The notes under the pieces: generated by a model
Databases searched by the model: none
What the model was told of the DNA's origin: nothing
Seen by the model: the letters and a program-made list of their open reading frames with translations, nothing else
Part shown: positions 1-64,000 of the stretch, piece after piece
Layout: each line of letters starts with the position of its first letter
Numbering within the stretch: position 1 is the first letter of the stretch
NCBI GenBank assembly: GCA_000171835.1
Contig: ABHC01000002.1
Location: 248,001-312,000 of the forward strand
Length of the DNA stretch: 64,000 bases
Direction: 5' to 3'
Source of the DNA: an alpha proteobacterium BAL199
Lineage (GTDB): Bacteria > Pseudomonadota > Alphaproteobacteria > Thalassobaculales > Thalassobaculaceae
Translations under genes and position numbers: made by a program

Positions 1-639
1 GCCGACGGTGCCGGCAATAGTGCGCGCGTGACCCAGGCTGCGCGACACGTTCGACTCCACGGTTGCCATGCTTGCCGACAGTTCCTCCGAGGCGGCGGCG
101 ACGCCGTTGATTGCTGCGCCGACGCTGGTGCCCAGCGAACTGGTCAGACTGGCGATGGTGCGTGCGGATCGGCGGCGAAGAGCCTGATCGAAGGCGGTGG
201 TGGCGATCACCGTCTCGGTGCTCATCAATCGCGAGACGGCGGACACCGCCCGGCGATGGCTGTCGTCGACCGGATCGCCCGCCAGGATGCGGGTGTTGAT
301 CTGGTCGGAAAGCTCGGCGAAGAACATGCCGTAGACTGCCGGGTCCAGGCCGGCCTCCAGATCGCCTTCGGCAAAACCTAGAACCCGGTCGTAGTGCTGC
401 TGGTCGACGCCGATCTCGAACACGGCGCGCCACCGGTCGCTGTGAGCCGCGGTCCATGCTGCCTCGTCCTGGCCCCACAGGAAGGACTTCAGGGACGGAT
501 GGGCAACGCAGACCTTGTAGGTCGCCGGCAGTGCAGCCGGCAGCACCGCCGCGACGTGATCATCCCAGGCGCGGGTCAGACGCTGACGGTCCTCCGGTAG
601 GGCAAGGCGGCAGCCTGACAGCAGCGATGTTAGATCCAA
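1..639 (-). CDS. methyl-accepting chemotaxis protein-like receptor, 5' part (cut by left edge)
   Basis: The minus strand is open from a TTG codon at 639 to the window edge, giving about 213 N-terminal residues of a soluble receptor. No membrane segment is visible. Residues about 20-160 form a helical, Trp/His/Tyr-rich sensor region that resembles globin-coupled sensors in length and position, but I cannot identify it firmly. From about residue 165 the sequence becomes a low-complexity Ala/Ser-rich helix with the stretch AAASEELSASMATVES, typical of the MCP signalling coiled coil. A GGAGAAGG ribosome-binding site lies just upstream of the TTG, with short spacing. An ATG in another frame at the same place would need a frameshift. 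The role is inferred to be cytoplasmic chemotaxis or other signal input. Confidence 0.6.
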   Translation of the reverse strand, partial: MDLTSLLSGCRLALPEDRQRLTRAWDDHVAAVLPAALPATYKVCVAHPSLKSFLWGQDEAAWTAAHSDRWRAVFEIGVDQQHYDRVLGFAEGDLEAGLDPAVYGMFFAELSDQINTRILAGDPVDDSHRRAVSAVSRLMSTETVIATTAFDQALRRRSARTIASLTSSLGTSVGAAINGVAAASEELSASMATVESNVSRSLGHARTIAGTVG

Positions 640-774
640 ATACCTTCTCCATCGATCGTCTGCGTTACTGCGCTCCTGGCAACGTCAATGCCGGCACGCG
701 CAACAATGTTACGTCGATGGAGTTATGATGCCGGCGGGGTTTGTCCAACCACACCTGCGTGAGGCGGCGGCTCG

Positions 775-1884
<1,110 letters not shown>

Positions 1885-1932
1885 GGCAAATCTCCGTTGT
1901 TCTCTGACGGTCCTGGAGGCGGCGACCGTGGG

Positions 1933-2589
1933 TCAGCTGTGGGCGGAGACCAGGAACAGCACGACGGCGGCGGCGACGGCGCCCCAACTCACCAGTACGG
2001 CCCAGTGCATGCCGGGATAGATGTTCTCATCCGGGATTCCCAGGCGCTTCATTTCTTCCTTCATCGGGTTGCTCGATGCCACCGCAGTATCCTCCTTGTG
2101 ATGACCGGCGTGGGCCGGTGCGGCCGCCGCAGCGGGCGCGCCCCGGCTCGTCGCGATTTCGCTGAATTTGGCGAAGAAGTCGTTGGCGTATTTCTTGGCC
2201 GTGGAATCGATCAGCCGGGCGCCGATCTGGGCAAGCTTGCCGCCAACCGAGGCGTTGACTTCGTAGCTAAGCACCGTCGCGGAACCGCCCTCGGCGTCCT
2301 CGAGCTTCACCTTGGCGCCGCCCTTGGCAAAGCCGGCGGCGCCGCCCTTGCCCTCGCCGGAGATCGTGTAGCCGTTCGGCGGATCGATGTCGGACAGAGT
2401 CACCTGGCCGCTGAACTTGGCCTTGACCGGCCCGACCTTGACCGAGACCTTGGCGGTGAACCCAGTGTCGCCGGTCTTTTCGATCTCCTCACAGCCCGGA
2501 ATGCACTCCTTCAGCACATCGGGATCGTTCAGCGCCTCCCAGACGATTTGGCGGGAGGCCGGGATCGTGTGCTGGCCGGTCATATCCAT
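1933..2589 (-). CDS. CoxG-family SRPBCC protein with C-terminal membrane anchor
   Basis: The 218-residue product is a carbon monoxide dehydrogenase subunit G family protein. Residues 1-145 make the START-like (SRPBCC) lipid-binding fold, starting with the family-typical HTIPASRQIVWEALNDPDV segment and including PGCEEIEK. A Pro/Ala/His linker follows, and the last 24 residues contain one hydrophobic helix (about 195-214) that should anchor it in the membrane. In characterised CO oxidisers CoxG links the CoxMSL molybdenum enzyme to the membrane or quinone pool. No coxMSL genes are present in this window, so the partner here is unknown. It lies 91 bases downstream of the Mrp antiporter operon and upstream of frmA, all on one strand. 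Confidence 0.8.
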   Translation of the reverse strand: MDMTGQHTIPASRQIVWEALNDPDVLKECIPGCEEIEKTGDTGFTAKVSVKVGPVKAKFSGQVTLSDIDPPNGYTISGEGKGGAAGFAKGGAKVKLEDAEGGSATVLSYEVNASVGGKLAQIGARLIDSTAKKYANDFFAKFSEIATSRGAPAAAAAPAHAGHHKEDTAVASSNPMKEEMKRLGIPDENIYPGMHWAVLVSWGAVAAAVVLFLVSAHS

Positions 2590-2680
2590 TGCAAGGGACC
2601 TTTCGTCGGCGACGCCGTGGATCGGACATCGCTTAACAAATTTGGCGAGGGATCGCCAGAACCCGCGGCAAGCCTGTGGG

Positions 2681-4381
2681 TCAGTCCGCTGAGTAACCGA
2701 CCAGCAGCGTCACCAGCAGCAGTACCGCCACCCAGGCTACACCGTTGCCGACCCGAACCGTGCGTCCGACGATGCCGTACGGGCCGAAGTTGCGGGACGC
2801 AGCATCGATCGAGGCCGATACCATGGCCCGGCTACCACCAATGAGGCGGGACCAGACCGTATCGATACCCAGGCCGAGGCCGCGGATGATAACCGGTAGG
2901 GCCCTGCGGTAGATCCAGTCGAAGTCGAGATTGGTTGCCCGGAATTCCGCCGGATACAGGCCCTTGCGCATCAGGAAGACGAAGGCCAGCAGGGCGAACA
3001 GCAGCATTTGCAGCTGAGTGACCACATGGGCGACCGTGTAGGGCTGGTAGTCAACCGGGAACGGCAGGATGGCGTACAGCGGTGCCGGATAGACGCCGAT
3101 CCCGACGCACAGTGCGGCGGTCAGCACCATCGCAGTCACCATGTTCCATGGCGCCTCTTTGCACCGGATGCCGCTGTCGTGGCCGAAGAAGGTGAAGTAC
3201 GGAATCTTGATGCCGGAATGCTCAAGCACGCCGACCGAGGCGAACAGCAGCACCAGCCAGACGATCCAATGCCCGGTATCGGCCGTCGCCGACTGGATCA
3301 GGCTTTTGGAGACGAAGCCGCTGAACAGCGGGAACGCCGAGATCGAAGCGGCGCCGATCACGCAGCACACCATGGTGATCGGCATCGAGCGGTACAGCCC
3401 GCCGAGTTCGGACGCCTTGGTGGTGCCGGTGCGGTGCAGGACCGCGCCCATGCTCATGAACAACACGGCCTTGTAGAGGATGTGACAGAAGGCGTGCGCG
3501 GCGGTGCCGTTCAGCGCCAGCGGCGTGCCCACGCCGATGCCGACGACCATGAAGCCGAGCTGGTTGTTCAGGCTATACGCCAGCACTTTGCGCAGATTGT
3601 TCTCCACCGCGGCGAAGAAGATCGGGAACACCGTCATCACCGCGCCGATGTAGATCAGAACCTCGGTGCCGGGGAAGCCGCGCGCCAGGGCGTAGACCGC
3701 AAGCTTGGTGGTGAACGCCGACAGGGTCACCGTGCCGGTGGCGGTGGCGGCCGGGTAGGAGTCCTGCAGCCAGTTGTGCAGCAGCGGGAACGCGCATTTG
3801 ATGCCGAACGCCAGGAAGATCAGGCCGGTGCCGAGGCCGTCCAGCTTCATGGCGTCGAACGCCACCGACCCGGTCTGCGATGCCTGGATCAGCACCCCAG
3901 ACAGCAGGATCACGCCGGATCCGACCTGGATGATCAAGTAACGCATGCCGGTGTGGTAGGAGCCTTCGGTGCGGGTCGCCCAGATCAGGAACACCGAGGT
4001 GATGGCGGTGGCTTCCCAGAACACGAACAGGCTGATCAGGTCGCCGCAGAACACCGCCCCGACCGCTGAGCCGGCGTACAGCAGGGTTGAGACCTGTTGC
4101 ATGGCGTCGCGGACGTGCCAGGCGAACACCAGGGCCAGGAAAGCGGCGATGTTGAAGATCAACCCGAACACGAAGCTCAAGCTGTCGACCCGCAGCAACG
4201 TCACTGATTGGCCGACGATGCTGGTGGTCAGATGATCGCCATAGGGGATGTCCAGCAGCAGCAGGATGCCGACGACCGGCACCAGACACATGAAGGCCGA
4301 GCGCAGGCTGCCGTTCGGGATCAGCAGCGCCAGCGGCGCGCCGATCAGATAGACCAGGAACGGCGGGATGGTCGCCAACAT
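2681..4381 (-). CDS. MrpD/NuoN-like proton-conducting antiporter subunit (third paralogue)
   Basis: The 566-residue polytopic membrane protein belongs to the proton_antipo_M family shared by Mrp antiporter subunits A and D and complex I subunits NuoL, M and N. It is longer than the other two copies in this operon. The conserved core includes a glutamate in a transmembrane helix (FVFWEATAITS, about 120) and the discontinuous-helix region KCAFPLLHNWLQDSYPAA (about 195-212), followed by lysines in KVLAYSLNNQLGF. It should form one proton or sodium translocation channel of the complex. Its ATG shares one base with the stop of the preceding small gene. The extended C-terminal region with a further helix pair is not present in short MrpD proteins. 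Confidence 0.85.
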   Translation of the reverse strand: MLATIPPFLVYLIGAPLALLIPNGSLRSAFMCLVPVVGILLLLDIPYGDHLTTSIVGQSVTLLRVDSLSFVFGLIFNIAAFLALVFAWHVRDAMQQVSTLLYAGSAVGAVFCGDLISLFVFWEATAITSVFLIWATRTEGSYHTGMRYLIIQVGSGVILLSGVLIQASQTGSVAFDAMKLDGLGTGLIFLAFGIKCAFPLLHNWLQDSYPAATATGTVTLSAFTTKLAVYALARGFPGTEVLIYIGAVMTVFPIFFAAVENNLRKVLAYSLNNQLGFMVVGIGVGTPLALNGTAAHAFCHILYKAVLFMSMGAVLHRTGTTKASELGGLYRSMPITMVCCVIGAASISAFPLFSGFVSKSLIQSATADTGHWIVWLVLLFASVGVLEHSGIKIPYFTFFGHDSGIRCKEAPWNMVTAMVLTAALCVGIGVYPAPLYAILPFPVDYQPYTVAHVVTQLQMLLFALLAFVFLMRKGLYPAEFRATNLDFDWIYRRALPVIIRGLGLGIDTVWSRLIGGSRAMVSASIDAASRNFGPYGIVGRTVRVGNGVAWVAVLLLVTLLVGYSAD

Positions 4382-4722
4382 CAGCGCTGCTCCCCGGTCA
4401 TGTGGCTGTTCGGGGTTTCCGCGTCGATCGAATAGGGTGCGTAGTAGTCCTCGCGGCGGCGGATGATCAGTCGAAGCGTCTTCGCACCAAAGATCACCAG
4501 CGCGTAGATGACGAAGCCGAACACCGGATAGAAGAACGGCAGTGCCTCAACCGGTACCGAAGGGTGCTTCTCGTACAACAGGTCGACGACTGCCAGGAGG
4601 CCGCAGACGATCGCCAGGCCGGCGATGACCCGCATCGGGTTGGCGACCAGCCAATCGAGCATCCGAACGAATCGGCCGGTGGCGCGGTCGGGCGTAATGG
4701 GAGAGGCGGGATGGTCGCTCAT
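4381..4722 (-). CDS. small two-helix membrane protein of the Mrp-like operon
   Basis: This 113-residue protein has two predicted membrane helices (about 30-50 and 61-86), with a positively charged loop after the second helix (LRLIIRRRED). I do not recognise a named family. It sits between two MrpD-like genes with a 10-base gap upstream and a one-base stop/start overlap downstream (TGATG), so it is almost certainly translated as part of the antiporter operon. A role as an accessory subunit or assembly factor is inferred from position only. Confidence 0.75.
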   Translation of the reverse strand: MSDHPASPITPDRATGRFVRMLDWLVANPMRVIAGLAIVCGLLAVVDLLYEKHPSVPVEALPFFYPVFGFVIYALVIFGAKTLRLIIRRREDYYAPYSIDAETPNSHMTGEQR

Positions 4723-4732
4723 CGGGCGGCCC

Positions 4733-6223
4733 TCACTGGACGATCGGGCGGAGGAGGGCGATCACCTCGTCCGCGTAGAAGAACAGGACGACGCACCCGG
4801 CCGCGGTCAGGCACGGTGGCAACACGCACAGCAGCGGCGCCTCCTGCACCCCATCCTTCGCCGGAGCGGCGGCCGCCCCGACCGACTGTGGCACCAGATC
4901 CGGCGAGGGTCGGAAGAAGCCGCGCGCCACCACCGGAATCAGGTAGGCGACGTTCAGCAACGAACTGATCATGTACACCGCAACCACGATCCACATGCCG
5001 GTCTCGACCGCGCCCATCGCCAGATACCACTTGCTCCACACCCCGGCGAGCGGCGGCAATCCGATGATGCTGAGCGAGCCGACCAGGAAGGCGGCGTAGG
5101 TGAACGGCATCTTGCGGCCGAGTCCGTCCATCTGGCTGATCTCGGTCTTGTGGGTCGCGACGTAAATCGCCCCGGCGCACATGAACAGCGTGATCTTGCC
5201 CAGCGCGTGGGTCGCGATGTGCAGCGCGCCGCCGAGGATTCCGAAGGACGTCGCCAGGGCTGCACCAAGGACGATGTAGGACAATTGGCTGATGGTCGAG
5301 TAGGCAAGCCGGGCCTTCAGGTTGTCCTTGGTCATGGCGACCAGCGAGGCGGCCAGCATGGTGAAGGCGGCAACCCCGATCAGCCACTGCGATGCCCCGG
5401 TATCGGCGAGCAGGTCGATGCCGAAGATGTAGACGATCACCTTCAGCACGGTGAATACCCCGGCCTTCACCACTGCCACCGCATGCAGCAGGGCACTGAC
5501 TGGTGTCGGCGCCACCATCGCCGATGGCAGCCAGCGGTGGAACGGCATCAGCGCCGCCTTGCCGATTCCGAACATGTACAGGGCCAGCAGGATCGGCAGC
5601 AGGGTCGGGTCGATCTTGTCGCGCAGGATGCCGCCGACGGTAAAGTCGAGGGTGCCGGCGGCAATCCAGGTCCAGATGATGGCCACCATCTGGAAGCCGA
5701 TCGAGGTCCCCATCAGCAGGCCGAGGTACACCCGGGCGCCGCGCTTGGCCTCGTCGGTGCCCTTGTGGGCAACCAGCGGATAGGTCGACAGCGTCAGGGT
5801 CTCATAGAAGATGAACAGGGTGAACATGTTGCCGGCGAAGGCGATGCCCATCGAACTGGAAATCGCAATGGCGAAGCAGATGTAGAAACGGGTCTGGTTC
5901 TGCTCGCCGTTCCCGCGCATGTAGCCGATCGAGTACAGCGAGTTGATGATCCACAATCCGCTGGCGACGCAGGCGAACAGCATGCCGAGCGGCTCGACCT
6001 GCAGGACCAGCGGCAGACCCGGAGCAACTTCGACCAAGGTGGCAGTCGGCTGGCCGCCGGCCAGGACGTCCTGCAGCAACGCGTAGACCGCAGCGGCCAG
6101 CAGCCCGGCGGTGACCAGGGTGACCGCTTCACGGACATTCGGGCGACCACCGGTCAACGCCATGAACACCGCGCCGAGCAGCGGTAGCAGCAGCGTGACG
6201 GCCAGCAGGAAGGACGGGTTCAT
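4733..6223 (-). CDS. MrpD-like proton-conducting antiporter subunit (second paralogue)
   Basis: The 496-residue product is a multi-helix membrane protein of the proton_antipo_M family. Key features are the membrane glutamate in FTLFIFYETLTLSTYPLVA (about 130), the lysine/histidine helix GKAALMPFHRWLPSAM (about 218-233) and the KARLAYSTISQLSY segment, all typical of MrpD and NuoM/N channels. Its length is that of classical MrpD. The start codon overlaps the end of the upstream paralogue by four bases (6220-6223), indicating translational coupling. It presumably forms one of several ion channels in a single membrane complex. Confidence 0.88.
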   Translation of the reverse strand: MNPSFLLAVTLLLPLLGAVFMALTGGRPNVREAVTLVTAGLLAAAVYALLQDVLAGGQPTATLVEVAPGLPLVLQVEPLGMLFACVASGLWIINSLYSIGYMRGNGEQNQTRFYICFAIAISSSMGIAFAGNMFTLFIFYETLTLSTYPLVAHKGTDEAKRGARVYLGLLMGTSIGFQMVAIIWTWIAAGTLDFTVGGILRDKIDPTLLPILLALYMFGIGKAALMPFHRWLPSAMVAPTPVSALLHAVAVVKAGVFTVLKVIVYIFGIDLLADTGASQWLIGVAAFTMLAASLVAMTKDNLKARLAYSTISQLSYIVLGAALATSFGILGGALHIATHALGKITLFMCAGAIYVATHKTEISQMDGLGRKMPFTYAAFLVGSLSIIGLPPLAGVWSKWYLAMGAVETGMWIVVAVYMISSLLNVAYLIPVVARGFFRPSPDLVPQSVGAAAAPAKDGVQEAPLLCVLPPCLTAAGCVVLFFYADEVIALLRPIVQ

Positions 6224-7725
6224 GGCGCGCCCCCCAGCAGGCCCATCGCGGCGGTGCGGGCGACCCCGACGGTGAACTCGGCGTTGATGCCGAAGCCGAT
6301 GTTGGCCAGCACCAGAACCCAGGTCGGGACCAGCATCGACAGCGGCGCTTCGCGCACCACCCGACCCTCCGGCGGTTCTTTAAGATAGGCGGCCTCAACG
6401 ATCTTCCAGACATAGATGATCGCCAGCAGCGAACTCGCCAGGATGACCGCGGCAATCGGCCAGCGTCCGTCATCCAGGGCGGCGGTGATCAGGTACCATT
6501 TGCTGATGAAGCCGACGGTCAGCGGCACGCCGATCAGGCTGAGCCCTCCGGTGACGAATGCGGCCATGGTCCAGGGCATCTGCCGACCGAGGCCCTGCAC
6601 GCCCCGCATGGTCACGTCGCCGACCCGCAGCATGATGCAGCCGAGGGCCAGGAACAGTGCGCCCTTCATCAGGGCGTGGTTGAACAGATGCAGGATTGCC
6701 GCGGTCAACCCCTCGACGCTGCCATAGGCGATGCCGAGCACCATGTAGCCGATTTGAGCCACGCTGGAGTACGCCAGCAGGCGCTTGATGTTGTACTGGT
6801 AAATGGCGGCGACGGTGGCGGCGACCATGCCGATCAGCGCGAGCGGCAGCAGCACATAGTCCAGCGTCAGCGCCATGAAGCCGTAGGACGGCGCGAACAC
6901 CACGAACAGGAAGCGCAGCAGGACGTAGACCGAAACCTTGGTCGAGGTGGCGGCCAGGAAGGCGGTGCCGGTCGATGGCGCGTAGGTGTAGGCATTCGGC
7001 AACCAGGTGTGCAGCGGGAACAGCGCAAGCTTCAGGCCCATGCCGACGACGATGAACGCGAACGCCACATGGACGGTGCGGTTGTGCTGCAGGGCCGGGA
7101 CCCGCTCGCTCAGGTCGATGATGTTCAGGGTGCCGGTGACCATGTACAGCAGCCCGACGCCGATCACGAAGAACGTCGCCCCGACGGTCCCCAGCACCAG
7201 GTAGTTGTACGCGGCGGTCAGCGCCCGTCGGTCCATCCCGGCGCCGGCCGACACCAGGATGTACGACGACAGCGAAGTGATCTCCAGGAACACGAAGACG
7301 TTGAACGCGTCGCCGGTGATCGTCACGCCAAGCAGGCCGGCAAGGCACAGCAGGTAGGCGGTGTAGTACAGGCCATGCTGGTTGGCCGGGATCTCTGCCA
7401 TCACGCTGCGCCGGGCGTACGGCATCACCGCCGAACCGATTCCGGAGACAATGACCAGTACGATCGCGTTGGTGGCGTCGATCACGTACTCGATGCCCCA
7501 CGGGGCAGCCCAGCCGCCCATCTCGTATCGGATCGTGCCGTCGGCCAGCACCACCTGCAGCAGCACCAGTGAGGTGGCGAACGCCGCCCAGCTCACGAGG
7601 GTCGCAAAGCCCCAGCAGATCACGCCGCGCCGCAGCAGGAAGCATACCGGCGCCGCCAGCAACGGCACCACCACCTGGAGGGCGGGCAGGTGCGGGACGA
7701 TCCCGGACAGGGTTGCTCCGGTCAT
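6220..7725 (-). CDS. mrpD: Na+/H+ antiporter subunit D
   Basis: The 501-residue product is the MrpD homologue directly following mrpC, the position occupied by mrpD in other Mrp operons. It carries the conserved transmembrane glutamate (VFVFLEITSLSSYILV, about 145), the channel helix KLALFPLHTWLPNAYTYA (about 235-252) and the lysine-containing KRLLAYSSVAQIGYM segment. It should catalyse proton movement coupled to sodium extrusion as part of the multi-subunit complex. Start and stop overlap the neighbouring genes by four bases on both sides. Because two further paralogues follow, this operon encodes three channel subunits of the MrpD type. Confidence 0.92.
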   Translation of the reverse strand: MTGATLSGIVPHLPALQVVVPLLAAPVCFLLRRGVICWGFATLVSWAAFATSLVLLQVVLADGTIRYEMGGWAAPWGIEYVIDATNAIVLVIVSGIGSAVMPYARRSVMAEIPANQHGLYYTAYLLCLAGLLGVTITGDAFNVFVFLEITSLSSYILVSAGAGMDRRALTAAYNYLVLGTVGATFFVIGVGLLYMVTGTLNIIDLSERVPALQHNRTVHVAFAFIVVGMGLKLALFPLHTWLPNAYTYAPSTGTAFLAATSTKVSVYVLLRFLFVVFAPSYGFMALTLDYVLLPLALIGMVAATVAAIYQYNIKRLLAYSSVAQIGYMVLGIAYGSVEGLTAAILHLFNHALMKGALFLALGCIMLRVGDVTMRGVQGLGRQMPWTMAAFVTGGLSLIGVPLTVGFISKWYLITAALDDGRWPIAAVILASSLLAIIYVWKIVEAAYLKEPPEGRVVREAPLSMLVPTWVLVLANIGFGINAEFTVGVARTAAMGLLGGAP

Positions 7726-8117
7726 GGCAGGCGTCCTTCGAGATCGCGCGCCATGTCCTGCTTCTCGGCATCGTCGATCTCGTCGTCCTCGATCGAGTCG
7801 TAGGCCTCGCGAATCCGCACGACGAAGGCGAGGCCGAGCGCAGTGGTGGCGATGCCGACGACGATCGCCGTCAGGATCAGCACATGCGGGATCGGGTTGG
7901 AGAAGATCTCATCCCTGCCTGTCAGGATCGGCGCGGTGCCGCCGGCGACCTTGCCCATCGAGATGTACAGGATGAACACCGACGTCTGGAACACATTCAA
8001 CCCAATGATCTTTTTGACCAGGTTTCCGCGTGCCACGACAATATACAGGCCGGTCATCATCAGCAGGATGACGATCCAGTAGTTGTACTTGGCTAGGAAC
8101 AACTCGAGCATCGTCAC
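7722..8117 (-). CDS. mrpC: Na+/H+ antiporter subunit C (NuoK-like)
   Basis: The product of about 131 residues has three membrane helices and is homologous to NuoK of complex I, including the GLYIVVARGNLVKKIIGLNV region and the glycine-rich third helix. Subunit C helps form the membrane ion path of Mrp complexes. The GTG at 8117 overlaps the mrpB stop in a GTGA arrangement, matching the ATGA couplings elsewhere in the operon. An ATG at 8111 is an equally possible start. The acidic C-terminal tail (SIEDDEIDDAEK) is cytoplasmic. Confidence 0.9.
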   Translation of the reverse strand: MTMLELFLAKYNYWIVILLMMTGLYIVVARGNLVKKIIGLNVFQTSVFILYISMGKVAGGTAPILTGRDEIFSNPIPHVLILTAIVVGIATTALGLAFVVRIREAYDSIEDDEIDDAEKQDMARDLEGRLP

Positions 8118-8551
8118 CAATCTTCGTCGTCAATGTCACGGGTCCGGCCGGCATAGGCCAGGAAGATCAGGGTCATGACCGCCGCCACCGTAAGACCGAC
8201 GCCGAACTCAACGGTGATGATGCCGATGTGCTGGCCGGCGGTGTCGTTTGCGACCAGCCAATCGTAGTCCAGATAGTTGCCGCCCAGGGCCAGTGCCGCG
8301 TAGCCGACCAACGCGAAAATCATCACCCCGAGCGGAGCGAACACCAGGAGGACTTCCGGCTTGAACACCTGTCTGGCCCGTTCGATGCCGAAGATCAGGG
8401 CATACAGGATGATCGCGGCCGCCACGATCACGCCGGCCTGGAAGCCGCCGCCCGGGCTGAAGTCGCCATGGAACTGGACGTACAGCCCGTACAGGATGAT
8501 GAACGGAATCAGGATCTTGGAAACGACCCGTAGGACCAGGTGATGCCTCAT
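8114..8551 (-). CDS. mrpB: Na+/H+ antiporter subunit B
   Basis: The 145-residue product is a MnhB-domain protein with four predicted membrane helices. The hallmark HGDFSPGGGFQAGVI segment lies at about residues 29-43. In Mrp complexes subunit B packs next to the C-terminal part of subunit A; here it follows a separate MbhD/E-like gene that corresponds to that part. The start overlaps the upstream stop by four bases (ATGA). Confidence 0.92.
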   Translation of the reverse strand: MRHHLVLRVVSKILIPFIILYGLYVQFHGDFSPGGGFQAGVIVAAAIILYALIFGIERARQVFKPEVLLVFAPLGVMIFALVGYAALALGGNYLDYDWLVANDTAGQHIGIITVEFGVGLTVAAVMTLIFLAYAGRTRDIDDEDW

Positions 8552-9114
8552 GCGTCACGCTCCGGCCGGCGGGTCCCGGCCTCCTCGTCCTCTTCGCGTC
8601 GACGGCCCAGCAGCAGCAGCACGCCAACTCCGGCGGTGAAGATCACCGCGGTCTCGCCCAGCGTGTCGTAGCCGCGGTAGCTGGCCAGGACCGCCGTGAC
8701 GATGTTCGGGATCTGGATGTCGTCGCGGGTGCCGGCGATGTACTCCGGAACGATATGCTGCAGGGCCGGCGCGTTCGGATCGCCGAACGCCGGCATGTCG
8801 ACGGTTCCGTAGACCAACAGCGCGCCGGTCGCCAGCACCACGAGGAACGGACTCCAGCGGAAATCCTTCTTCACCTTCTCACGGCGCCGGGTGAGGGTGA
8901 GGGTGCCAAGCATCAGGACGGTCGAGATGCCCGCACCGACCGCCGCTTCGGTGAACGCCACGTCGACCGCGTCCAGATTCACCAGCAGGGCCGCGGAGGT
9001 CAGGCTGTAGCCGCCGGCCAGCATCGTGGCGACGAACAGGTGGCGGGTTGTCAGGATGGCGATCGCGGTGATCCCGAGCAGGCCAAGCAGAACGACATTG
9101 ATCAGCAATTCCAT
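8548..9114 (-). CDS. fused MbhD/MbhE-like subunit (equivalent of the MrpA C-terminal region)
   Basis: This 188-residue membrane protein joins two modules. Residues about 1-75 match the DUF4040/MbhD type (GYSLTSAALLVNLDAVDVAF, TEAAVGAG), which is NuoJ-like. After a loop, residues about 90-170 match MbhE, ending in the typical GYDTLGETAVIFTAGVGVLLLL helix. In standard bacterial Mrp systems these modules form the C-terminal end of the large MrpA protein. Here they are encoded on their own without the NuoL-like N-terminal part, as in archaeal Mbh/Mbx clusters. The gene lies between mrpG (3-base gap) and mrpB (4-base overlap). Confidence 0.88.
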   Translation of the reverse strand: MELLINVVLLGLLGITAIAILTTRHLFVATMLAGGYSLTSAALLVNLDAVDVAFTEAAVGAGISTVLMLGTLTLTRRREKVKKDFRWSPFLVVLATGALLVYGTVDMPAFGDPNAPALQHIVPEYIAGTRDDIQIPNIVTAVLASYRGYDTLGETAVIFTAGVGVLLLLGRRREEDEEAGTRRPERDA

Positions 9115-9117
9115 CGA

Positions 9118-9450
9118 TCAGCGCTCCTTCTCGGGAAGGTCTTCCGGCGGAACGCCGAACGGGCGCAGCCCGACGGTGTAGGCGGCGTTGGCGACCGCGT
9201 GGGTCGCGGTCGGGCTGGTCAACAGGATCAGCAGCAGGATGAACACCAGCTTGACCGTGACCAGGGTCCAGCCGCCCAGGAACATCATGCCGACCAGCAT
9301 CAGCGAGAGGCCGAGCGTATCGGTGATGCCGGCGGCGTGCAGCCGGGTGTAGAAATCGGGCAGGCGCCACAGGCCGAACGAGCCGATCAGCACGAAGATC
9401 GCACCGACCGCCAGGAACACCCCGGCCAGGATCGCGGCGAGCACGGTCAT
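9118..9450 (-). CDS. mrpG: Na+/H+ antiporter subunit G
   Basis: The 110-residue product is a PhaG/MnhG family subunit with three membrane helices. Recognisable are SFGLWRLPDFYTRLHAAG (about 24-41) and the LLLILLTSPTATHAVANAAY segment (about 72-91). The frame is open further upstream to 9789, but the ATG at 9450 overlaps the mrpF stop by four bases and yields a normal-length MrpG, so it is the chosen start. Confidence 0.92.
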   Translation of the reverse strand: MTVLAAILAGVFLAVGAIFVLIGSFGLWRLPDFYTRLHAAGITDTLGLSLMLVGMMFLGGWTLVTVKLVFILLLILLTSPTATHAVANAAYTVGLRPFGVPPEDLPEKER

Positions 9451-9758
9451 CGCTGGGTCTCCGCTTTGCGCTCGCCCGAACTGGCGCCGCCCAGGTTGCG
9501 GTACCGGAAGAATTTCAGGACGGCCAGCGTCCCGATGAAATTGACCAGGGCGTAAAGCAGCGCAATGTCGAGAAAGTCCGGACGTCCGGCCAGGAAGCCC
9601 ATGGCCGCGATCAACAGCACGATCTTGGTGCCGAAGCTGTTCACCGCGAGCACGCGATCGTACAGGCTGGGCCCGGCAATGGCGCGGACCAGCGTGATCA
9701 GCAGGGCGACCAGCAGGCCGGCGGTCGCGGCCGCGAGCATCATCAGCGCGTAGTCCAT
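9447..9758 (-). CDS. mrpF: Na+/H+ antiporter subunit F
   Basis: The 103-residue product is a MnhF/MrpF family subunit with three membrane helices and the conserved GPSLYDRVLAVNSFGTKIV segment at about 29-47. It is a small structural subunit of the Mrp membrane complex. The start codon shares one base with the mrpE stop (TGATG) and its end overlaps mrpG by four bases. Confidence 0.92.
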   Translation of the reverse strand: MDYALMMLAAATAGLLVALLITLVRAIAGPSLYDRVLAVNSFGTKIVLLIAAMGFLAGRPDFLDIALLYALVNFIGTLAVLKFFRYRNLGGASSGERKAETQR

Positions 9759-10234
9759 CAGCGGGCGCCCAGCGCGGTGACCCGGTCACCCATGTCGCCG
9801 CCCGTCAACCCGTCGGCCATCTCCTGGGTGATAGCGTGGACCACGAATTCGTCGTCATCGATATCGATGGTCACAGTGCCGGGCGTCAGCGTGATCGAGT
9901 TGGCGTAGATCACCACACCGACATCGGTTGCCTGCGTTGCCTTGACCCTAACCATCCGCGGACTCAGGGCCATGGTCGGCGACAGGATCAGCTTGGCGAC
10001 GTCAATGTTGGCCTTCACGATCTCGACCAGCAGCCAGACCCAGTAGCGGATGATTGGCAGATCGATTCGCAGCGAGACGCGTTCACCATCGAATTTGTCG
10101 GTGCGGAGCGCGAGATAAACCGTGGCGATCACCGAGACGGCGCCGAGCGACAGCAGCAGCGGTTCGGTGAAGTAGCCCGACAACAGCAGCCAGAACGCGG
10201 CCAGACTTGCCCCAAGGACCGATGCGTGAAGCAT
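9758..10234 (-). CDS. mrpE: Na+/H+ antiporter subunit E; first gene of the operon
   Basis: The 158-residue product is a MnhE family subunit with two or three N-terminal membrane helices followed by a cytoplasmic domain. The family signature VVIYANSITLTPGTVTIDID spans about 107-126. The ATG at 10234 was preferred over an earlier in-frame start because it has a good GGAGGGG ribosome-binding site and gives the usual family length. As the most upstream gene of the minus-strand operon it should be preceded by the promoter, within 10235-10473. That stretch is shared with the divergent aminotransferase gene. Confidence 0.9.
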   Translation of the reverse strand: MLHASVLGASLAAFWLLLSGYFTEPLLLSLGAVSVIATVYLALRTDKFDGERVSLRIDLPIIRYWVWLLVEIVKANIDVAKLILSPTMALSPRMVRVKATQATDVGVVIYANSITLTPGTVTIDIDDDEFVVHAITQEMADGLTGGDMGDRVTALGAR

Positions 10235-10384
10235 TCCGCCGTGTTCCCCTCCGAACCTCACCGTGCCGGCATCTTGCGCACCGAGCGGACAATTCATGCC
10301 ACAGGTCCGATGCAACCGCCAACCCCACGGAATGCAAACTTGGACATCCGGATCAAATGTCGCGGTGACACAGCGCCTGCGCAA

Positions 10385-10420
10385 AGGTCTATGCATAAAT
10401 AGGTCTGTAATACTGACCTA
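10385..10420 (+). promoter_or_regulatory. inverted repeat overlapping a possible -10 box upstream of the aminotransferase gene
   Basis: The arms TAGGTC (10400-10405) and GACCTA (10415-10420) form a perfect six-base inverted repeat around nine bases containing TAATACT, a plausible -10 hexamer. A further AGGTCT copy lies at 10385-10390. The arrangement looks like a repressor operator over the promoter of the gene starting at 10474. It lies in the 239-base divergent gap with mrpE. No regulator gene is adjacent, so the binding protein is unknown. Confidence 0.4.
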
Positions 10421-10473
10421 AAGTGGATCAAGAATGCGCTCCTTGAAACAAACGTTCGTTACCGGAGGGCATC

Positions 10474-11352
10474 ATGAACGGTATGCACTTCTATCAAGGC
10501 GCTTGGAGCAACGAACCGCCTCGTGTGGCCGGGCCGACCGACCTCGGTTTCTGGTCGTCGAACTCGGTCTTCGACGGCGCCCGCGCAATCCGAGGCTGTG
10601 CCCCGGATCTTGACCGCCATTGCGCCCGATTGATCCGCTCGGCCCAAGCGATCGGCCTGACACCGGATCTGACGGCCGATGAGGTCTTAGCGCTGTGCAT
10701 CGAAGGCATCCGTGCGTTGCCGGCCGACACGGACTACTACGTCCGGCCGATGTTCTTCTGCCGGGGCGGGGACATCTTGCCGGAAACCGGTACGACGCTG
10801 TTCGCGCTGTCGGTCTTCGAGATGCCGATGCCGGGCGAGAACGCCGGGCGGGCCACCTTGTCGCCATTCCGACGAGCGGCGGCGGACCAGGCTCCGACCG
10901 ATGCCAAGGCCGGATGCCTGTATCCGAATTCCCAACGGGCTCGGCGCGACGCGATGAGCCGTGGCTTCAGGCTGGCGGTGATGCTGGACCCGGATGGGAA
11001 CGTCGCCGAGTTCAGCCACGCCAATCTGTGGCTCGCCAAGGACGGCGTTGCCATCACGCCGAAGCCGAACGGCACCTTCCTGGACGGGATCACCAAGAAT
11101 CGGGTGATGGGGCTGCTGCAGAATGTCGGCGTACGGGTCGAGCATCGGGCTGTGACGGTGGCCGACCTGGACAGCGCCGATGAGATCTGGATGTCGGGCA
11201 ATGCCGGCAAGATCCAGACGGTGACCGGATGGGAAGGCCGCGAACTGCAGCCCGGTCCGGTGTTCCGGCAGGCCCGAGGACTCTATCAGGAGTTCGTCGA
11301 GACCTGCCGGATCGTCGAGATGCCGGAGATTCAGCGTACCGTAATGGCGTAG
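10474..11352 (+). CDS. class IV aminotransferase, branched-chain aminotransferase-like
   Basis: The 292-residue product is a PLP-dependent fold-type IV transaminase, closest in length and motifs to branched-chain amino acid aminotransferases. Visible are the SVFDGARA start of the large domain (31-38), the catalytic lysine K145 in DAKAGCLYPNS, and E179 in VAEFSHANLWL, which contacts the PLP ring nitrogen region. D-amino acid aminotransferase or aminodeoxychorismate lyase activities use the same fold, so the substrate is not certain. A GGAGG site lies 6-7 bases before the ATG. The 3' end overlaps the convergent thiY gene by 22 bases. Confidence 0.85.
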   Translation: MNGMHFYQGAWSNEPPRVAGPTDLGFWSSNSVFDGARAIRGCAPDLDRHCARLIRSAQAIGLTPDLTADEVLALCIEGIRALPADTDYYVRPMFFCRGGDILPETGTTLFALSVFEMPMPGENAGRATLSPFRRAAADQAPTDAKAGCLYPNSQRARRDAMSRGFRLAVMLDPDGNVAEFSHANLWLAKDGVAITPKPNGTFLDGITKNRVMGLLQNVGVRVEHRAVTVADLDSADEIWMSGNAGKIQTVTGWEGRELQPGPVFRQARGLYQEFVETCRIVEMPEIQRTVMA

Positions 11353-12269
11353 CTCTCCACCGGCGGGGTGTTCTTGACCAGGCCGGCGTCTTTCAGAAAC
11401 GCGGCCATACGCTCATACCGACGTATATCGAGAGCCGCCGGGCGGAGCGCGAAACGCGGCAGCGTGTCGCGCCAGGCCCGGCGGTTCAACTCGTCGTTGA
11501 CCTCTGGGTGATTCTTCACGAACAGCTCCCAGGCCTTGTCCGGGTGGTTGACCATGTACTGCACCGCACGCTCGGTGGCGTCCAGGAACCGCGCCAGACG
11601 CGGGTCGGACGACAGGTCTCGGTGGGTGACGTAGATCAGTTGGTCGAAGGGCGGGACACCGTGTTCCTCGATGTAGAAGGCCCGACCCGGCCGGCCGACA
11701 ATGTCCATCTGGTTCAGCTCGAAATTGCGGTAGGCGCCGATCACCGCATCGACCTGACCGGAGATCAGCGACGGCGACAGCGAGAAGTTCACGTTGACCA
11801 GTTCGACGTCGGCAACGGTCAGGCCGACCGTTCGAAGCATGGCGTTGAGCGTTGCCTCCTCGGTCCCGGCGATCGAGAAACCGATCTTGCGGCCCTTCAG
11901 GTCGGCTAGGGTCTTGATCGGTCCGTCGGCCATCACGGTGAGGGTGTTCAGGGGCGTAGCGACCAGGGTTCCGAACCGGACCAGCGGCAACCCCTCGGCC
12001 ACCTGCAGGTGCAGTTGCGGTTGGTAGGACACCGCCACTTCGGCCTTGCCGGCGGCCACCAGCTTGGGCGGATCGTTCGGGTCGGCCGGGGCGATCAGTT
12101 CGACGTCCAGGCCATACTCGATGAACAGGCCGAGTTCCTGGGCGACGATCAACGGGCCGTGGTCTGGATTCACGAACCAGTCGAGCAGGACGGTGAGCTT
12201 GTCGGCGGCGCGGGCCGGTGAGGTGGTCAGCAGCAGTGCGCAGGCAAGCAGGGCGGTCAGCAGGCGCAT
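11331..12269 (-). CDS. thiY: thiamine-precursor ABC transporter substrate-binding protein (NMT1/ThiY-like)
   Basis: The 312-residue periplasmic protein starts with a signal peptide of about 21 residues (RLLTALLACALLLTTSPARA). The mature part begins KLTVLLDWFVNPDHGPL, the signature of the NMT1/THI5-like family that binds hydroxymethylpyrimidine derivatives. An upstream in-frame extension to 12344 was rejected because it would bury the signal peptide. It follows thiX by 16 bases, and both sit downstream of a TPP riboswitch, which supports a role in uptake of the thiamine pyrimidine precursor. No ATPase gene (thiZ) is present next to it. Confidence 0.88.
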   Translation of the reverse strand: MRLLTALLACALLLTTSPARAADKLTVLLDWFVNPDHGPLIVAQELGLFIEYGLDVELIAPADPNDPPKLVAAGKAEVAVSYQPQLHLQVAEGLPLVRFGTLVATPLNTLTVMADGPIKTLADLKGRKIGFSIAGTEEATLNAMLRTVGLTVADVELVNVNFSLSPSLISGQVDAVIGAYRNFELNQMDIVGRPGRAFYIEEHGVPPFDQLIYVTHRDLSSDPRLARFLDATERAVQYMVNHPDKAWELFVKNHPEVNDELNRRAWRDTLPRFALRPAALDIRRYERMAAFLKDAGLVKNTPPVESYAITVR

Positions 12270-12285
12270 CGGGGTCTCCGGTTGG

Positions 12286-13053
12286 TCAACGGGTGTCGTC
12301 CGTCTCGCCGGCCTGCCAGGGCATGGCCCGTCGCAAGCCCGCATCGACGGCGGTGTAGAGCGCGACCGAAAGGATCGCGAGGGTGAACAGGGCGGCGAAC
12401 ATCAGGTCGATCTGCATGCGGCCGTTGGCGTGCAGCATCAGGTAGCCGAGCCCGGCCGAGGACCCGACCCACTCGCCGACCACGGCGCCGATCGGGGCGA
12501 CGGCGGTGGCGACGCGCAGGCCCGAGGCCAGGGCGGGGAGGGCCGCCGGTATCCGGACACGCCGGAACAGTTGCGGTCCCTGGCAGCCCAGGGTGCGGGC
12601 GGCGTCGATCCACAGCGGCTCGACCCGGCGCAGGCCGTCGTAGAACGCGGTGGTGACCGGGAAGAAGATGATCAGGGCCGCCATCACCACCTTGCTGGCG
12701 AGGCCATAGCCCAGCCACAGCACCAGCAGCGGCGCCAGCGCGAACACCGGGATCGCCTGGCTGACCACCAGCACCGGCAGCAGCCAGGGGCGAACCGGCC
12801 GGAAAGTGTGCAGCACGGTTGCGGTCGACAGCCCGACCGTGGCACCGAGCACTAGGCCCAGAAGGATCTCGGTGACCGTGATGCCGGCATGATGCAGCAG
12901 GATCGGGCTGCGCTCGACCCAGGCTGCCGCAACCCGGGCCGGGCCAGGCAGGATGTAGGGCGGGGCGGCGGTGAGCCAGACCACGATCTGCCACAGCGCG
13001 ATCAGCCCGACGGCGATCGTCGCGGGACGCGCAAGGCGGGTGACGTGCATCAT
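12286..13053 (-). CDS. thiX: thiamine-precursor ABC transporter permease
   Basis: The 255-residue inner-membrane permease has about six helices and a BPD_transp_1 domain. The ATPase-docking loop, GCQGPQLFRRVRIPAALPAL, lies about two-thirds of the way along. It is the first full-length gene behind the TPP riboswitch. Its ATG overlaps the stop codon of a 23-codon leader ORF (ATGA). A perfect stem (13057-13075) sits only three bases before the start, so efficient initiation may depend on ribosomes arriving from the leader ORF. Partner: ThiY; the ATPase must be encoded elsewhere. Confidence 0.88.
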   Translation of the reverse strand: MMHVTRLARPATIAVGLIALWQIVVWLTAAPPYILPGPARVAAAWVERSPILLHHAGITVTEILLGLVLGATVGLSTATVLHTFRPVRPWLLPVLVVSQAIPVFALAPLLVLWLGYGLASKVVMAALIIFFPVTTAFYDGLRRVEPLWIDAARTLGCQGPQLFRRVRIPAALPALASGLRVATAVAPIGAVVGEWVGSSAGLGYLMLHANGRMQIDLMFAALFTLAILSVALYTAVDAGLRRAMPWQAGETDDTR

Positions 13054-13121
13054 CGCCGGGAACGACGTTCCCGGACGGACGCTGCGTATGGGTCGGACAG
13101 GTCTGTTGCGCGATTGCGCAT
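13050..13121 (-). CDS. 23-codon leader ORF between the TPP riboswitch and thiX
   Basis: An ATG at 13121 stands six bases after a strong AAGGAGG ribosome-binding site placed immediately 3' of the TPP aptamer. The ORF encodes a 23-residue Arg-rich peptide (MRNRATDLSDPY followed by ASVRERRSRR) and ends in a TGA that overlaps the thiX ATG. No strong ribosome-binding site precedes thiX itself. The peptide itself is unfamiliar, and translational coupling is the inferred function. A frameshifted N-terminal extension of thiX is an alternative. Confidence 0.5.
   Translation of the reverse strand: MRNRATDLSDPYAASVRERRSRR
13057..13075 (-). promoter_or_regulatory. stem-loop immediately upstream of thiX start
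   Basis: CCGGGAACG and CGTTCCCGG form a perfect inverted repeat with a one-base centre, ending three bases from the thiX ATG and lying within the leader ORF. No T-run follows, so it is not an intrinsic terminator. A folded stem would hinder initiation at thiX unless opened by ribosomes translating the leader ORF. Confidence 0.5.
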
Positions 13122-13132
13122 CGCTGCCTCCT

Positions 13133-13222
13133 TGCTCCCTCCGCCGGCGTGATCCGGATCAGGTTCGTGGGGTCGTCCGGTTTCCCGGACCTCTCAGCCG
13201 CCCGATTGCGGCTCCCCCGAAG
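13133..13222 (-). ncRNA. TPP riboswitch (THI element)
   Basis: Read on the minus strand, the segment contains in order a GGGGGAGC 5' stem, GGCTGAGAGG (the pyrimidine-sensor CUGAGA motif), a variable stem CCGGGAAACCGG, then GACCCC, GAACCTGATC, and a 3' GCCGGCGGAGGGA. These are the conserved blocks of the thiamine pyrophosphate aptamer in the right order and spacing. It lies upstream of thiX-thiY. A ribosome-binding site (AAGGAGG) follows directly, which suggests translational control, and no terminator hairpin with a T-run was seen. Confidence 0.93.
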
Positions 13223-13292
13223 TGGCGACGCGATCATGCGGCGGGACCGCCCCCTTGGCAAGGGCGCTGCGGTGACGCAGGTTTGCAGTGCC

Positions 13293-14525
13293 ATGGAGAC
13301 CGCCCAAGCCACCCTCAAACAGCCGCTGGATGCGTATCGCGTCGCCCCTGAAGTGACCGCGCGGTGCGATCCGGCGTGGACCCGCTTTGATCCCGACCGG
13401 CTGCCGGCACGGTTTCCGGCACAGCCGATCCTGGTCGGCAACGAGATCTACCGGCATTCGGTCTACGGGCAGAACCACCCGCTCTCGATCCAGCGGGTGA
13501 CGCCGGCGATCGATCTGGCCCGCGCGCTCGGGTGGCTGGATGACACGGTCTATGTCGAGAGTCCCCAGGCCGAGCCGAACCAACTCCATCGGTTCCACGA
13601 CCCGGACTACGTGGCGGCCGTGGTTGAGGCCGAGCGTACCCGGCACGTGTCGGCGGCGGTTCGCGAGCGATACAACATCGGACGGAACGGCAACCCGGTG
13701 TTCGCCGAGATCTTCAGGCGGCCAGCCACGTCGTCCGGCGCCTCGATCTTAGCCGGATCGGCGTTGGCGAAGGTGCAGCGCGGTATCATCCATTCCCTGG
13801 CTGGCGGCACCCATCACGGCCGCCGCGACATGGCCTGGGGGTTCTGCTTCTTCAACGACCCGGTCCTCGGAATCCTGGCGATGCTGGATCACGGGTTGGA
13901 GCGGGTGGCCTATGTCGACCTGGATGCCCATCACGGTGACGGCGTTCAGGACGCCTTCCACGACGACGACCGGGTGCTGACGATCTCGGTACACGAGGAT
14001 CGTCGCTGGCCGAAGACCGGACCGCTGGACGATCGCGCCGGGGGACTGGCCCGCAACCTGCCGGTGCCGACCGGACTAAACGACAGCGAGTTCGCGCTGC
14101 TGGTCACCCGGGCCGTCGTACCGCTGGTCGACCGGTTCTTTCCCGACGCTTTGGTGATCCAGACCGGTGCCGACGGGTTGGCCGACGACCCGCAGGCCAA
14201 GCTGGAGCTGTCGAACCGGGCGCTGTGGGACGCCGTTGCGGCGTTGCTACCGACGGCACCGCGGGTCCTCGTGGTCGGCGGTGGCGGCTACAATCCCTGG
14301 TCAGTGGCGCGGGCCTGGACCGGGATCTGGGCGACCGTGAACGGTCGTGATCCTGACATCGCGCTGACGCCGGAAGCGGAGCGGATCCTGCGCGACCTGA
14401 CCTGGAACCACAGCCGCGGCCGCAACCCGCCGGACCACTGGTTCACCACCTTGGCCGACCGGCGCAATCCGGGGCCGGTGCGCGACGACATCCACCGGAT
14501 CATCGAGGCGGTATTGAAGCCATGA
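13293..14525 (+). CDS. histone deacetylase family (acetoin utilisation/acetylpolyamine-type) amidohydrolase
   Basis: The 410-residue product is a zinc-dependent class II-type deacetylase of the HDAC/AcuC/AphA superfamily. Core motifs are present: the catalytic histidine pair in GGTHHG (about 171-176), the metal ligands D211 and H213 in DLDAHHGDG, an Asp-containing QTGADGLADDP segment, and a GGGGYN loop near the end. Bacterial members remove acetyl groups from polyamines, acetoin-pathway acetyl-CoA synthetase or other acyl-amines; the substrate here is open. The frame extends upstream to 13149 across the TPP riboswitch, so I chose the ATG at 13293; a GTG at 13272 is also possible. The stop overlaps the next gene by four bases. 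Confidence 0.88.
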   Translation: METAQATLKQPLDAYRVAPEVTARCDPAWTRFDPDRLPARFPAQPILVGNEIYRHSVYGQNHPLSIQRVTPAIDLARALGWLDDTVYVESPQAEPNQLHRFHDPDYVAAVVEAERTRHVSAAVRERYNIGRNGNPVFAEIFRRPATSSGASILAGSALAKVQRGIIHSLAGGTHHGRRDMAWGFCFFNDPVLGILAMLDHGLERVAYVDLDAHHGDGVQDAFHDDDRVLTISVHEDRRWPKTGPLDDRAGGLARNLPVPTGLNDSEFALLVTRAVVPLVDRFFPDALVIQTGADGLADDPQAKLELSNRALWDAVAALLPTAPRVLVVGGGGYNPWSVARAWTGIWATVNGRDPDIALTPEAERILRDLTWNHSRGRNPPDHWFTTLADRRNPGPVRDDIHRIIEAVLKP

Positions 14526-14962
14526 AAGCCCTGTTCGTCGCCCTGTCGCTGCTGCTTTGGACCGGTGCCGCAGTCGCTCAAGAGCGTGTACCGCTGACCA
14601 TCGAGACCGCGGCCGGAGTCCGACATATCTTCCAGGTCGAGGTTGCCGACACCGACCAGGAGCGCGGGCAGGGCCTGATGTACCGCCAGGAGATGGCGCC
14701 CGACCACGGCATGCTGTTCGTGTTCGACCGGCCGAGCCGCATCACCATGTGGATGAAGAACACGCCGTTGCCGCTCGACATGCTGTTCATCGGCGTCGAT
14801 GGCCGGATCGTCGACATCCACCAGCGCACCGTGCCGTTCTCGCTCGACACCATCGCTTCCGGGCGGCGCGCCCTGTACGTGCTGGAAGTGAATGGCGGGA
14901 CGGCTGACCGGCTCAAGCTCGGCGTTGGGGACAGGGTGTCAGGCGCCGGCGTTGGCGGGTGA
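14522..14962 (+). CDS. DUF192 family exported protein
   Basis: The 146-residue protein has an N-terminal signal peptide (about 1-19, cleavage after AVA). The rest is one DUF192 domain with the recognisable RGQGLMYRQEMAPDHGML, MWMKNTPLPLDMLFI and VLEVNGGTADRLKL blocks. The biochemical function of this small beta-rich family is unknown. It overlaps the deacetylase gene in an ATGA arrangement and is co-translated with it. It faces the convergent dehydrogenase gene with a four-base gap. Confidence 0.88.
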   Translation: MKALFVALSLLLWTGAAVAQERVPLTIETAAGVRHIFQVEVADTDQERGQGLMYRQEMAPDHGMLFVFDRPSRITMWMKNTPLPLDMLFIGVDGRIVDIHQRTVPFSLDTIASGRRALYVLEVNGGTADRLKLGVGDRVSGAGVGG

Positions 14963-14966
14963 CGGT

Positions 14967-16052
14967 CTACCGTGCCGCTTGCAGGAGCGGTCCGGTGTCC
15001 ACTCCGAGCTTCGTTGCGGCCTCGACAATCAGTGCGACGGCCTCGTCGTTGAGGGGGATGCCGTCGCGGCGGTTGCGCTCGGCGACTTCGGCCTCAAGGT
15101 CTCCCGGCAGGTAGAGACGCTCGACGCCGTCGGCGCGCCGGCTGTCGCGGTACTGGCGTGCGACCCGGCTGATGTGCGCGGTGAAGTCGGCGATATCGCG
15201 GAACGCCGCGACGTTGATCGCCAGATAGAACTGTCCATCGGCGCCGGGGGTGGCGCCGTCGACCATGTTGCCCGACTCGGTGCCGTAGCCGGCGCCTGAC
15301 AGGACCGAGGCCAGCAGGCCGACCATCAGCGCGAGCCCAATGCCCTTGTGGCCGCCGATCGGTTGTATCAGACCATCAAGTGCAGCCGCCGCGTCGGTGG
15401 TCGGAACACCGCTCGCGTCAAACGCCCATCCCTCGGGGATCTGCTGGTCCTTCTGGGCGTAGACCCGGATCTTGCCGTGGGCGGTCGCCCCAAGCGCGAC
15501 GTCGAGCACGATCGGTCCATGTTCGCCGCCCGGCACCGCGATCGAGATCGGGTTCAGCCCGACGATCTTGTCGACTCCGCCCCAGGGCGCCATGGTCGGC
15601 AAGGCGTTGCTGCCGGCAATGCCGATCATCCCCTGCGCGGCGATGCGCATCGTGTACCAGTCGAGCGCGCCGCTGTGATTCGAGCCGCGCACCGCGGCGA
15701 ACGCCACGTTCACGCTACGCGCCCGGTCGATCACCGCGTCCACCGCCAGCGTTCCGGCGATCTGGCCCATGGCGTTGCCGCCGTCGATCACCAGGGCGGC
15801 ACCAGCATCGGACACGATCCTCGGGTGTCCACGCGGATCGACGCCGTCCTCGGTCAGCTTCTTCACGTAGTCCGGCACCCGCAGCACGCCGTGCGAGTGG
15901 ATGCCGCGTCGGTCGGCGTGCACCAAGGAGTCGGCCAAGGTCACGGCATCGCCGTCGGTCATGCCGCAAGCCGCGAACACCCGGGCCACTGTGTCGCGCA
16001 GCACAGATTCGGGAAACCGCCGCTCGTTCTCCTCGCCCGGATATCGCGCCAT
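14967..16052 (-). CDS. Ldh family (type 2 malate/L-lactate) dehydrogenase
   Basis: The 361-residue product is a NAD(P)-dependent oxidoreductase of the malate/L-lactate dehydrogenase type 2 family, which has a fold unrelated to classical LDH. Family marks are the HADRRGIHSHGVLRVPDYVK block (about 43-62), VRGSNHSGALDWYTM with its catalytic histidine, and GGHKGIGLALMVGLLAS near residue 255. Members reduce 2-oxoacids, ureidoglycolate or cyclic imino acids, so the substrate cannot be fixed from sequence. The frame extends to 16214, but the ATG at 16052 starts the conserved domain at the usual distance. It is 14 bases downstream of the O-methyltransferase gene. Confidence 0.85.
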   Translation of the reverse strand: MARYPGEENERRFPESVLRDTVARVFAACGMTDGDAVTLADSLVHADRRGIHSHGVLRVPDYVKKLTEDGVDPRGHPRIVSDAGAALVIDGGNAMGQIAGTLAVDAVIDRARSVNVAFAAVRGSNHSGALDWYTMRIAAQGMIGIAGSNALPTMAPWGGVDKIVGLNPISIAVPGGEHGPIVLDVALGATAHGKIRVYAQKDQQIPEGWAFDASGVPTTDAAAALDGLIQPIGGHKGIGLALMVGLLASVLSGAGYGTESGNMVDGATPGADGQFYLAINVAAFRDIADFTAHISRVARQYRDSRRADGVERLYLPGDLEAEVAERNRRDGIPLNDEAVALIVEAATKLGVDTGPLLQAAR

Positions 16053-16066
16053 GGTGCGAGCCGCGC

Positions 16067-16729
16067 TTAACGCTTGCGGGCGAGGGTCAGGCCGTCGCCG
16101 ATCGGCAGCAGCGCCATCGTGACCCGGTCGTCGCTGTGGATCTTCTTGTTGAGGGCGCGGATTGCCTTGGTGTCGGCGCTCTGGTCGCTGTCGTCGATCA
16201 CCGCACCCGACCACAGGACATTATCGACCGCGATCAGGCCGCCGGTCCGAACCAGAACCAGCGCCCGCTCGTAGTAGGCGTCGTAGTTGGACTTGTCGGC
16301 GTCGATGAACATGAAGTCGACGGTTCCGGTCCAGCCATTGGCGATTAACCCGTCCAGGGTTTCGACCGCTGGCGCGATCCGCAGGTCGATCTTGCCGGCA
16401 ACCCCGGCTTCCTCCCAGAACGGCCGACCGATGGCGGTCCACTCGTCGCTGACGTCGCAGCACACCAACTCGCCGTCGGCCGGCAGGGCGAGTGCGGTGC
16501 GCAAGGCGGAGTAGCCGGTGAAGGTGCCGACCTCGATGGCCCGGCGCGCGCCGATCAGTTCGACCAGCATAGCCAGCGCGTTGCCTTGATCCGGGGCGAT
16601 CTGCATGCCGGCCATCGGCATGCTCTGGGTCTTCTCTCTGAGCTTGCGCCCGATCTCCGGCTCACGGCCGCCAATGTCGTTCACGTAGGCGTAGAGTGTG
16701 TCATCGAGCGTGAGGGTGCGCGGGGACAT
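16067..16729 (-). CDS. class I SAM-dependent O-methyltransferase (caffeoyl-CoA OMT type)
   Basis: The 220-residue product is a cation-dependent O-methyltransferase of the Methyltransf_3 family. SAM-binding marks are IEVGTFTGYSAL (about 65-76) and DFMFIDADKSNYDAYYERAL (about 132-151), where D and N are the usual metal ligands. The ATG at 16729 has a GGAG site seven bases upstream; a longer start at 16744 is less likely. Natural substrates of bacterial members are mostly catechol-like compounds, but none is indicated here. Same strand as the Ldh gene, likely one transcript. Confidence 0.88.
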   Translation of the reverse strand: MSPRTLTLDDTLYAYVNDIGGREPEIGRKLREKTQSMPMAGMQIAPDQGNALAMLVELIGARRAIEVGTFTGYSALRTALALPADGELVCCDVSDEWTAIGRPFWEEAGVAGKIDLRIAPAVETLDGLIANGWTGTVDFMFIDADKSNYDAYYERALVLVRTGGLIAVDNVLWSGAVIDDSDQSADTKAIRALNKKIHSDDRVTMALLPIGDGLTLARKR

Positions 16730-16779
16730 GGTGGCTCCAAGCATTGAGGGTGGCGAACTCGGCAGAGTATTGGGTGCGA

Positions 16780-17967
16780 TCAGGTCCTCGGAATTTTCGT
16801 TTCGGCACCGGCGGCCTCGGCCGAAACGTAGCCGGCGTAGACCGTCGCGATAGTGTCGGCCGCCAGTTCGGAATCACTTTCCACAGGATCGCCATAGGCG
16901 ACACTGCGGTAGAACGCCTCGATCTCCTGTGGGAAGCCGTTCAGGTGGTCTTCGTCCGGCGCGGTCGGGGCCCAGCCCTGCTTGGTGCCGAGCTTCTCGA
17001 CCAGGTAGACGTCCTTGAACACCTCTTCGACCGGGTTGTAGGTCTGCATCGAGTTGTTCGGGTTGATGTTGCAGACGGCGCGATGGTTGTTGGCGATCAC
17101 CTCGAGCCGGTTCTTGATGCCGCCCATGATGATCTCGGATGCGAATACCGTCGCGAGAGTGCCGTCCTCGAACGTGACGTGCAGCATCGCGACATCCTCG
17201 ATGTCGTGATAGTCGGTCCGCAGATGCCCCGCGTCCTGGTAGCCGGGCAGGCGGGTCAATTCGTGGATGCGGGCGCTGATGGTTGCCGGGCGAATCGGCT
17301 TGCCGTTGCGCACGCGGCCCTCGACCCGCTTCAGGTACAGCACCGCGCTGAGCGGATGGCAGCCCTTGCCGACCATCGAGCCACCGCCGGCGAACTTCCA
17401 GTAGCCATAGGCCGGTGAATGCGATCCGGAATGCCCCTGTTCGCCATGCATCCACAGGATCTGAGCGCCGGTCTTCTCGATGATGTCGCGCTCCTTCTGG
17501 ACCGACGGTGCATAGATCCAGTTCTCCGAGTACAGGACCTTGGCGGTGGACTTGGCCTCGGCCTCGAGGATCCGCCTGACGCTGCCCATGGCGGCGTCGA
17601 GCGCCTGCTGCTTGGGATAGCCGCGACCGTCGAAGCCGTCGGAGCCGTCGCCGAAGAACCCGGTGAACGGCTTCTCCACGATCGGCCACACGCCGCGTGA
17701 CAGGGCGGCGACCGCAACCGCCTCATGGGTGACCGGCGGAGTGCAGACATGCACCACATCTACCTGGTCGAGCAGGGAATCGAGATCGTCGAACACCGTG
17801 AGGCCGAGCGGCTTGGCGAACGCCTCGGCGCTGTCGCGCGTACGGGACGCCACGCCGACCACGTCGGGCTCGGTACCGAACACCCGCTCGATTGCCTGGT
17901 AGTGGAACTTGGCGGCGAACCGCGATCCGACGATTCCGGCCCGTACCCGTTTCTTTTGGCGTTTCAT
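16780..17967 (-). CDS. Gfo/Idh/MocA family oxidoreductase
   Basis: The 395-residue product begins with an NAD(P)-binding Rossmann fold (AGIVGSRFAAKFHYQAI, about 9-25) and has the family hallmark EKP at about 99-101 (IVEKPFTGF). The C-terminal half is the substrate-binding alpha/beta domain. Such enzymes oxidise or reduce sugars, inositols and related polyols. The ATG at 17967 has a GGGGGAT site and fits the domain start; the upstream extension to 18021 was rejected. An unusual insert follows the EKP motif (Gly/Asp-rich, about 102-115). Substrate unknown. Confidence 0.85.
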   Translation of the reverse strand: MKRQKKRVRAGIVGSRFAAKFHYQAIERVFGTEPDVVGVASRTRDSAEAFAKPLGLTVFDDLDSLLDQVDVVHVCTPPVTHEAVAVAALSRGVWPIVEKPFTGFFGDGSDGFDGRGYPKQQALDAAMGSVRRILEAEAKSTAKVLYSENWIYAPSVQKERDIIEKTGAQILWMHGEQGHSGSHSPAYGYWKFAGGGSMVGKGCHPLSAVLYLKRVEGRVRNGKPIRPATISARIHELTRLPGYQDAGHLRTDYHDIEDVAMLHVTFEDGTLATVFASEIIMGGIKNRLEVIANNHRAVCNINPNNSMQTYNPVEEVFKDVYLVEKLGTKQGWAPTAPDEDHLNGFPQEIEAFYRSVAYGDPVESDSELAADTIATVYAGYVSAEAAGAETKIPRT

Positions 17968-18066
17968 CGCATCCCCCGATTTGCACGGCAGCACCGTGCC
18001 GCCAGTGGCGGGTTTGGGCAAGGTTCGCTATAGCGTCGAACGAACTTTGACCGACCGAGCGGCACC

Positions 18067-18684
18067 GTGCTCATCCATACCGCGCGCTTCGTGATCCGCG
18101 ATTTCGACGAATCCGACCGTGCGGAGTTCGTCGGCTATCAGCGCGATGCACGCTATCGTCACCTCTATGATCTTCCGGATGACGGTGGGCAGCGGGCGGG
18201 CGAATTGTTCGACCGGTTCGCCGCCTGGAAGCGAGAGCTGCCGCGCCGCAATGTCCAGGTCGGAATTTTCGACCGCGTCTCCGGCCGGCTGTGCGGGTGC
18301 TGCGGGCTTCGTCAGAGCGATGTGCCGGCCGGCACCGCCACTTTTGGCATCGAACTGACGCCCGACGACTGGGGACGCTACCGGTTGGCGGTCGAAGTCG
18401 CCGCAGCGCTGATCGACTATGGGTTCTCGGAACTGGCGCTGGACCGGATCATCGGCGATACCGCGAGCGGCAATCGGCGGGTCGAGAAGCTGGCACGATG
18501 GTTCGGGGCGACCATCGTCGCGCGTCGCGACGGGCCGGATTGGATGGTTGCGCGAGGGTGGGTGGAAGTCGACTGGGCCTTGCCACGTACGGCGTGGGCC
18601 GGCTTGCGGAAGAAACGCAACCGAGCCAATGCGTCCGGCGATACATCCAATCCATCTCAAGAAGCGAACTCAGTGCTTGATTGA
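18067..18684 (+). CDS. GNAT family N-acetyltransferase (RimJ/RimL type)
   Basis: The 205-residue product begins TARFVIRDFDESDRAEFVGY, typical of the Acetyltransf_3 (RimJ/RimL-like) subgroup, and ends its fold with the FSELALDRIIGDTASGNRRVEKL segment that carries the conserved Asn of beta-strand 5. It should transfer acetyl from acetyl-CoA to an amino group of a protein terminus or small molecule. The start is a GTG. The last 35 residues form a basic, low-complexity tail beyond the domain. Confidence 0.82.
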   Translation: MLIHTARFVIRDFDESDRAEFVGYQRDARYRHLYDLPDDGGQRAGELFDRFAAWKRELPRRNVQVGIFDRVSGRLCGCCGLRQSDVPAGTATFGIELTPDDWGRYRLAVEVAAALIDYGFSELALDRIIGDTASGNRRVEKLARWFGATIVARRDGPDWMVARGWVEVDWALPRTAWAGLRKKRNRANASGDTSNPSQEANSVLD

Positions 18685-18726
18685 GCGTCTTTGGAAGGCT
18701 AGGAATTCCGCGACTTTGAAAGGTCT

Positions 18727-18803
18727 CGGGGTGTAGCGCAGCCTGGTAGCGCATCTGCTTTGGGAGCAGAGGGCCGGCGGTTCGAATCCGTCCACCCCGA
18801 CCA
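18727..18803 (+). tRNA. tRNA-Pro (anticodon TGG)
   Basis: The 77-base cloverleaf has a CGGGGTG acceptor strand pairing with CACCCCG, a D-arm GCGCAGCCTGGTAGCGC, the anticodon loop TTTGGGA with TGG in the centre, a T-loop GGTTCGAATCC and an encoded CCA end. The gene lies between the acetyltransferase and the complex I subunit gene. Confidence 0.97.
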
Positions 18804-18863
18804 TTTCAACCCGGCCGGGCGTGGCGATACGCCATCCGAGGTAGGCACAGGAGAGCGGCGATC

Positions 18864-19169
18864 ATGCAGGTGCGTATCTACAAGCCGGCCAAGAACGCCA
18901 TGCAGTCGGGTCGGGCCAAGACCAAACACTGGGTGCTGGAGTATCGCGCCGAGACCGCGCGGATCCCGGAGCCGCTGATGGGCTGGGTGTCCTCGGGCGA
19001 CACCACCAACCAAGTGCGGATCCCGTTCGATACGCGCGAGGAGGCGGTGACGTTCGCCAAGCGGCACGGCTTCGCCTATTCGGTGGTGGAGCCGCACGAG
19101 CGCGCGCCGAGACCGAAGGCCTACGCCGACAATTTCGCGTTCAACCGCAAGATCAACTGGACTCACTGA
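18864..19169 (+). CDS. NDUFS4-type accessory subunit of respiratory complex I
   Basis: The 101-residue product is an ETC complex I subunit conserved-region protein, the bacterial counterpart of mitochondrial NDUFS4 (18 kDa subunit). The conserved core includes ARIYKPAK-like VRIYKPAKNAMQSGRAKTKH, then PEPLMGWVSSGDTTNQVRI and a C-terminal YADNFAFNRKINWTH. In Paracoccus and mitochondria this subunit stabilises the NADH-oxidising arm. Such supernumerary subunits occur mainly in Alphaproteobacteria and mitochondria, which supports the taxonomic guess. It is flanked by tRNA-Pro and tRNA-Arg; the main nuo operon is not in the window. Confidence 0.93.
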   Translation: MQVRIYKPAKNAMQSGRAKTKHWVLEYRAETARIPEPLMGWVSSGDTTNQVRIPFDTREEAVTFAKRHGFAYSVVEPHERAPRPKAYADNFAFNRKINWTH

Positions 19170-19201
19170 GGGCCGTCGTTCCGGCCCGCAATTTGAAACG
19201 G

Positions 19202-19278
19202 GCGCCCATAGCTCAACTGGATAGAGCACCCGCCTTCTAAGCGGGCGGTTCGAGGTTCGAGTCCTCGTGGGCGCGCCA
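19202..19278 (+). tRNA. tRNA-Arg (anticodon TCT)
   Basis: The 77-base cloverleaf has a GCGCCCA acceptor strand pairing with TGGGCGC, D-arm AGCTCAACTGGATAGAGC, anticodon stem CCCGC/GCGGG around CTTCTAA (anticodon TCT), a T-arm with GGTTCGAGTCC and an encoded CCA. It reads the rare AGA/AGG arginine codons. Confidence 0.97.
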
Positions 19279-19310
19279 CTCCCTCCGGGCAGTTCGATCG
19301 TCAGGCAGCG

Positions 19311-20456
19311 TCAGTTGCGTGCCTTGGCGACGACCTCGATCCATCTACCGTCGAAGTCATGGGATTCGACGATCTCGAAATCCTTCATGAATTCATACTG
19401 TTCTGCGGGCAGGACCATGGTGTCTGCCTCCGGGGTCGTCATGTGCTCGTTTCGGTTGACGTGGTAGAGGCTGCGGACGCCCAACGTCTTCATGACGCCG
19501 CCATAGAACAGATGATTGCGCTGGTCCATGTGCTGGAAGCTCATGGTATTGACCGCCAAGTCGACCCGTAGGGGAAGCGATCGAAGGCGCCAGGGCGGAA
19601 CAACGACAGCTCGGTGTCCGGCCGATAGCGTATCATCGTCCTGCCACAGTCCAGTCACTGCATCGCCGTACAACGAGGTCAGATACGTGTGGGTCAGCAC
19701 CATGTTCACCGGCAGGTCACTGAGCAAATAAGTGACATCCGGCCGGATCGCCATCAGGCGTGACGCGAGGCATCCGAAGCCTCCGCCGATCTCAAGCACA
19801 ACGCCGTTCTTCGGAATCAAGGACATGATCCGGCACGCATAATACGAAGCGTTCAGGCTCTTGCCGGTGACCGTTCCGACTCCCGGAAGTTCCAGAACTC
19901 TCGCGCCAAATCTATCGTCGTCGATGATGGCCGAATCGTACCAGTTGATGCCAGACCCCTGCCTGCGAAACAAACGGCTGATGAGGCCGGCGTACTGCCC
20001 CCAGGCCAGCGGCGTGTAACGCGCCCGGTCGGCGTCACTGTACGGCGGGTAGAACTGGTTGAAGTCCAGCGGCGGAAATCCCTCCGGGCGGTCCGGCGCG
20101 GTTTGCGTGCCGCTGGAAACCTCCGAACTTCGAAACCTGGCAAGGTGCTCTCGTGTCAAAGGAAAGCGGTATTTGCTGTCCTCGACCCGCGATGGCGTCC
20201 AGCCTTCCCAGGATCTCGTCTGCATTTGATCCAGGAGTTGGCGGTAGCGTGCTTCCGCTGCTTCGAGGTCGACAGGGTGCTGCGCGAGCGGCGGAACCTG
20301 CTGTTGCCTTCGCGGTGTGCGCGTTTGAAGCTCGTGTGCACGGCCATTGGTCTTCAGCAGCAGCAGGAAGTTGTTCCACAACCGTCGGGACTTGGGCTCG
20401 ATCATGCAGGCCCGATGGGCTGCCCGAATCGCGGAGTCAGGGTCACGCTCGGCCAT
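19311..20456 (-). pseudogene. sugar O-methyltransferase-like gene, 5' end displaced by an IS630 insertion
   Basis: The 381-codon remnant encodes an N-terminal TPR-like helix pair (about 1-40), a linker, and a SAM-dependent methyltransferase domain with GVVLEIGGGFGCLASRLMA (about 218-236). It resembles the putative sugar O-methyltransferase family. The ATG at 20456 lies only three bases from the IS element. Removing the IS restores one continuous frame with 27 codons at 21613-21694 plus the two junction codons, giving a 410-residue protein. The remnant keeps the whole methyltransferase domain and an ATG, so it could still make a slightly shortened enzyme if transcribed. It no longer has its original promoter region. 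Natural role unknown; polysaccharide or lipid-sugar modification is an inference. Confidence 0.75.
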
Positions 20457-20461
20457 CGCTA

Positions 20462-20479
20462 GTGGATAAAATCCGACAT
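20462..20479 (+). repeat. left terminal inverted repeat of the IS630 element
   Basis: The sequence GTGGATAAAATCCGACAT matches the reverse complement of the right end at 15 of 18 positions (differences at 8, 14 and 18). A subterminal palindrome GAATCC/GGATTC follows at 20482-20499, possibly an additional transposase or host binding site. Confidence 0.88.
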
Positions 20480-20530
20480 TAGAATCCCGCTCAGGATTCC
20501 CGCGGGTTCGGTGGCGTGCGAGTCTGGGGC

Positions 20531-21613
20531 ATGCGCACCGGGATCAGCTTCACCGTCAGTACCGCCGATCGCGCCCGCCTGGAGGCGATCGTGGCGGACC
20601 GCAACAGCCCGCAAAAGCACGTCTGGCGCTGCCGGATCGTGCTGCTCACCGCCGCGGGCCTGGGCACCAACGCGATCATGCGCGAGGCCGGGGTCGCCAA
20701 GACGGCGGTCTGGCGCTGGCAGGAGCGCTTCGCCGCCGAAGGCGTGGACGGGCTGCTGCGGGACAAGACGCGCCCGTCGCGGATCCCGCCGCTGGACCCC
20801 TCGGTGGCCGAGCGCGTCGTCGCCCTGACCCTGACCGATCCGCCCGGCGAGACGACCCACTGGACCGCCGCAACGATGGCGGCACAGACCGGCATCTCGG
20901 TTAGTTCGGTGCAGCGGATCTGGCGTGCTCACGGTTTGGCCCCGCATCGGATCCGGCAGTTCAAGCTCTCGAACGACCCGGAGTTCGTGACCAAGCTGCG
21001 CGACGTGGTCGGGCTCTATGTCGACCCGCCGGCCCACGCCATCGTGCTCAGCGTCGACGAGAAGAGCCAGATCCAGGCGCTCGACCGCACCCAGCCCGGC
21101 CTGCCGCTGAAGAAGGGCCGCGCCGGCACCATGACCCACGACTACAAGCGCCATGGCACCACCACCTTGTTCGCTGCCCTCAACGTGCTCGACGGCACCG
21201 TCATCGGCCGCAACATGCAGCGTCACCGCCACCAGGAGTTCATCCGCTTCCTCAACCACATCGAGGCCCAGGTTCCGGCCGGCAAGGTGATCCACGCCGT
21301 CCTCGACAACTACGCCGCCCACAAGCACCCCAAGGTCCGCGCCTGGCTGCACCGCCATCCCCGCTGGACCTTCCACTTCGTGCCGACCTCATGTTCCTGG
21401 CTCAACGCCGTCGAAGGCTTCTTCGCCAGGCTCGCCAAGCGCCGCCTCAAGCGCGGCGTCTTCCGCTCTGTCGCCGACCTCCAGGCCGCCATCAACCGCT
21501 TCCTCGACGAGCACAACGCCTCAGATCCGAAGCCCTTCAACTGGACAGCCGATCCCGACAAAATCATCGCCGCCGTCAGGCGTGGGCACCAAGTGTTGGA
21601 TTCTATCCACTAG
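20531..21613 (+). CDS. IS630 family transposase
   Basis: The product of about 360 residues has N-terminal helix-turn-helix regions (AIMREAGVAKTAVWRWQERF and a second around TGISVSSVQRIWRAHG) and a C-terminal DDE catalytic core. Catalytic acids are visible in LSVDEKSQIQA, VLDNYAAHKHP and SWLNAVEGFFARLAKRRLK. The frame is complete, so the element may be active. An in-frame GTG at 20516 is an alternative start. The stop codon TAG lies across the element boundary: TA is the duplicated target and G is host sequence. Confidence 0.92.
   Translation: MRTGISFTVSTADRARLEAIVADRNSPQKHVWRCRIVLLTAAGLGTNAIMREAGVAKTAVWRWQERFAAEGVDGLLRDKTRPSRIPPLDPSVAERVVALTLTDPPGETTHWTAATMAAQTGISVSSVQRIWRAHGLAPHRIRQFKLSNDPEFVTKLRDVVGLYVDPPAHAIVLSVDEKSQIQALDRTQPGLPLKKGRAGTMTHDYKRHGTTTLFAALNVLDGTVIGRNMQRHRHQEFIRFLNHIEAQVPAGKVIHAVLDNYAAHKHPKVRAWLHRHPRWTFHFVPTSCSWLNAVEGFFARLAKRRLKRGVFRSVADLQAAINRFLDEHNASDPKPFNWTADPDKIIAAVRRGHQVLDSIH
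21593..21610 (-). repeat. right terminal inverted repeat of the IS630 element
   Basis: Read on the minus strand the end is GTGGATAGAATCCAACAC, the partner of the left end. It overlaps the last codons of the transposase gene, so coding and end recognition share the same bases. Confidence 0.88.
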
Positions 21614-21694
21614 GACATCGGCGTCGTAACCGGCCCATTGGGCCGGCGCCTCTACGATCGAGCGGCGGTGGTGATCGGCGGGAACCTCGGGCAT
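21613..21694 (-). pseudogene. detached 5' fragment of the O-methyltransferase-like gene
   Basis: An ATG at 21694 opens 27 codons (beginning MPEVPADHHRRS and ending AGYDADV) that run into the right end of the IS630 element. Without the IS the frame continues through LA into the ATG at 20456. The fragment supplies the start codon and the first helix of the TPR-like region. It lies 82 bases downstream of the EamA gene on the same strand, so the intact gene may once have been expressed with it. Confidence 0.75.
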
Positions 21695-21776
21695 CTGGCT
21701 GATCGTCCGTTTTGTAGGAAGAACGTCTCTCGCACGGCGGGCCTGCCGAGCGCAACCGGCGGATGGAGGAGAAGTC

Positions 21777-22691
21777 CTACGATCGCTTCGCAATGATCTC
21801 ACGGCGCCAGATGTACAGGCCGCTGCCGATCACGATGGCCGAGCCCAGCCAGATCGTCGGGCCCGGAAGGTCGCCCCACACCAATGCCCCGAGCAGCAAC
21901 GCCCAGACCAGGCTGGTGTACTTGAACGGGCCCACCAGTCCGACTTCACCGAGACGAAGCGCCTCGATCATCATGGCCTGGGCGATCCCGACAAGAGCCG
22001 CCGTGAGCACGAACAGCCCGGCATCCTCCCAACGCAGCGCCACCCAACCGAACGGCATGGTCATCAGTCCCGCCAGAGCCACCACCGAGGTCGAGACCAC
22101 CAGGATCGCCAGTGTCGACTCGCCACCGGTGCCCATGCGTCGGGTAACCACGTCGCGGAGCGCCCCGATCAGGGCGGCGCCCAGCGGGATCAGGGCAACC
22201 AGCCGGACCATATCGGGAGTCGGGCGCACCATCACGATGACGCCGGCAAACCCAACGGCGACCGCCGTCCAGCGGCGCCAGCCGACCCGTTCACCCAGCA
22301 GCAGGGCGGCCAGCATCGTCCCGAAGATCGGCCCGGCGAACGAAATCGCGATGGCGTCGGCGATCGGCATCAATGACAGCGATGTCACGAACAGAAAGGT
22401 CGAGGCCGCCATCAGCGCACCGCGGCCGAGATGCGGCCGCCAATCGTGGACCCGCAGTTCCGCCGTGCGGCCCCGGGCAACCGCCCAGCCGATCGCCAGC
22501 ATCACCACCAGCGCACCGCGGACCGCCAGTACCTCGCCGACCGGCAGCCGCTGCGTCAGCCATTTGGCGATGGCATCGTTGACGGTGAGCACGGCCATCG
22601 CCGCCACCATCAGCAGAATCGCGCGCGTCGACCGGCCGGCCGCCGCGGCTGGATTGTCGGGGGTGGAATGGGAGGTGGTGCCGGAAAGCAT
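21777..22691 (-). CDS. EamA (DMT superfamily) transporter
   Basis: The 304-residue inner-membrane protein has ten predicted helices in two homologous EamA halves (about 18-150 and 160-295). It resembles RhaT/YdcZ-like small-metabolite exporters, for example WLTQRLPVGEVLAVRGALVV in the first half and GEVGLVGPFKYTSLVWALLL in the second. Substrate unknown; drug, amino acid or metabolite efflux are all known in the family. The divergent ABC-F gene starts 77 bases away. Confidence 0.88.
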   Translation of the reverse strand: MLSGTTSHSTPDNPAAAAGRSTRAILLMVAAMAVLTVNDAIAKWLTQRLPVGEVLAVRGALVVMLAIGWAVARGRTAELRVHDWRPHLGRGALMAASTFLFVTSLSLMPIADAIAISFAGPIFGTMLAALLLGERVGWRRWTAVAVGFAGVIVMVRPTPDMVRLVALIPLGAALIGALRDVVTRRMGTGGESTLAILVVSTSVVALAGLMTMPFGWVALRWEDAGLFVLTAALVGIAQAMMIEALRLGEVGLVGPFKYTSLVWALLLGALVWGDLPGPTIWLGSAIVIGSGLYIWRREIIAKRS

Positions 22692-22767
22692 CAGCCCGTC
22701 ATACGCCGTGACGATAGGTCAGGGAAGCTGTTGGACGCGTTGATGTCCCGGTGCTATCACCGCCGCC

Positions 22768-24660
<1,893 letters not shown>

Positions 24661-24695
24661 ACCGAGACGGACCTACACCCGGGAGGAAAACACCG

Positions 24696-26297
24696 ATGGC
24701 CAAGACGATCGACGCGCAAACCCTGCACGCGCGACTGGAGGGGCCGGAGGAGATCGCGCTGATCGACGTGCGGGAGCAGGCGCCTTACGCTGCGTCGCAT
24801 CCGATCCTGGCCGCCAATATCCCGCTTGGCCGACTGGAACTGGTGATTGGCGACCGGGTTCCGCGCCGCTCGACCCCGATCGTCGTCGAGGACGGCGGGG
24901 AGGGGTTGGCGCAGGTTGCGGCAGCTAAACTCGAAGGCTTCGGCTACACCGACATCTCGGTCCTGAAGGGCGGAACACCGGCTTGGGCGGCGGCTGGGCT
25001 GGAGCTGTTCAGCGGCATGCACGTACCGTCCAAGGCGTTTGGCGAGTTCGTCGAGCACGCCTACGGCACGCCGTCGGTATCGGCCGACGAGTTGAAGGGA
25101 ATCATGGATTCTGGCCGCAAGCTGGTGGTCCTCGACTCCCGTCCGATGGACGAGTTCAAGGTGATGAACATCCCGACCGGCATCGACGTGCCGGGGGCTG
25201 AACTGGTCTACCGCCTGGAGACCGTGGCACCGGATCCGGACACACTGGTGGTGGTGAATTGCGCGGGGCGGACCCGCTCGATCATTGGTGCCCAGTCGCT
25301 GATCAACGCCGGCGTGCCGAACGAAGTCGTGGCACTGCGCAACGGCACGATGGGGTGGCATCTGTCCGGTTACCAATTGGAGCATGGCCAAGCGCGATCG
25401 GCGTCGGAGCCGAGTGCAGCGGCGCTGGAGGCAGCTAAGGCTCGCGCGGCGGCGGCGGCTGGGCGGTTCGGCGCGCGCACCGTGGATGCCGCAACTCTCG
25501 ACGCCTGGCGCGCGGAGCGTGATCGCCGGACGCTGGCGATCCTCGACGTCCGTACCATCGAGGAATTCGAGGCGTCGCGGATCGCCGATTCCCGCCACGC
25601 GCCGGGCGGTCAGTTGGTCCAGGGAACCGACCTCTACCTCATGGTGCGCAATTCCCGGGTCGTGCTGGTCGACGACAAGCGGGTGCGGGCCGACATGACC
25701 GCGAGTTGGCTGGCCCAACTCGGTTGGTCGGATGTGTATGTGCTGGACAGCGGCCTGGATGGCCAGGCGTTGGTATCCGGTGCCTATGAGCCACCGGTAC
25801 TGGGCGCCGATGCCCTACCGTCGGTCGCTTCGATCGCACCGGCGGAAGCCAAGCGGCGGATGGATGCCGGAACGGCGGTCATGCTCGATCTGGCACGTGG
25901 ACTGGACTACCGGGACTCGCATCCCGAAGGGGCGTGGTGGGCGTCGCGGACGACCATTGCCAGCAACCTGTCGAAGATCCCGGCCGGTGCTGCGCTCATC
26001 CTGGCGGCGCCCGAGGACATGCTGGCCCGGCTGACGGCAGCCGACCTGTCGGACAGCGGCCGCGAGGTGCTGTTGCTGGAAGGCGGGCGAAGCGCCTGGA
26101 GTGCTGCCGGATTGGCGATGCAGAGCGGGATGACGGCGCTGCTATCAGAGCCGCAGGACGCCTATCTGCGTCCCTACGACCGGACCAATCGCGCCGAGAT
26201 CGAGAAGGCGATGAACGCCTATCTGGATTGGGAAGTGGCGCTGGTCGAACAGATCAAGAAAGCCGGCGGACTGGCGTTCAAGCACTATCCAGCCTGA
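24696..26297 (+). CDS. four-domain rhodanese-like protein
   Basis: The 533-residue cytoplasmic protein has four rhodanese-like repeats: about 1-110, 125-230, 260-360 and 375-475, then a C-terminal helical tail. Only repeat 2 keeps a complete active-site loop, with C189 in NCAGRTRSIIG. In repeat 1 the loop reads VVEDGGEG, in repeat 3 LVDDKRVR and in repeat 4 LAAPEDML, all without cysteine. Active rhodaneses move sulfane sulfur between donors and acceptors. A GGGAGGAAAA site supports the ATG at 24696. It follows the ABC-F gene by 35 bases and ends 12 bases from the convergent HD-GYP gene. Confidence 0.88.
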   Translation: MAKTIDAQTLHARLEGPEEIALIDVREQAPYAASHPILAANIPLGRLELVIGDRVPRRSTPIVVEDGGEGLAQVAAAKLEGFGYTDISVLKGGTPAWAAAGLELFSGMHVPSKAFGEFVEHAYGTPSVSADELKGIMDSGRKLVVLDSRPMDEFKVMNIPTGIDVPGAELVYRLETVAPDPDTLVVVNCAGRTRSIIGAQSLINAGVPNEVVALRNGTMGWHLSGYQLEHGQARSASEPSAAALEAAKARAAAAAGRFGARTVDAATLDAWRAERDRRTLAILDVRTIEEFEASRIADSRHAPGGQLVQGTDLYLMVRNSRVVLVDDKRVRADMTASWLAQLGWSDVYVLDSGLDGQALVSGAYEPPVLGADALPSVASIAPAEAKRRMDAGTAVMLDLARGLDYRDSHPEGAWWASRTTIASNLSKIPAGAALILAAPEDMLARLTAADLSDSGREVLLLEGGRSAWSAAGLAMQSGMTALLSEPQDAYLRPYDRTNRAEIEKAMNAYLDWEVALVEQIKKAGGLAFKHYPA

Positions 26298-26309
26298 GGC
26301 GAAACCGAA

Positions 26310-27413
26310 TCAGGCAGCTGCTGTCTCGCCGGTGTCCGAGGCGACCAGATCGAGCGCTACCTCGCGGAAGCGTCGGTACAGCTTCGGCTCCAGGTGCGGC
26401 CCGGCCATGGTGTCCATGATCGCCGTCGCTTGGTGAACCGGCATCGCCGGCTTGTAGTCGCGCCGGTCGGTCAGCGCGGTATAGACGTCAACTACCGCGG
26501 TCAACAGCGACAGTTCGTCGATCTGACCGCCCTTCAGGCCATGTGGATAGCCGGTGCCGGCAAGCTGTTCATGGTGATGCCGCACGGCCGCGATCAGGCC
26601 GGGTCGATCGGCGTAGACGTCAGCCAGCATTGACGCGCCGAGATCAGGGTGGGTGCGCATGACAGCCATCTCGTCGTCGCACAGCCGGCCGGGCTTCGCC
26701 AGAATTTCGATCGGGACCCGCAACTTGCCGACGTCGTGGGCCAATCCTGTCTCGGCCATCAATGCCACGTGATCGGTGTCGAGGCCGAGGTGCCGTCCGA
26801 AAGTCGCCATCAAGATGCCGACGCGTAGACTGTGGGCAAAGGTATAGGCGTGATGCCCCTGCAGAAGCCCGAGGACGCTCGTCACTGAGCATTCGTCAGC
26901 AAATGTCACCACCCGCGTGGCCGTCTCCGACAGCAACGACCGGGTATGGCTGTTGATCACGCCGTCGCCCATGCTACGGAACAGCTTGCGGCTGTTGTCG
27001 AGAAGGGTCTTGGCTTCTGGTTGACTGGCCGCGAGCCGGCGGTCGTCGCGAATACTGTAGAGGTCCCAGAAACGATGCAGGATCGAGCCGGCGGGTTCGC
27101 TCCTGAGCACCCAACCATCGATCACGCCGGCCCGGCGGGCTTCGTCCACGGCTGAACTGTCGTGGTCGGCAATCACGAGAATGAAGGTGTTCTCGCCGCC
27201 TGGACGTTCACGCGCCCGTTCACAGATCTTCAGCCCACGCCCGCCCGGCAGCACGTCTTCGACGATCACGACATCCGGACTCGACTCAAGAACAGCGTCC
27301 GCGTCCCAGCGATTGTCGACGCAGGACACCTCGAACGCGTCCCGGAGCGCCACCAGGATTGCGCTGTATCGCGCCGGATTGGCAACGCCGAGAAGAAGCC
27401 GTTCCAGTGTCAT
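26310..27413 (-). CDS. receiver-like/HD-GYP cyclic di-GMP phosphodiesterase
   Basis: The 367-residue protein joins an N-terminal receiver-like domain (about 1-115) to an HD-GYP domain (about 170-350). The HD-GYP part is intact: H226-D227 in GLAHDVGK, a downstream HHHEQ (279-283) and GYP at 288-290 in GTGYPHGL. Such domains degrade cyclic di-GMP. In the receiver the residue aligned with the phospho-acceptor is E52 (VIVEDVLPGG) rather than Asp, although D53 is adjacent, so normal phosphorylation is uncertain. No histidine kinase gene is adjacent. Likely role: control of motility or biofilm through cyclic di-GMP. Confidence 0.88.
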   Translation of the reverse strand: MTLERLLLGVANPARYSAILVALRDAFEVSCVDNRWDADAVLESSPDVVIVEDVLPGGRGLKICERARERPGGENTFILVIADHDSSAVDEARRAGVIDGWVLRSEPAGSILHRFWDLYSIRDDRRLAASQPEAKTLLDNSRKLFRSMGDGVINSHTRSLLSETATRVVTFADECSVTSVLGLLQGHHAYTFAHSLRVGILMATFGRHLGLDTDHVALMAETGLAHDVGKLRVPIEILAKPGRLCDDEMAVMRTHPDLGASMLADVYADRPGLIAAVRHHHEQLAGTGYPHGLKGGQIDELSLLTAVVDVYTALTDRRDYKPAMPVHQATAIMDTMAGPHLEPKLYRRFREVALDLVASDTGETAAA

Positions 27414-27510
27414 TCCGGGCCTTGCTGTTCCATCGCTCGTTTGGCGAAGTATGCCTCGGATCGCTTAATAAGCCATGAACACATACGTAATATCCACAAG
27501 GCGCACTGCG

Positions 27511-28632
27511 TTAGGCTAGCTCATCTTCAGATCCGGGCGGGGGCCCCAGGCTGTGCCGATCGATGGCACCTGCCTTGATGAGTGCATAGACCGGGCATCC
27601 TTCGTCTAGGCGCAATGCGGCTGCCGACTTGCGGGTGATGCGGGCCCACAAATGTTGGCCATCCAACAGCGACAATCGGATATCGACATGCGGACCGTCG
27701 GTGGCGGCGATGTTCACGATGGTTCCGGCCAGTGCGTTCAAGACGCTGGTGGCGGAAGGCGGCGCCACCGCGATGGCAACGTCCCGGGCTCGGATTCGGA
27801 CTCGCAAACTCTGTCCGACCGCGAGGTCGGTGGCGGGCACGGTGAACGTCTGTTGCCCGAGTTCGATTGACGCCAGCCCCCATTCCGGCTCAATCGACGC
27901 CACCCGGCCGCGTAGCACCGCACCGGCTTCGTGCCGTCCGGTCAAGGGGCGAAGGTCGATCCGGCTGGTGAGGTCCTCGACCGGGCCGACGCCGGCGACG
28001 CATCCGTCGGAAATCAGAACCAGGGTGTCGGCCAGACGGACGACCTCGTCCATCTGGTGGCTGACGTACAGGATCGGCACGCGCCGCAGCGCCCGGAGCT
28101 CGGCCAGCATCGGCAGGACCTCGGCTTTTCGGGCCCCGTCCAACGCCGCCAGCGGCTCATCCATCAGCAATGCCTGTGGCTTCATCAGCAGCGACCGGCC
28201 GATCGCGACCCGCTGGCGCTCGCCGCCGGATAGGCCAGGAGGGCGCCGGTCGAGCAAGGCGCCGAGCCCGAGCAACGCGACCACGTCGTCAAAAGACGGG
28301 GGCTCGGCGGCCAGCACCGGGTCACGGGGGGCGCCGTACAGCAGATTGGCTCGCACCGTGAGATGCGGGAACAGCCGGCCGTCCTGGAACACCACCCCGA
28401 GCCGGCGGAGGGAAATCGGAACGTCGGTGCCTTCCGAAGAATCGAAGAACGTCGTGTCGTCGATCGCGATGCGCCCTGCGGTCGGTCGGAGCAGCCCGGC
28501 GACCGCGTTCAGGATTGAGGTCTTGCCGGCGCCCGACCGGCCAAACAACGCAGTCACTCCGTCGGTCGGGACATCGAACGTGGCGTCGAGCGCGAAGCTG
28601 CCAAGTTTGGCGCGGATGTCGATCTGGATCAC
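27511..28632 (-). CDS. modC: molybdate ABC transporter ATP-binding protein
   Basis: The 373-residue protein has an ABC ATPase domain (about 1-230) with Walker A GRSGAGKTS, signature LSGGERQRVAIG and Walker B LLMDEP, followed by a C-terminal TOBE (molbindin-like) domain at about 290-355. It energises molybdate uptake with ModB. The GTG start at 28632 overlaps the modB stop by four bases. Confidence 0.95.
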   Translation of the reverse strand: MIQIDIRAKLGSFALDATFDVPTDGVTALFGRSGAGKTSILNAVAGLLRPTAGRIAIDDTTFFDSSEGTDVPISLRRLGVVFQDGRLFPHLTVRANLLYGAPRDPVLAAEPPSFDDVVALLGLGALLDRRPPGLSGGERQRVAIGRSLLMKPQALLMDEPLAALDGARKAEVLPMLAELRALRRVPILYVSHQMDEVVRLADTLVLISDGCVAGVGPVEDLTSRIDLRPLTGRHEAGAVLRGRVASIEPEWGLASIELGQQTFTVPATDLAVGQSLRVRIRARDVAIAVAPPSATSVLNALAGTIVNIAATDGPHVDIRLSLLDGQHLWARITRKSAAALRLDEGCPVYALIKAGAIDRHSLGPPPGSEDELA

Positions 28633-29333
28633 GACCCACCATCCAGCCGTCGGCGCAGGCGTCGGGCCATCATCTCCGACAGGGCGAGGGCGGCGAAGGC
28701 GACCACCAGCGATAAGATCATCAAGCGCAGTGCTGCCGGCTCTCCGCCCGGCACCTGGGTGAAGGTGTAGAGCGCCAGCGGCATCGTGCGCGTCTCGCCA
28801 GGGATGTTGGATACGAAGGTGATGGTGGCGCCGAATTCACCCAGCGACCGTGCGAACCCGAGAACCGCTCCTGCCAGCAGGCCAGGCGCAGCCAGCGGCA
28901 GCGTGACCGTGGCGAGCACCCGGAGTCGACCGGCGCCCAGTGTCCGAGCCGCCGCTTCCAGCCCCGGATCGATCGCTTCGATCGACAGCCGGATGGCCCG
29001 CACCATCAGCGGAAACGCCATCACGGTACTGGCGATAACCGCACCCTGCCAGGTGAACGCCAGCGAGATCCCGAAATGCGCGTCGAGCCAGGCCCCGATC
29101 GGTCCGCGCCGCCCAAGCAGCAGCAACAAAAGGTAGCCGACGACCACTGGGGGGACCACGAGCGGGATGTGAATGAGGCCATCGACCAGCGCTTTGCCGG
29201 GAAAGGGAATCCGAGCCAGTAGCCAAGCGGTCGCGACCGCCAATGGCATGCCGACGACCACGCTCCACGCACCGACCTGAAGGCTCAGGGCCAGCGCGCT
29301 CCATTCGTCGGGAGAAAGATCCAGCACGGTCAC
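28629..29333 (-). CDS. modB: molybdate ABC transporter permease
   Basis: The 234-residue inner-membrane permease has about five to six helices. The EAA-type ATPase docking loop reads LEAAARTLGAGRLRVLATVT (about 130-149), and SLGEFGATITFVSNIPGETR (about 165-184) is highly typical of ModB. The start is GTG directly after the modA stop. It works with ModA in the periplasm and ModC in the cytoplasm. Confidence 0.95.
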   Translation of the reverse strand: MTVLDLSPDEWSALALSLQVGAWSVVVGMPLAVATAWLLARIPFPGKALVDGLIHIPLVVPPVVVGYLLLLLLGRRGPIGAWLDAHFGISLAFTWQGAVIASTVMAFPLMVRAIRLSIEAIDPGLEAAARTLGAGRLRVLATVTLPLAAPGLLAGAVLGFARSLGEFGATITFVSNIPGETRTMPLALYTFTQVPGGEPAALRLMILSLVVAFAALALSEMMARRLRRRLDGGS

Positions 29334-30152
29334 TTACTGCAATGCCGGCTCGAAGCCGCGAGCGGAAAATGCCGCCAAGCCGCTTTCCGACAGGAAGAGC
29401 GCCAGGACCTTCTGAGCGGCTTGCCTCAGCGCCCCGTTCGCCGTGAGTGCGATTGGATACACGATGGGTTGGTGCGATCCGTCCGGAATCATCGACACTA
29501 CGGAAACACCGGGAGCGGCTCGGGCGTCGGTTGCGTAGACGATCCCAAGCGGTGCTTCGCCGCGTTCGACCAGGGCCAGTGCGGTCCGAACATCGGCAGA
29601 CGGTGCCAACCGGTGGGAAACCGCCGCCCATAGCCCGAGCGCGTTCAGCGCCTGCTTGGCGTAGATCCCGGCGGGGACGCTGTCGGGTTCGGCAATCGCC
29701 AATCGCCGGCCAGCGAGCGTTGAGCCTAGGTCCGCACTCGCCGACAACGGATCGGGGACACCAGCGGGCACCGACCCGGCGGGTGCAATCAGGACCAGCC
29801 GGTTGCGTATCAGGTCCTGGCGCGACCGGGGCTCGATCGCGTTGGATGCCGCCAAGTAATCCATCCAAGCGGCATTGGCTGATAGGAACAGGTCGGCCGG
29901 TGCGCCGGATTCGATCTGCCGGGCTAGTGCGGAACTGCCGGCGAATGACGCCTTCAGGTCGATTCCGAGATCGTCGTCCGCGAGTTTGGCGATCGAGAGA
30001 ATCGCTTCCCGGGTGCTCGCCGCTGCAAAGATCAAAACCGTTTCACGGGCGTTGGCTGACAGAGGCGCTGCAAGCCATGTCGCAGCGCATAGAACAACAG
30101 AGAGGACTGAAAGTGCCGGCCGAAGTGGCACGTATCGCGCGAGGGGCATCAT
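29334..30152 (-). CDS. modA: molybdate ABC transporter substrate-binding protein
   Basis: The 272-residue periplasmic protein starts with a signal peptide of about 34 residues ending LSANA. The mature protein begins ETVLIFAAASTREAI, the typical ModA start whose serines bind the oxyanion, and contains SFAGSSALARQIESGAPADL. I chose the ATG at 30152; the frame is open to a GTG at 30179, but that start lies inside the ModE box. No strong ribosome-binding site is seen for either. It is the first transporter gene of the operon. Confidence 0.93.
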   Translation of the reverse strand: MMPLARYVPLRPALSVLSVVLCAATWLAAPLSANARETVLIFAAASTREAILSIAKLADDDLGIDLKASFAGSSALARQIESGAPADLFLSANAAWMDYLAASNAIEPRSRQDLIRNRLVLIAPAGSVPAGVPDPLSASADLGSTLAGRRLAIAEPDSVPAGIYAKQALNALGLWAAVSHRLAPSADVRTALALVERGEAPLGIVYATDARAAPGVSVVSMIPDGSHQPIVYPIALTANGALRQAAQKVLALFLSESGLAAFSARGFEPALQ

Positions 30153-30169
30153 GAAGGCGTTGGCCGATT

Positions 30170-30193
30170 CGTTATGCACGATCGTATATAGCG
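30170..30193 (-). promoter_or_regulatory. ModE-binding site (molybdate operator)
   Basis: On the minus strand the 24-base site consists of CGCTATAT, seven bases, then TGCATAACG. This agrees with the E. coli modA operator (CGTTATAT, seven bases, TACATAACG) in sequence and exact spacing. The TATATA within it could serve as the -10 box of modABC, so ModE bound with molybdate would block transcription. AT-rich DNA (30225-30275) lies just upstream. Confidence 0.85.
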
Positions 30194-30275
30194 CTATTCA
30201 GGCTAGGCTTGTCCAGTATCGAACGGGTTTTTGATTCACGTCTAGTATTCAAAAATATTTAATTGGTAAAAATAG

Positions 30276-30617
30276 TTACGGTGGATTCTTTAGAAGCTCA
30301 GTGAACTGATCGAGAGCGTCGGACACGGCGGCATCCGCCTGAACTTCCATCGCTCGGTAGCGGGCGAGTGCGTCACGGCCCAGGTCGGTCAATGCGGCAC
30401 CGCCACCGCCGCGCCCCCCGGCCACGCGCTCGATCAGGGGAGCGCGGAAGTCTCCATTCATTGCTTGAACCAACTGCCATGCCCGACCGTAGGACATGCC
30501 CATGGATCGAGCGGCGGCGGCGATCGACCCGGTGTCGTCGATCGCCTCCAGCAGACTGGCCTTGCCGGGGCCGAGCGCGACCGCGTCTCCGATCAGCAGA
30601 CGGATCCGTGGTCGCAT
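30276..30617 (-). CDS. modE: ModE-type molybdate-responsive regulator lacking the molbindin domain
   Basis: The 113-residue protein is a LysR-like winged helix-turn-helix domain: IDDTGSIAAAARSMGMSYGR (about 26-45) and AWQLVQAMN are the ModE recognition helices, and GGRGGGGAALTDLGRDAL follows as the wing. Full-length ModE (about 260 residues) has two C-terminal molybdate-binding domains that are missing here. Short forms are known in Alphaproteobacteria. It lies 123 bases upstream of modA, with the ModE box between them. Confidence 0.88.
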   Translation of the reverse strand: MRPRIRLLIGDAVALGPGKASLLEAIDDTGSIAAAARSMGMSYGRAWQLVQAMNGDFRAPLIERVAGGRGGGGAALTDLGRDALARYRAMEVQADAAVSDALDQFTELLKNPP

Positions 30618-30641
30618 CTTTCGAACCCTCCCGGCAGGCGC

Positions 30642-31838
30642 TCAGGCCGCCGCTTGCGCGGCTGCATTCAGCCGTTCGAAGCCCGCGTCGAGATCGGCGA
30701 TCAGGTCGGCGACGTCTTCCAACCCGGCGTGGATACGCAGGAGCTGGCCAGGATCGTCCCAGGAGGTGGCGGTTCTCAGGGCCTTGGGATCACCCGGCAG
30801 AATCAGGCTCTCAAATCCACCCCAGCTGGCGCCCATGCCGTACAGGCGGAGCCCATCCAGGAACGCGGCAAGTGCCGATCTCGGTACCGGCTTGAGAACA
30901 AACGCGAACAATCCGCACGCGCCGGTGAAGTCGCGTTGCCACAACGCGTGATCCGGGTGGCTCGGAAGGCCGGGGTGCAGCACTTGGGACACTTCCGGTC
31001 GGCCTTCGAGCCAGCGCGCCAGTTCCAGACCGTTCGCCTCGTTCTGCTTCAAGCGCACGGCCATGCTGCGCAGACCGCGTTGCGCCAGATACAGATCGTC
31101 CGGGCCGCAGCAGTTGCCGTGCAGACGCACCATGTCGCGCACGGCGCCAGCATGCTCCTGAGTACTGGCGATCATGCCCATCATCACGTCGGAGTGCCCG
31201 CAGATATATTTCGTAACCGCTTCCACCACGATGTCGACGCCCTTGGCAAAGGCATCGAAGTGGAGGGCGGTCCCCCAGGTGTTGTCGGTCAGCACGACCG
31301 CTCCGTGGGCATGGGCTGCTTCGGCGATCGCCGGTATGTCCTGCATCTCGAAGGTGAGGGAGCCCGGAGCCTCGGTGTAGACGGCGCGTGTGTTCGGTCG
31401 CAGCAACTCGGTGATTCCGGCGCCGATTCGAGGGTCGTAGTAGGTGGTCTCGACACCGTAACGGGCCAGCATCTGGTCGCAGAACTTGCGAGTCGGAAAA
31501 TACGTACTATCGGTCATCAGTACATGATCGCCCGCTTTGAGCACCGCCATCAGCGCGCAGGCGATCGCGGCCATGCCCGACGACACTGCGACTGCATCGG
31601 CCGCGCCGTACAGATCGGCCACGGCTTCCTCAAAGGACCGGCTAGTCGGGGTTCCGGCCCTGCCGTAGCGATATCCCTGAAAGTCGGGCTTGCGCGACGC
31701 CTCCCACACCGCCAGCGACGGCTGCAGGATGGTCGACGCGTGATACACGGGCGGATTGACCACGCCGTGATTGTCGTGGGGGTGGCGTCCAGCATGCACC
31801 ACGCGGGTACGGGCCGTCATGCCCTTCAAGTCGTCCAT
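30642..31838 (-). CDS. metC: cystathionine beta-lyase-like Cys/Met metabolism PLP enzyme
   Basis: The 398-residue protein is a fold-type I PLP enzyme of the Cys/Met metabolism family. Motifs include YGRAGTPTSRSFEEAVADLY (about 58-77), AVSSGMAAIACAL (PLP phosphate site), DNTWGTALHFDAFAKGVDIV with the PLP Asp, and the Schiff-base lysine in VTKYICGHSDVMMG. Members cleave cystathionine to homocysteine, pyruvate and ammonia; gamma-synthase and methionine gamma-lyase are close relatives, and alphaproteobacterial metC is the best fit. A GGAGG lies upstream of the ATG. It is 24 bases upstream of modE on the same strand. Confidence 0.85.
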   Translation of the reverse strand: MDDLKGMTARTRVVHAGRHPHDNHGVVNPPVYHASTILQPSLAVWEASRKPDFQGYRYGRAGTPTSRSFEEAVADLYGAADAVAVSSGMAAIACALMAVLKAGDHVLMTDSTYFPTRKFCDQMLARYGVETTYYDPRIGAGITELLRPNTRAVYTEAPGSLTFEMQDIPAIAEAAHAHGAVVLTDNTWGTALHFDAFAKGVDIVVEAVTKYICGHSDVMMGMIASTQEHAGAVRDMVRLHGNCCGPDDLYLAQRGLRSMAVRLKQNEANGLELARWLEGRPEVSQVLHPGLPSHPDHALWQRDFTGACGLFAFVLKPVPRSALAAFLDGLRLYGMGASWGGFESLILPGDPKALRTATSWDDPGQLLRIHAGLEDVADLIADLDAGFERLNAAAQAAA

Positions 31839-32166
31839 GACCTCTATTCCTCCGGGACGGCGACCTCCGAATGACCTCGGAGAGCAACGGTGAGCCTAGC
31901 GGCAAATGCTCGTTCTGATCCACACCGGTGGCAGCAAGGCTTGCCATCCGGCTGCGTAGCATGGTGTGATGTCAGTGTTTCGGGCGGTTGTCTGCTTTTG
32001 CGGCACTCCGCATCGCACTGCACTAGCGTTAAGCAGGTGCGGACCCGGGGAGGGGGATATAAGCGCGAAACATAGACGATTGCGGTCTGGCAAGGTCCTT
32101 GCGAAGGGGACGCAGAAGACTGCAGCGTTTGGATTTCGTCATAAACGATAACTGGGTGGGTTTCAC
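31839..32166. other. 328-base divergent intergenic region between metC and aapJ
   Basis: No gene was recognised here. It must hold the leftward promoter of metC and the rightward promoter of the aap operon. The right third contains a sigma-54-type element at 32088-32102. The rest has no clear repeats or RNA structure. Confidence 0.6.
32088..32102 (+). promoter_or_regulatory. putative sigma-54 (RpoN) promoter of aapJQMP
   Basis: TGGCAAGGTCCTTGC matches the -24/-12 consensus TGGCACG-N4-TTGC with one difference and the required ten-base GG-to-GC spacing. It lies 64 bases upstream of the aapJ start in the correct orientation, so the transcript would start near 32113. Nitrogen-regulated expression through NtrC fits the amino acid uptake function. 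No NtrC sites were clearly seen upstream. Confidence 0.65.
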
Positions 32167-33207
32167 ATGAAGAAGGTCAGCCTTTTCGGTCTGGGCGCGG
32201 GGCTTTTGGCAGCCCTGACGTTCACTGCCGAGCCGGCGTCTGCGCAGCAGAGCACGCTCGACATCGTCAAGAGCCGCGGGCATCTGCGGTGCCAACTTGG
32301 AACGCCGGCGCCGGGCTGGTACATGCTGTCGGACACCGGCAAGTGGTCGGGCTTCGACTACGAGAACTGCCGTGCGGTTTCGGCTGCGATTTTCGGCGAT
32401 CCGGACAAGATTGAAGTTCAGTCGGTCACTTCGGCCGTGCGTTTCACCGCGATGGCAAACGGCGAGTCCGACATGCTGTCCCGGACCACGACCTGGACGC
32501 TGTTCCGCGAGACCCAGCTCGGTCTCGATTTCACCACCGTCAGCTTCTATGATGGCCAGGGCTTCATGGTCCTGAAGGATGCCGGGATCAAGAGCGCGCT
32601 GGAGCTCAAGGGTGCGACCGTCTGCGTCGCGACCGGCACCACCACCGAGCTGAACCTGACCGACTACAGCCGGACCAACGGTCTGGACATCAAGCCGGTC
32701 GTGTTCGAGGACAGCAACGTCCGCGACAACACGTTCTTCACCGGTGGCTGCGACGCCATCACCAACGATAAGTCGAGCCTGGCATCGACCCGCGCCAAGG
32801 CTCCCGACGTCTCGATCTTCAAGATCCTGCCGGAGACGATCTCCAAGGAGCCGCTGGGCCCGGTCGTTCGCCAGAACGATTCCCAGTGGAAGGACATCGT
32901 TCAATGGTCGGTCTACACGATGATCGCGGCCGAGGAATACGGCATGTCGTCGACCAACGTCGACAAGGTGCTGGCCGAGACCACCAATCCCGAGATCAAG
33001 CGCATGCTTGGCGCCGAAGGTGACCTGAACAAGGGTCTCGGGCTGGAGCCGAAGTGGGCCTACAACATCATTAAGATGGTGGGCAACTACGGTGAGAACT
33101 ACGAGGAGTTCATGGGCGAGAAGACCGTCATGAACATCCCGCGCGATGGTTCTCCGAACGCGCTGTGGACCAAGGGTGGTCTGCTGTACTCGCCGCCGTT
33201 CCGGTGA
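32167..33207 (+). CDS. aapJ: general L-amino acid ABC transporter substrate-binding protein
   Basis: The 346-residue periplasmic protein has a signal peptide (about 1-26, ending PASAQ). The mature part follows the AapJ/BztA pattern: LDIVKSRGHLRCQLG, KWSGFDYENCRAVSAAIFGD, and a C-terminal GLEPKWAYNIIKMVGNYGENY. It binds acidic and other L-amino acids and delivers them to AapQM. First gene of the operon, behind a sigma-54-type promoter and followed by a strong stem-loop. Confidence 0.93.
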   Translation: MKKVSLFGLGAGLLAALTFTAEPASAQQSTLDIVKSRGHLRCQLGTPAPGWYMLSDTGKWSGFDYENCRAVSAAIFGDPDKIEVQSVTSAVRFTAMANGESDMLSRTTTWTLFRETQLGLDFTTVSFYDGQGFMVLKDAGIKSALELKGATVCVATGTTTELNLTDYSRTNGLDIKPVVFEDSNVRDNTFFTGGCDAITNDKSSLASTRAKAPDVSIFKILPETISKEPLGPVVRQNDSQWKDIVQWSVYTMIAAEEYGMSSTNVDKVLAETTNPEIKRMLGAEGDLNKGLGLEPKWAYNIIKMVGNYGENYEEFMGEKTVMNIPRDGSPNALWTKGGLLYSPPFR

Positions 33208-33222
33208 GCGATTGAGCTGCGC

Positions 33223-33252
33223 GGCGCCCGGTCGATCGTTCGACCGGGCGCC
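33223..33252 (+). repeat. intercistronic stem-loop after aapJ
   Basis: GGCGCCCGGTCGA and its complement TCGACCGGGCGCC form a perfect 13-bp stem around a TCGT loop, between aapJ and aapQ. No T-run follows. Such structures commonly protect the mRNA of the binding protein from 3' decay, raising its level over the permeases. Confidence 0.7.
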
Positions 33253-33304
33253 AGCGTTTCGGCATGCGTTTCATTGATCCGATTTGACGGCGGAGGGCCC
33301 ACTA

Positions 33305-34504
33305 ATGGCCGTTCTTGAGAAGGGATCTCCTCATCGTGCAAGCCGCTCGCTGTCTGAGTGGTTGCACGACGAACGAGTCCGTTCGGTCCTGTATCAGGCG
33401 ATCGTGGCGATCGTAGTCATCGCTGTCGCCCGCTACCTTTTCATCAACACCTCCGAGAATCTGCAAGCTCGCGGCATGTCGGCAGGGTTCGATTTCCTGT
33501 CGACCGGGGCCGGTTTCTCGATCGCGTGGTCTGTACTGCCCTATACGGCTGGCGACAGTTATTTTCATGTTTATCTGGTCGGTATCGGCAACACGCTGAT
33601 GGTCGCTTTCGTTGCGATCATCTGCACGACCCTGCTCGGCTTTCTGGTCGGCATCATGCGGTTGTCGAAGAACTGGCTGATCGCCCAGGTCGCCAGTTGG
33701 TATGTCGAGATCTTGCGCAACACACCGCTTCTGCTGCAGATCTTGTTCTGGTTTCTGGCGGTGTTCTCGTTGCTGCCGCGCCCGAACAAAAGCCTCTCCC
33801 TGCTTGACCTGTTCTACCTGAACAACCGCGGCCTCTACATCCCGGCGCCGGTTCCGGGTGATGGTTTCAATATCACCCTGATCGCCGTGCTGGTGGCGGT
33901 TGGCGCGACCTACGCTCAGGCGGTGTGGGCCAGGAAACGTCATTTCGACACCGGCCAACGGTTCCCGGCATTCTGGACCGGACTCGGCATCCTGTTCGGG
34001 CTTCCGCTACTGGTGTTTCTGGTCACCGGCGCGCCGCTGACCTTTGATTATCCCGCGCTGAAGGGCTTCAACTTCCTGGGTGGTGCCAGTGTTCCGCCGG
34101 CGTTCTGCGCCCTGCTGCTGGCTCTGGTGATTTACCATTCGGCCTATATGGCTGAGGCCGTGCGTGCCGGAATCATGTCGGTCAGCCACGGTCAGACCGA
34201 AGCGGCGTATTCGCTTGGCCTGCGCCCGGGCATGACTCTGCGGCTGGTGATCATTCCGCAGGCGATGCGGGCGGTGGTGCCACCGATGATCAGCAACTGG
34301 ATGAACGTGGTGAAGAACTCGTCGTTGGCGATCGCCATCGGCTACCCGGATCTGGTCGCGGTGTACATGCAGACATCTCTGAATCAGTCGGGGCACGCGA
34401 TCGAGATCGTGGCCATGGTCATGCTGTTTTACATGTCCGTGAGCCTGAGCATCTCCATGGCCCTGAATTACTACAACAAGATCGTTCAGCTGAAGGAGAG
34501 ATGA
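33305..34504 (+). CDS. aapQ: general L-amino acid ABC transporter permease
   Basis: The 399-residue inner-membrane protein belongs to the HisM-type permease family and has the long form typical of AapQ/BztB. The membrane domain contains VGIGNTLMVAFVAIICTTLL, SWYVEILRNTPLLLQILFWF and the EAA loop QTEAAYSLGLRPGMTLRLVI. The ATG at 33305 has a GGAGGG site seven bases upstream; an earlier in-frame TTG at 33284 is less likely. It pairs with AapM. Confidence 0.93.
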   Translation: MAVLEKGSPHRASRSLSEWLHDERVRSVLYQAIVAIVVIAVARYLFINTSENLQARGMSAGFDFLSTGAGFSIAWSVLPYTAGDSYFHVYLVGIGNTLMVAFVAIICTTLLGFLVGIMRLSKNWLIAQVASWYVEILRNTPLLLQILFWFLAVFSLLPRPNKSLSLLDLFYLNNRGLYIPAPVPGDGFNITLIAVLVAVGATYAQAVWARKRHFDTGQRFPAFWTGLGILFGLPLLVFLVTGAPLTFDYPALKGFNFLGGASVPPAFCALLLALVIYHSAYMAEAVRAGIMSVSHGQTEAAYSLGLRPGMTLRLVIIPQAMRAVVPPMISNWMNVVKNSSLAIAIGYPDLVAVYMQTSLNQSGHAIEIVAMVMLFYMSVSLSISMALNYYNKIVQLKER

Positions 34505-34507
34505 GCC

Positions 34508-35857
34508 ATGGCTGAACTGACACACACTGACGCGGTCTTCACGCCCAAGCCGAGCCAGCCGCCGCCGCCCAACACGGTCGGGGTAGTCGGCTGGCTGCGC
34601 AAGAACCTGTTCGGTGGGCCGTTCGACTCGGTGATGACGATCATCGGCGCCGGCTTGCTGGCCTACTTTGCCTACGGACTGTTCCAATACACGATCGTCA
34701 ATGCGGTCTGGGAAGCCGATTCCTATCGGGAATGCCTGGATGTGACGCAAGGCGCCGGAGCGTGCTGGGCCGGCGTCGACAAGTGGATGAACAACTACCT
34801 GTACGGCCGGTATCCCGATGCCGAACAGTGGCGGGTTAATCTGGGCGGGATCATTCTGGCCGTCTGGCTGGCGCCGTTCTGGTTTGAAAAGGTCACGCAG
34901 AAGATCGCAGTCGGCGTGTCGGCGGTGCTGACCTATCCGTTCCTGGCGGGAGCCTTGTTCCTCGGCGGCGACAACGGCCTGTTCATGCAAGCCATGTCGT
35001 CGGTCGCGCTAACGCTGTTTGCGGCCGTGTGGCTGAACGTTGCGGCTTGTTATTCGGGACGTCGCTCGCTCGGCGCCGTTCTGGTTCAGGTAACCGGGTT
35101 CGCCGGCAAGGACGACCGGCTCTACAAATGGGTCTATCTCGCCGCGTTCGCGGTCGGCTTTGTCGTGGCGTTTATCTTCCAGTCAACCTGGAACCTGGCC
35201 CCGGTTCAAACCACAAACTGGGGCGGGCTGTTCCTGACGTTGGTGATCTCCGGAATCGGTATCTCCACGGCGTTGCCGAGTGGGGTTATCCTGGCGCTTG
35301 GCCGACGCTCGAAAATGCCGGTAATCCGGGTGTTCTGCACCGCGTTCATCGAGTTGTTCCGCTCGGTGCCGTTGATCACGATCCTGTTCATGGCCGTGAC
35401 CATGATGCCGCTGTTCTTGCCGGTGACCCTCAATCCGGACAAGCTGGTGTTGGTGATTGTGGCGGTGTGCATTTTCGCCGCCGCCTACATGGCGGAGATC
35501 GTTCGCGGCGGACTGCAGGCCATCAACACCGGCCAGTACGAAGCGGCCAGGGCGGTGGGGCTGAACTACTGGAAGATGATGACGCTCATCGTCATGCCGC
35601 AGGCCCTCAAGCTGATGATCCCGAACATCGTGGGTAATTTCATCGGCCTGCTCAAGGACACCACCTTGGTATCGATCATCGGCCTTTACGACATTCTGCT
35701 GATGGTGAGGGCGTCCGGGCAGGATCCAAAGTGGCTTGGAATGCACACCGAGCCGATGCTGTTCGCGGCCTTTGTGTTCTTCGTAATCTGCTTCGCCATG
35801 TCGAAGTACAGCCAGCATCTCGAGCGCACCATCGGCGGCGGCTACGGCCGGCGATGA
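34508..35857 (+). CDS. aapM: general L-amino acid ABC transporter permease
   Basis: The 449-residue permease is the AapM/BztC partner of AapQ. It has an extended N-terminal region with extra helices (about 25-190) before the permease domain. The EAA-type loop is [20 protein letters not shown] and the ending [19 protein letters not shown] is family-typical. A periplasmic loop near residue 75-95 carries two cysteines (REC and ACW) that may form a disulfide. Confidence 0.93.
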
Positions 35858-35903
35858 GCGCGCAGGTATCGAACACCAAAAGGGCATTGGAGACCGACCG
35901 ACG

Positions 35904-36695
35904 ATGAGCCTTGAGACTGTCGACTCCGAAGGACAACACATTGCCTCCGCCGTTTCGGATGAGGTGGTGATCAACCTGAGCCAAGTGAACAAGTGGTACG
36001 GCGACTTCCATGTCCTGAAGGACATCGATCTCACCGTCTACAAGGGCGAGCGGATCGTGATCTGCGGACCATCCGGGTCGGGCAAGTCGACCCTGATCCG
36101 CTGCATCAACCGGTTGGAAGAGCACCAGCGCGGTGACATTCAGGTCAACGGTGTGACCATGGACACCAACCTGAAGAACATCGATGCGATCCGCCGCGAC
36201 GTTGGCATGGTGTTTCAGCAGTTCAACCTGTTCCCGCATCTGACGGTGCTGGAGAACTGCACTTTGGCGCCGATCTGGGTCAAGAACATGGCCAAATCAG
36301 AAGCCGAAAGCGTTGCCATGACTTTGCTCGAACGGGTTCAGATTCCCGAACAGGCCGCCAAGTACCCCGGACAGCTTTCCGGCGGTCAGCAGCAACGCGT
36401 GGCGATCGCTCGGTCGTTGGCCATGAACCCGAATATCATGCTGTTCGACGAGCCAACCTCGGCGCTCGATCCCGAGATGATTTCCGAGGTGCTCGATGTC
36501 ATGGTCGGCCTCGCCGAGAGCGGCATGACGATGCTTGTCGTGACCCACGAAATGGGCTTCGCCAAGCGGGTAGCCGACCGGGTCATTTTCATGGATCAGG
36601 GTGAAATCGTCGAGCAGAATACACCCGACGAGTTCTTCAACAATCCGAAGTCCGATCGCACCAAACTGTTCTTGAGCCAGATCCTGGCGCACTGA
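35904..36695 (+). CDS. aapP: general L-amino acid ABC transporter ATP-binding protein
   Basis: The 263-residue ATPase has Walker [10 protein letters not shown] (about 55-63), Q-loop [16 protein letters not shown], signature [16 protein letters not shown] and Walker [16 protein letters not shown]. It powers AapQM and is the last gene of the operon, followed by an intrinsic-type terminator. Confidence 0.95.
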
Positions 36696-36740
36696 CAAGG
36701 CATACGGTTGGCCGCACCGCGGGGGCGGGGGGCGGTCCGG

Positions 36741-36783
36741 GAGAGGCGCGTTGGCGAAGGCTAGCGCGCCTCTCTCTCGTTTT
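36741..36783 (+). terminator. stem-loop terminator after aapP
   Basis: GAGAGGCGCG (36741-36750) and CGCGCCTCTC (36765-36774) form a perfect ten-base stem with a 14-base loop, followed by TCTCGTTTT. It should end the aap operon and lies between convergent genes. Confidence 0.75.
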
Positions 36784-36826
36784 GGAGCCTTAGCCGCTAC
36801 CACCGCCACTCGCAGCGGAACCCCGG

Positions 36827-37879
36827 TCAGGTGTCTGGTCGAGTGAGAGTCGTGATGATCGCCCCTGCAGTTTGATTGGCATCAATGTTTGGTGCCGATC
36901 GGTCGGGAAGCGGCAGGCCGACGAGCCGGGGGTCGCTGAGCGTGACCGTACGCTGCCGGAACGGTTGGAAGCCTGCTTTCTGATAAGAGCCGAGTGCCCG
37001 AGGATGATCGAGGCTGCAGGTGCGGACCCACAGCCGTGAACACGGTCCGGTCGCCCAGGCGAGGTTGACGATAGCGTCGAGCAGGTAGCGGCCGTAACCC
37101 CGACCGATGAACTCCGGCAGCAGGCCCAGATAGCTGAGTTCAATCGCCTCGGCACCGCCGCGCCGGTCAACTTCGCCATAACCGGCGGGAACGCCGGCCA
37201 CATGCAGGACATAGATCTCAACCGCCGGATCGGTGATCACGGCCTGCAACGCGGCATCGGATATCAGGCGCCTGGCAATCCAGGTCGACGACTCTCCGAT
37301 ACGTTCGTAAAGCCAGCGATAGAACGGCACGGTCGGCGGGTTCGCCCGAACCAGCGCGACTGGATGGCCGACGGGCGGATGGAGGGACGGTCGGGTCGGG
37401 CGTTCCAACATCTCAAGAGAGGTTACGGTGGTCTCAACTGTACCCAGCCCGATTGCCGGGGCATCGTCGAACCGCTTGGCGTGAACCACAACCGGTTCCT
37501 CGGTCCAACCGATGGCGTCGTAGAACCCGCGAACGCCTTCATTGCTCCGACGGATCATCAACTCGGCCTTCGGCACACCGCGCCGCTTCATCCACGCTTC
37601 GGCCTCGGCCATCGCAATTCGTCCCAGGCCCTTTCCGCGATGACTCGGATCGGCCGCGACGTAGTAGATCCAGCCGCGGTGGCCATCGTGCCCGACCATG
37701 ACGCTCGCCACGATCGACCCGTCCTCATCGCCGACCAGGACGTCGGCGTTGGCAACCGACCGGGCAAACGCAATGTCTCGGTGCGGGTCGTTCCAGGCGA
37801 CGGTCAACCCGCAGCGCCGCCACAGGTCGACGACGGGATCGACATCGGCGTCCCGAATGGTGCGAAACACCACCGTCAT
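36827..37879 (-). CDS. protein with two GNAT acetyltransferase domains
   Basis: The 350-residue product contains two GNAT folds in one chain. The first (about 1-140) has the acetyl-CoA motif ADPSHRGKGLGRIAMAEAEA and RRSNEGVRGFYDAIGW, like YpeA-type acetyltransferases. The second (about 170-325) has LGLLPEFIGRGYGRYLLDAI and ALGSYQKAGFQPFRQRTV. The frame is open upstream into sseA, but the ATG at 37879 lies 16 bases after the sseA stop and starts the first domain. Substrates are unknown. Confidence 0.82.
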   Translation of the reverse strand: MTVVFRTIRDADVDPVVDLWRRCGLTVAWNDPHRDIAFARSVANADVLVGDEDGSIVASVMVGHDGHRGWIYYVAADPSHRGKGLGRIAMAEAEAWMKRRGVPKAELMIRRSNEGVRGFYDAIGWTEEPVVVHAKRFDDAPAIGLGTVETTVTSLEMLERPTRPSLHPPVGHPVALVRANPPTVPFYRWLYERIGESSTWIARRLISDAALQAVITDPAVEIYVLHVAGVPAGYGEVDRRGGAEAIELSYLGLLPEFIGRGYGRYLLDAIVNLAWATGPCSRLWVRTCSLDHPRALGSYQKAGFQPFRQRTVTLSDPRLVGLPLPDRSAPNIDANQTAGAIITTLTRPDT

Positions 37880-37895
37880 GAGAAGGGTCGATTGC

Positions 37896-38756
37896 TCAAG
37901 CCGGGCCGGTATCGATCGGCGTGTCGTCGCGCCCGCCCCAGTCGGACCAGGACCCGTCATAGACGGCGACGCTGGACTGACCCAGGCGGTGTGCTGCCAG
38001 GGCGATCACGCAGGCCGTAACGCCGGATCCGCATGAGGCGATCGTCGGCTTCGACAAGTCGAGCCCGGCAACGTCGAATGCGGCGCGCAAACTTTCGGAC
38101 GACTGAACCGTCTTGCTTGCCGGGTCAAGCAGGTTGGTGAACGGGAGCGATCGGGAACCCGGAATGTGACCCGAGCGCATGCCGGCCCGTGGCTCGGGAT
38201 CGACACCGGTGAACCGACCGGCTGCGCGGGCGTCGACCACCTGTTCGGCGCGGGCAGTGACGTTCTTCAAGACGTCGTCGCGCGAACGGACCAGTTCGGG
38301 TCGGAAGGAAGCGGAGAACGCGGCCGGTGCCGGAACTGCGGCACCACTCTCCAACGGATGATTTCCTGCGATCCAGCCGGGCAGGCCGCCGTCGAGGACG
38401 GCGACGGAGTCATGGCCGAACAGCCGGAACATCCACCATGTCCGCGCCGCGCTCTGCAGCCCGTAGACGTCGTAGACGATAACCGTGTCGGCATTGGAGA
38501 TGCCGAGCGCCGAGACCTTCTCGGCAAACCGCTCCGGCGACGGGATCATGTGCGGCAGCGGATCAATCGGATCGCAGACGTCGTCGATGTCGAAGCGGAC
38601 CGCGCCCGGAATGTGCCGCTCGACGAACTCGGCATCGGCGTTACGCGGAACCGTCGGCAGGTGATAGGTCCCGTCGAGGATCTTGACCGTCGGGTCGTCC
38701 AGGTGCGCCGCCAGCCAAGCAGCAGACACCAAGCCGTCGCGCGCGGGGTTGGTCAT
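37896..38756 (-). CDS. sseA: 3-mercaptopyruvate/thiosulfate sulfurtransferase
   Basis: The 286-residue protein has two rhodanese domains, the N-terminal structural one and the C-terminal catalytic one. The catalytic loop SCGSGVTACVIAL carries the CG(S/T)GVT(A) signature of mercaptopyruvate sulfurtransferase rather than thiosulfate rhodanese. It transfers sulfur from 3-mercaptopyruvate to thiol acceptors. The open frame continues far upstream through cysK in another frame, but the ATG at 38756 overlaps the cysK stop (ATGA) and begins the first domain. Confidence 0.92.
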   Translation of the reverse strand: MTNPARDGLVSAAWLAAHLDDPTVKILDGTYHLPTVPRNADAEFVERHIPGAVRFDIDDVCDPIDPLPHMIPSPERFAEKVSALGISNADTVIVYDVYGLQSAARTWWMFRLFGHDSVAVLDGGLPGWIAGNHPLESGAAVPAPAAFSASFRPELVRSRDDVLKNVTARAEQVVDARAAGRFTGVDPEPRAGMRSGHIPGSRSLPFTNLLDPASKTVQSSESLRAAFDVAGLDLSKPTIASCGSGVTACVIALAAHRLGQSSVAVYDGSWSDWGGRDDTPIDTGPA

Positions 38757-39769
38757 GCGGCGTCTCCATCGTCGAGCCAGACCGGCACCGGCAGGCCCTT
38801 GCTCTTCAGGAATGTAGGGTTGAACAGCTTCGACTGGTAGCGGGTACCGCCATCGCACAGAATGGTCACGATCGTATGCCCCGGCCCGAGCTTCTCCGCC
38901 AGCTTGATCGCTCCCATCACATTGATGCCGGTGGAACCGCCCAGGCACAGACCCTCGTTCTTCAACAGATCGAAGATGACTGGCAGCATTTCCTCGTCGG
39001 TGACTTGCAGCGGCACGTCCACCGGCGCGCCGTCGAGGTTCTTGGTCACCCGGCCCTGACCGATGCCTTCGGTGATCGAGTTCCCTTCGGACTTCAGTTC
39101 GCCAGTGGCGAAGTGGCTGTAGATCGCGGAGCCCATCGGATCGGCGACACCGATGACGATGTCCCGGTTGCGCTCCTTCAGCGCCATGCTGGTGCCGGCG
39201 AGGGTGCCACCGGTGCCGACCGAGCAGATGAAGGCGTCGATCTTGCCGTCGGTCTGCTCCCAGATTTCCGGTCCAGTGGTGCGGTAGTGGCCGTCGCGGT
39301 TGGCGGTGTTGTCGAACTGGTTGGCCCAGATCGCGCCGTTCGGTTCGGTCTTGGCGAGTTCTTCGGCGATGCGCTGGGAGACGTGGATGTAGTTGCCGGG
39401 ATCTCGGTACGGCAGGGCCGGAACCAGCCGCAGGTCGGCACCGCACAGCCGCAGCATGTCCTTCTTTTCCTGGCTCTGGGTCTCCGGCATGACGATGACG
39501 GTACGGTAGCCGCGGGCGTTGCCGACCAGCGCCAATCCGATGCCCGTATTGCCGGCGGTGCCTTCGACGATGACGCCGCCCGGCCGCAGCAGCCCTTTCT
39601 CCTCGGCATCCGTGATGATGGCGAGGGCCGCGCGGTCCTTCACGGATCCGCCAGGGTTCAGGAACTCCGCCTTGCCAAGGATCGTGCAGCCAGTGCGCTC
39701 GGACGCCGCCAGCAACTTGATCAGGGGGGTGTTGCCGACGGTGCCGACGAACCCGTTACGTACGTGCAT
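38753..39769 (-). CDS. cysK: cysteine synthase A (O-acetylserine sulfhydrylase)
   Basis: The 338-residue fold-type II PLP enzyme makes cysteine from O-acetylserine and sulfide. PLP lysine K44 lies in NPGGSVKDRAAL, the substrate loop is EGTAGNTGIGLA, and the phosphate-binding loop is VGTGGTLAGTS. The insert typical of the alphaproteobacterial long form is present (FDNTANRDGHYRTTGPEIW). It is coupled to sseA. Confidence 0.93.
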   Translation of the reverse strand: MHVRNGFVGTVGNTPLIKLLAASERTGCTILGKAEFLNPGGSVKDRAALAIITDAEEKGLLRPGGVIVEGTAGNTGIGLALVGNARGYRTVIVMPETQSQEKKDMLRLCGADLRLVPALPYRDPGNYIHVSQRIAEELAKTEPNGAIWANQFDNTANRDGHYRTTGPEIWEQTDGKIDAFICSVGTGGTLAGTSMALKERNRDIVIGVADPMGSAIYSHFATGELKSEGNSITEGIGQGRVTKNLDGAPVDVPLQVTDEEMLPVIFDLLKNEGLCLGGSTGINVMGAIKLAEKLGPGHTIVTILCDGGTRYQSKLFNPTFLKSKGLPVPVWLDDGDAA

Positions 39770-39901
39770 TTCCGGTCTCCATGCCTCGCGAAGGGACGTC
39801 GCGTGCGGTGCAAGGGCAGGAGACTAGCCGGGCCGGTGCCAGGGATAAAGCGTGGTACCGGGAACGATGCCGTTCCACCGGCGCGGTTGAATGGATAGGA
39901 C

Positions 39902-40447
39902 TCAGCGCCGGTAGTCGGGCGGTGGTGCGCCGGCAGCGAGTTCGGCGAGCCGGGGGGAAAGGATCCGGTAGTAGGTCTTGTCGCTGCGCAGGAGCGGACC
40001 CATTGCCTCGTAGAAAGCGCGTGCCTTCTCGTTCCAGGGGTCGGCTGTCCAGTCCAACTGCCCGATGCCTTGCTCGACGCAATGCCGCGCCAGTTCGGCC
40101 ATCATCAACCGGCCGATTCCGTTGGCTCGGGCCTTGCGGGTGACGAACAGATCCTGAATGAAGATACTGGTCTGGCAATTGGCCACGGCAAAACTGTGCG
40201 AGAATGCCAAAAACCCACGCGGCTGTCCGCGTTCGAACGCCATCAGGATCTGGATGGATGGCGGATCGGTGAACGCCTTTTCGGCAATCACATGCGCCAT
40301 GTAGGAGCGCTGGTAGCGAACGGGCAGGCCGTAGAATGCGAGAAGCTCCTGGGACAACAGGGCCAAAGCTTCGGCATCGGCGGGCGTCGCGTAACGAATC
40401 TCGGCCGCGGGCGATACGGCCGCGGCGGCATGGTCCTGGACCGCCAT
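39902..40447 (-). CDS. GNAT family N-acetyltransferase
   Basis: The 181-residue protein has one GNAT domain (about 15-165) with FIQDLFVTRKARANGIGRLM as the acetyl-CoA motif and NEKARAFYEAMG as the C-terminal motif. It resembles the diamine/spermidine N1-acetyltransferase-like group only in general layout. Substrate unknown. The divergent hydrolase gene starts 43 bases away. Confidence 0.82.
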   Translation of the reverse strand: MAVQDHAAAAVSPAAEIRYATPADAEALALLSQELLAFYGLPVRYQRSYMAHVIAEKAFTDPPSIQILMAFERGQPRGFLAFSHSFAVANCQTSIFIQDLFVTRKARANGIGRLMMAELARHCVEQGIGQLDWTADPWNEKARAFYEAMGPLLRSDKTYYRILSPRLAELAAGAPPPDYRR

Positions 40448-40490
40448 GTGCTAGAAACCCGCCCCAACCCGCAAGATCATGAGGTCGACC

Positions 40491-41717
40491 ATGGCTGTGC
40501 GCAGTGAAAGTGTCAACTTTACCGGGGCCTTGGGCGATTCGCTCGCCGCCCGAATCGACCGGCCGATCGGGCCGACGCGCGGATTTGCGCTGTTCGCGCA
40601 TTGTTTCACCTGTTCCAAAGATTTGGCTGCCGCGCGCCGTATCGCCGATGGGTTGGCCGAGCGCGGCATCGCGGTCATGCGATTCGATTTTACCGGCCTC
40701 GGTCATAGTGACGGCGAGTTTGCCAACACGACCTTCGCTTCAAATATTGAAGACTTGGTCGCCGCAGCCGACTGGATGCGCGATGAGTTGGAGGCACCGA
40801 CCATTCTGATCGGTCATTCGCTCGGCGGTGCGGCGGTTCTCGCGGCAGCAGAACGGATCCCCGAGGCCAAGGGGGTTGCCACGATCGGAGCGCCGGCCGA
40901 TCCGGGTCATGTCGTGCACAATTTCGGTGATCGAATTGCCGAGATCGAGCGCGACGGCGAAGCCGAAGTCGTACTGGGCGGTCGTCCGTTCCGGGTTCGA
41001 AAGGAGTTTCTGGACGCGTTGAAAGACCGTGGTCTGGAAGCAACGGTCGGCCGCCTGCGGCGTGATTTACTGATCTTCCACGCACCGCTTGACCAGACGG
41101 TAGGGATCGAAAACGCGGGCAAACTGTTCGCGGCGGCACGACACCCAAAGAGCTTCGTGTCGCTCGACCAGGCCGATCATCTCCTGACCCGGATTGCTGA
41201 CGCGGCTTATGTGGCTGCCGTGCTGTCGGGGTGGGCCGAGCGCTTCCTGCCAACGGCGAGGCCGGCGTCGATTGCCGTGTCGGAGGGCGAGGTGGCCGTG
41301 ATCGATGCCGCCGAGGGTATCTTCCCGCAATGGGTGGCGACCGGATCCCACCGGCTGCGCGCCGACGAACCGGCGACGGTCGGTGGCAGTGACAGCGGGC
41401 CGGCGCCATACGACTTCCTGCTGGCGGCGCTTGGTGCCTGCACCAACATGACCCTGAAGATGTATGCCGAACGCAAGGGCTGGCAAATCGATCGATTGGA
41501 GACCCGGTTGCGGCACGATCGAGTGCATGCCGAGGACTGCGCTGACTGCGAAACCAAGGAAGGTATGGTCGACCGCATCGAACGACGCATCACCATTGAA
41601 GGGCCGCTGGACGCCGATCAACGGGCCCGCCTTGCCGGCATTGCCGACAAGTGCCCGGTGCACCGCACGCTGCACAACGAGATCACGGTGGTGACCGAAA
41701 TCGATGGGGAGGACTAG
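40491..41717 (+). CDS. bifunctional alpha/beta hydrolase - OsmC fusion protein
   Basis: The 408-residue protein fuses an alpha/beta hydrolase (about 1-255; nucleophile in LIGHSLGGAAV, acid D, and histidine in LDQADHLL) to an OsmC-type domain (about 270-405). The OsmC domain has both redox cysteines, in AALGACTNMTL and ADKCPVHRTL. OsmC/Ohr proteins reduce organic hydroperoxides. This fusion is a known but uncharacterised family; hydrolysis of an ester followed by peroxide reduction is a plausible guess. Start ATG at 40491. Confidence 0.87.
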   Translation: MAVRSESVNFTGALGDSLAARIDRPIGPTRGFALFAHCFTCSKDLAAARRIADGLAERGIAVMRFDFTGLGHSDGEFANTTFASNIEDLVAAADWMRDELEAPTILIGHSLGGAAVLAAAERIPEAKGVATIGAPADPGHVVHNFGDRIAEIERDGEAEVVLGGRPFRVRKEFLDALKDRGLEATVGRLRRDLLIFHAPLDQTVGIENAGKLFAAARHPKSFVSLDQADHLLTRIADAAYVAAVLSGWAERFLPTARPASIAVSEGEVAVIDAAEGIFPQWVATGSHRLRADEPATVGGSDSGPAPYDFLLAALGACTNMTLKMYAERKGWQIDRLETRLRHDRVHAEDCADCETKEGMVDRIERRITIEGPLDADQRARLAGIADKCPVHRTLHNEITVVTEIDGED

Positions 41718-41721
41718 AACC

Positions 41722-42237
41722 GTGTTGACCCTGCACCTGCTGCGTCACGCCAAATCGAGCTGGGACGATCTGGGCATTCGAGACCACGACCGGCCGCTGT
41801 CCGATCGCGGCGAACGGGCGGCAGTGGCCATGGCGGCCTATCTGCGGCAGGAAGGGATCACTCCCGATCTGGTCTTGTGCTCGACCGCGCGGCGCACCGT
41901 GGACACGCTCGCCGCGCTTCGTTCGGCGCTACCGAAGGCGGTACGGACCAAGATCACCAGGGATCTGTACGAGGTTGGGTCAGAGGCGTTGCTGGACCGG
42001 TTGAGAGGCGTATCGGATGAAGTCGGAGTCCTGATGGTAGTGGGGCACAACCCCGGTCTCGAAGATCTGGCGACCCGTCTGGCCGGCGACGGTAGCGAAT
42101 CCGGTGCTCGTAAGGCGCTGAATCGAAAGTTTCCCACCGGCGCAGTTGCGACGTTGGAGGCCGATGGCGCTTGGGGAGCGCTTGACTGGGGTGGCGCGAA
42201 GCTCACCCGGTTCGTTACCCCGAAGGAGCTAGTGTAG
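41722..42237 (+). CDS. SixA-type histidine phosphatase
   Basis: The 171-residue protein has the phosphohistidine phosphatase motif LHLLRHAKSSWDD, with the catalytic histidine in RHAKS, a second histidine in MVVGHNPGLEDLA and the usual DRPLSDRGERAA. SixA dephosphorylates phosphohistidine in phosphotransfer proteins. A GTG start at 41722 follows a GGGGAGGA site located in the end of the preceding gene. Confidence 0.88.
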   Translation: MLTLHLLRHAKSSWDDLGIRDHDRPLSDRGERAAVAMAAYLRQEGITPDLVLCSTARRTVDTLAALRSALPKAVRTKITRDLYEVGSEALLDRLRGVSDEVGVLMVVGHNPGLEDLATRLAGDGSESGARKALNRKFPTGAVATLEADGAWGALDWGGAKLTRFVTPKELV

Positions 42238-42278
42238 GGTTCGGCGCTCAGTTCCATACTACCTGGAGGAAGAGAGCG

Positions 42279-42908
42279 ATGACCGATTGGCTGGAGCGGG
42301 TCTATTCCGCCGGCAACGACACCGCGAAACTCGCCGAAGTTTATGACACCTGGGCAACGGAGTACGACGGCAGCGTCGGGAGCCTGGGGTACACCAATCC
42401 GTCGGTGGTCTCAGCGCTGTTCGCACGCCTGATGACGGACATCTCCGCACCCGTTCTCGATGCGGGCTGCGGAACCGGCCTGATCGGCTGGATGCTGAGT
42501 GTCGTGGGATACGAGAATATTTCGGGAATCGATCTGTCTGCCGGAATGCTGCGGCAGGCCGAGAAGCGGGACTGTTACCGGACGCTGGCGACCGCGGTTC
42601 TTGGTCAGCCGCTGGCTCTGCCGGACGCGGCGTTTGCCGGGGTCGTGGCGTCGGGCGTGTTCACCGTCGGTCATGCACCGGCGTCGGCTTTCAGCGAGAT
42701 TGCCCGGGTGCTGCGGCCGGGGGGCGTGTTCGTGGTGTCGATCACCGACCCGATTTACGAGTCGGGGGGATTTCGGACCGCGATCGACGCGCTAGTGAAA
42801 GTCGGCGAATGGGAGCGGGCGGCGGTCAGCGGCCCGTACATTCCGTTGCCGGGTGCCGATGACGGCCACCGTCATCCTGGGCGGGTGTACGCAATGCGCC
42901 GACTGTAG
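42279..42908 (+). CDS. class I SAM-dependent methyltransferase
   Basis: The 209-residue protein has a SAM-binding loop VLDAGCGTGLIGWML (about 46-60), then GIDLSAGMLRQAEK and VLRPGGVFVVSITD, the order of the Methyltransf_11 family. It begins AGNDTAKLAEVYDTWATEYD, like Williams-Beuren syndrome-type methyltransferases. The substrate is unknown. A GGAGGAAGAG site precedes the ATG. Confidence 0.87.
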   Translation: MTDWLERVYSAGNDTAKLAEVYDTWATEYDGSVGSLGYTNPSVVSALFARLMTDISAPVLDAGCGTGLIGWMLSVVGYENISGIDLSAGMLRQAEKRDCYRTLATAVLGQPLALPDAAFAGVVASGVFTVGHAPASAFSEIARVLRPGGVFVVSITDPIYESGGFRTAIDALVKVGEWERAAVSGPYIPLPGADDGHRHPGRVYAMRRL

Positions 42909-42919
42909 GCCGAAACGCG

Positions 42920-42950
42920 AACGGCCCGCTCCGAGGAGGCGGGCCGTTTC
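42920..42950. terminator. stem-loop terminator between methyltransferase gene and tRNA-Asn
   Basis: AACGGCCCGC and GCGGGCCGTT form a perfect ten-base stem around TCCGAGGAG, followed on the plus strand by TTTC. It lies between convergent genes and may serve both directions, though the T-run is short. Confidence 0.6.
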
Positions 42951-42955
42951 GAGAA

Positions 42956-43030
42956 TGGCTCCCGGGGAGGGATTCGAACCCCCGACCAAGCGGTTAACAG
43001 CCGCTCGCTCTACCACTGAGCTACCCGGGA
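42956..43030 (-). tRNA. tRNA-Asn (anticodon GTT)
   Basis: On the minus strand a 75-base cloverleaf starts TCCCGGG, pairs with CCCGGGA, has the anticodon loop CTGTTAA with GTT, a T-arm GGGGGTTCGAATCCC and an encoded CCA. Confidence 0.97.
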
Positions 43031-43113
43031 CCAGTGAGGCGGCCTCTATAGCGCTGCCGATAGGCGTCGCGCAACCGCGAATGTCACTTTGCGGTCACAC
43101 TGATTGCGCTCGC

Positions 43114-43187
43114 TGGAGGCCCCGACCGGAATCGAACCGATGTACAAGGATTTGCAGTCCTCTGCATAACCACTCTGCCACGGGGCC
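43114..43187 (-). tRNA. tRNA-Cys (anticodon GCA)
   Basis: On the minus strand a 74-base cloverleaf starts GGCCCCG, pairs with CGGGGCC, has the anticodon loop CTGCAAA with GCA, a T-arm TCGGTTCGATTCCG and an encoded CCA. It is 83 bases upstream of tRNA-Asn on the same strand. Confidence 0.97.
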
Positions 43188-43423
43188 ACCGCCGAGCGAG
43201 CCGACCTATTAGCCGAACCGGGGCCCGAGGGGCAAGCGCCGATACGGATCGCTGGTCTCACGGGCTGCTGTGAAAGCTGCTATATGGGTGGAGTCCATCC
43301 AGCCAGCCTGCGGTGGGTGATGCGAGAAATTACCGAGCCGCTAATTGTGCCCGGCGATTGCAATGCCTATAAATCCGGTGCTGCCCGGTTCGGCTTGACC
43401 CGAGTTTGTTGCCGAGGAATGCG

Positions 43424-44080
43424 ATGGACTATGCCCTTGCCCGCCTCAATATGGTGGAAAGCCAGATCCGGACCAACAAGGTTACGGACCCTGGCCTGAT
43501 CGATGCTTTCGATAGCATCCCGCGCGAGTCGTTCGTGCCGAAGACCAAGCGTGGCATTGCCTATATCGATGAGGCGCTGGAGATAGGGTCCGGCCGATAC
43601 ATGCTTGAACCGATGGTGCTCGCCCGTCTGCTGCAGGCGGCGCTGCCGGGACCTGATGACGTGGCGCTCGACGTCGCGTGCGGCAGTGGATACGCGACGG
43701 CCCTTCTGTCCCGGATGGTGTCGACCGTTGTCGGAGTTGATGACGTCGCCGACCTGATTGAGTTGGGTAACGGGGTTCTGTCGGGTCTGGAGATCGACAA
43801 CGCGGCCCTAGTCGCCGGAGATTTGTCGAAGGGCTATCGCAAACAGGCACCGTACAACGTCATTCTGGTTGAAGGATCGGTAGAAGTGCTCCCTCCGATG
43901 TTGTTCGATCAGTTGGCGGAGGGGGGACGGTTGGTGGCGGTCGAGGGTGGAACCTCGGTTGGTCCAGGCGTTGCCGTGCTCTACGAAAAGCGCGATGGCC
44001 ATGTCGGCCGACGGATACTGTTCGACGCCGGTACCCCGGCGCTTCCCGGGTTTCGCCGTGAGCCAGGGTTTGTATTCTGA
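43424..44080 (+). CDS. pcm: protein-L-isoaspartate O-methyltransferase
   Basis: The 218-residue enzyme belongs to the PCMT family: NMVESQIRTNKVTDPGLIDA (about 10-29), PRESFVPKTKRGIAYID, and the SAM loop ALDVACGSGYATALLSRM. It repairs isoaspartyl residues in aged proteins. The ATG at 43424 follows a GAGGA site; the earlier TTG is unlikely. The order pcm - tolC - popZ - valS is a familiar alphaproteobacterial arrangement. Confidence 0.9.
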   Translation: MDYALARLNMVESQIRTNKVTDPGLIDAFDSIPRESFVPKTKRGIAYIDEALEIGSGRYMLEPMVLARLLQAALPGPDDVALDVACGSGYATALLSRMVSTVVGVDDVADLIELGNGVLSGLEIDNAALVAGDLSKGYRKQAPYNVILVEGSVEVLPPMLFDQLAEGGRLVAVEGGTSVGPGVAVLYEKRDGHVGRRILFDAGTPALPGFRREPGFVF

Positions 44081-44131
44081 TTGTCCATGCTGCCGATTGT
44101 TGCTGAGCCCATTATCAAAGGTCTTCCCGCC

Positions 44132-45526
44132 ATGCCGATCAAACGTTGCCGATCCGTCGTCGTTGCTGCGCTGACCGCGGGTTGGTTGTGCGGAACCGTT
44201 CTTGTTCCAGCGCAGGCGATGACCCTCGAAGAGGCACTGGCGCTGACCTACAGCACTAATCCGACGCTGCTTGCCGCTCGTGCTCAATTGCGGGTAACCG
44301 ACGAGAATGTGTCGCAGGCGAAGGCGGGGTGGCGGCCAACGGTGACGTCATCGCTGAGCGCAGGGGTCACCGACACTCAAGGCAAGTCCAGCGGTGTGAC
44401 GACCACGGACGCAACTAAGTTTCCGCGAACCGGCCGGATTTCCATCACTCAGCCCGTGTACACGGGCGGTTCCGTGAGCGCGACCATAGCGGGTTCAGAG
44501 GCTGATGTTCAGGCCCAGCGTGCCTCGATGTTCAGCAGCGAGCAGACGGTGCTGCTTCAGGGCGTGGTCACCTACGTCAACGTGCTTCGTGAGGAAGCGA
44601 CGTTGGAGCTTCAGTTGAACAACCTGACTCGTTTGCAGAAGCAACTAGAGGCAACCCGGGACCGTTTTCGGGTTGGGGAAGTGACTCGGACCGACGTCGC
44701 ACAGGCGGAAGCGCGTGTGTCGCGAGCGCGCGCCGACCGCACCCAGGCTGAGGGCAATCTGGTTACGGCGAGGGTGACCTTCGAGCGAATCGTCGGACAG
44801 GTGCCGGATGGCGTGGTTCGGCCGGGTGAGCCCGCCGGATTGCCGGTCAGTCGACCCGAGGCGGTGGATATCGCACTACGGGACAATTTCACGCTGGTTC
44901 AGGCCAAATTCACCGAGTTGTCCGCCCGTCACGCGATCGACGAATCGGAAGCCGCCCTGTATCCGAAGCTCAGCGTTGTCGGACAGGCCCAGAAAACCTT
45001 CGACACCTCCGGCAGTGACAACGAGGTCACCTCTCTGTCTGCCGAACTGCAACTGACCATTCCGATCTATCAGAAGGGGTCTGAGTACTCGGTGATTCGC
45101 CAGTCGAAAGAGACGGCGAACCGATCTCGTCTGCTGGTCGACAGCACCCGACGTGAAGTGGTGGATTCAGTAGCGAGCGCGTTCGAATCGTATCAGACCG
45201 CGCTCGCGCGAATCGACTCGCTCAACGCCGAGGTGAAATCGTCGGAGATTGCCCTCGACGGTGTTCAGCAAGAAGCGACTGTCGGCGCACGGACGGTTCT
45301 CGACGTCCTCGACGCGGAGCAGGAACTGCTCGACGGTCAGGTGCAGCTTGTTCAAGCCCAGCGTGATGCGATCGTCGCTAGCTATCAACTTCTGCAGGCG
45401 ATGGGACGTTTGACCGCCCAGGACCTCGGGCTGCCCGTTGAAATCTACGACTACGACTCGCACTACCGGGAGGTTTCAGGCAAGCTCTGGGGAACCGATC
45501 CAACAGGGCGGATGCCGGGTAATTGA
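44132..45526 (+). CDS. tolC: TolC family outer membrane efflux protein
   Basis: The product of about 464 residues starts with a signal peptide (about 1-29, ending PAQA) and has two OEP repeats of coiled-coil helices and beta strands. Typical blocks are MTLEEALALTYSTNPTLLAA, RVGEVTRTDVAQAEARVS and AAIDSLNAEV-like DSLNAEVKSSEIALDGVQQE. It forms the outer-membrane exit duct for type I secretion or RND pumps. I chose ATG 44132 because it begins the signal peptide; an ATG at 44087 is possible. No cognate inner-membrane pump is adjacent. Confidence 0.9.
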   Translation: MPIKRCRSVVVAALTAGWLCGTVLVPAQAMTLEEALALTYSTNPTLLAARAQLRVTDENVSQAKAGWRPTVTSSLSAGVTDTQGKSSGVTTTDATKFPRTGRISITQPVYTGGSVSATIAGSEADVQAQRASMFSSEQTVLLQGVVTYVNVLREEATLELQLNNLTRLQKQLEATRDRFRVGEVTRTDVAQAEARVSRARADRTQAEGNLVTARVTFERIVGQVPDGVVRPGEPAGLPVSRPEAVDIALRDNFTLVQAKFTELSARHAIDESEAALYPKLSVVGQAQKTFDTSGSDNEVTSLSAELQLTIPIYQKGSEYSVIRQSKETANRSRLLVDSTRREVVDSVASAFESYQTALARIDSLNAEVKSSEIALDGVQQEATVGARTVLDVLDAEQELLDGQVQLVQAQRDAIVASYQLLQAMGRLTAQDLGLPVEIYDYDSHYREVSGKLWGTDPTGRMPGN

Positions 45527-45623
45527 CATACCGGGTGACTACTTGCTGGCCTGACAGTGACTTGTCCGGTAATCTTCAGATTCGAAATCGGCCGTTCCGG
45601 GCGAGTCGACGGGGCTTTCGAGC

Positions 45624-46304
45624 ATGAGTGACACCGCGCAAGAACCATCCATGGAAGAGATCCTGGCGTCTATTCGCCGGATCATTTCAGAGGACGGCGA
45701 CGAAGCGGAAGACGAGGCCGCTGCGCCAGAGCCGGTTGCCGAGCCTGATCCAGAGCCCGAACCCGAGCCGGAACCCGAACCAGAGCCTGAACCGGAGGAC
45801 GAGCCGGAGGAGGAAGAGGAAGAAGAGGAAGACGTTCTCGATCTATCGGATATGGACGAGGACGACGATGATGAGGACGAAGAGGAGGACGCTGAACCGC
45901 TGTTCGACGAGCAGCGCTACAAGCTTCCCGAGCCGGATCCCGAGCCGGAGTACGAGCCAGATCCGGTAGTGCCTCCGCCGGCCCGTGAACCGGAGCCCGC
46001 CCCCGCCTACGCGCCTCCACCGCCACGACCGGCTCGCCCGCCGGCTCCCGAGGGGCTGGTCTCGCCGCCTCAGGCCCAGGAAACAGTTCACTCCTTCGCC
46101 GAGCTTCAGGCCAAGCTCAACGAGGACTATCAGGAACTGCCGCTCGGCAACGGCGCGGTAACTCTGGAGCGGCTGACCCGCGAGTTAATGCGTCCGATGT
46201 TGAAGGACTGGCTCGACCAGCACCTGCCGTCGATGGTCGAGCGGTTGGTTCGCGAGGAGATCGAACGGCTCGTCATGCTGTCGCAGCGTCGCGACCGCTG
46301 GTAG
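45624..46304 (+). CDS. popZ: polar organizing protein PopZ (DUF2497)
   Basis: The 226-residue protein has the PopZ layout: an N-terminal helix with the invariant PSMEEILASIRRIISED (about 8-24), an acidic proline-rich linker (about 30-150), and a C-terminal helical oligomerisation domain ending LDQHLPSMVERLVREEIERL. PopZ forms a polymeric cell-pole hub that anchors the centromere through ParB. The linker contains long Pro-Glu repeats and Glu/Asp runs (about 41-100), making it strongly acidic. Confidence 0.93.
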   Translation: MSDTAQEPSMEEILASIRRIISEDGDEAEDEAAAPEPVAEPDPEPEPEPEPEPEPEPEDEPEEEEEEEEDVLDLSDMDEDDDDEDEEEDAEPLFDEQRYKLPEPDPEPEYEPDPVVPPPAREPEPAPAYAPPPPRPARPPAPEGLVSPPQAQETVHSFAELQAKLNEDYQELPLGNGAVTLERLTRELMRPMLKDWLDQHLPSMVERLVREEIERLVMLSQRRDRW

Positions 46305-46413
46305 GCGGTTCTACGATCCAATTGTAGCCTTTCGAAGCGTCATGCCCTAAACAACCGGGCCGTCGTCCGCGGTCGCGCGGGCGTGCGCGAGTTCCGGAAG
46401 TCGAGGACGTGGC

Positions 46414-49083
<2,670 letters not shown>

Positions 49084-49111
49084 CAGCGGGCGCGGGCGAC
49101 GAAATTCGGAG

Positions 49112-49729
49112 CTAGGAGCGGGCGGCGATTGCCGCGGCGGCGCTGCCCATGGCGACAGCGCCGACCCGATTGGCGGTTCGCCGCCGCGCCGGATCGGTGA
49201 TGAAGTGGCGCAGCCGATAGGCGAGCCCGAGATAGACGACGTCGATGCTGGTCAGCACCACCAGCATCGCGCCGACCAACTGTGCCCACGCCCGCAACGA
49301 GACGCTCGTCAGGTCGACGATCGACGGCAGCAAGGCGAGATAGAACACCATGATCTTCGGGTTACCGAGGGCGACCGTCAGTCCGGCGGCGAACATCCGC
49401 CACGGTCGGTCGCTGGAGGTCTCGGGCAGGGAGTGCGTTTCGATCGGAGCGGTCCACATCTTCCAGGCCAGGTAGCCAAGGTAGACGACACCAGCGTATT
49501 TCATGACGACGAACAGCCCGTGCAGCGCTTCGGCGATCAATGCCAGCCCGAACACGGCGAAAGACAGCCACATCGCTTCGCCGACCCACATGGCGACCAG
49601 GAACGGCAGCACCGATCGTGCGCCGCGTGCCAGAACCTGCGCCATCAGGGCCGCGATGCCGGGGCCCGGCAAGCCGGCGGCCAGAATCAGGGCGCCGGCA
49701 GACACCAGCAGAACCGACAGGTCCATCAC
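49112..49729 (-). CDS. LysE/RhtB family amino acid exporter
   Basis: The 205-residue inner-membrane protein has six predicted helices and the LysE family start GPGIAALMAQVLARGARSVL with the conserved GPG. The second half has NPKIMVFYLALLPSIVDLTS. It should export an amino acid or homoserine lactone-like compound. Convergent with valS. Confidence 0.9.
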   Translation of the reverse strand: MMDLSVLLVSAGALILAAGLPGPGIAALMAQVLARGARSVLPFLVAMWVGEAMWLSFAVFGLALIAEALHGLFVVMKYAGVVYLGYLAWKMWTAPIETHSLPETSSDRPWRMFAAGLTVALGNPKIMVFYLALLPSIVDLTSVSLRAWAQLVGAMLVVLTSIDVVYLGLAYRLRHFITDPARRRTANRVGAVAMGSAAAAIAARS

Positions 49730-49870
49730 GACTCCACAAGAGGTCTGACAGGGCGACGGATCACACCATGCCGGTCCCGCCGGCTTACGAAAACCAAAAA
49801 CATGTATTGGCGTGGCGGTCGTGGCTCAGCTTACGTTGCGCCGGCGGATGACGCCCGGCTAAACTCCCGC

Positions 49871-50080
49871 ATGCGGATATCTAGACGCCGCAAGACACAC
49901 GGCAAACGACCCGGGCCGGCACAGACTACCGGGGCCGGCCTTCTCGACGCCCGAGCGACGCTCGTTGCTCTGGCTCTCCTCCTCGTGCTCGGCCTGGCGG
50001 TGTTCCCGCTGCTCAAGGATGGCCGGGTCCTCGACAACCTTGGCGCCGGCCTGCGCTATTGGGCGGGCGCGAACCGATAG
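49871..50080 (+). CDS. possible small single-pass membrane protein
   Basis: A 69-codon frame starts with ATG at 49871 and ends seven bases before the M81 peptidase gene. It encodes a basic N-terminus (MRISRRRKTHGKRPG), one hydrophobic helix (about 29-46), and a short polar end. The positive-inside layout is plausible for a real protein, but there is no recognisable family and the ribosome-binding site is weak. Confidence 0.35.
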   Translation: MRISRRRKTHGKRPGPAQTTGAGLLDARATLVALALLLVLGLAVFPLLKDGRVLDNLGAGLRYWAGANR

Positions 50081-50087
50081 GTCGACC

Positions 50088-51608
50088 ATGGCCCGCATTG
50101 CGATCGGCGGCTTTCAGCACGAAACTAATACCTTTGCGCCGACCAAGGCGGAGTATGACGCCTTTACCCGTGGCGGCGGCTGGCCGGCGCTGGTGAGCGG
50201 CGAGGCGATGTTCGAAGCGGTCGCGGGCATCAACATCTCGGTCGCCGGGTTCATCGAGGGTGCGCGGGCATCCGGGCACGATCTGGTGCCGACCACCTGG
50301 GCGGCGGCTTCGCCGTCGGCCGAAGTCACCGACGACGCGTTCGATCGGATTAGCGGACTGATCGTGGACGGGCTGCGGGCCGCCCTGGCGGCCGGTAATC
50401 TCGATGCGGTCTATCTCTGCCTGCACGGGGCGATGGTCACCGAGAGCCACGAGGACGGCGAGGGCGAGCTGCTGCGCCGAGTACGTGCCGTCGTCGGCCC
50501 GGACCTGCCGGTGGTGGCGTCGCTGGACCTGCACGGCAACATCACGCGCGCCTGCTTCGACGCGGCAACCGCGATGGTCGCCTACAAGACCTATCCGCAC
50601 ATCGACATGGCCGATACTGGACGCCGCACCGCGGCGATACTTGATAAGATATTGGTTGAGGGAGTTCCATTCAAGGCCTTCCGCCAATTGGAGTTTCTTA
50701 TCCCATTGTCCTGGCAGTGTACGATGGCGGAGCCGTCCGGGCCGATCTACGACCGGATGGCCGCGCTGGAGACCGGCGGAGTGTGGACCGCGTCGTATTT
50801 GCCCGGTTTCCCGGCCGCTGACATCGCCGATTGCGGCCCGACGATCCTGGCCTATGGGACGACCCAGGCGGACGCCGATCGGGCGGCGGATGCCGTTGCT
50901 ACCGACGTGACCGGACACGAGGCCGCATTTGCCGGCAAAATCTACGACCCGGACGAAGCCGTGGCCGAGGCGCGCCGTCTGGCGGCCGGCGCGTCAAAGC
51001 CGGTCGTGATCGCCGACACCCAGGACAATCCGGGCGCCGGTGGCAACAGCGACACCACGGGCATGTTGCGCGCCTTGGTGTCATCCGGTGTCGATCGGGC
51101 CGCCATCGGCCTGATCATCGATCCGGAGGCCGCCAAGGCGGCGCACGCGGCCGGCGTGGGGGCGACGATCACCGTAGCTCTGGGCGGCCATTCGGGAATC
51201 CCGGGCGATTCGCCGTTCAAAGGCAGCTTCGTGGTCGAGGCCATCCACGACGGCAACACCACCGGGACCGGACCGTTCTACAAGAACGCGCGCATGGCCC
51301 TGGGACCGTCGGCCGCCCTGCGGATCGGCGGAGTGAGGATCGCGGTGGCGTCGCGCAAGGTGCAGATGGCGGATCAGGCGCTGTACCGGTTCGTCGGGAT
51401 CGAGCCTACCGAGCAGGCGATCCTGGTCAACAAGTCGTCCGTCCATTTCCGCGCCGACTTCACGCCGATTGCCCACGCCATCCTGGTCGCGGCGGCCCCG
51501 GGGCCGATGATCGCCGATCCGGCACAACTTCCGTGGAGCCGCCTGCGGCCCGGCGTGCGCCTGTCGCCGAACGGTCCGGTGTGGAAGGGGCGGGCCGGCG
51601 CACTCTAG
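50088..51608 (+). CDS. M81 family metallopeptidase (MlrC-like)
   Basis: The 506-residue protein belongs to the M81/MlrC family, named for an enzyme of microcystin breakdown. Visible are IGGFQHETNTFAP with its zinc histidine and glutamate (about 5-17), SLDLHGNIT (about 154-162), YKTYPHIDMADTG (about 172-184) and a C-terminal domain with GGHSGIPGDSPF. The natural substrate of most family members is unknown. ATG at 50088 is directly followed by the conserved start. Confidence 0.88.
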   Translation: MARIAIGGFQHETNTFAPTKAEYDAFTRGGGWPALVSGEAMFEAVAGINISVAGFIEGARASGHDLVPTTWAAASPSAEVTDDAFDRISGLIVDGLRAALAAGNLDAVYLCLHGAMVTESHEDGEGELLRRVRAVVGPDLPVVASLDLHGNITRACFDAATAMVAYKTYPHIDMADTGRRTAAILDKILVEGVPFKAFRQLEFLIPLSWQCTMAEPSGPIYDRMAALETGGVWTASYLPGFPAADIADCGPTILAYGTTQADADRAADAVATDVTGHEAAFAGKIYDPDEAVAEARRLAAGASKPVVIADTQDNPGAGGNSDTTGMLRALVSSGVDRAAIGLIIDPEAAKAAHAAGVGATITVALGGHSGIPGDSPFKGSFVVEAIHDGNTTGTGPFYKNARMALGPSAALRIGGVRIAVASRKVQMADQALYRFVGIEPTEQAILVNKSSVHFRADFTPIAHAILVAAAPGPMIADPAQLPWSRLRPGVRLSPNGPVWKGRAGAL

Positions 51609-51624
51609 CGCCAGTCTGTATCGG

Positions 51625-52065
51625 TCAGGGCAGCCTGACGCCCCTTGGGTGGCCTGGCAGACAGTCGAGCCGGCAAATCCAATCCGGTCGGCTGTCGGTC
51701 CAGATCTGGCCGGTTGGTATCAGAGTGGAGGGATCGTCGAACAGGCCGCGCCACACGGTGATCCGGTCGCGCGTCGGATCGTCGAAGTGGAAGCCGACCG
51801 TCGTGCCACAACGGCTGCAGAAGCTCCGGCGGGTTTCAGGGCCTGACTGCCAGAACCTCAGTGCCGCTGTCGGATCGTCCAGGGAAAGCTGAGCGGGTCG
51901 GCTGCCGACCGCGACGGCGAAGGCGCCGCCGCTGGTCTTCTGGCAGGTCGTGCAGTGGCACAGCGTCACGTCTGAGGGCGCGCCTGTCAGCGTCACCCGC
52001 ACGGCGCCGCACAGGCACGATCCGGTCAAGACGTCTTCAGGTGCGGCCGCGGACGAGGGTGTCAT
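51625..52065 (-). CDS. GFA-domain protein (one domain)
   Basis: The 146-residue protein has one glutathione-dependent formaldehyde-activating (GFA) domain with all zinc cysteines: TGSCLCGAVRV, LCHCTTCQKTSGG and FCSRCGTTVGF. GFA enzymes form or bind S-hydroxymethylglutathione; many members are of unknown substrate. The start overlaps the end of the upstream two-domain GFA gene by 29 bases. Confidence 0.87.
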   Translation of the reverse strand: MTPSSAAAPEDVLTGSCLCGAVRVTLTGAPSDVTLCHCTTCQKTSGGAFAVAVGSRPAQLSLDDPTAALRFWQSGPETRRSFCSRCGTTVGFHFDDPTRDRITVWRGLFDDPSTLIPTGQIWTDSRPDWICRLDCLPGHPRGVRLP

Positions 52066-52915
52066 CAGGCAAACCTTCGTTCGGTTGTCCTGGCCAACGG
52101 GGCCTCCGATCGTTGACCACCAACCAGGAAGGGGCGTCGGCGGCAAAGATGTGGATCTCCGGCGCGACGGCGTCGGGGGCGTCGAGCCCGCCGATCAGGA
52201 TCTCGACCACCTCCGGTTCGTGGGCGAAATCACAGGTCGTGCTGCTTCCGCAGGTCGGACAGAACATACGGCTGCCGATCGGTGACGCGGACCAGGCCAC
52301 CAGCGGCGCTCCGTTGTCGCGATAGCGCTCGCGCGGCCACACGGCCGAGGCCATCGCCACGCCTCCGGTGGCGCGGCGGCACATTCCGCAATGGCAAACG
52401 CTGCTCCGTGCCGGCGGCCCGGTCACCGAGTATCGGAATGATCCGCACAAGCAGCTGCCCGTAAGCTGCGAATCGCTGGTGATCCGAGGCGGATCGACTA
52501 CGGCATGCCGTGGCGCTTGGCCGGGTCGGAATGGCAGGTGGGGATCGACCGCGAGCCAGACAACCCGGCTCTCACCGTGGATCTGATCGAGCGGGTAGCC
52601 AGCCTCGGCATCGTCCATAGAACCGAGCGTCAGGTCGATATGGTCCGGCTCGTCGTCGTGAGTGAAGGTCAGCTTGCTGCCGCAGACCGGGCAGAAGCTA
52701 CGTTCGCCCTTGGCCGTGGAGCGGTAGAACAACGGATGCTCCCGGATCCAGGCGAACTGTGCCCGATTGACGGTGAGCCACGGAACCAAGATCCCGCCAG
52801 AACCCTTACGGCATAGCGCGCAGTGGCAATGGACGCGGTGCAGGACTGATCCGCCGGCGCGCCACGCGACACGACCGCACGAGCAACCGCCGGTCAGTTC
52901 GCCACTACGCGGCAT
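52037..52915 (-). CDS. tandem two-domain GFA protein
   Basis: The 292-residue protein contains two complete GFA domains. Domain 1 (about 5-130) has GGCSCGRVAWR, HCHCALCRKGSGG and FCPVCGSKLTF; domain 2 (about 150-275) has GSCLCGSFRYS, VCHCGMCRRATGG and FCPTCGSSTTC. All zinc ligands are kept in both. The ATG at 52915 overlaps the end of xth by 11 bases. Together with the next gene, three GFA domains are encoded in a row. Confidence 0.85.
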   Translation of the reverse strand: MPRSGELTGGCSCGRVAWRAGGSVLHRVHCHCALCRKGSGGILVPWLTVNRAQFAWIREHPLFYRSTAKGERSFCPVCGSKLTFTHDDEPDHIDLTLGSMDDAEAGYPLDQIHGESRVVWLAVDPHLPFRPGQAPRHAVVDPPRITSDSQLTGSCLCGSFRYSVTGPPARSSVCHCGMCRRATGGVAMASAVWPRERYRDNGAPLVAWSASPIGSRMFCPTCGSSTTCDFAHEPEVVEILIGGLDAPDAVAPEIHIFAADAPSWLVVNDRRPRWPGQPNEGLPDDTLVRGRT

Positions 52916-53684
52916 CCCGGATCTCGCACCACACCGGCGTGTGGTCGCTGGCCTTCGGCTTGGCACGCGGGGCCGTATCGATGCCGGAGGCGGTCAGCCG
53001 GTCGGCGGCCTGCGGCGACAGCAGAAGGTGGTCAATCCGCACGCCTTCATCGCGCTGCCAGGCGCCGCCCTGATAGTCCCAGAACGTGTACTTATGAACG
53101 GTCTGGTCCAAAGCTCGGAACGCGTCAGTGTAGCCGAGCCACAGAATCTCCCGGAACGCCGCCCGAGTCTCGGGCCGGCACAGGGCGTCGCCAGCCCAAG
53201 CGGCCGGGTCGTGAACGTCGTCGTCGGTCGGAATGACATTGTAGTCGCCGCCGAGGACGACGGCGCCTTCGGCACGCAGAAGCTCCGTGGCGCGCGCCTT
53301 CAGCCGCTTCATCCAGGCCAGCTTGTAGGGATACTTTTCGCTCGTGACTGGGTTGCCGTTCGGCAGGTAGATGGTTGCTACCCGGACTTCGCCACCAACC
53401 GTAGCTTCGAGATAACGGGCTTGTTCGTCATTGTCGTCCCCGAACAACCGAGGTTGCACGTCGGCCAGCCCCACCTTGGACAGGATGGCAACGCCATTGT
53501 AGCTCTTTTGGCCGTGAATCGCGCATTGGTATCCCAGCGCCTCAATTTCCAGACGCGGAAACCCGTCGTCGACGGTTTTGATTTCCTGCAGCAGGACGAC
53601 GTCGGGGGACGCAGTCTTCAGCCAGTCCAGGACATTGTCCAGCCGGGCCTTGACGGAGTTGACGTTCCAACTGGCGATCTTCAC
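52905..53684 (-). CDS. xth: exodeoxyribonuclease III
   Basis: The 259-residue protein is an AP endonuclease/3'-exonuclease of the ExoIII family: KIASWNVNSVKARL (about 2-15), LLQEIKT with the metal glutamate, YNGVAILSK, GGDYNVIPTDDDVHD, and the final ASDHTPVW catalytic histidine. It acts in base excision repair. The GTG at 53684 has a GGAGG site eight bases upstream and fits the family start better than the longer frame. Confidence 0.93.
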   Translation of the reverse strand: MKIASWNVNSVKARLDNVLDWLKTASPDVVLLQEIKTVDDGFPRLEIEALGYQCAIHGQKSYNGVAILSKVGLADVQPRLFGDDNDEQARYLEATVGGEVRVATIYLPNGNPVTSEKYPYKLAWMKRLKARATELLRAEGAVVLGGDYNVIPTDDDVHDPAAWAGDALCRPETRAAFREILWLGYTDAFRALDQTVHKYTFWDYQGGAWQRDEGVRIDHLLLSPQAADRLTASGIDTAPRAKPKASDHTPVWCEIRDAA

Positions 53685-53767
53685 AAGGGCTACCTCCGAT
53701 GACGAGGCGGACATCGTGCCACGCCGTCGTTCCCGGTCAACCGTCAGTCGGGATGCCGAACCGGCGT

Positions 53768-54124
53768 TCAGCCAATCGCGAACGAGGTGCCGCAGCCGCA
53801 GGAGGAGGTGGCGTTCGGATTCTCGACAGCAAAGTACGAGCCGATCAGTTCGTCCTTGTAGTCGAGCTGAGCGCCGGCCAGCAGATCGAGCGACACGTCG
53901 TCAACCACGACCTTTACGCCGTCACGCTCGAACACGTGATCGTCGTCGTTGACGGCATCGTCGAAATCGAACTGGTACTGGAAGCCGGAACAGCCGCCGC
54001 CGAGGACTGCCACGCGCATCATCATCGCGTCGCCCTTCGCCTCGTCCTGCCGCAACTTCGCGATGCGCCGCGCCGCGCTCTCGGTGAACGAGAAGCGGGC
54101 CTCTTGGATCCCTGCGTCAGGCAT
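53768..54124 (-). CDS. erpA: iron-sulfur cluster insertion protein (A-type carrier)
   Basis: The 118-residue A-type carrier holds a [4Fe-4S] or [2Fe-2S] cluster through three cysteines, seen in GGGCSGFQYQF and SSCGCGTSF. It delivers clusters to apo-enzymes. The ATG at 54124 has a GGAG site eight bases upstream and gives the standard length; the longer frame to 54217 was rejected. It is upstream of xth on the same strand. Confidence 0.93.
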   Translation of the reverse strand: MPDAGIQEARFSFTESAARRIAKLRQDEAKGDAMMMRVAVLGGGCSGFQYQFDFDDAVNDDDHVFERDGVKVVVDDVSLDLLAGAQLDYKDELIGSYFAVENPNATSSCGCGTSFAIG

Positions 54125-54363
54125 GTCCAGGCTCCGTTCGGTGGTATCCCAGCAGCAGCCATACGATATAGGGCGTTGCCGCCGGGCATTCAACGCGCTT
54201 TCGCGTTGCCGTGGCAAGGTCCAACGGGTAGGGTCCGCGCGCTTTCCGCTGCCTGCAGGCGTGCGCGATCGACCGGATTCCAGATGTCCGGGTTCGACCG
54301 GAGCCGTGTCGACGCTTCAGACGGGACAGCACCCCGCCACCGTGGTATGATCGCTGCACTACG

Positions 54364-56121
54364 ATGAACGTATTCAACCAGTTCCGAGAAAAAATTCAGG
54401 CAGCGCTGGAGGATCTGGCGCGCCGCCAGGGTTGGCCGGATGGGCTGCCGTTCGATCGCGTAACGGTGGAGCCGCCGCGCGACTTGAGTCACGGCGACAT
54501 TTCGACCAATGCCGCGATGCTACTGGCCAAGCCGGTTGGCACCAATCCACGAGCCATCGCCGCACCGTTGGCGGAGGCATTGGCCAGGCTGCCCGAGGTC
54601 GAGTCGGCAGAGGTTGCCGGTCCCGGCTTCATTAACCTGCGCCTGGCGGCGTCGGTCTGGCTGGCAGAAGTGGCGGCGATCCTGAGCGAGGGTACCGCCT
54701 ATGGCAGTTCGACAACCGGCGAGGGCCGACGGGTCAACGTCGAGTATGTGTCGGCCAATCCAACCGGACCGCTGCATGCCGCCCACGCGCGCGGCGCGGT
54801 GTTCGGCGACGCGCTGGCCGCGTTGCTGAAGAAGGCTGGTTTCACGGTTACGCGGGAATACTACATCAACGATGCCGGCGCCCAGGTCGAGACCTTGGCC
54901 CGTTCGACGCATCTTCGGTACCGCGAGGCGCTGGGCGAGGATATCGGCGCGATCCCGGAAGGCCATTATCCCGGCGAATACCTGAAGGATGTCGGGCAAG
55001 CGATCGCCGAAAGCGACGGCGACCGGTGGGTCGGCAAACCCGAGTCCGAGTGGCTTGAGGTGTTCCGGGCCCGCGCCGTCGAACTGATGATGACCGAGGT
55101 CAAGCGCGACCTGCTGGCCATGGGCATCCAGTTCGACACGTTCTCGTCGGAGCGGGCACTGGTCGAGGCCGGCGCGGTGCAGCGCGCATTTGATACCCTG
55201 GACGGGCGCGGACTGGTCTACACCGGCGTCCTGGAGCCGCCGAAGGGCAAGACCCCGGACGACTGGGAGCCGCGTCCACAGCTGCTGTTCAAGGCCAGCG
55301 AGTTCGGCGACGACGTTGATCGCCCGCTGAAGAAGTCCGACGGCTCATGGACCTATTTCGCAAACGACATCGCCTACCATCTGGACAAGTTCCTGCGGGG
55401 GTCGCCGGAGCTGATCGATGTGCTGGGCGCCGACCACGGCGGTTACGTCAAGCGCATGAAGGCCGCGGTGACGGCGATCAGCGGCGGCGAGGGCAGCCTG
55501 GACGTCAAGCTGTGCCAGCTCGTGCATCTGTTCGACGGTGGAAAACCGGTGCGGATGTCGAAGCGGGCCGGAACCTTCGTGACCCTGCGCGATGTCATTG
55601 ATTCGGTCGGGTCGGACTCAGTGCGCTTCATCATGCTGACCCGTCGCAACGACCAGACCCTGGAATTCGACTACCAGAAGGTCCAAGAACAGAGCCGCGA
55701 CAACCCGGTGTTCTACGTGCAGTACGCGCACGCCCGGGCGACCTCGGTGATTCGCCACGCTGGCGAGGCATTGCCTGGACACGACTTGTCGGATGCCGCG
55801 CTGGCCAAGGTCTCTCTGGGTTCCTTGACCGACCCGGATGAGCTTGGTCTGATCAGGCTTCTGGCAGGGTGGCCGCGTTTGGTGGAGAGCGCGGCCGACG
55901 CGCACGAACCGCATCGCGTGGCGTTCTATCTGGGCGAAGTGGCGGCGGCGTTTCACAGCCTGTGGAACAAAGGCAAGGACGAGGCGCACTTGCGGTTCAT
56001 TCTTCCCGACGACACCGCAACCACCCTGGCCCGTATGGCGCTGGTGCGGGCAACCGCGACCGTGATCGCCTCCGGTCTTGGGGTGATGGGCGTGCAGCCG
56101 GTCGAGGAGCTTCGGGAATGA
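54364..56121 (+). CDS. argS: arginine-tRNA ligase
   Basis: The 585-residue class I synthetase begins with the ArgRS-specific N-terminal domain and has the HIGH-type motif [14 protein letters not shown] (about 134-147) and KMSKS-like VRMSKRAGT. Length and motifs match proteobacterial ArgRS. Its stop overlaps the next start (ATGA), indicating coupled expression with the SPOR gene. The 239-base gap to erpA must hold the divergent promoters. Confidence 0.96.
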
Positions 56122-57071
56122 GCGACGGTCGGGACGAGGAACTCTATGCCGACCGCGGGTTCCGGCCCGGCCCACCTCCGGAACTGCGCGAACCGCCCAG
56201 GCGCCGATCACGCGCGCTCGGCGTGTTCGTTGCGACCTTCGCGCTGGCGGCGTTCGCCGGCGTGGTCTGGTACGCCTATGACCAGGGCTTGCAGCGCGGG
56301 TCCGAGACCACTGCCCCGCTGATCAAAGCGGATCCGCGGCCGGCCAAGGTCCGTCCCGAGCAACCGGGGGGGCTGCAGGTCCCGAATCAGGACAAACTGG
56401 TGTACGAGGCAATGCGCCCCGGTGACGGCGGGGCGGCGAAGGTCGAACGACTGCTGCCGCCGCCGGAGAAGCCGGTTGATCCTCCGGCACCGCCTCCACC
56501 CCCGCCGGTGCTGCCGAGAACAAGTCAGGTTGTCCCGCCATCGGTCGAAGTGCCGGTGCCGCCGGCCACCACACCCGAGTCGACCGACACGGGCATTCCA
56601 CCGGCCCGCATCGTGACGCCGGCCCCGACCCCAGTCGTTCCCCAACCGGAGGCGGCTGCACCTGCGCCTCCTCCACCATCCGCGCCGGCACCGGTTCCGC
56701 TGGCGCCTGCGCCACCGCCTGCGGCTCCCGCACCGACAACCGTTCAACCCCCCACCGAACCTCCAGCATCGGTCCAGGCTCCGGCGCCGCAGCCGGCGCC
56801 CACCAGAACGGCCCCGTCGGCCGGCAGTTTCCGGATCCAGCTTGGCGCGCTGCGTGACGAGACAGCGGCCGAGGGCGAGTGGGCGCGCCTGAAGAAACGC
56901 TATGCCGATGAACTCGGGACATTGGACAGCCGGATTCAGCGGGTCGATCTTGGCGCAAGCAAAGGGGTCTTCTTCCGGATCCAATCGACCGGCGTCTCGG
57001 AAGCGTCCGCCGAGGCGATTTGCGCAGCGTTGAAGCCCAAAGGGCAACCCTGCATCGTGGTTCGACCCTGA
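56118..57071 (+). CDS. SPOR domain-containing membrane protein
   Basis: The 317-residue protein has a cytoplasmic N-terminus, one membrane helix (about 34-53), a long Pro/Ala-rich periplasmic linker (about 100-235) and a C-terminal SPOR domain (about 240-317, [20 protein letters not shown]). SPOR domains bind denuded glycan strands at the division site. Position between argS and nagZ is typical for Alphaproteobacteria. Confidence 0.9.
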
Positions 57072-58100
57072 ATGGTCCAGGCGGCGATCTTCGGCTGCGC
57101 CGGCCCGCAACTCGGGGCCGACGAGGCAGCATTTTTCCGGGATTTCGACCCGTACGGCTTCATCCTGTTCAAGCGGAACGTCGACACGCCGGAACAGGTG
57201 CGTTCGCTGGTCGATGCCCTGCGCCTGACGGTCGGCCGCGACGCGCCGGTGCTGATCGACCAGGAAGGTGGCCGGGTTCAGCGGCTTGGTCCGCCGCATT
57301 GGCGCCGTTACCCGGCGGCGGATGTGTTCGTCCGGCTGAACACCATCGATCCGGAAGCGGCGGAGGCGGCGCTACGCCTGTCGGCTGCGCTGATGGCGGC
57401 GGATCTGGTCGAGCTCGGCATCGACGTTGATTGCCTGCCGCTTTTGGACGTCCGCCAAGCCGGCGCCCATGACGTCATCGGCGACCGCGCGTTCGGAGGC
57501 GACCCTGCAACCGTGGCTCGATTGGCGAAGATCCAGGTCGAGGCGCTGGCATTGGTCGGCGTCACCGGCGTTTTGAAGCACCTGCCGGGTCACGGGCGTT
57601 CGATGGTCGACAGCCACGCGGAACTGCCACGGGTCGACGCCGACCGGGACACGCTCGAGGCGGTCGACTTCGCTCCATTCAAGGCGTTGGCGGACGTGGT
57701 GCCCTACGGCATGACCGGGCACCTGTTGTTCCCGGCGTACGACCCCGACCGCCCGTCGACACAGTCGCCGGTGGTGATCAACGAGGTGATCCGCGGTTCG
57801 ATCGGCTTCGACGGCCTGCTGATGACCGACGATCTGTCGATGGAAGCCTTGGGCGGATCGATCGAAAGCCGGGCCGCGGCCTCGCTGAAGGCCGGGTGTG
57901 ACATGGTTCTGCATTGCAACGGGCGGATGGATGAGATGGTCGCTATCGCCGGCGAAGTTGGCGCATTGATCGGCCCGGCGGCCGCGCGCGCCGCGCGAGC
58001 TGACGCCGAGAGGATGCGGGCCAGAGCCGCCGCGACTCCGCCGTCGAAGGACGCTGCCTATCGGTTGGAGACCTTGCTGGCCGGACTAGGAACCGTCTGA
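57072..58100 (+). CDS. nagZ: beta-N-acetylhexosaminidase
   Basis: The 342-residue cytoplasmic GH3 enzyme removes N-acetylglucosamine from anhydromuropeptides in cell-wall recycling. Marks are VLIDQEGGRVQRLGPPHWRR (about 60-79), the catalytic-loop GVTGVLKHLPGHGRSMVDSH (His/Asp dyad) and LLMTDDLSMEAL with the nucleophile aspartate. The ATG follows the preceding stop directly. Confidence 0.93.
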   Translation: MVQAAIFGCAGPQLGADEAAFFRDFDPYGFILFKRNVDTPEQVRSLVDALRLTVGRDAPVLIDQEGGRVQRLGPPHWRRYPAADVFVRLNTIDPEAAEAALRLSAALMAADLVELGIDVDCLPLLDVRQAGAHDVIGDRAFGGDPATVARLAKIQVEALALVGVTGVLKHLPGHGRSMVDSHAELPRVDADRDTLEAVDFAPFKALADVVPYGMTGHLLFPAYDPDRPSTQSPVVINEVIRGSIGFDGLLMTDDLSMEALGGSIESRAAASLKAGCDMVLHCNGRMDEMVAIAGEVGALIGPAAARAARADAERMRARAAATPPSKDAAYRLETLLAGLGTV

Positions 58101-58792
58101 TGGACGCTGATTACTTCGTCAGCCTCATCCAAGGCGCTACGGTTTGGATCATCCCGGTCATCCTGGCGATCACCCTGCATGAAGCCGCGCATGGCTGGGC
58201 GGCGTCGCGCCTGGGGGATCCGACGGCACGGTTGTTGGGGCGGGTGACGCTGAACCCGTTGGCGCACATCGATCTGTTCGGAACGCTGATCCTGCCGGCC
58301 ATGCTGCTGATCATGAAGGCGCCGTTTCTGTTCGGCTACGCCAAGCCAGTACCGGTGAACTTCTCCCGCCTGAACAATCCGCGCCGGGACATGGCACTGG
58401 TCGCGCTGGCGGGGCCGGCGTCGAACATTCTGCTGGCGATCATCGCCGCGCTGCTGTTCCACGCCGTCGACCTCATGCCGTCAGTGGTCGATGAATGGTT
58501 CGTGGAGAACTTGCGCAACCTGTTCCTGCTCAACCTGGTCCTAGCGGTCTTCAACATGCTGCCGATTCCGCCGCTCGACGGTGGGCGGGTGCTGGTTGCT
58601 GTGCTGCCGGATGCTTTGGCGTGGCGGGTGGCGCGGCTGGAACGCGCCGGATTGGTGGTTGTTATCCTGGTGCTTTTCCTGGTGCCCTTCATTGCCGGGC
58701 AGTTGGGCTTTACACTGGACATAGCAAGCGTGCTGATCTGGGGGCCGGTCGATGCGCTTGCCTCGGTGATCAAAGCGATCACCGGTCACTGA
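58100..58792 (+). CDS. M50 (site-2 protease) family membrane metalloprotease
   Basis: The 230-residue polytopic protein has the zinc motif HEAAHGW (about 29-35, HExxH) and the second metal-binding motif NMLPIPPLDGGRV (about 152-164, LDG). It resembles the YwhC/RseP-like S2P group without PDZ domain. Such proteases cut substrates within the membrane; the target is unknown. The start overlaps the nagZ stop by one base. Confidence 0.92.
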   Translation: MDADYFVSLIQGATVWIIPVILAITLHEAAHGWAASRLGDPTARLLGRVTLNPLAHIDLFGTLILPAMLLIMKAPFLFGYAKPVPVNFSRLNNPRRDMALVALAGPASNILLAIIAALLFHAVDLMPSVVDEWFVENLRNLFLLNLVLAVFNMLPIPPLDGGRVLVAVLPDALAWRVARLERAGLVVVILVLFLVPFIAGQLGFTLDIASVLIWGPVDALASVIKAITGH

Positions 58793-58808
58793 GCTGACGG
58801 ACAGCGAA

Positions 58809-59609
58809 TTGGCGAACCACGACGCGTTCGAGAGCCCGGAGCCGGAGTACCGCCGGCGCGAGCCGGTGCAGCTGTCGCTGTTCCTGAACCTGGACGGGTT
58901 CGAGGGACCGATCGACGTGCTGCTGACCCTGGCGCGCGACCAGAAGGTCGACCTGACCCAGATCTCGATCCTGCAACTCGCCGAGCAGTACATCGTGTTC
59001 ATTCGCGAGGCCCAGGTGCTCAATCTGGAGCTGGCGGCGGACTATCTGGTGATGGCGGCATGGCTCGCCTACCTCAAGTCGCGCCTGTTGCTGCCGGTCG
59101 ATGCAACCGAAGAGGAGGAGCAGGACCCGGCCGCCCTAGCCGAGGCGTTGCGGTTCCAGCTGCTCAGGCTGGAGGCGATGCAGGAGGCCGGCGGCCGGCT
59201 GATGGCGCTGCCGCAGCTCGGCGTCGACCTCCACGCTCGCGGGGCGCCGGAGAACCTGTCGATCCGCTACCGACCGGTCTACGACGTGACGCTGTACGAC
59301 CTTCTGAGGGCCTATGCCGACCACAAGGTTCGCGAACAGGGGCACACGCTGACCATCGCCGCGACCGAACTCTACGCCGTCGAGGACGCGATCGAGCGGC
59401 TGCGGGGATTGGTCGGCAAGGTGCCGGAATGGCGAACATTGTTCAGTTTCCTGCCGGAATTCCTGAAGGGCTCGCTGATCCTCCGCTCGGCGATGGCATC
59501 GACCCTGGTCGCCAGCCTGCAACTCGTGAAGGACGGCCAGGCACAGATCCGGCAGGAGGGCACCTTCGGCCCGATCTGGCTGCGCTCGCCGACCGGTAAC
59601 CAGTCATGA
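58809..59609 (+). CDS. scpA: segregation and condensation protein A
   Basis: The 266-residue kleisin bridges SMC heads together with ScpB. The conserved start is NLDGFEGPIDVLLTLARDQK (about 27-46) and the C-terminal winged-helix region ends with LEFLKGSLIL-like PEFLKGSLILRSAM. The start is TTG at 58809. It overlaps scpB by four bases. Confidence 0.93.
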   Translation: MANHDAFESPEPEYRRREPVQLSLFLNLDGFEGPIDVLLTLARDQKVDLTQISILQLAEQYIVFIREAQVLNLELAADYLVMAAWLAYLKSRLLLPVDATEEEEQDPAALAEALRFQLLRLEAMQEAGGRLMALPQLGVDLHARGAPENLSIRYRPVYDVTLYDLLRAYADHKVREQGHTLTIAATELYAVEDAIERLRGLVGKVPEWRTLFSFLPEFLKGSLILRSAMASTLVASLQLVKDGQAQIRQEGTFGPIWLRSPTGNQS

Positions 59610-60283
59610 CCGAAGCATCGGCCGATTTTCCGGATCTGCTGGCCGATGAGGAGTGGCGGCGCTGGCTGCGTTTCGTTGAGGCAGTGCTGTTCGCCAGTGC
59701 CGAGCCGGTCGATGAAGCCCTGCTGCGCCAGCGGGTTCCGGAAACCGTCGATCTGACGAAACTGCTTGTCGAACTGTCCGAGGCCTACGCCGAGCGGGGC
59801 GTGAACCTGGTTCGGCACGGCACCCGGTGGAGCTTCCGCACCGCGCCGGATCTCGGCGCCATGCTGCGCAGCGACAAGCCGGTGCAACGCAAATTGTCGC
59901 GAGCCGCCGTCGAGACGCTGTCGATCATCGCCTACCACCAGCCGGTCACCCGCGCCGAAGTCGAGGAGATCCGTGGCGTCGCCTTGTCCCGGGGAACTCT
60001 CGACACCTTGCTGGAGGCCAGTTGGATCAAGCCGCGCGGCCGGCGCGACACACCGGGGCGTCCCCTGCAGTGGGGCACGACCGAGGCTTTCCTGGACCAT
60101 TTCGGCCTGGCCGACATCAAGGAACTTCCGGGTCTTGAAGATCTGAAGGCCATGGGGCTGCTGGAGAAGCGTGTCGGCCTTACCAGCATCGCCATGCAGC
60201 AGGATGACCTGCTTGAGGACGACCCCGAAGAACAGGCCGAGCAGCTCGATTTCCTGCCCGATGAAAGCATCACGGATGATTGA
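59606..60283 (+). CDS. scpB: segregation and condensation protein B
   Basis: The 225-residue winged-helix protein partners ScpA in the SMC complex. Conserved are RFVEAVLFASAEPVDEALLR (about 19-38), LSRAAVETLSIIAYHQPVTR and VSRGTLDTLLE-like LSRGTLDTLLEASWIKPRGR. The C-terminal tail is strongly acidic. Confidence 0.93.
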   Translation: MTEASADFPDLLADEEWRRWLRFVEAVLFASAEPVDEALLRQRVPETVDLTKLLVELSEAYAERGVNLVRHGTRWSFRTAPDLGAMLRSDKPVQRKLSRAAVETLSIIAYHQPVTRAEVEEIRGVALSRGTLDTLLEASWIKPRGRRDTPGRPLQWGTTEAFLDHFGLADIKELPGLEDLKAMGLLEKRVGLTSIAMQQDDLLEDDPEEQAEQLDFLPDESITDD

Positions 60284-60337
60284 CCATCCAGGGCAGGTGG
60301 CTTGCCGTGCTGGGGCCATGCCGGTATCTCAAGCGGC

Positions 60338-61453
60338 ATGACCGTCATCGACCTCGATTTGCACCAGAACACCGAGAAGGCGTCAACGCCTCCAGCGCTT
60401 CAGCTGGATGGCGTGCGGCACAGCTACGGCCGGACGGTGGCCGTGGACGGCGTGTCGGTGTCGGTCGCGCCCGGTGAGGTGGTTTGCCTGCTCGGACCGT
60501 CCGGGTGCGGCAAGACCACGATGCTGCGGATCGCCGCCGGCCTTGAGGCACTGCAGGACGGCGAGATCCGGCTCGCCGGGACCATGGTGGCCGGACCCGG
60601 CGTCGACGTCCCACCCGAGCGTCGTGGCGTTGGCTTGGTGTTTCAGGATTACGCCCTGTTCCCGCATCTGGACGTGTTGGACAATGTTGCGTTCGGACTG
60701 ACCGGCTGGACTGCTGCCGACCGGCGGTCGCGTGCCGAGTCGGTGCTGGCGTTGGTCGGCATGAACGACTACGCGGCTGCATTTCCTCACGAACTGTCCG
60801 GTGGCCAGCAGCAGCGAGTTGCCCTGGCCCGGGCGCTGGCGCCGCGGCCGAGGGTCATGCTGCTGGACGAGCCGTATTCCGGGCTGGATGCCCGGTTGCG
60901 CGACCGTGTGCGGGATGAAGTGTTGCATATCCTGAAGGCCAGCGGGTCGGCGTGCCTGATGGTGACCCATGATTCTGAGGAGGCCATGTTCATGGCGGAC
61001 CGGATCGCCGTCATGCGCGCCGGTCGGATCGTCCAGGAAGGCACGCCGGTTGAGCTGTATTGCGAGCCCGTCGATGCGTTCGTGGCGTCGTTCTTCGGCG
61101 AGGTGAACCGCATCGAAGGAGTGGTGCACGCTGGGGCGGTCGACACGCCGATCGGGAACATCCCGGCACGAGGCCTACCCGACGGCGCCCCGGCGACCGT
61201 GGTGGTCCGGCCAGAAGCGGTCACCATTCAGAGCTGGTCATCGGTGTTCTCCGACGATCCGAGCGGCTTGGTCGAGCAGGCCCGGCTGCTGGGGCGCACC
61301 AGCCTGATCCACATGACGGTTACGGCACCGGCGAGGCCCGACCGGTCGGTGCATTTGCACGCCCGGGTTCCCGGCGTGCACCTGCCCAAACCGGGGGTGC
61401 GTGTCAGGATCCAAGTCGATCACGCGCAGACATTCGTGTTTGCGGGTGGATAG
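60338..61453 (+). CDS. ABC transporter ATP-binding protein (FbpC/PotA type)
   Basis: The 371-residue ATPase has Walker A GPSGCGKTT (about 55-63), Q-loop VFQDYALFPHLDV, signature [15 protein letters not shown], Walker B VMLLDEPYSGLD and a C-terminal TOBE-like region (about 290-365). It resembles ferric-ion and polyamine importers. No permease or binding protein is nearby, so it serves a transporter encoded elsewhere or is an orphan. Confidence 0.87.
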   Translation: MTVIDLDLHQNTEKASTPPALQLDGVRHSYGRTVAVDGVSVSVAPGEVVCLLGPSGCGKTTMLRIAAGLEALQDGEIRLAGTMVAGPGVDVPPERRGVGLVFQDYALFPHLDVLDNVAFGLTGWTAADRRSRAESVLALVGMNDYAAAFPHELSGGQQQRVALARALAPRPRVMLLDEPYSGLDARLRDRVRDEVLHILKASGSACLMVTHDSEEAMFMADRIAVMRAGRIVQEGTPVELYCEPVDAFVASFFGEVNRIEGVVHAGAVDTPIGNIPARGLPDGAPATVVVRPEAVTIQSWSSVFSDDPSGLVEQARLLGRTSLIHMTVTAPARPDRSVHLHARVPGVHLPKPGVRVRIQVDHAQTFVFAGG

Positions 61454-61553
61454 CGCAATCTAGTTCCTATGGTGTTGGCGTTGCGGCGCGCGGCTATGGT
61501 CGCGTATAGTCCGCGGCATCAAACGGGGGCGTAACGGGAATTCGGAGCATACG

Positions 61554-61796
61554 ATGGGTAGCTTCAGCATTTGGCACTGGCTGGTGGTTCTCGCCGTCGT
61601 GCTTCTATTGTTCGGCGGCGGTGGCAAGATTTCCCGGTTGATGGGCGATTTTGGTAAGGGCCTGAAGAACTTCAAGCAGGGTATCAAGGACGGCGGCGAC
61701 GCCGAACCGGAGGGCGATCAGGCCAGCCGCTCGGTGACGGACGACAGCACGCCTGCCAAGCCCGCGTCCAAGTCCGACCAGGCCGTCAACGGCTAA
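61554..61796 (+). CDS. tatA: Sec-independent protein translocase subunit TatA
   Basis: The 80-residue protein has the N-terminal helix [20 protein letters not shown] (about 6-25), the FGxGK-type hinge and amphipathic helix [17 protein letters not shown], and a charged tail. It forms the pore component for folded, twin-arginine cargo. Confidence 0.96.
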
Positions 61797-61856
61797 AGGG
61801 GCTTCGGCACTTCATTCCGGTTGGTCTGAGGCGCCCGGTCGGGCGCGGGGAATACA

Positions 61857-62495
61857 ATGTTCGATATCGGCTGGCAGGAATTCATCCTGGTTGCACTGGT
61901 GGCTGTGGTCGTGGTCGGTCCGAAGGACCTTCCGCGGGTGATCAGGTCGGTTGGGCAATGGATTCGCAAGGCGCGGTCACTGGCGTCCGAGTTCCAGGGC
62001 AGCCTGGAGGAGATGGCGCGCGAGTCCGAACTGGACGATGTGCGCCGAGAAATCCAGAAGGTGTCGAGCGGTGGGATCGGGGCGTCGATCGAGAAGCACA
62101 TCGATCCCGACGGCGACATCCGCAAGAGCGTCGAAAGCGCGAAAGCATCCAGCGGCGTTGACGAGATCAAGGGCACTCTGGATGAGGCTCACCAGGATGT
62201 CCGCTCGCTGGCCCAGGCGGGCGATGCCACTGCCAAAAGTGGCAAGGATCCGGTCCAGGACTACGCATCGCTGGCGGCCAGTTCGATGGCTCCGGGCAAT
62301 TCAGTGACGCCCCCGGCCCCGGCCGCGCCGAAGAGCGCGGATCCGGCTCCAACGGCTGCCAAAGCACCCGCCAAGAAGGCGGCGTCGAAGCGTCCGGCGA
62401 AGGCGGTTGCCGCAACCGATGCGTCGAGCAAGCCGCCTGCCAAGCCGAGGCGCGCGACCAAAAAGCCGACCGCCACCGACACAAAGAAGGCCTGA
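61857..62495 (+). CDS. tatB: Sec-independent protein translocase subunit TatB
   Basis: The 212-residue protein starts MFDIGWQEFILVALVAVVVV, the TatB membrane helix, followed by GPKDLPRVIRSVGQWIRKAR and an amphipathic region. The long Lys/Ala/Pro-rich tail (about 150-212) is unusual in length but common in Alphaproteobacteria. It forms the receptor complex with TatC. Confidence 0.95.
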   Translation: MFDIGWQEFILVALVAVVVVGPKDLPRVIRSVGQWIRKARSLASEFQGSLEEMARESELDDVRREIQKVSSGGIGASIEKHIDPDGDIRKSVESAKASSGVDEIKGTLDEAHQDVRSLAQAGDATAKSGKDPVQDYASLAASSMAPGNSVTPPAPAAPKSADPAPTAAKAPAKKAASKRPAKAVAATDASSKPPAKPRRATKKPTATDTKKA

Positions 62496-62498
62496 TCG

Positions 62499-63302
62499 AT
62501 GGCGGACGGCACTCAAGATCCCGATCAGGATCTCGAAGGCGGCAAGATGCCGCTGCTCGATCATCTGGTCGAACTGCGGCGGCGGCTGGTCATCTCGGCG
62601 ATAGCGTTCTTCGCCTGCTTCTTTGTCGGCTATGCGCTGGCCGAGCCGATCTTCACGTTCCTGGTGCAGCCGCTGGCCGACATCACGGCGGGCCAGGCCG
62701 GCCGCAGGATGATCTACACCGCGCTGCACGAGGCGTTCTTCACCTACATCAAGGTCGGCTTCTTCTTCGCCGCCTGCGTGTCGTTTCCGATCGTGTCGAT
62801 GCAGCTGTGGCTGTTCGTGGCGCCGGGTCTGTACAAGCACGAACGCCGCGCGCTGATGCCGTTCCTGGCGGCGACGCCGGTGCTGTTCACGCTCGGCGCG
62901 GCGATGGTCTATTACATCGTGGTGCCGCTGGCCTGGAAGTTCTTCCTTGGTTTTGAACATCCCGGCGGCAACGGCGATCTGCCGCTCGTTCTCGAACCCA
63001 AGGTCGATCAGTACCTGTCGCTGGTCATGCGGCTGATCTTCGCGTTCGGCGTGGCGTTCGAGCTGCCGGTGCTGATCATCCTGATGGCCAAGGTCGGAAT
63101 CGTCAGTGTCGAAGGCCTGCGCGCCAAACGGAAATACGCTATCGTTGTCGCGTTCGTCGCCGCGGCGATCCTCACTCCGCCGGATGTGATCAGCCAGGTG
63201 CTGCTCGCGGTGCCGATCATCGTGCTGTACGAGATCTCGATCCTGTTCGCGGTGATGATCGAGAAGAAGCGCGCCGAAGCCGAGGCTGCCGCCGAAGATT
63301 GA
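62499..63302 (+). CDS. tatC: Sec-independent protein translocase subunit TatC
   Basis: The 267-residue six-helix protein binds twin-arginine signal peptides. Typical are MPLLDHLVELRRRLVISAI (about 17-35), and the FVVxP-type region FVAPGLYKHERRALMPFL. It follows tatB by three bases. End of the tat operon. Confidence 0.96.
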   Translation: MADGTQDPDQDLEGGKMPLLDHLVELRRRLVISAIAFFACFFVGYALAEPIFTFLVQPLADITAGQAGRRMIYTALHEAFFTYIKVGFFFAACVSFPIVSMQLWLFVAPGLYKHERRALMPFLAATPVLFTLGAAMVYYIVVPLAWKFFLGFEHPGGNGDLPLVLEPKVDQYLSLVMRLIFAFGVAFELPVLIILMAKVGIVSVEGLRAKRKYAIVVAFVAAAILTPPDVISQVLLAVPIIVLYEISILFAVMIEKKRAEAEAAAED

Positions 63303-63395
63303 TTGCCGAAAGTTGGTCGCCGGGGCGTTGCTGGACCCGGGCCGGGCGGCTCCGTATAAGGGCGTTCAGCGACAACGGGACCAGACGATCCGGCC

Positions 63396-64000
63396 ATGCA
63401 TGATATCCGACGCCTTCGAGAGGACGGTGCCGCCTTCGATGCCGCGCTAGCCAAGCGCGGCCTCGCCCCGGTGGCCGAAACGATCCTTACCCGTGACGCC
63501 GACTGGCGGCGGGTGACGACCGAATTGCAGCTTGCCCAGCAGCGCCGCAACGAAGCCTCCAAGCTCATTGGCACGGCGAAGCGGAACGGCGAGTCGGCCG
63601 ATGCCCTGATGGCCGAAGTTGCCGAGCTCAAGGAGCGCATGGCCCAGCTCGAAGAGGACGAGCGCCGCCTCGCCGGCGAGGTCGAAGAATTGCTGGCCGG
63701 TATTCCGAACCTTCCGGCCGACGATGCGCCGGTCGGTGCCGACGAAGACGCCAACGTTGAGCTGCGCCGGATCGGCAAGCCGCGCGAGCGCAACTTCCGG
63801 GCACAGGACCACGTCGCGATCGGTGAGGGCCTGGGTCTCATGGATTTCGAGGCGGCAGCCCGGCTGACCGGTGCGCGCTTCGTGGTGTTGAAGGCCGAAC
63901 TGGCGCGCATGGAACGGGCGTTGGCGGCCTTCATGCTGGACATCCATACTGGAGAGTTTGGCTATACCGAGATCGCCCCGCCGGTCCTGGTGCGCGACCA
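63396..64000 (+). CDS. serS: serine-tRNA ligase, 5' part (cut by right edge)
   Basis: About 201 N-terminal residues are visible. MHDIRRLREDGAAFDAALAK and the long antiparallel coiled coil (about 40-105) are the tRNA-binding arm of SerRS; the class II core begins around ANVELRRIGKPRERNF and continues to the window edge. The position after tatC is common in Alphaproteobacteria. Confidence 0.95.
   Translation, partial: MHDIRRLREDGAAFDAALAKRGLAPVAETILTRDADWRRVTTELQLAQQRRNEASKLIGTAKRNGESADALMAEVAELKERMAQLEEDERRLAGEVEELLAGIPNLPADDAPVGADEDANVELRRIGKPRERNFRAQDHVAIGEGLGLMDFEAAARLTGARFVVLKAELARMERALAAFMLDIHTGEFGYTEIAPPVLVRD

Follow-up and report, generated by a model that had tools for sequence, protein, structure and literature searches.

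The closest precedent that we found for a riboswitch acting on a gene through a short coupled ORF is the B12 riboswitch of Mycobacterium tuberculosis ppe2. As described in the accessible part of that report (PMC11260477), the riboswitch controls access to the SD of uPPE2, a short uORF in another reading frame; ppe2 itself lacks an SD and overlaps the uORF in an AUGA, and its expression strictly needs translation of the uORF, primarily through termination-reinitiation. For TPP riboswitches, the available excerpt of Barrick and Breaker (2007, PMC2258182) describes direct RBS sequestration with the RBS inside the conserved aptamer core, where the purine-rich 3' end of the aptamer substitutes for the RBS. 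In Sinorhizobium meliloti metA, the SD of a SAM-II riboswitch is reported, in the portion of the paper at hand, to drive initiation 74 nt downstream while the first AUG is unused (PMC9373788). Lastly, the abstract of a study on ATGA gene pairs gives strict termination-reinitiation coupling in 13 of the 14 pairs tested (Huber et al., 2019, PMC6728339). Among the matches listed in our search, which lay mostly outside subscription journals, we did not find a coupled leader ORF behind a bacterial TPP riboswitch.

Here we describe a TPP riboswitch of the alpha proteobacterium BAL199 followed by a mini-ORF and by thiX, within a window of 64,000 nucleotides (the whole stretch of DNA that was analyzed). 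As judged from the DNA alone, it resembles the ppe2 system as outlined above in the uORF SD that would be gated by a riboswitch, in the SD-less gene and in the AUGA overlap. It differs in the riboswitch class and the phylum, in that the ppe2 SD is described as masked by a separate hairpin and not by P1, and in that ten genomes share the layout, with the ORF at the position which thiZ occupies elsewhere. The TPP scheme, in the excerpt that we used, takes the RBS as that of the regulated gene, whereas here it belongs to a coupled mini-ORF. With metA our locus has in common an alphaproteobacterial riboswitch SD and a start about 70 nt downstream, but AUG1 and AUG2 of metA are reported to be in frame and lack a stop/start overlap. 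The overlap type is that of the pairs of Huber et al. (2019), although theirs are ordinary gene pairs and a riboswitch does not appear in the abstract. The relay itself thus has a precedent; its TPP riboswitch version, with an apparently lost thiZ, would be a new variation in an unusual evolutionary setting.

Table 1. Features of the riboswitch-thiX locus (positions in the window).
Feature	Position	Strand	Evidence or remark
TPP riboswitch aptamer (THI element)	13118..13228	-	RF00059 59.3 bits, gathering 54.3, full model 1-105
Leader SD AAGGAGG	13127..13133	-	Rfam alignment; anti-SD duplex -11.9 kcal/mol
Leader mini-ORF, 23 codons + TGA (MRNRATDLSDPYAASVRERRSRR)	13050..13121	-	Counterparts in 9 other genomes
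Possible small hairpin UGCGC-AAUC-GCGCA	13107..13120	-	Begins within leader AUG
Inverted repeat before thiX	13056..13074	-	At chance frequency, not conserved
ATGA overlap, leader stop/thiX start	13050..13053	-	thiX ATG at 13053
thiX, ABC transporter permease (BPD_transp_1), 255 aa	12286..13053	-	Pfam PF00528 E 8.9e-32
thiY-like substrate-binding protein (NMT1/THI5 family)	11331..12269	-	Pfam PF09084 E 6.3e-69

The features of the locus are listed in Table 1. The covariance-model score of the aptamer lies above the RF00059 gathering score over the full length of the model, as in TPP riboswitches, and TPP is its presumed ligand. Downstream stand a permease and an NMT1/THI5 binding protein, two of the parts of a ThiXYZ transporter. 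Based on this context and on customary usage, we take the permease gene to be thiX; its protein had no NCBIfam match above the cut-off, and it is a probable component of a thiamine-precursor transporter. By eye, an apparent signal peptide points to Met26 of the listed ORF as the start of the thiY-like protein. Divergent to thiX, a histone-deacetylase family gene is found on the plus strand (13149-14525); its listed GTG start would fall in the riboswitch antisense, so that the gene probably begins at a more internal codon.

A first-pass annotation of this DNA had proposed a 23-codon ORF whose TGA overlaps the thiX ATG, and the reading frame is indeed there, with its ATG 5 nt past the SD and its TGA at 13052-13050. 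The same annotation placed AAGGAGG directly after the aptamer. The SD exists, but it lies entirely inside the stretch matched by Rfam, and its AAGG lies in the 3' strand of P1. An SD within the aptamer is what is expected for direct translation attenuation. Three of the five P1 pairs of the window are standard in the Rfam alignment, and the closest relatives have their SD placed alike with respect to P1. An alternative, longer flank duplex (-20.6 kcal/mol) would take in GAG from the SD together with the complete AUG of the leader.

The anti-SD duplex of the leader SD falls in the best 0.25% of 2000 random 15-mers from the window, whereas the sequence upstream of thiX reaches -3.3 kcal/mol, near the 45th percentile of these 15-mers, in keeping with the earlier claim that thiX has no strong site of its own. 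A uORF with its own SD whose stop overlaps the start of an SD-less gene is the ppe2 type of arrangement. Elsewhere in the same genome, the best-scoring TPP riboswitch (L001, G000:C56:42664-42759; 64.5 bits) stands before an apparent hydroxyethylthiazole kinase gene, ThiM by eye, which unlike thiX has an SD-like GAAGGAG close to it. Another TPP riboswitch (L003, G000:C67:414104-414205) precedes what looks by eye like a branched-chain-amino-acid type ABC substrate-binding gene, possibly another thiamine-related importer.

To compare relatives, riboswitches were detected by a regex and by Rfam scans of 60 loci (57 without a close regex match and 3 checks); those of L096, L100, and L102 come from the Rfam scan. 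The coupled layout, in which the ATG after the SD opens an ORF ending in ATGA on thiX, was found in 10 genomes of four genera, counted by the numbering of the kinship assignment, with 9 distinct leaders. Leaders of 23 codons are present in the window, in Thalassobaculum fulvum (a relative with a ThiX 85% identical and of the same genus by kinship assignment), in M30B52, and in JABMNR bin.590. Nisaea denitrificans and N. nitritireducens have 20-codon leaders identical to each other, G014, G031, and G022 have 22 codons, and G020 has 15. In eight of these ten genomes thiX is without an SD; in the two Nisaea genomes the SDs of leader and thiX are weak alike (-5.0 and -5.8 kcal/mol). For a random leader, the probability of being coupled is 0.04-0.05 and that of being fused 0.17-0.29, values that serve as a guide only, since the leader genomes are kin and the estimates are non-independent.

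We then looked at what is conserved in the leader. In the four closest genomes (the window, T. fulvum, M30B52, and JABMNR), leader DNA identity is 45-77%, and the share of changed codons that are nonsynonymous runs from 15 of 18, the lowest, to 11 of 11. Over codons 8-47 of thiX in the same four genomes, identity is 71-89%, this share lies between 5 of 11 and 14 of 22, and the third position is the most changed in all six pairs, narrowly (12 vs 11) for fulvum-JABMNR. The M30B52 thiX (L010 / L093, G002:C13) is frameshifted near residues 38-50 in the assembly, and sequence errors may thus affect its leader as well. The leader region of the window is open in all three frames and openness alone therefore says little; the 108 nt preceding the thiX start contain no in-frame stop and no further ATG, GTG, or TTG in that frame. 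The conservation of the leader ORF thus extends to the layout, kept in the ten genomes, and not to the peptide, which bears no sign of selection. Because the leader peptides diverge freely, it is on the frame and the overlap that selection seems to act.

Twelve further loci have the riboswitch directly before thiX and the riboswitch-proximal start in frame with it. These are four of the T. litoreum type (L006, L009, L089, and L092), two of genus g5 (L090 and L091), Oceanibaculum pacificum and three like it (L044, L058, L124, and L126), and L131 and L151. In L131, which is ambiguous, the first ATG opens an 18-codon ORF stopping before thiX, and the second ATG was counted; 21 of the 22 loci are clearly coupled or fused. 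In all six fused genomes of the same family, the riboswitch-proximal ATG is the sole in-frame ATG before the conserved part of ThiX, and in the four of T. litoreum type its context (AAGGAGGC..ATGCGC) matches that of the leader. The motif UGCGC-N4-GCGCA, or a near form, starts inside the riboswitch-proximal AUG in the window, L004, L010, L005, L006, L009, L089, and L090, which include both leader and fused relatives. The hairpin is present in four of these eight predicted folds (window, L004, L010, and L006), and the motif is nearly invariant, which leaves no covariation to judge it by.

The two states also differ in where thiX begins. The median number of residues before a conserved ThiX column is 12 in leader-type rows (n = 10), 13 in thiZ-coupled rows (n = 62), and 26 in fused rows (n = 12); fused thiX therefore begins about 13 residues earlier than leader-type thiX. 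Leader-type starts do not differ from thiZ-coupled ones (Mann-Whitney P 0.34) and do differ from fused ones (P 0.0002), in a test that is partly circular because leader and thiZ starts were assigned via the overlap and 14 non-NTGA pairs were left out. An unbroken longer thiX in relatives had been named in advance as a sign of a frameshift. Such genes do occur, in the fused lineages, but the split state does not read as a lone frameshift, because it is seen in several genera, with thiX beginning at the same position as in thiZ-coupled operons.

In other members of the class, thiZ immediately precedes thiX in 67 of 72 upstream regions. These come from the 78 genomes, out of 385 sampled, in which thiX was matched at E 1e-78; of the six remaining genomes, three belong to the family and three were already in the set. 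Outside the leader/fused clade, the thiZ stop overlaps the thiX start in an NTGA in 62 of 76 pairs, near-identical genomes being retained in that count. The TPP riboswitch-thiZ-thiX-thiY operons of other Rhodospirillales thus share with our locus the riboswitch class, the thiX family, and the NTGA overlap; they have a full ATPase gene where our locus has a mini-ORF. Within the fetched flanks of the leader/fused clade, thiZ was not found beside thiX. The window's operon lacks the ATPase of a ThiXYZ transporter, and Skermanella ThiZ finds in the same genome nine ATPases at only 36-45% identity (150 of 163 candidates scored), whereas the ThiZ proteins adjoining thiX elsewhere are 47-70% identical to it, except that of L113 at 42%. 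Among 20 same-family genomes with thiX at 65% or more, Skermanella ThiZ had a match in 6 at E 1e-38, with a maximum of 44%, and none in 14; at most 74 candidates were scored per genome, so that absence here is not proof. Four g8 genomes have a ThiZ at 53%, but their ThiX is at best remote (48%).

In a ThiX tree of 54 chosen rows, whose bootstrap had not settled and from which L124, L126, L131, and L151 were left out, the 10 leader, 8 fused, and 4 riboswitch-less rows form one clade (100/98). The Nisaea leaders are split from the rest of this clade (86/88 for the rest), and the leader state needs three changes, the fused state two. In L007, L057, L094, and L095 (genus g9), thiX is 71% identical to the window's, and riboswitch, thiZ, and thiY are absent from the fetched flanks.

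We also compared the leader peptides with ThiZ ends (9 leaders against 36 N-termini and 76 C-termini, with shuffled controls). Only 1 of the 18 tests stood out, that of N. denitrificans with the C-terminus, for which 1 of 100 shuffles was as good, about what chance gives for 18 tests. A thiZ remnant recognizable by sequence was therefore rejected, similarity to ThiZ ends being at chance level, and since the peptides have no clear likeness to these ends, the idea of a remnant rests on position. We infer that the origin of the leader and the disappearance of thiZ go together. The simplest account is a loss of thiZ after which a short ORF, either the stump of thiZ or fresh sequence in its place, preserved the start at the riboswitch and the ATGA terminus, followed in some lineages by fusion to thiX. 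That the mini-ORF is the stub of an operon gene left by this loss, a pure translational adaptor kept for its frame across at least four genera and later fused in some lineages, is a proposal that we make tentatively and rate at a little under an even chance.

The sequence just before thiX had been read as a perfect stem of nine base pairs, three bases before the start, that only ribosomes translating the leader would open. There is an inverted repeat of 9 nt around one base; as RNA it gives 8 bp with a 3-nt loop (arms 13074-13067 and 13063-13056), 2 nt upstream of the ATG. Perfect 8-nt inverted repeats with spacers of 0-6, overlapping ones counted apart, number 17 in the window vs 27, 17, and 12 in three shuffles. 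A stem like it exists only in T. fulvum; different stems are possible in G020 and Nisaea. The gating by this stem is thus unsupported and was rejected, the repeat being at chance level and shared with T. fulvum only. A point against dismissing a stem altogether is that G020 has a different strong stem of its own before thiX (z -2.98), the only one of ten leaders with z below -2 over the last 40 nt. The whole leader of the window is more structured than its shuffles (z -2.8), and three of nine distinct leaders (window, G014, and G020) fall below -2; aptamer and leader folded together give a z of -1.15.

Taken together, these comparisons make it likely that TPP gates the mini-ORF, that ribosomes terminating on it reinitiate on thiX, and that the role of coupling partner has passed from thiZ to the mini-ORF. 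Such a locus would switch translation OFF by way of a relay. With TPP bound, P1 would close and hide the leader SD (in the window genome perhaps the AUG too), and neither leader nor thiX would be made. With TPP absent, P1 would open and ribosomes would translate the 15-23-codon leader, terminate at the TGA within ATGA, and reinitiate at the overlapping, SD-less thiX AUG. The sequence of the leader peptide would be irrelevant, with the open frame and the overlap retained, and the leader would be a place-holder at the position of thiZ in most other Rhodospirillales examined, keeping the old coupling. Of the first-pass annotation's proposal, control of the leader by the riboswitch with thiX coupled to it thus gains comparative support, namely the ATGA in 10 genomes and four genera, the start site common with sister lineages, the SD-less thiX in eight of the ten, and the NTGA outside the clade; the stem opening does not.

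Several other readings of the locus deserve weighing. The riboswitch SD could recruit standby ribosomes that arrive at the thiX AUG with the leader left untranslated. The distance from leader AUG to thiX AUG (68 nt) is similar to the 74 nt of S. meliloti metA, an alphaproteobacterial precedent as far as described in the part of that paper cited above. Such initiation at a distance, however, needs neither frame nor ATGA, yet both are kept in all ten leader genomes over four lengths, at a chance of coupling of about 0.04-0.05 each. Moreover, in the fused genomes of the same family the matching ATG must start thiX, barring a start inside the conserved part. We regard this reading as unlikely, though less so than the others. 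A single fusion protein made from leader and thiX, through ribosomal frameshifting or stop read-through at the ATGA, would be the counterpart of the N-terminal extension that exists in the fused relatives, and suppression of the AUGA stop is discussed for ppe2 in the accessible text (PMC11260477). Against it, the leaders end without a common slippery sequence by eye, which makes fusion by frameshift unlikely; the peptide is not conserved; and, by the partly circular test, thiX of the leader type begins at the short position seen in thiZ-coupled operons. Altogether we consider a fusion protein very improbable.

Equally improbable is that the leader is neutral 5' sequence, the broken N-terminus of a once-fused thiX (through a frameshift or a sequencing error) in front of a weakly self-started gene. 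Relatives do carry an unbroken longer thiX and frames stay open in GC-rich DNA, but the same ATGA split recurs in the ten genomes of four genera, most of which (8/10) have an SD-less thiX, and the leader-type starts coincide with the thiZ-coupled position. A short ORF immediately behind a regulatory RNA also recalls a functional regulatory peptide of the attenuator type. This we hardly credit at all, given the free divergence of the peptide among relatives, the lack of any terminator-like site in 12900-13450, and the absence, by eye, of single-codon runs. A regulatory peptide and a programmed frameshift were accordingly both rejected, the former for its unconserved sequence and the latter for slippery ends that are not shared by eye.

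For the annotation of genomes of this group, our results call for caution, to avoid merging or mis-starting thiX. The thiZ, leader, and fused states form a natural series for measuring the contribution of ATGA coupling. If the relay from riboswitch through mini-ORF to thiX is true, a riboswitch can act on a gene via a coupling ORF whose sequence is immaterial, and the loss of an operon gene can leave a stub under selection.
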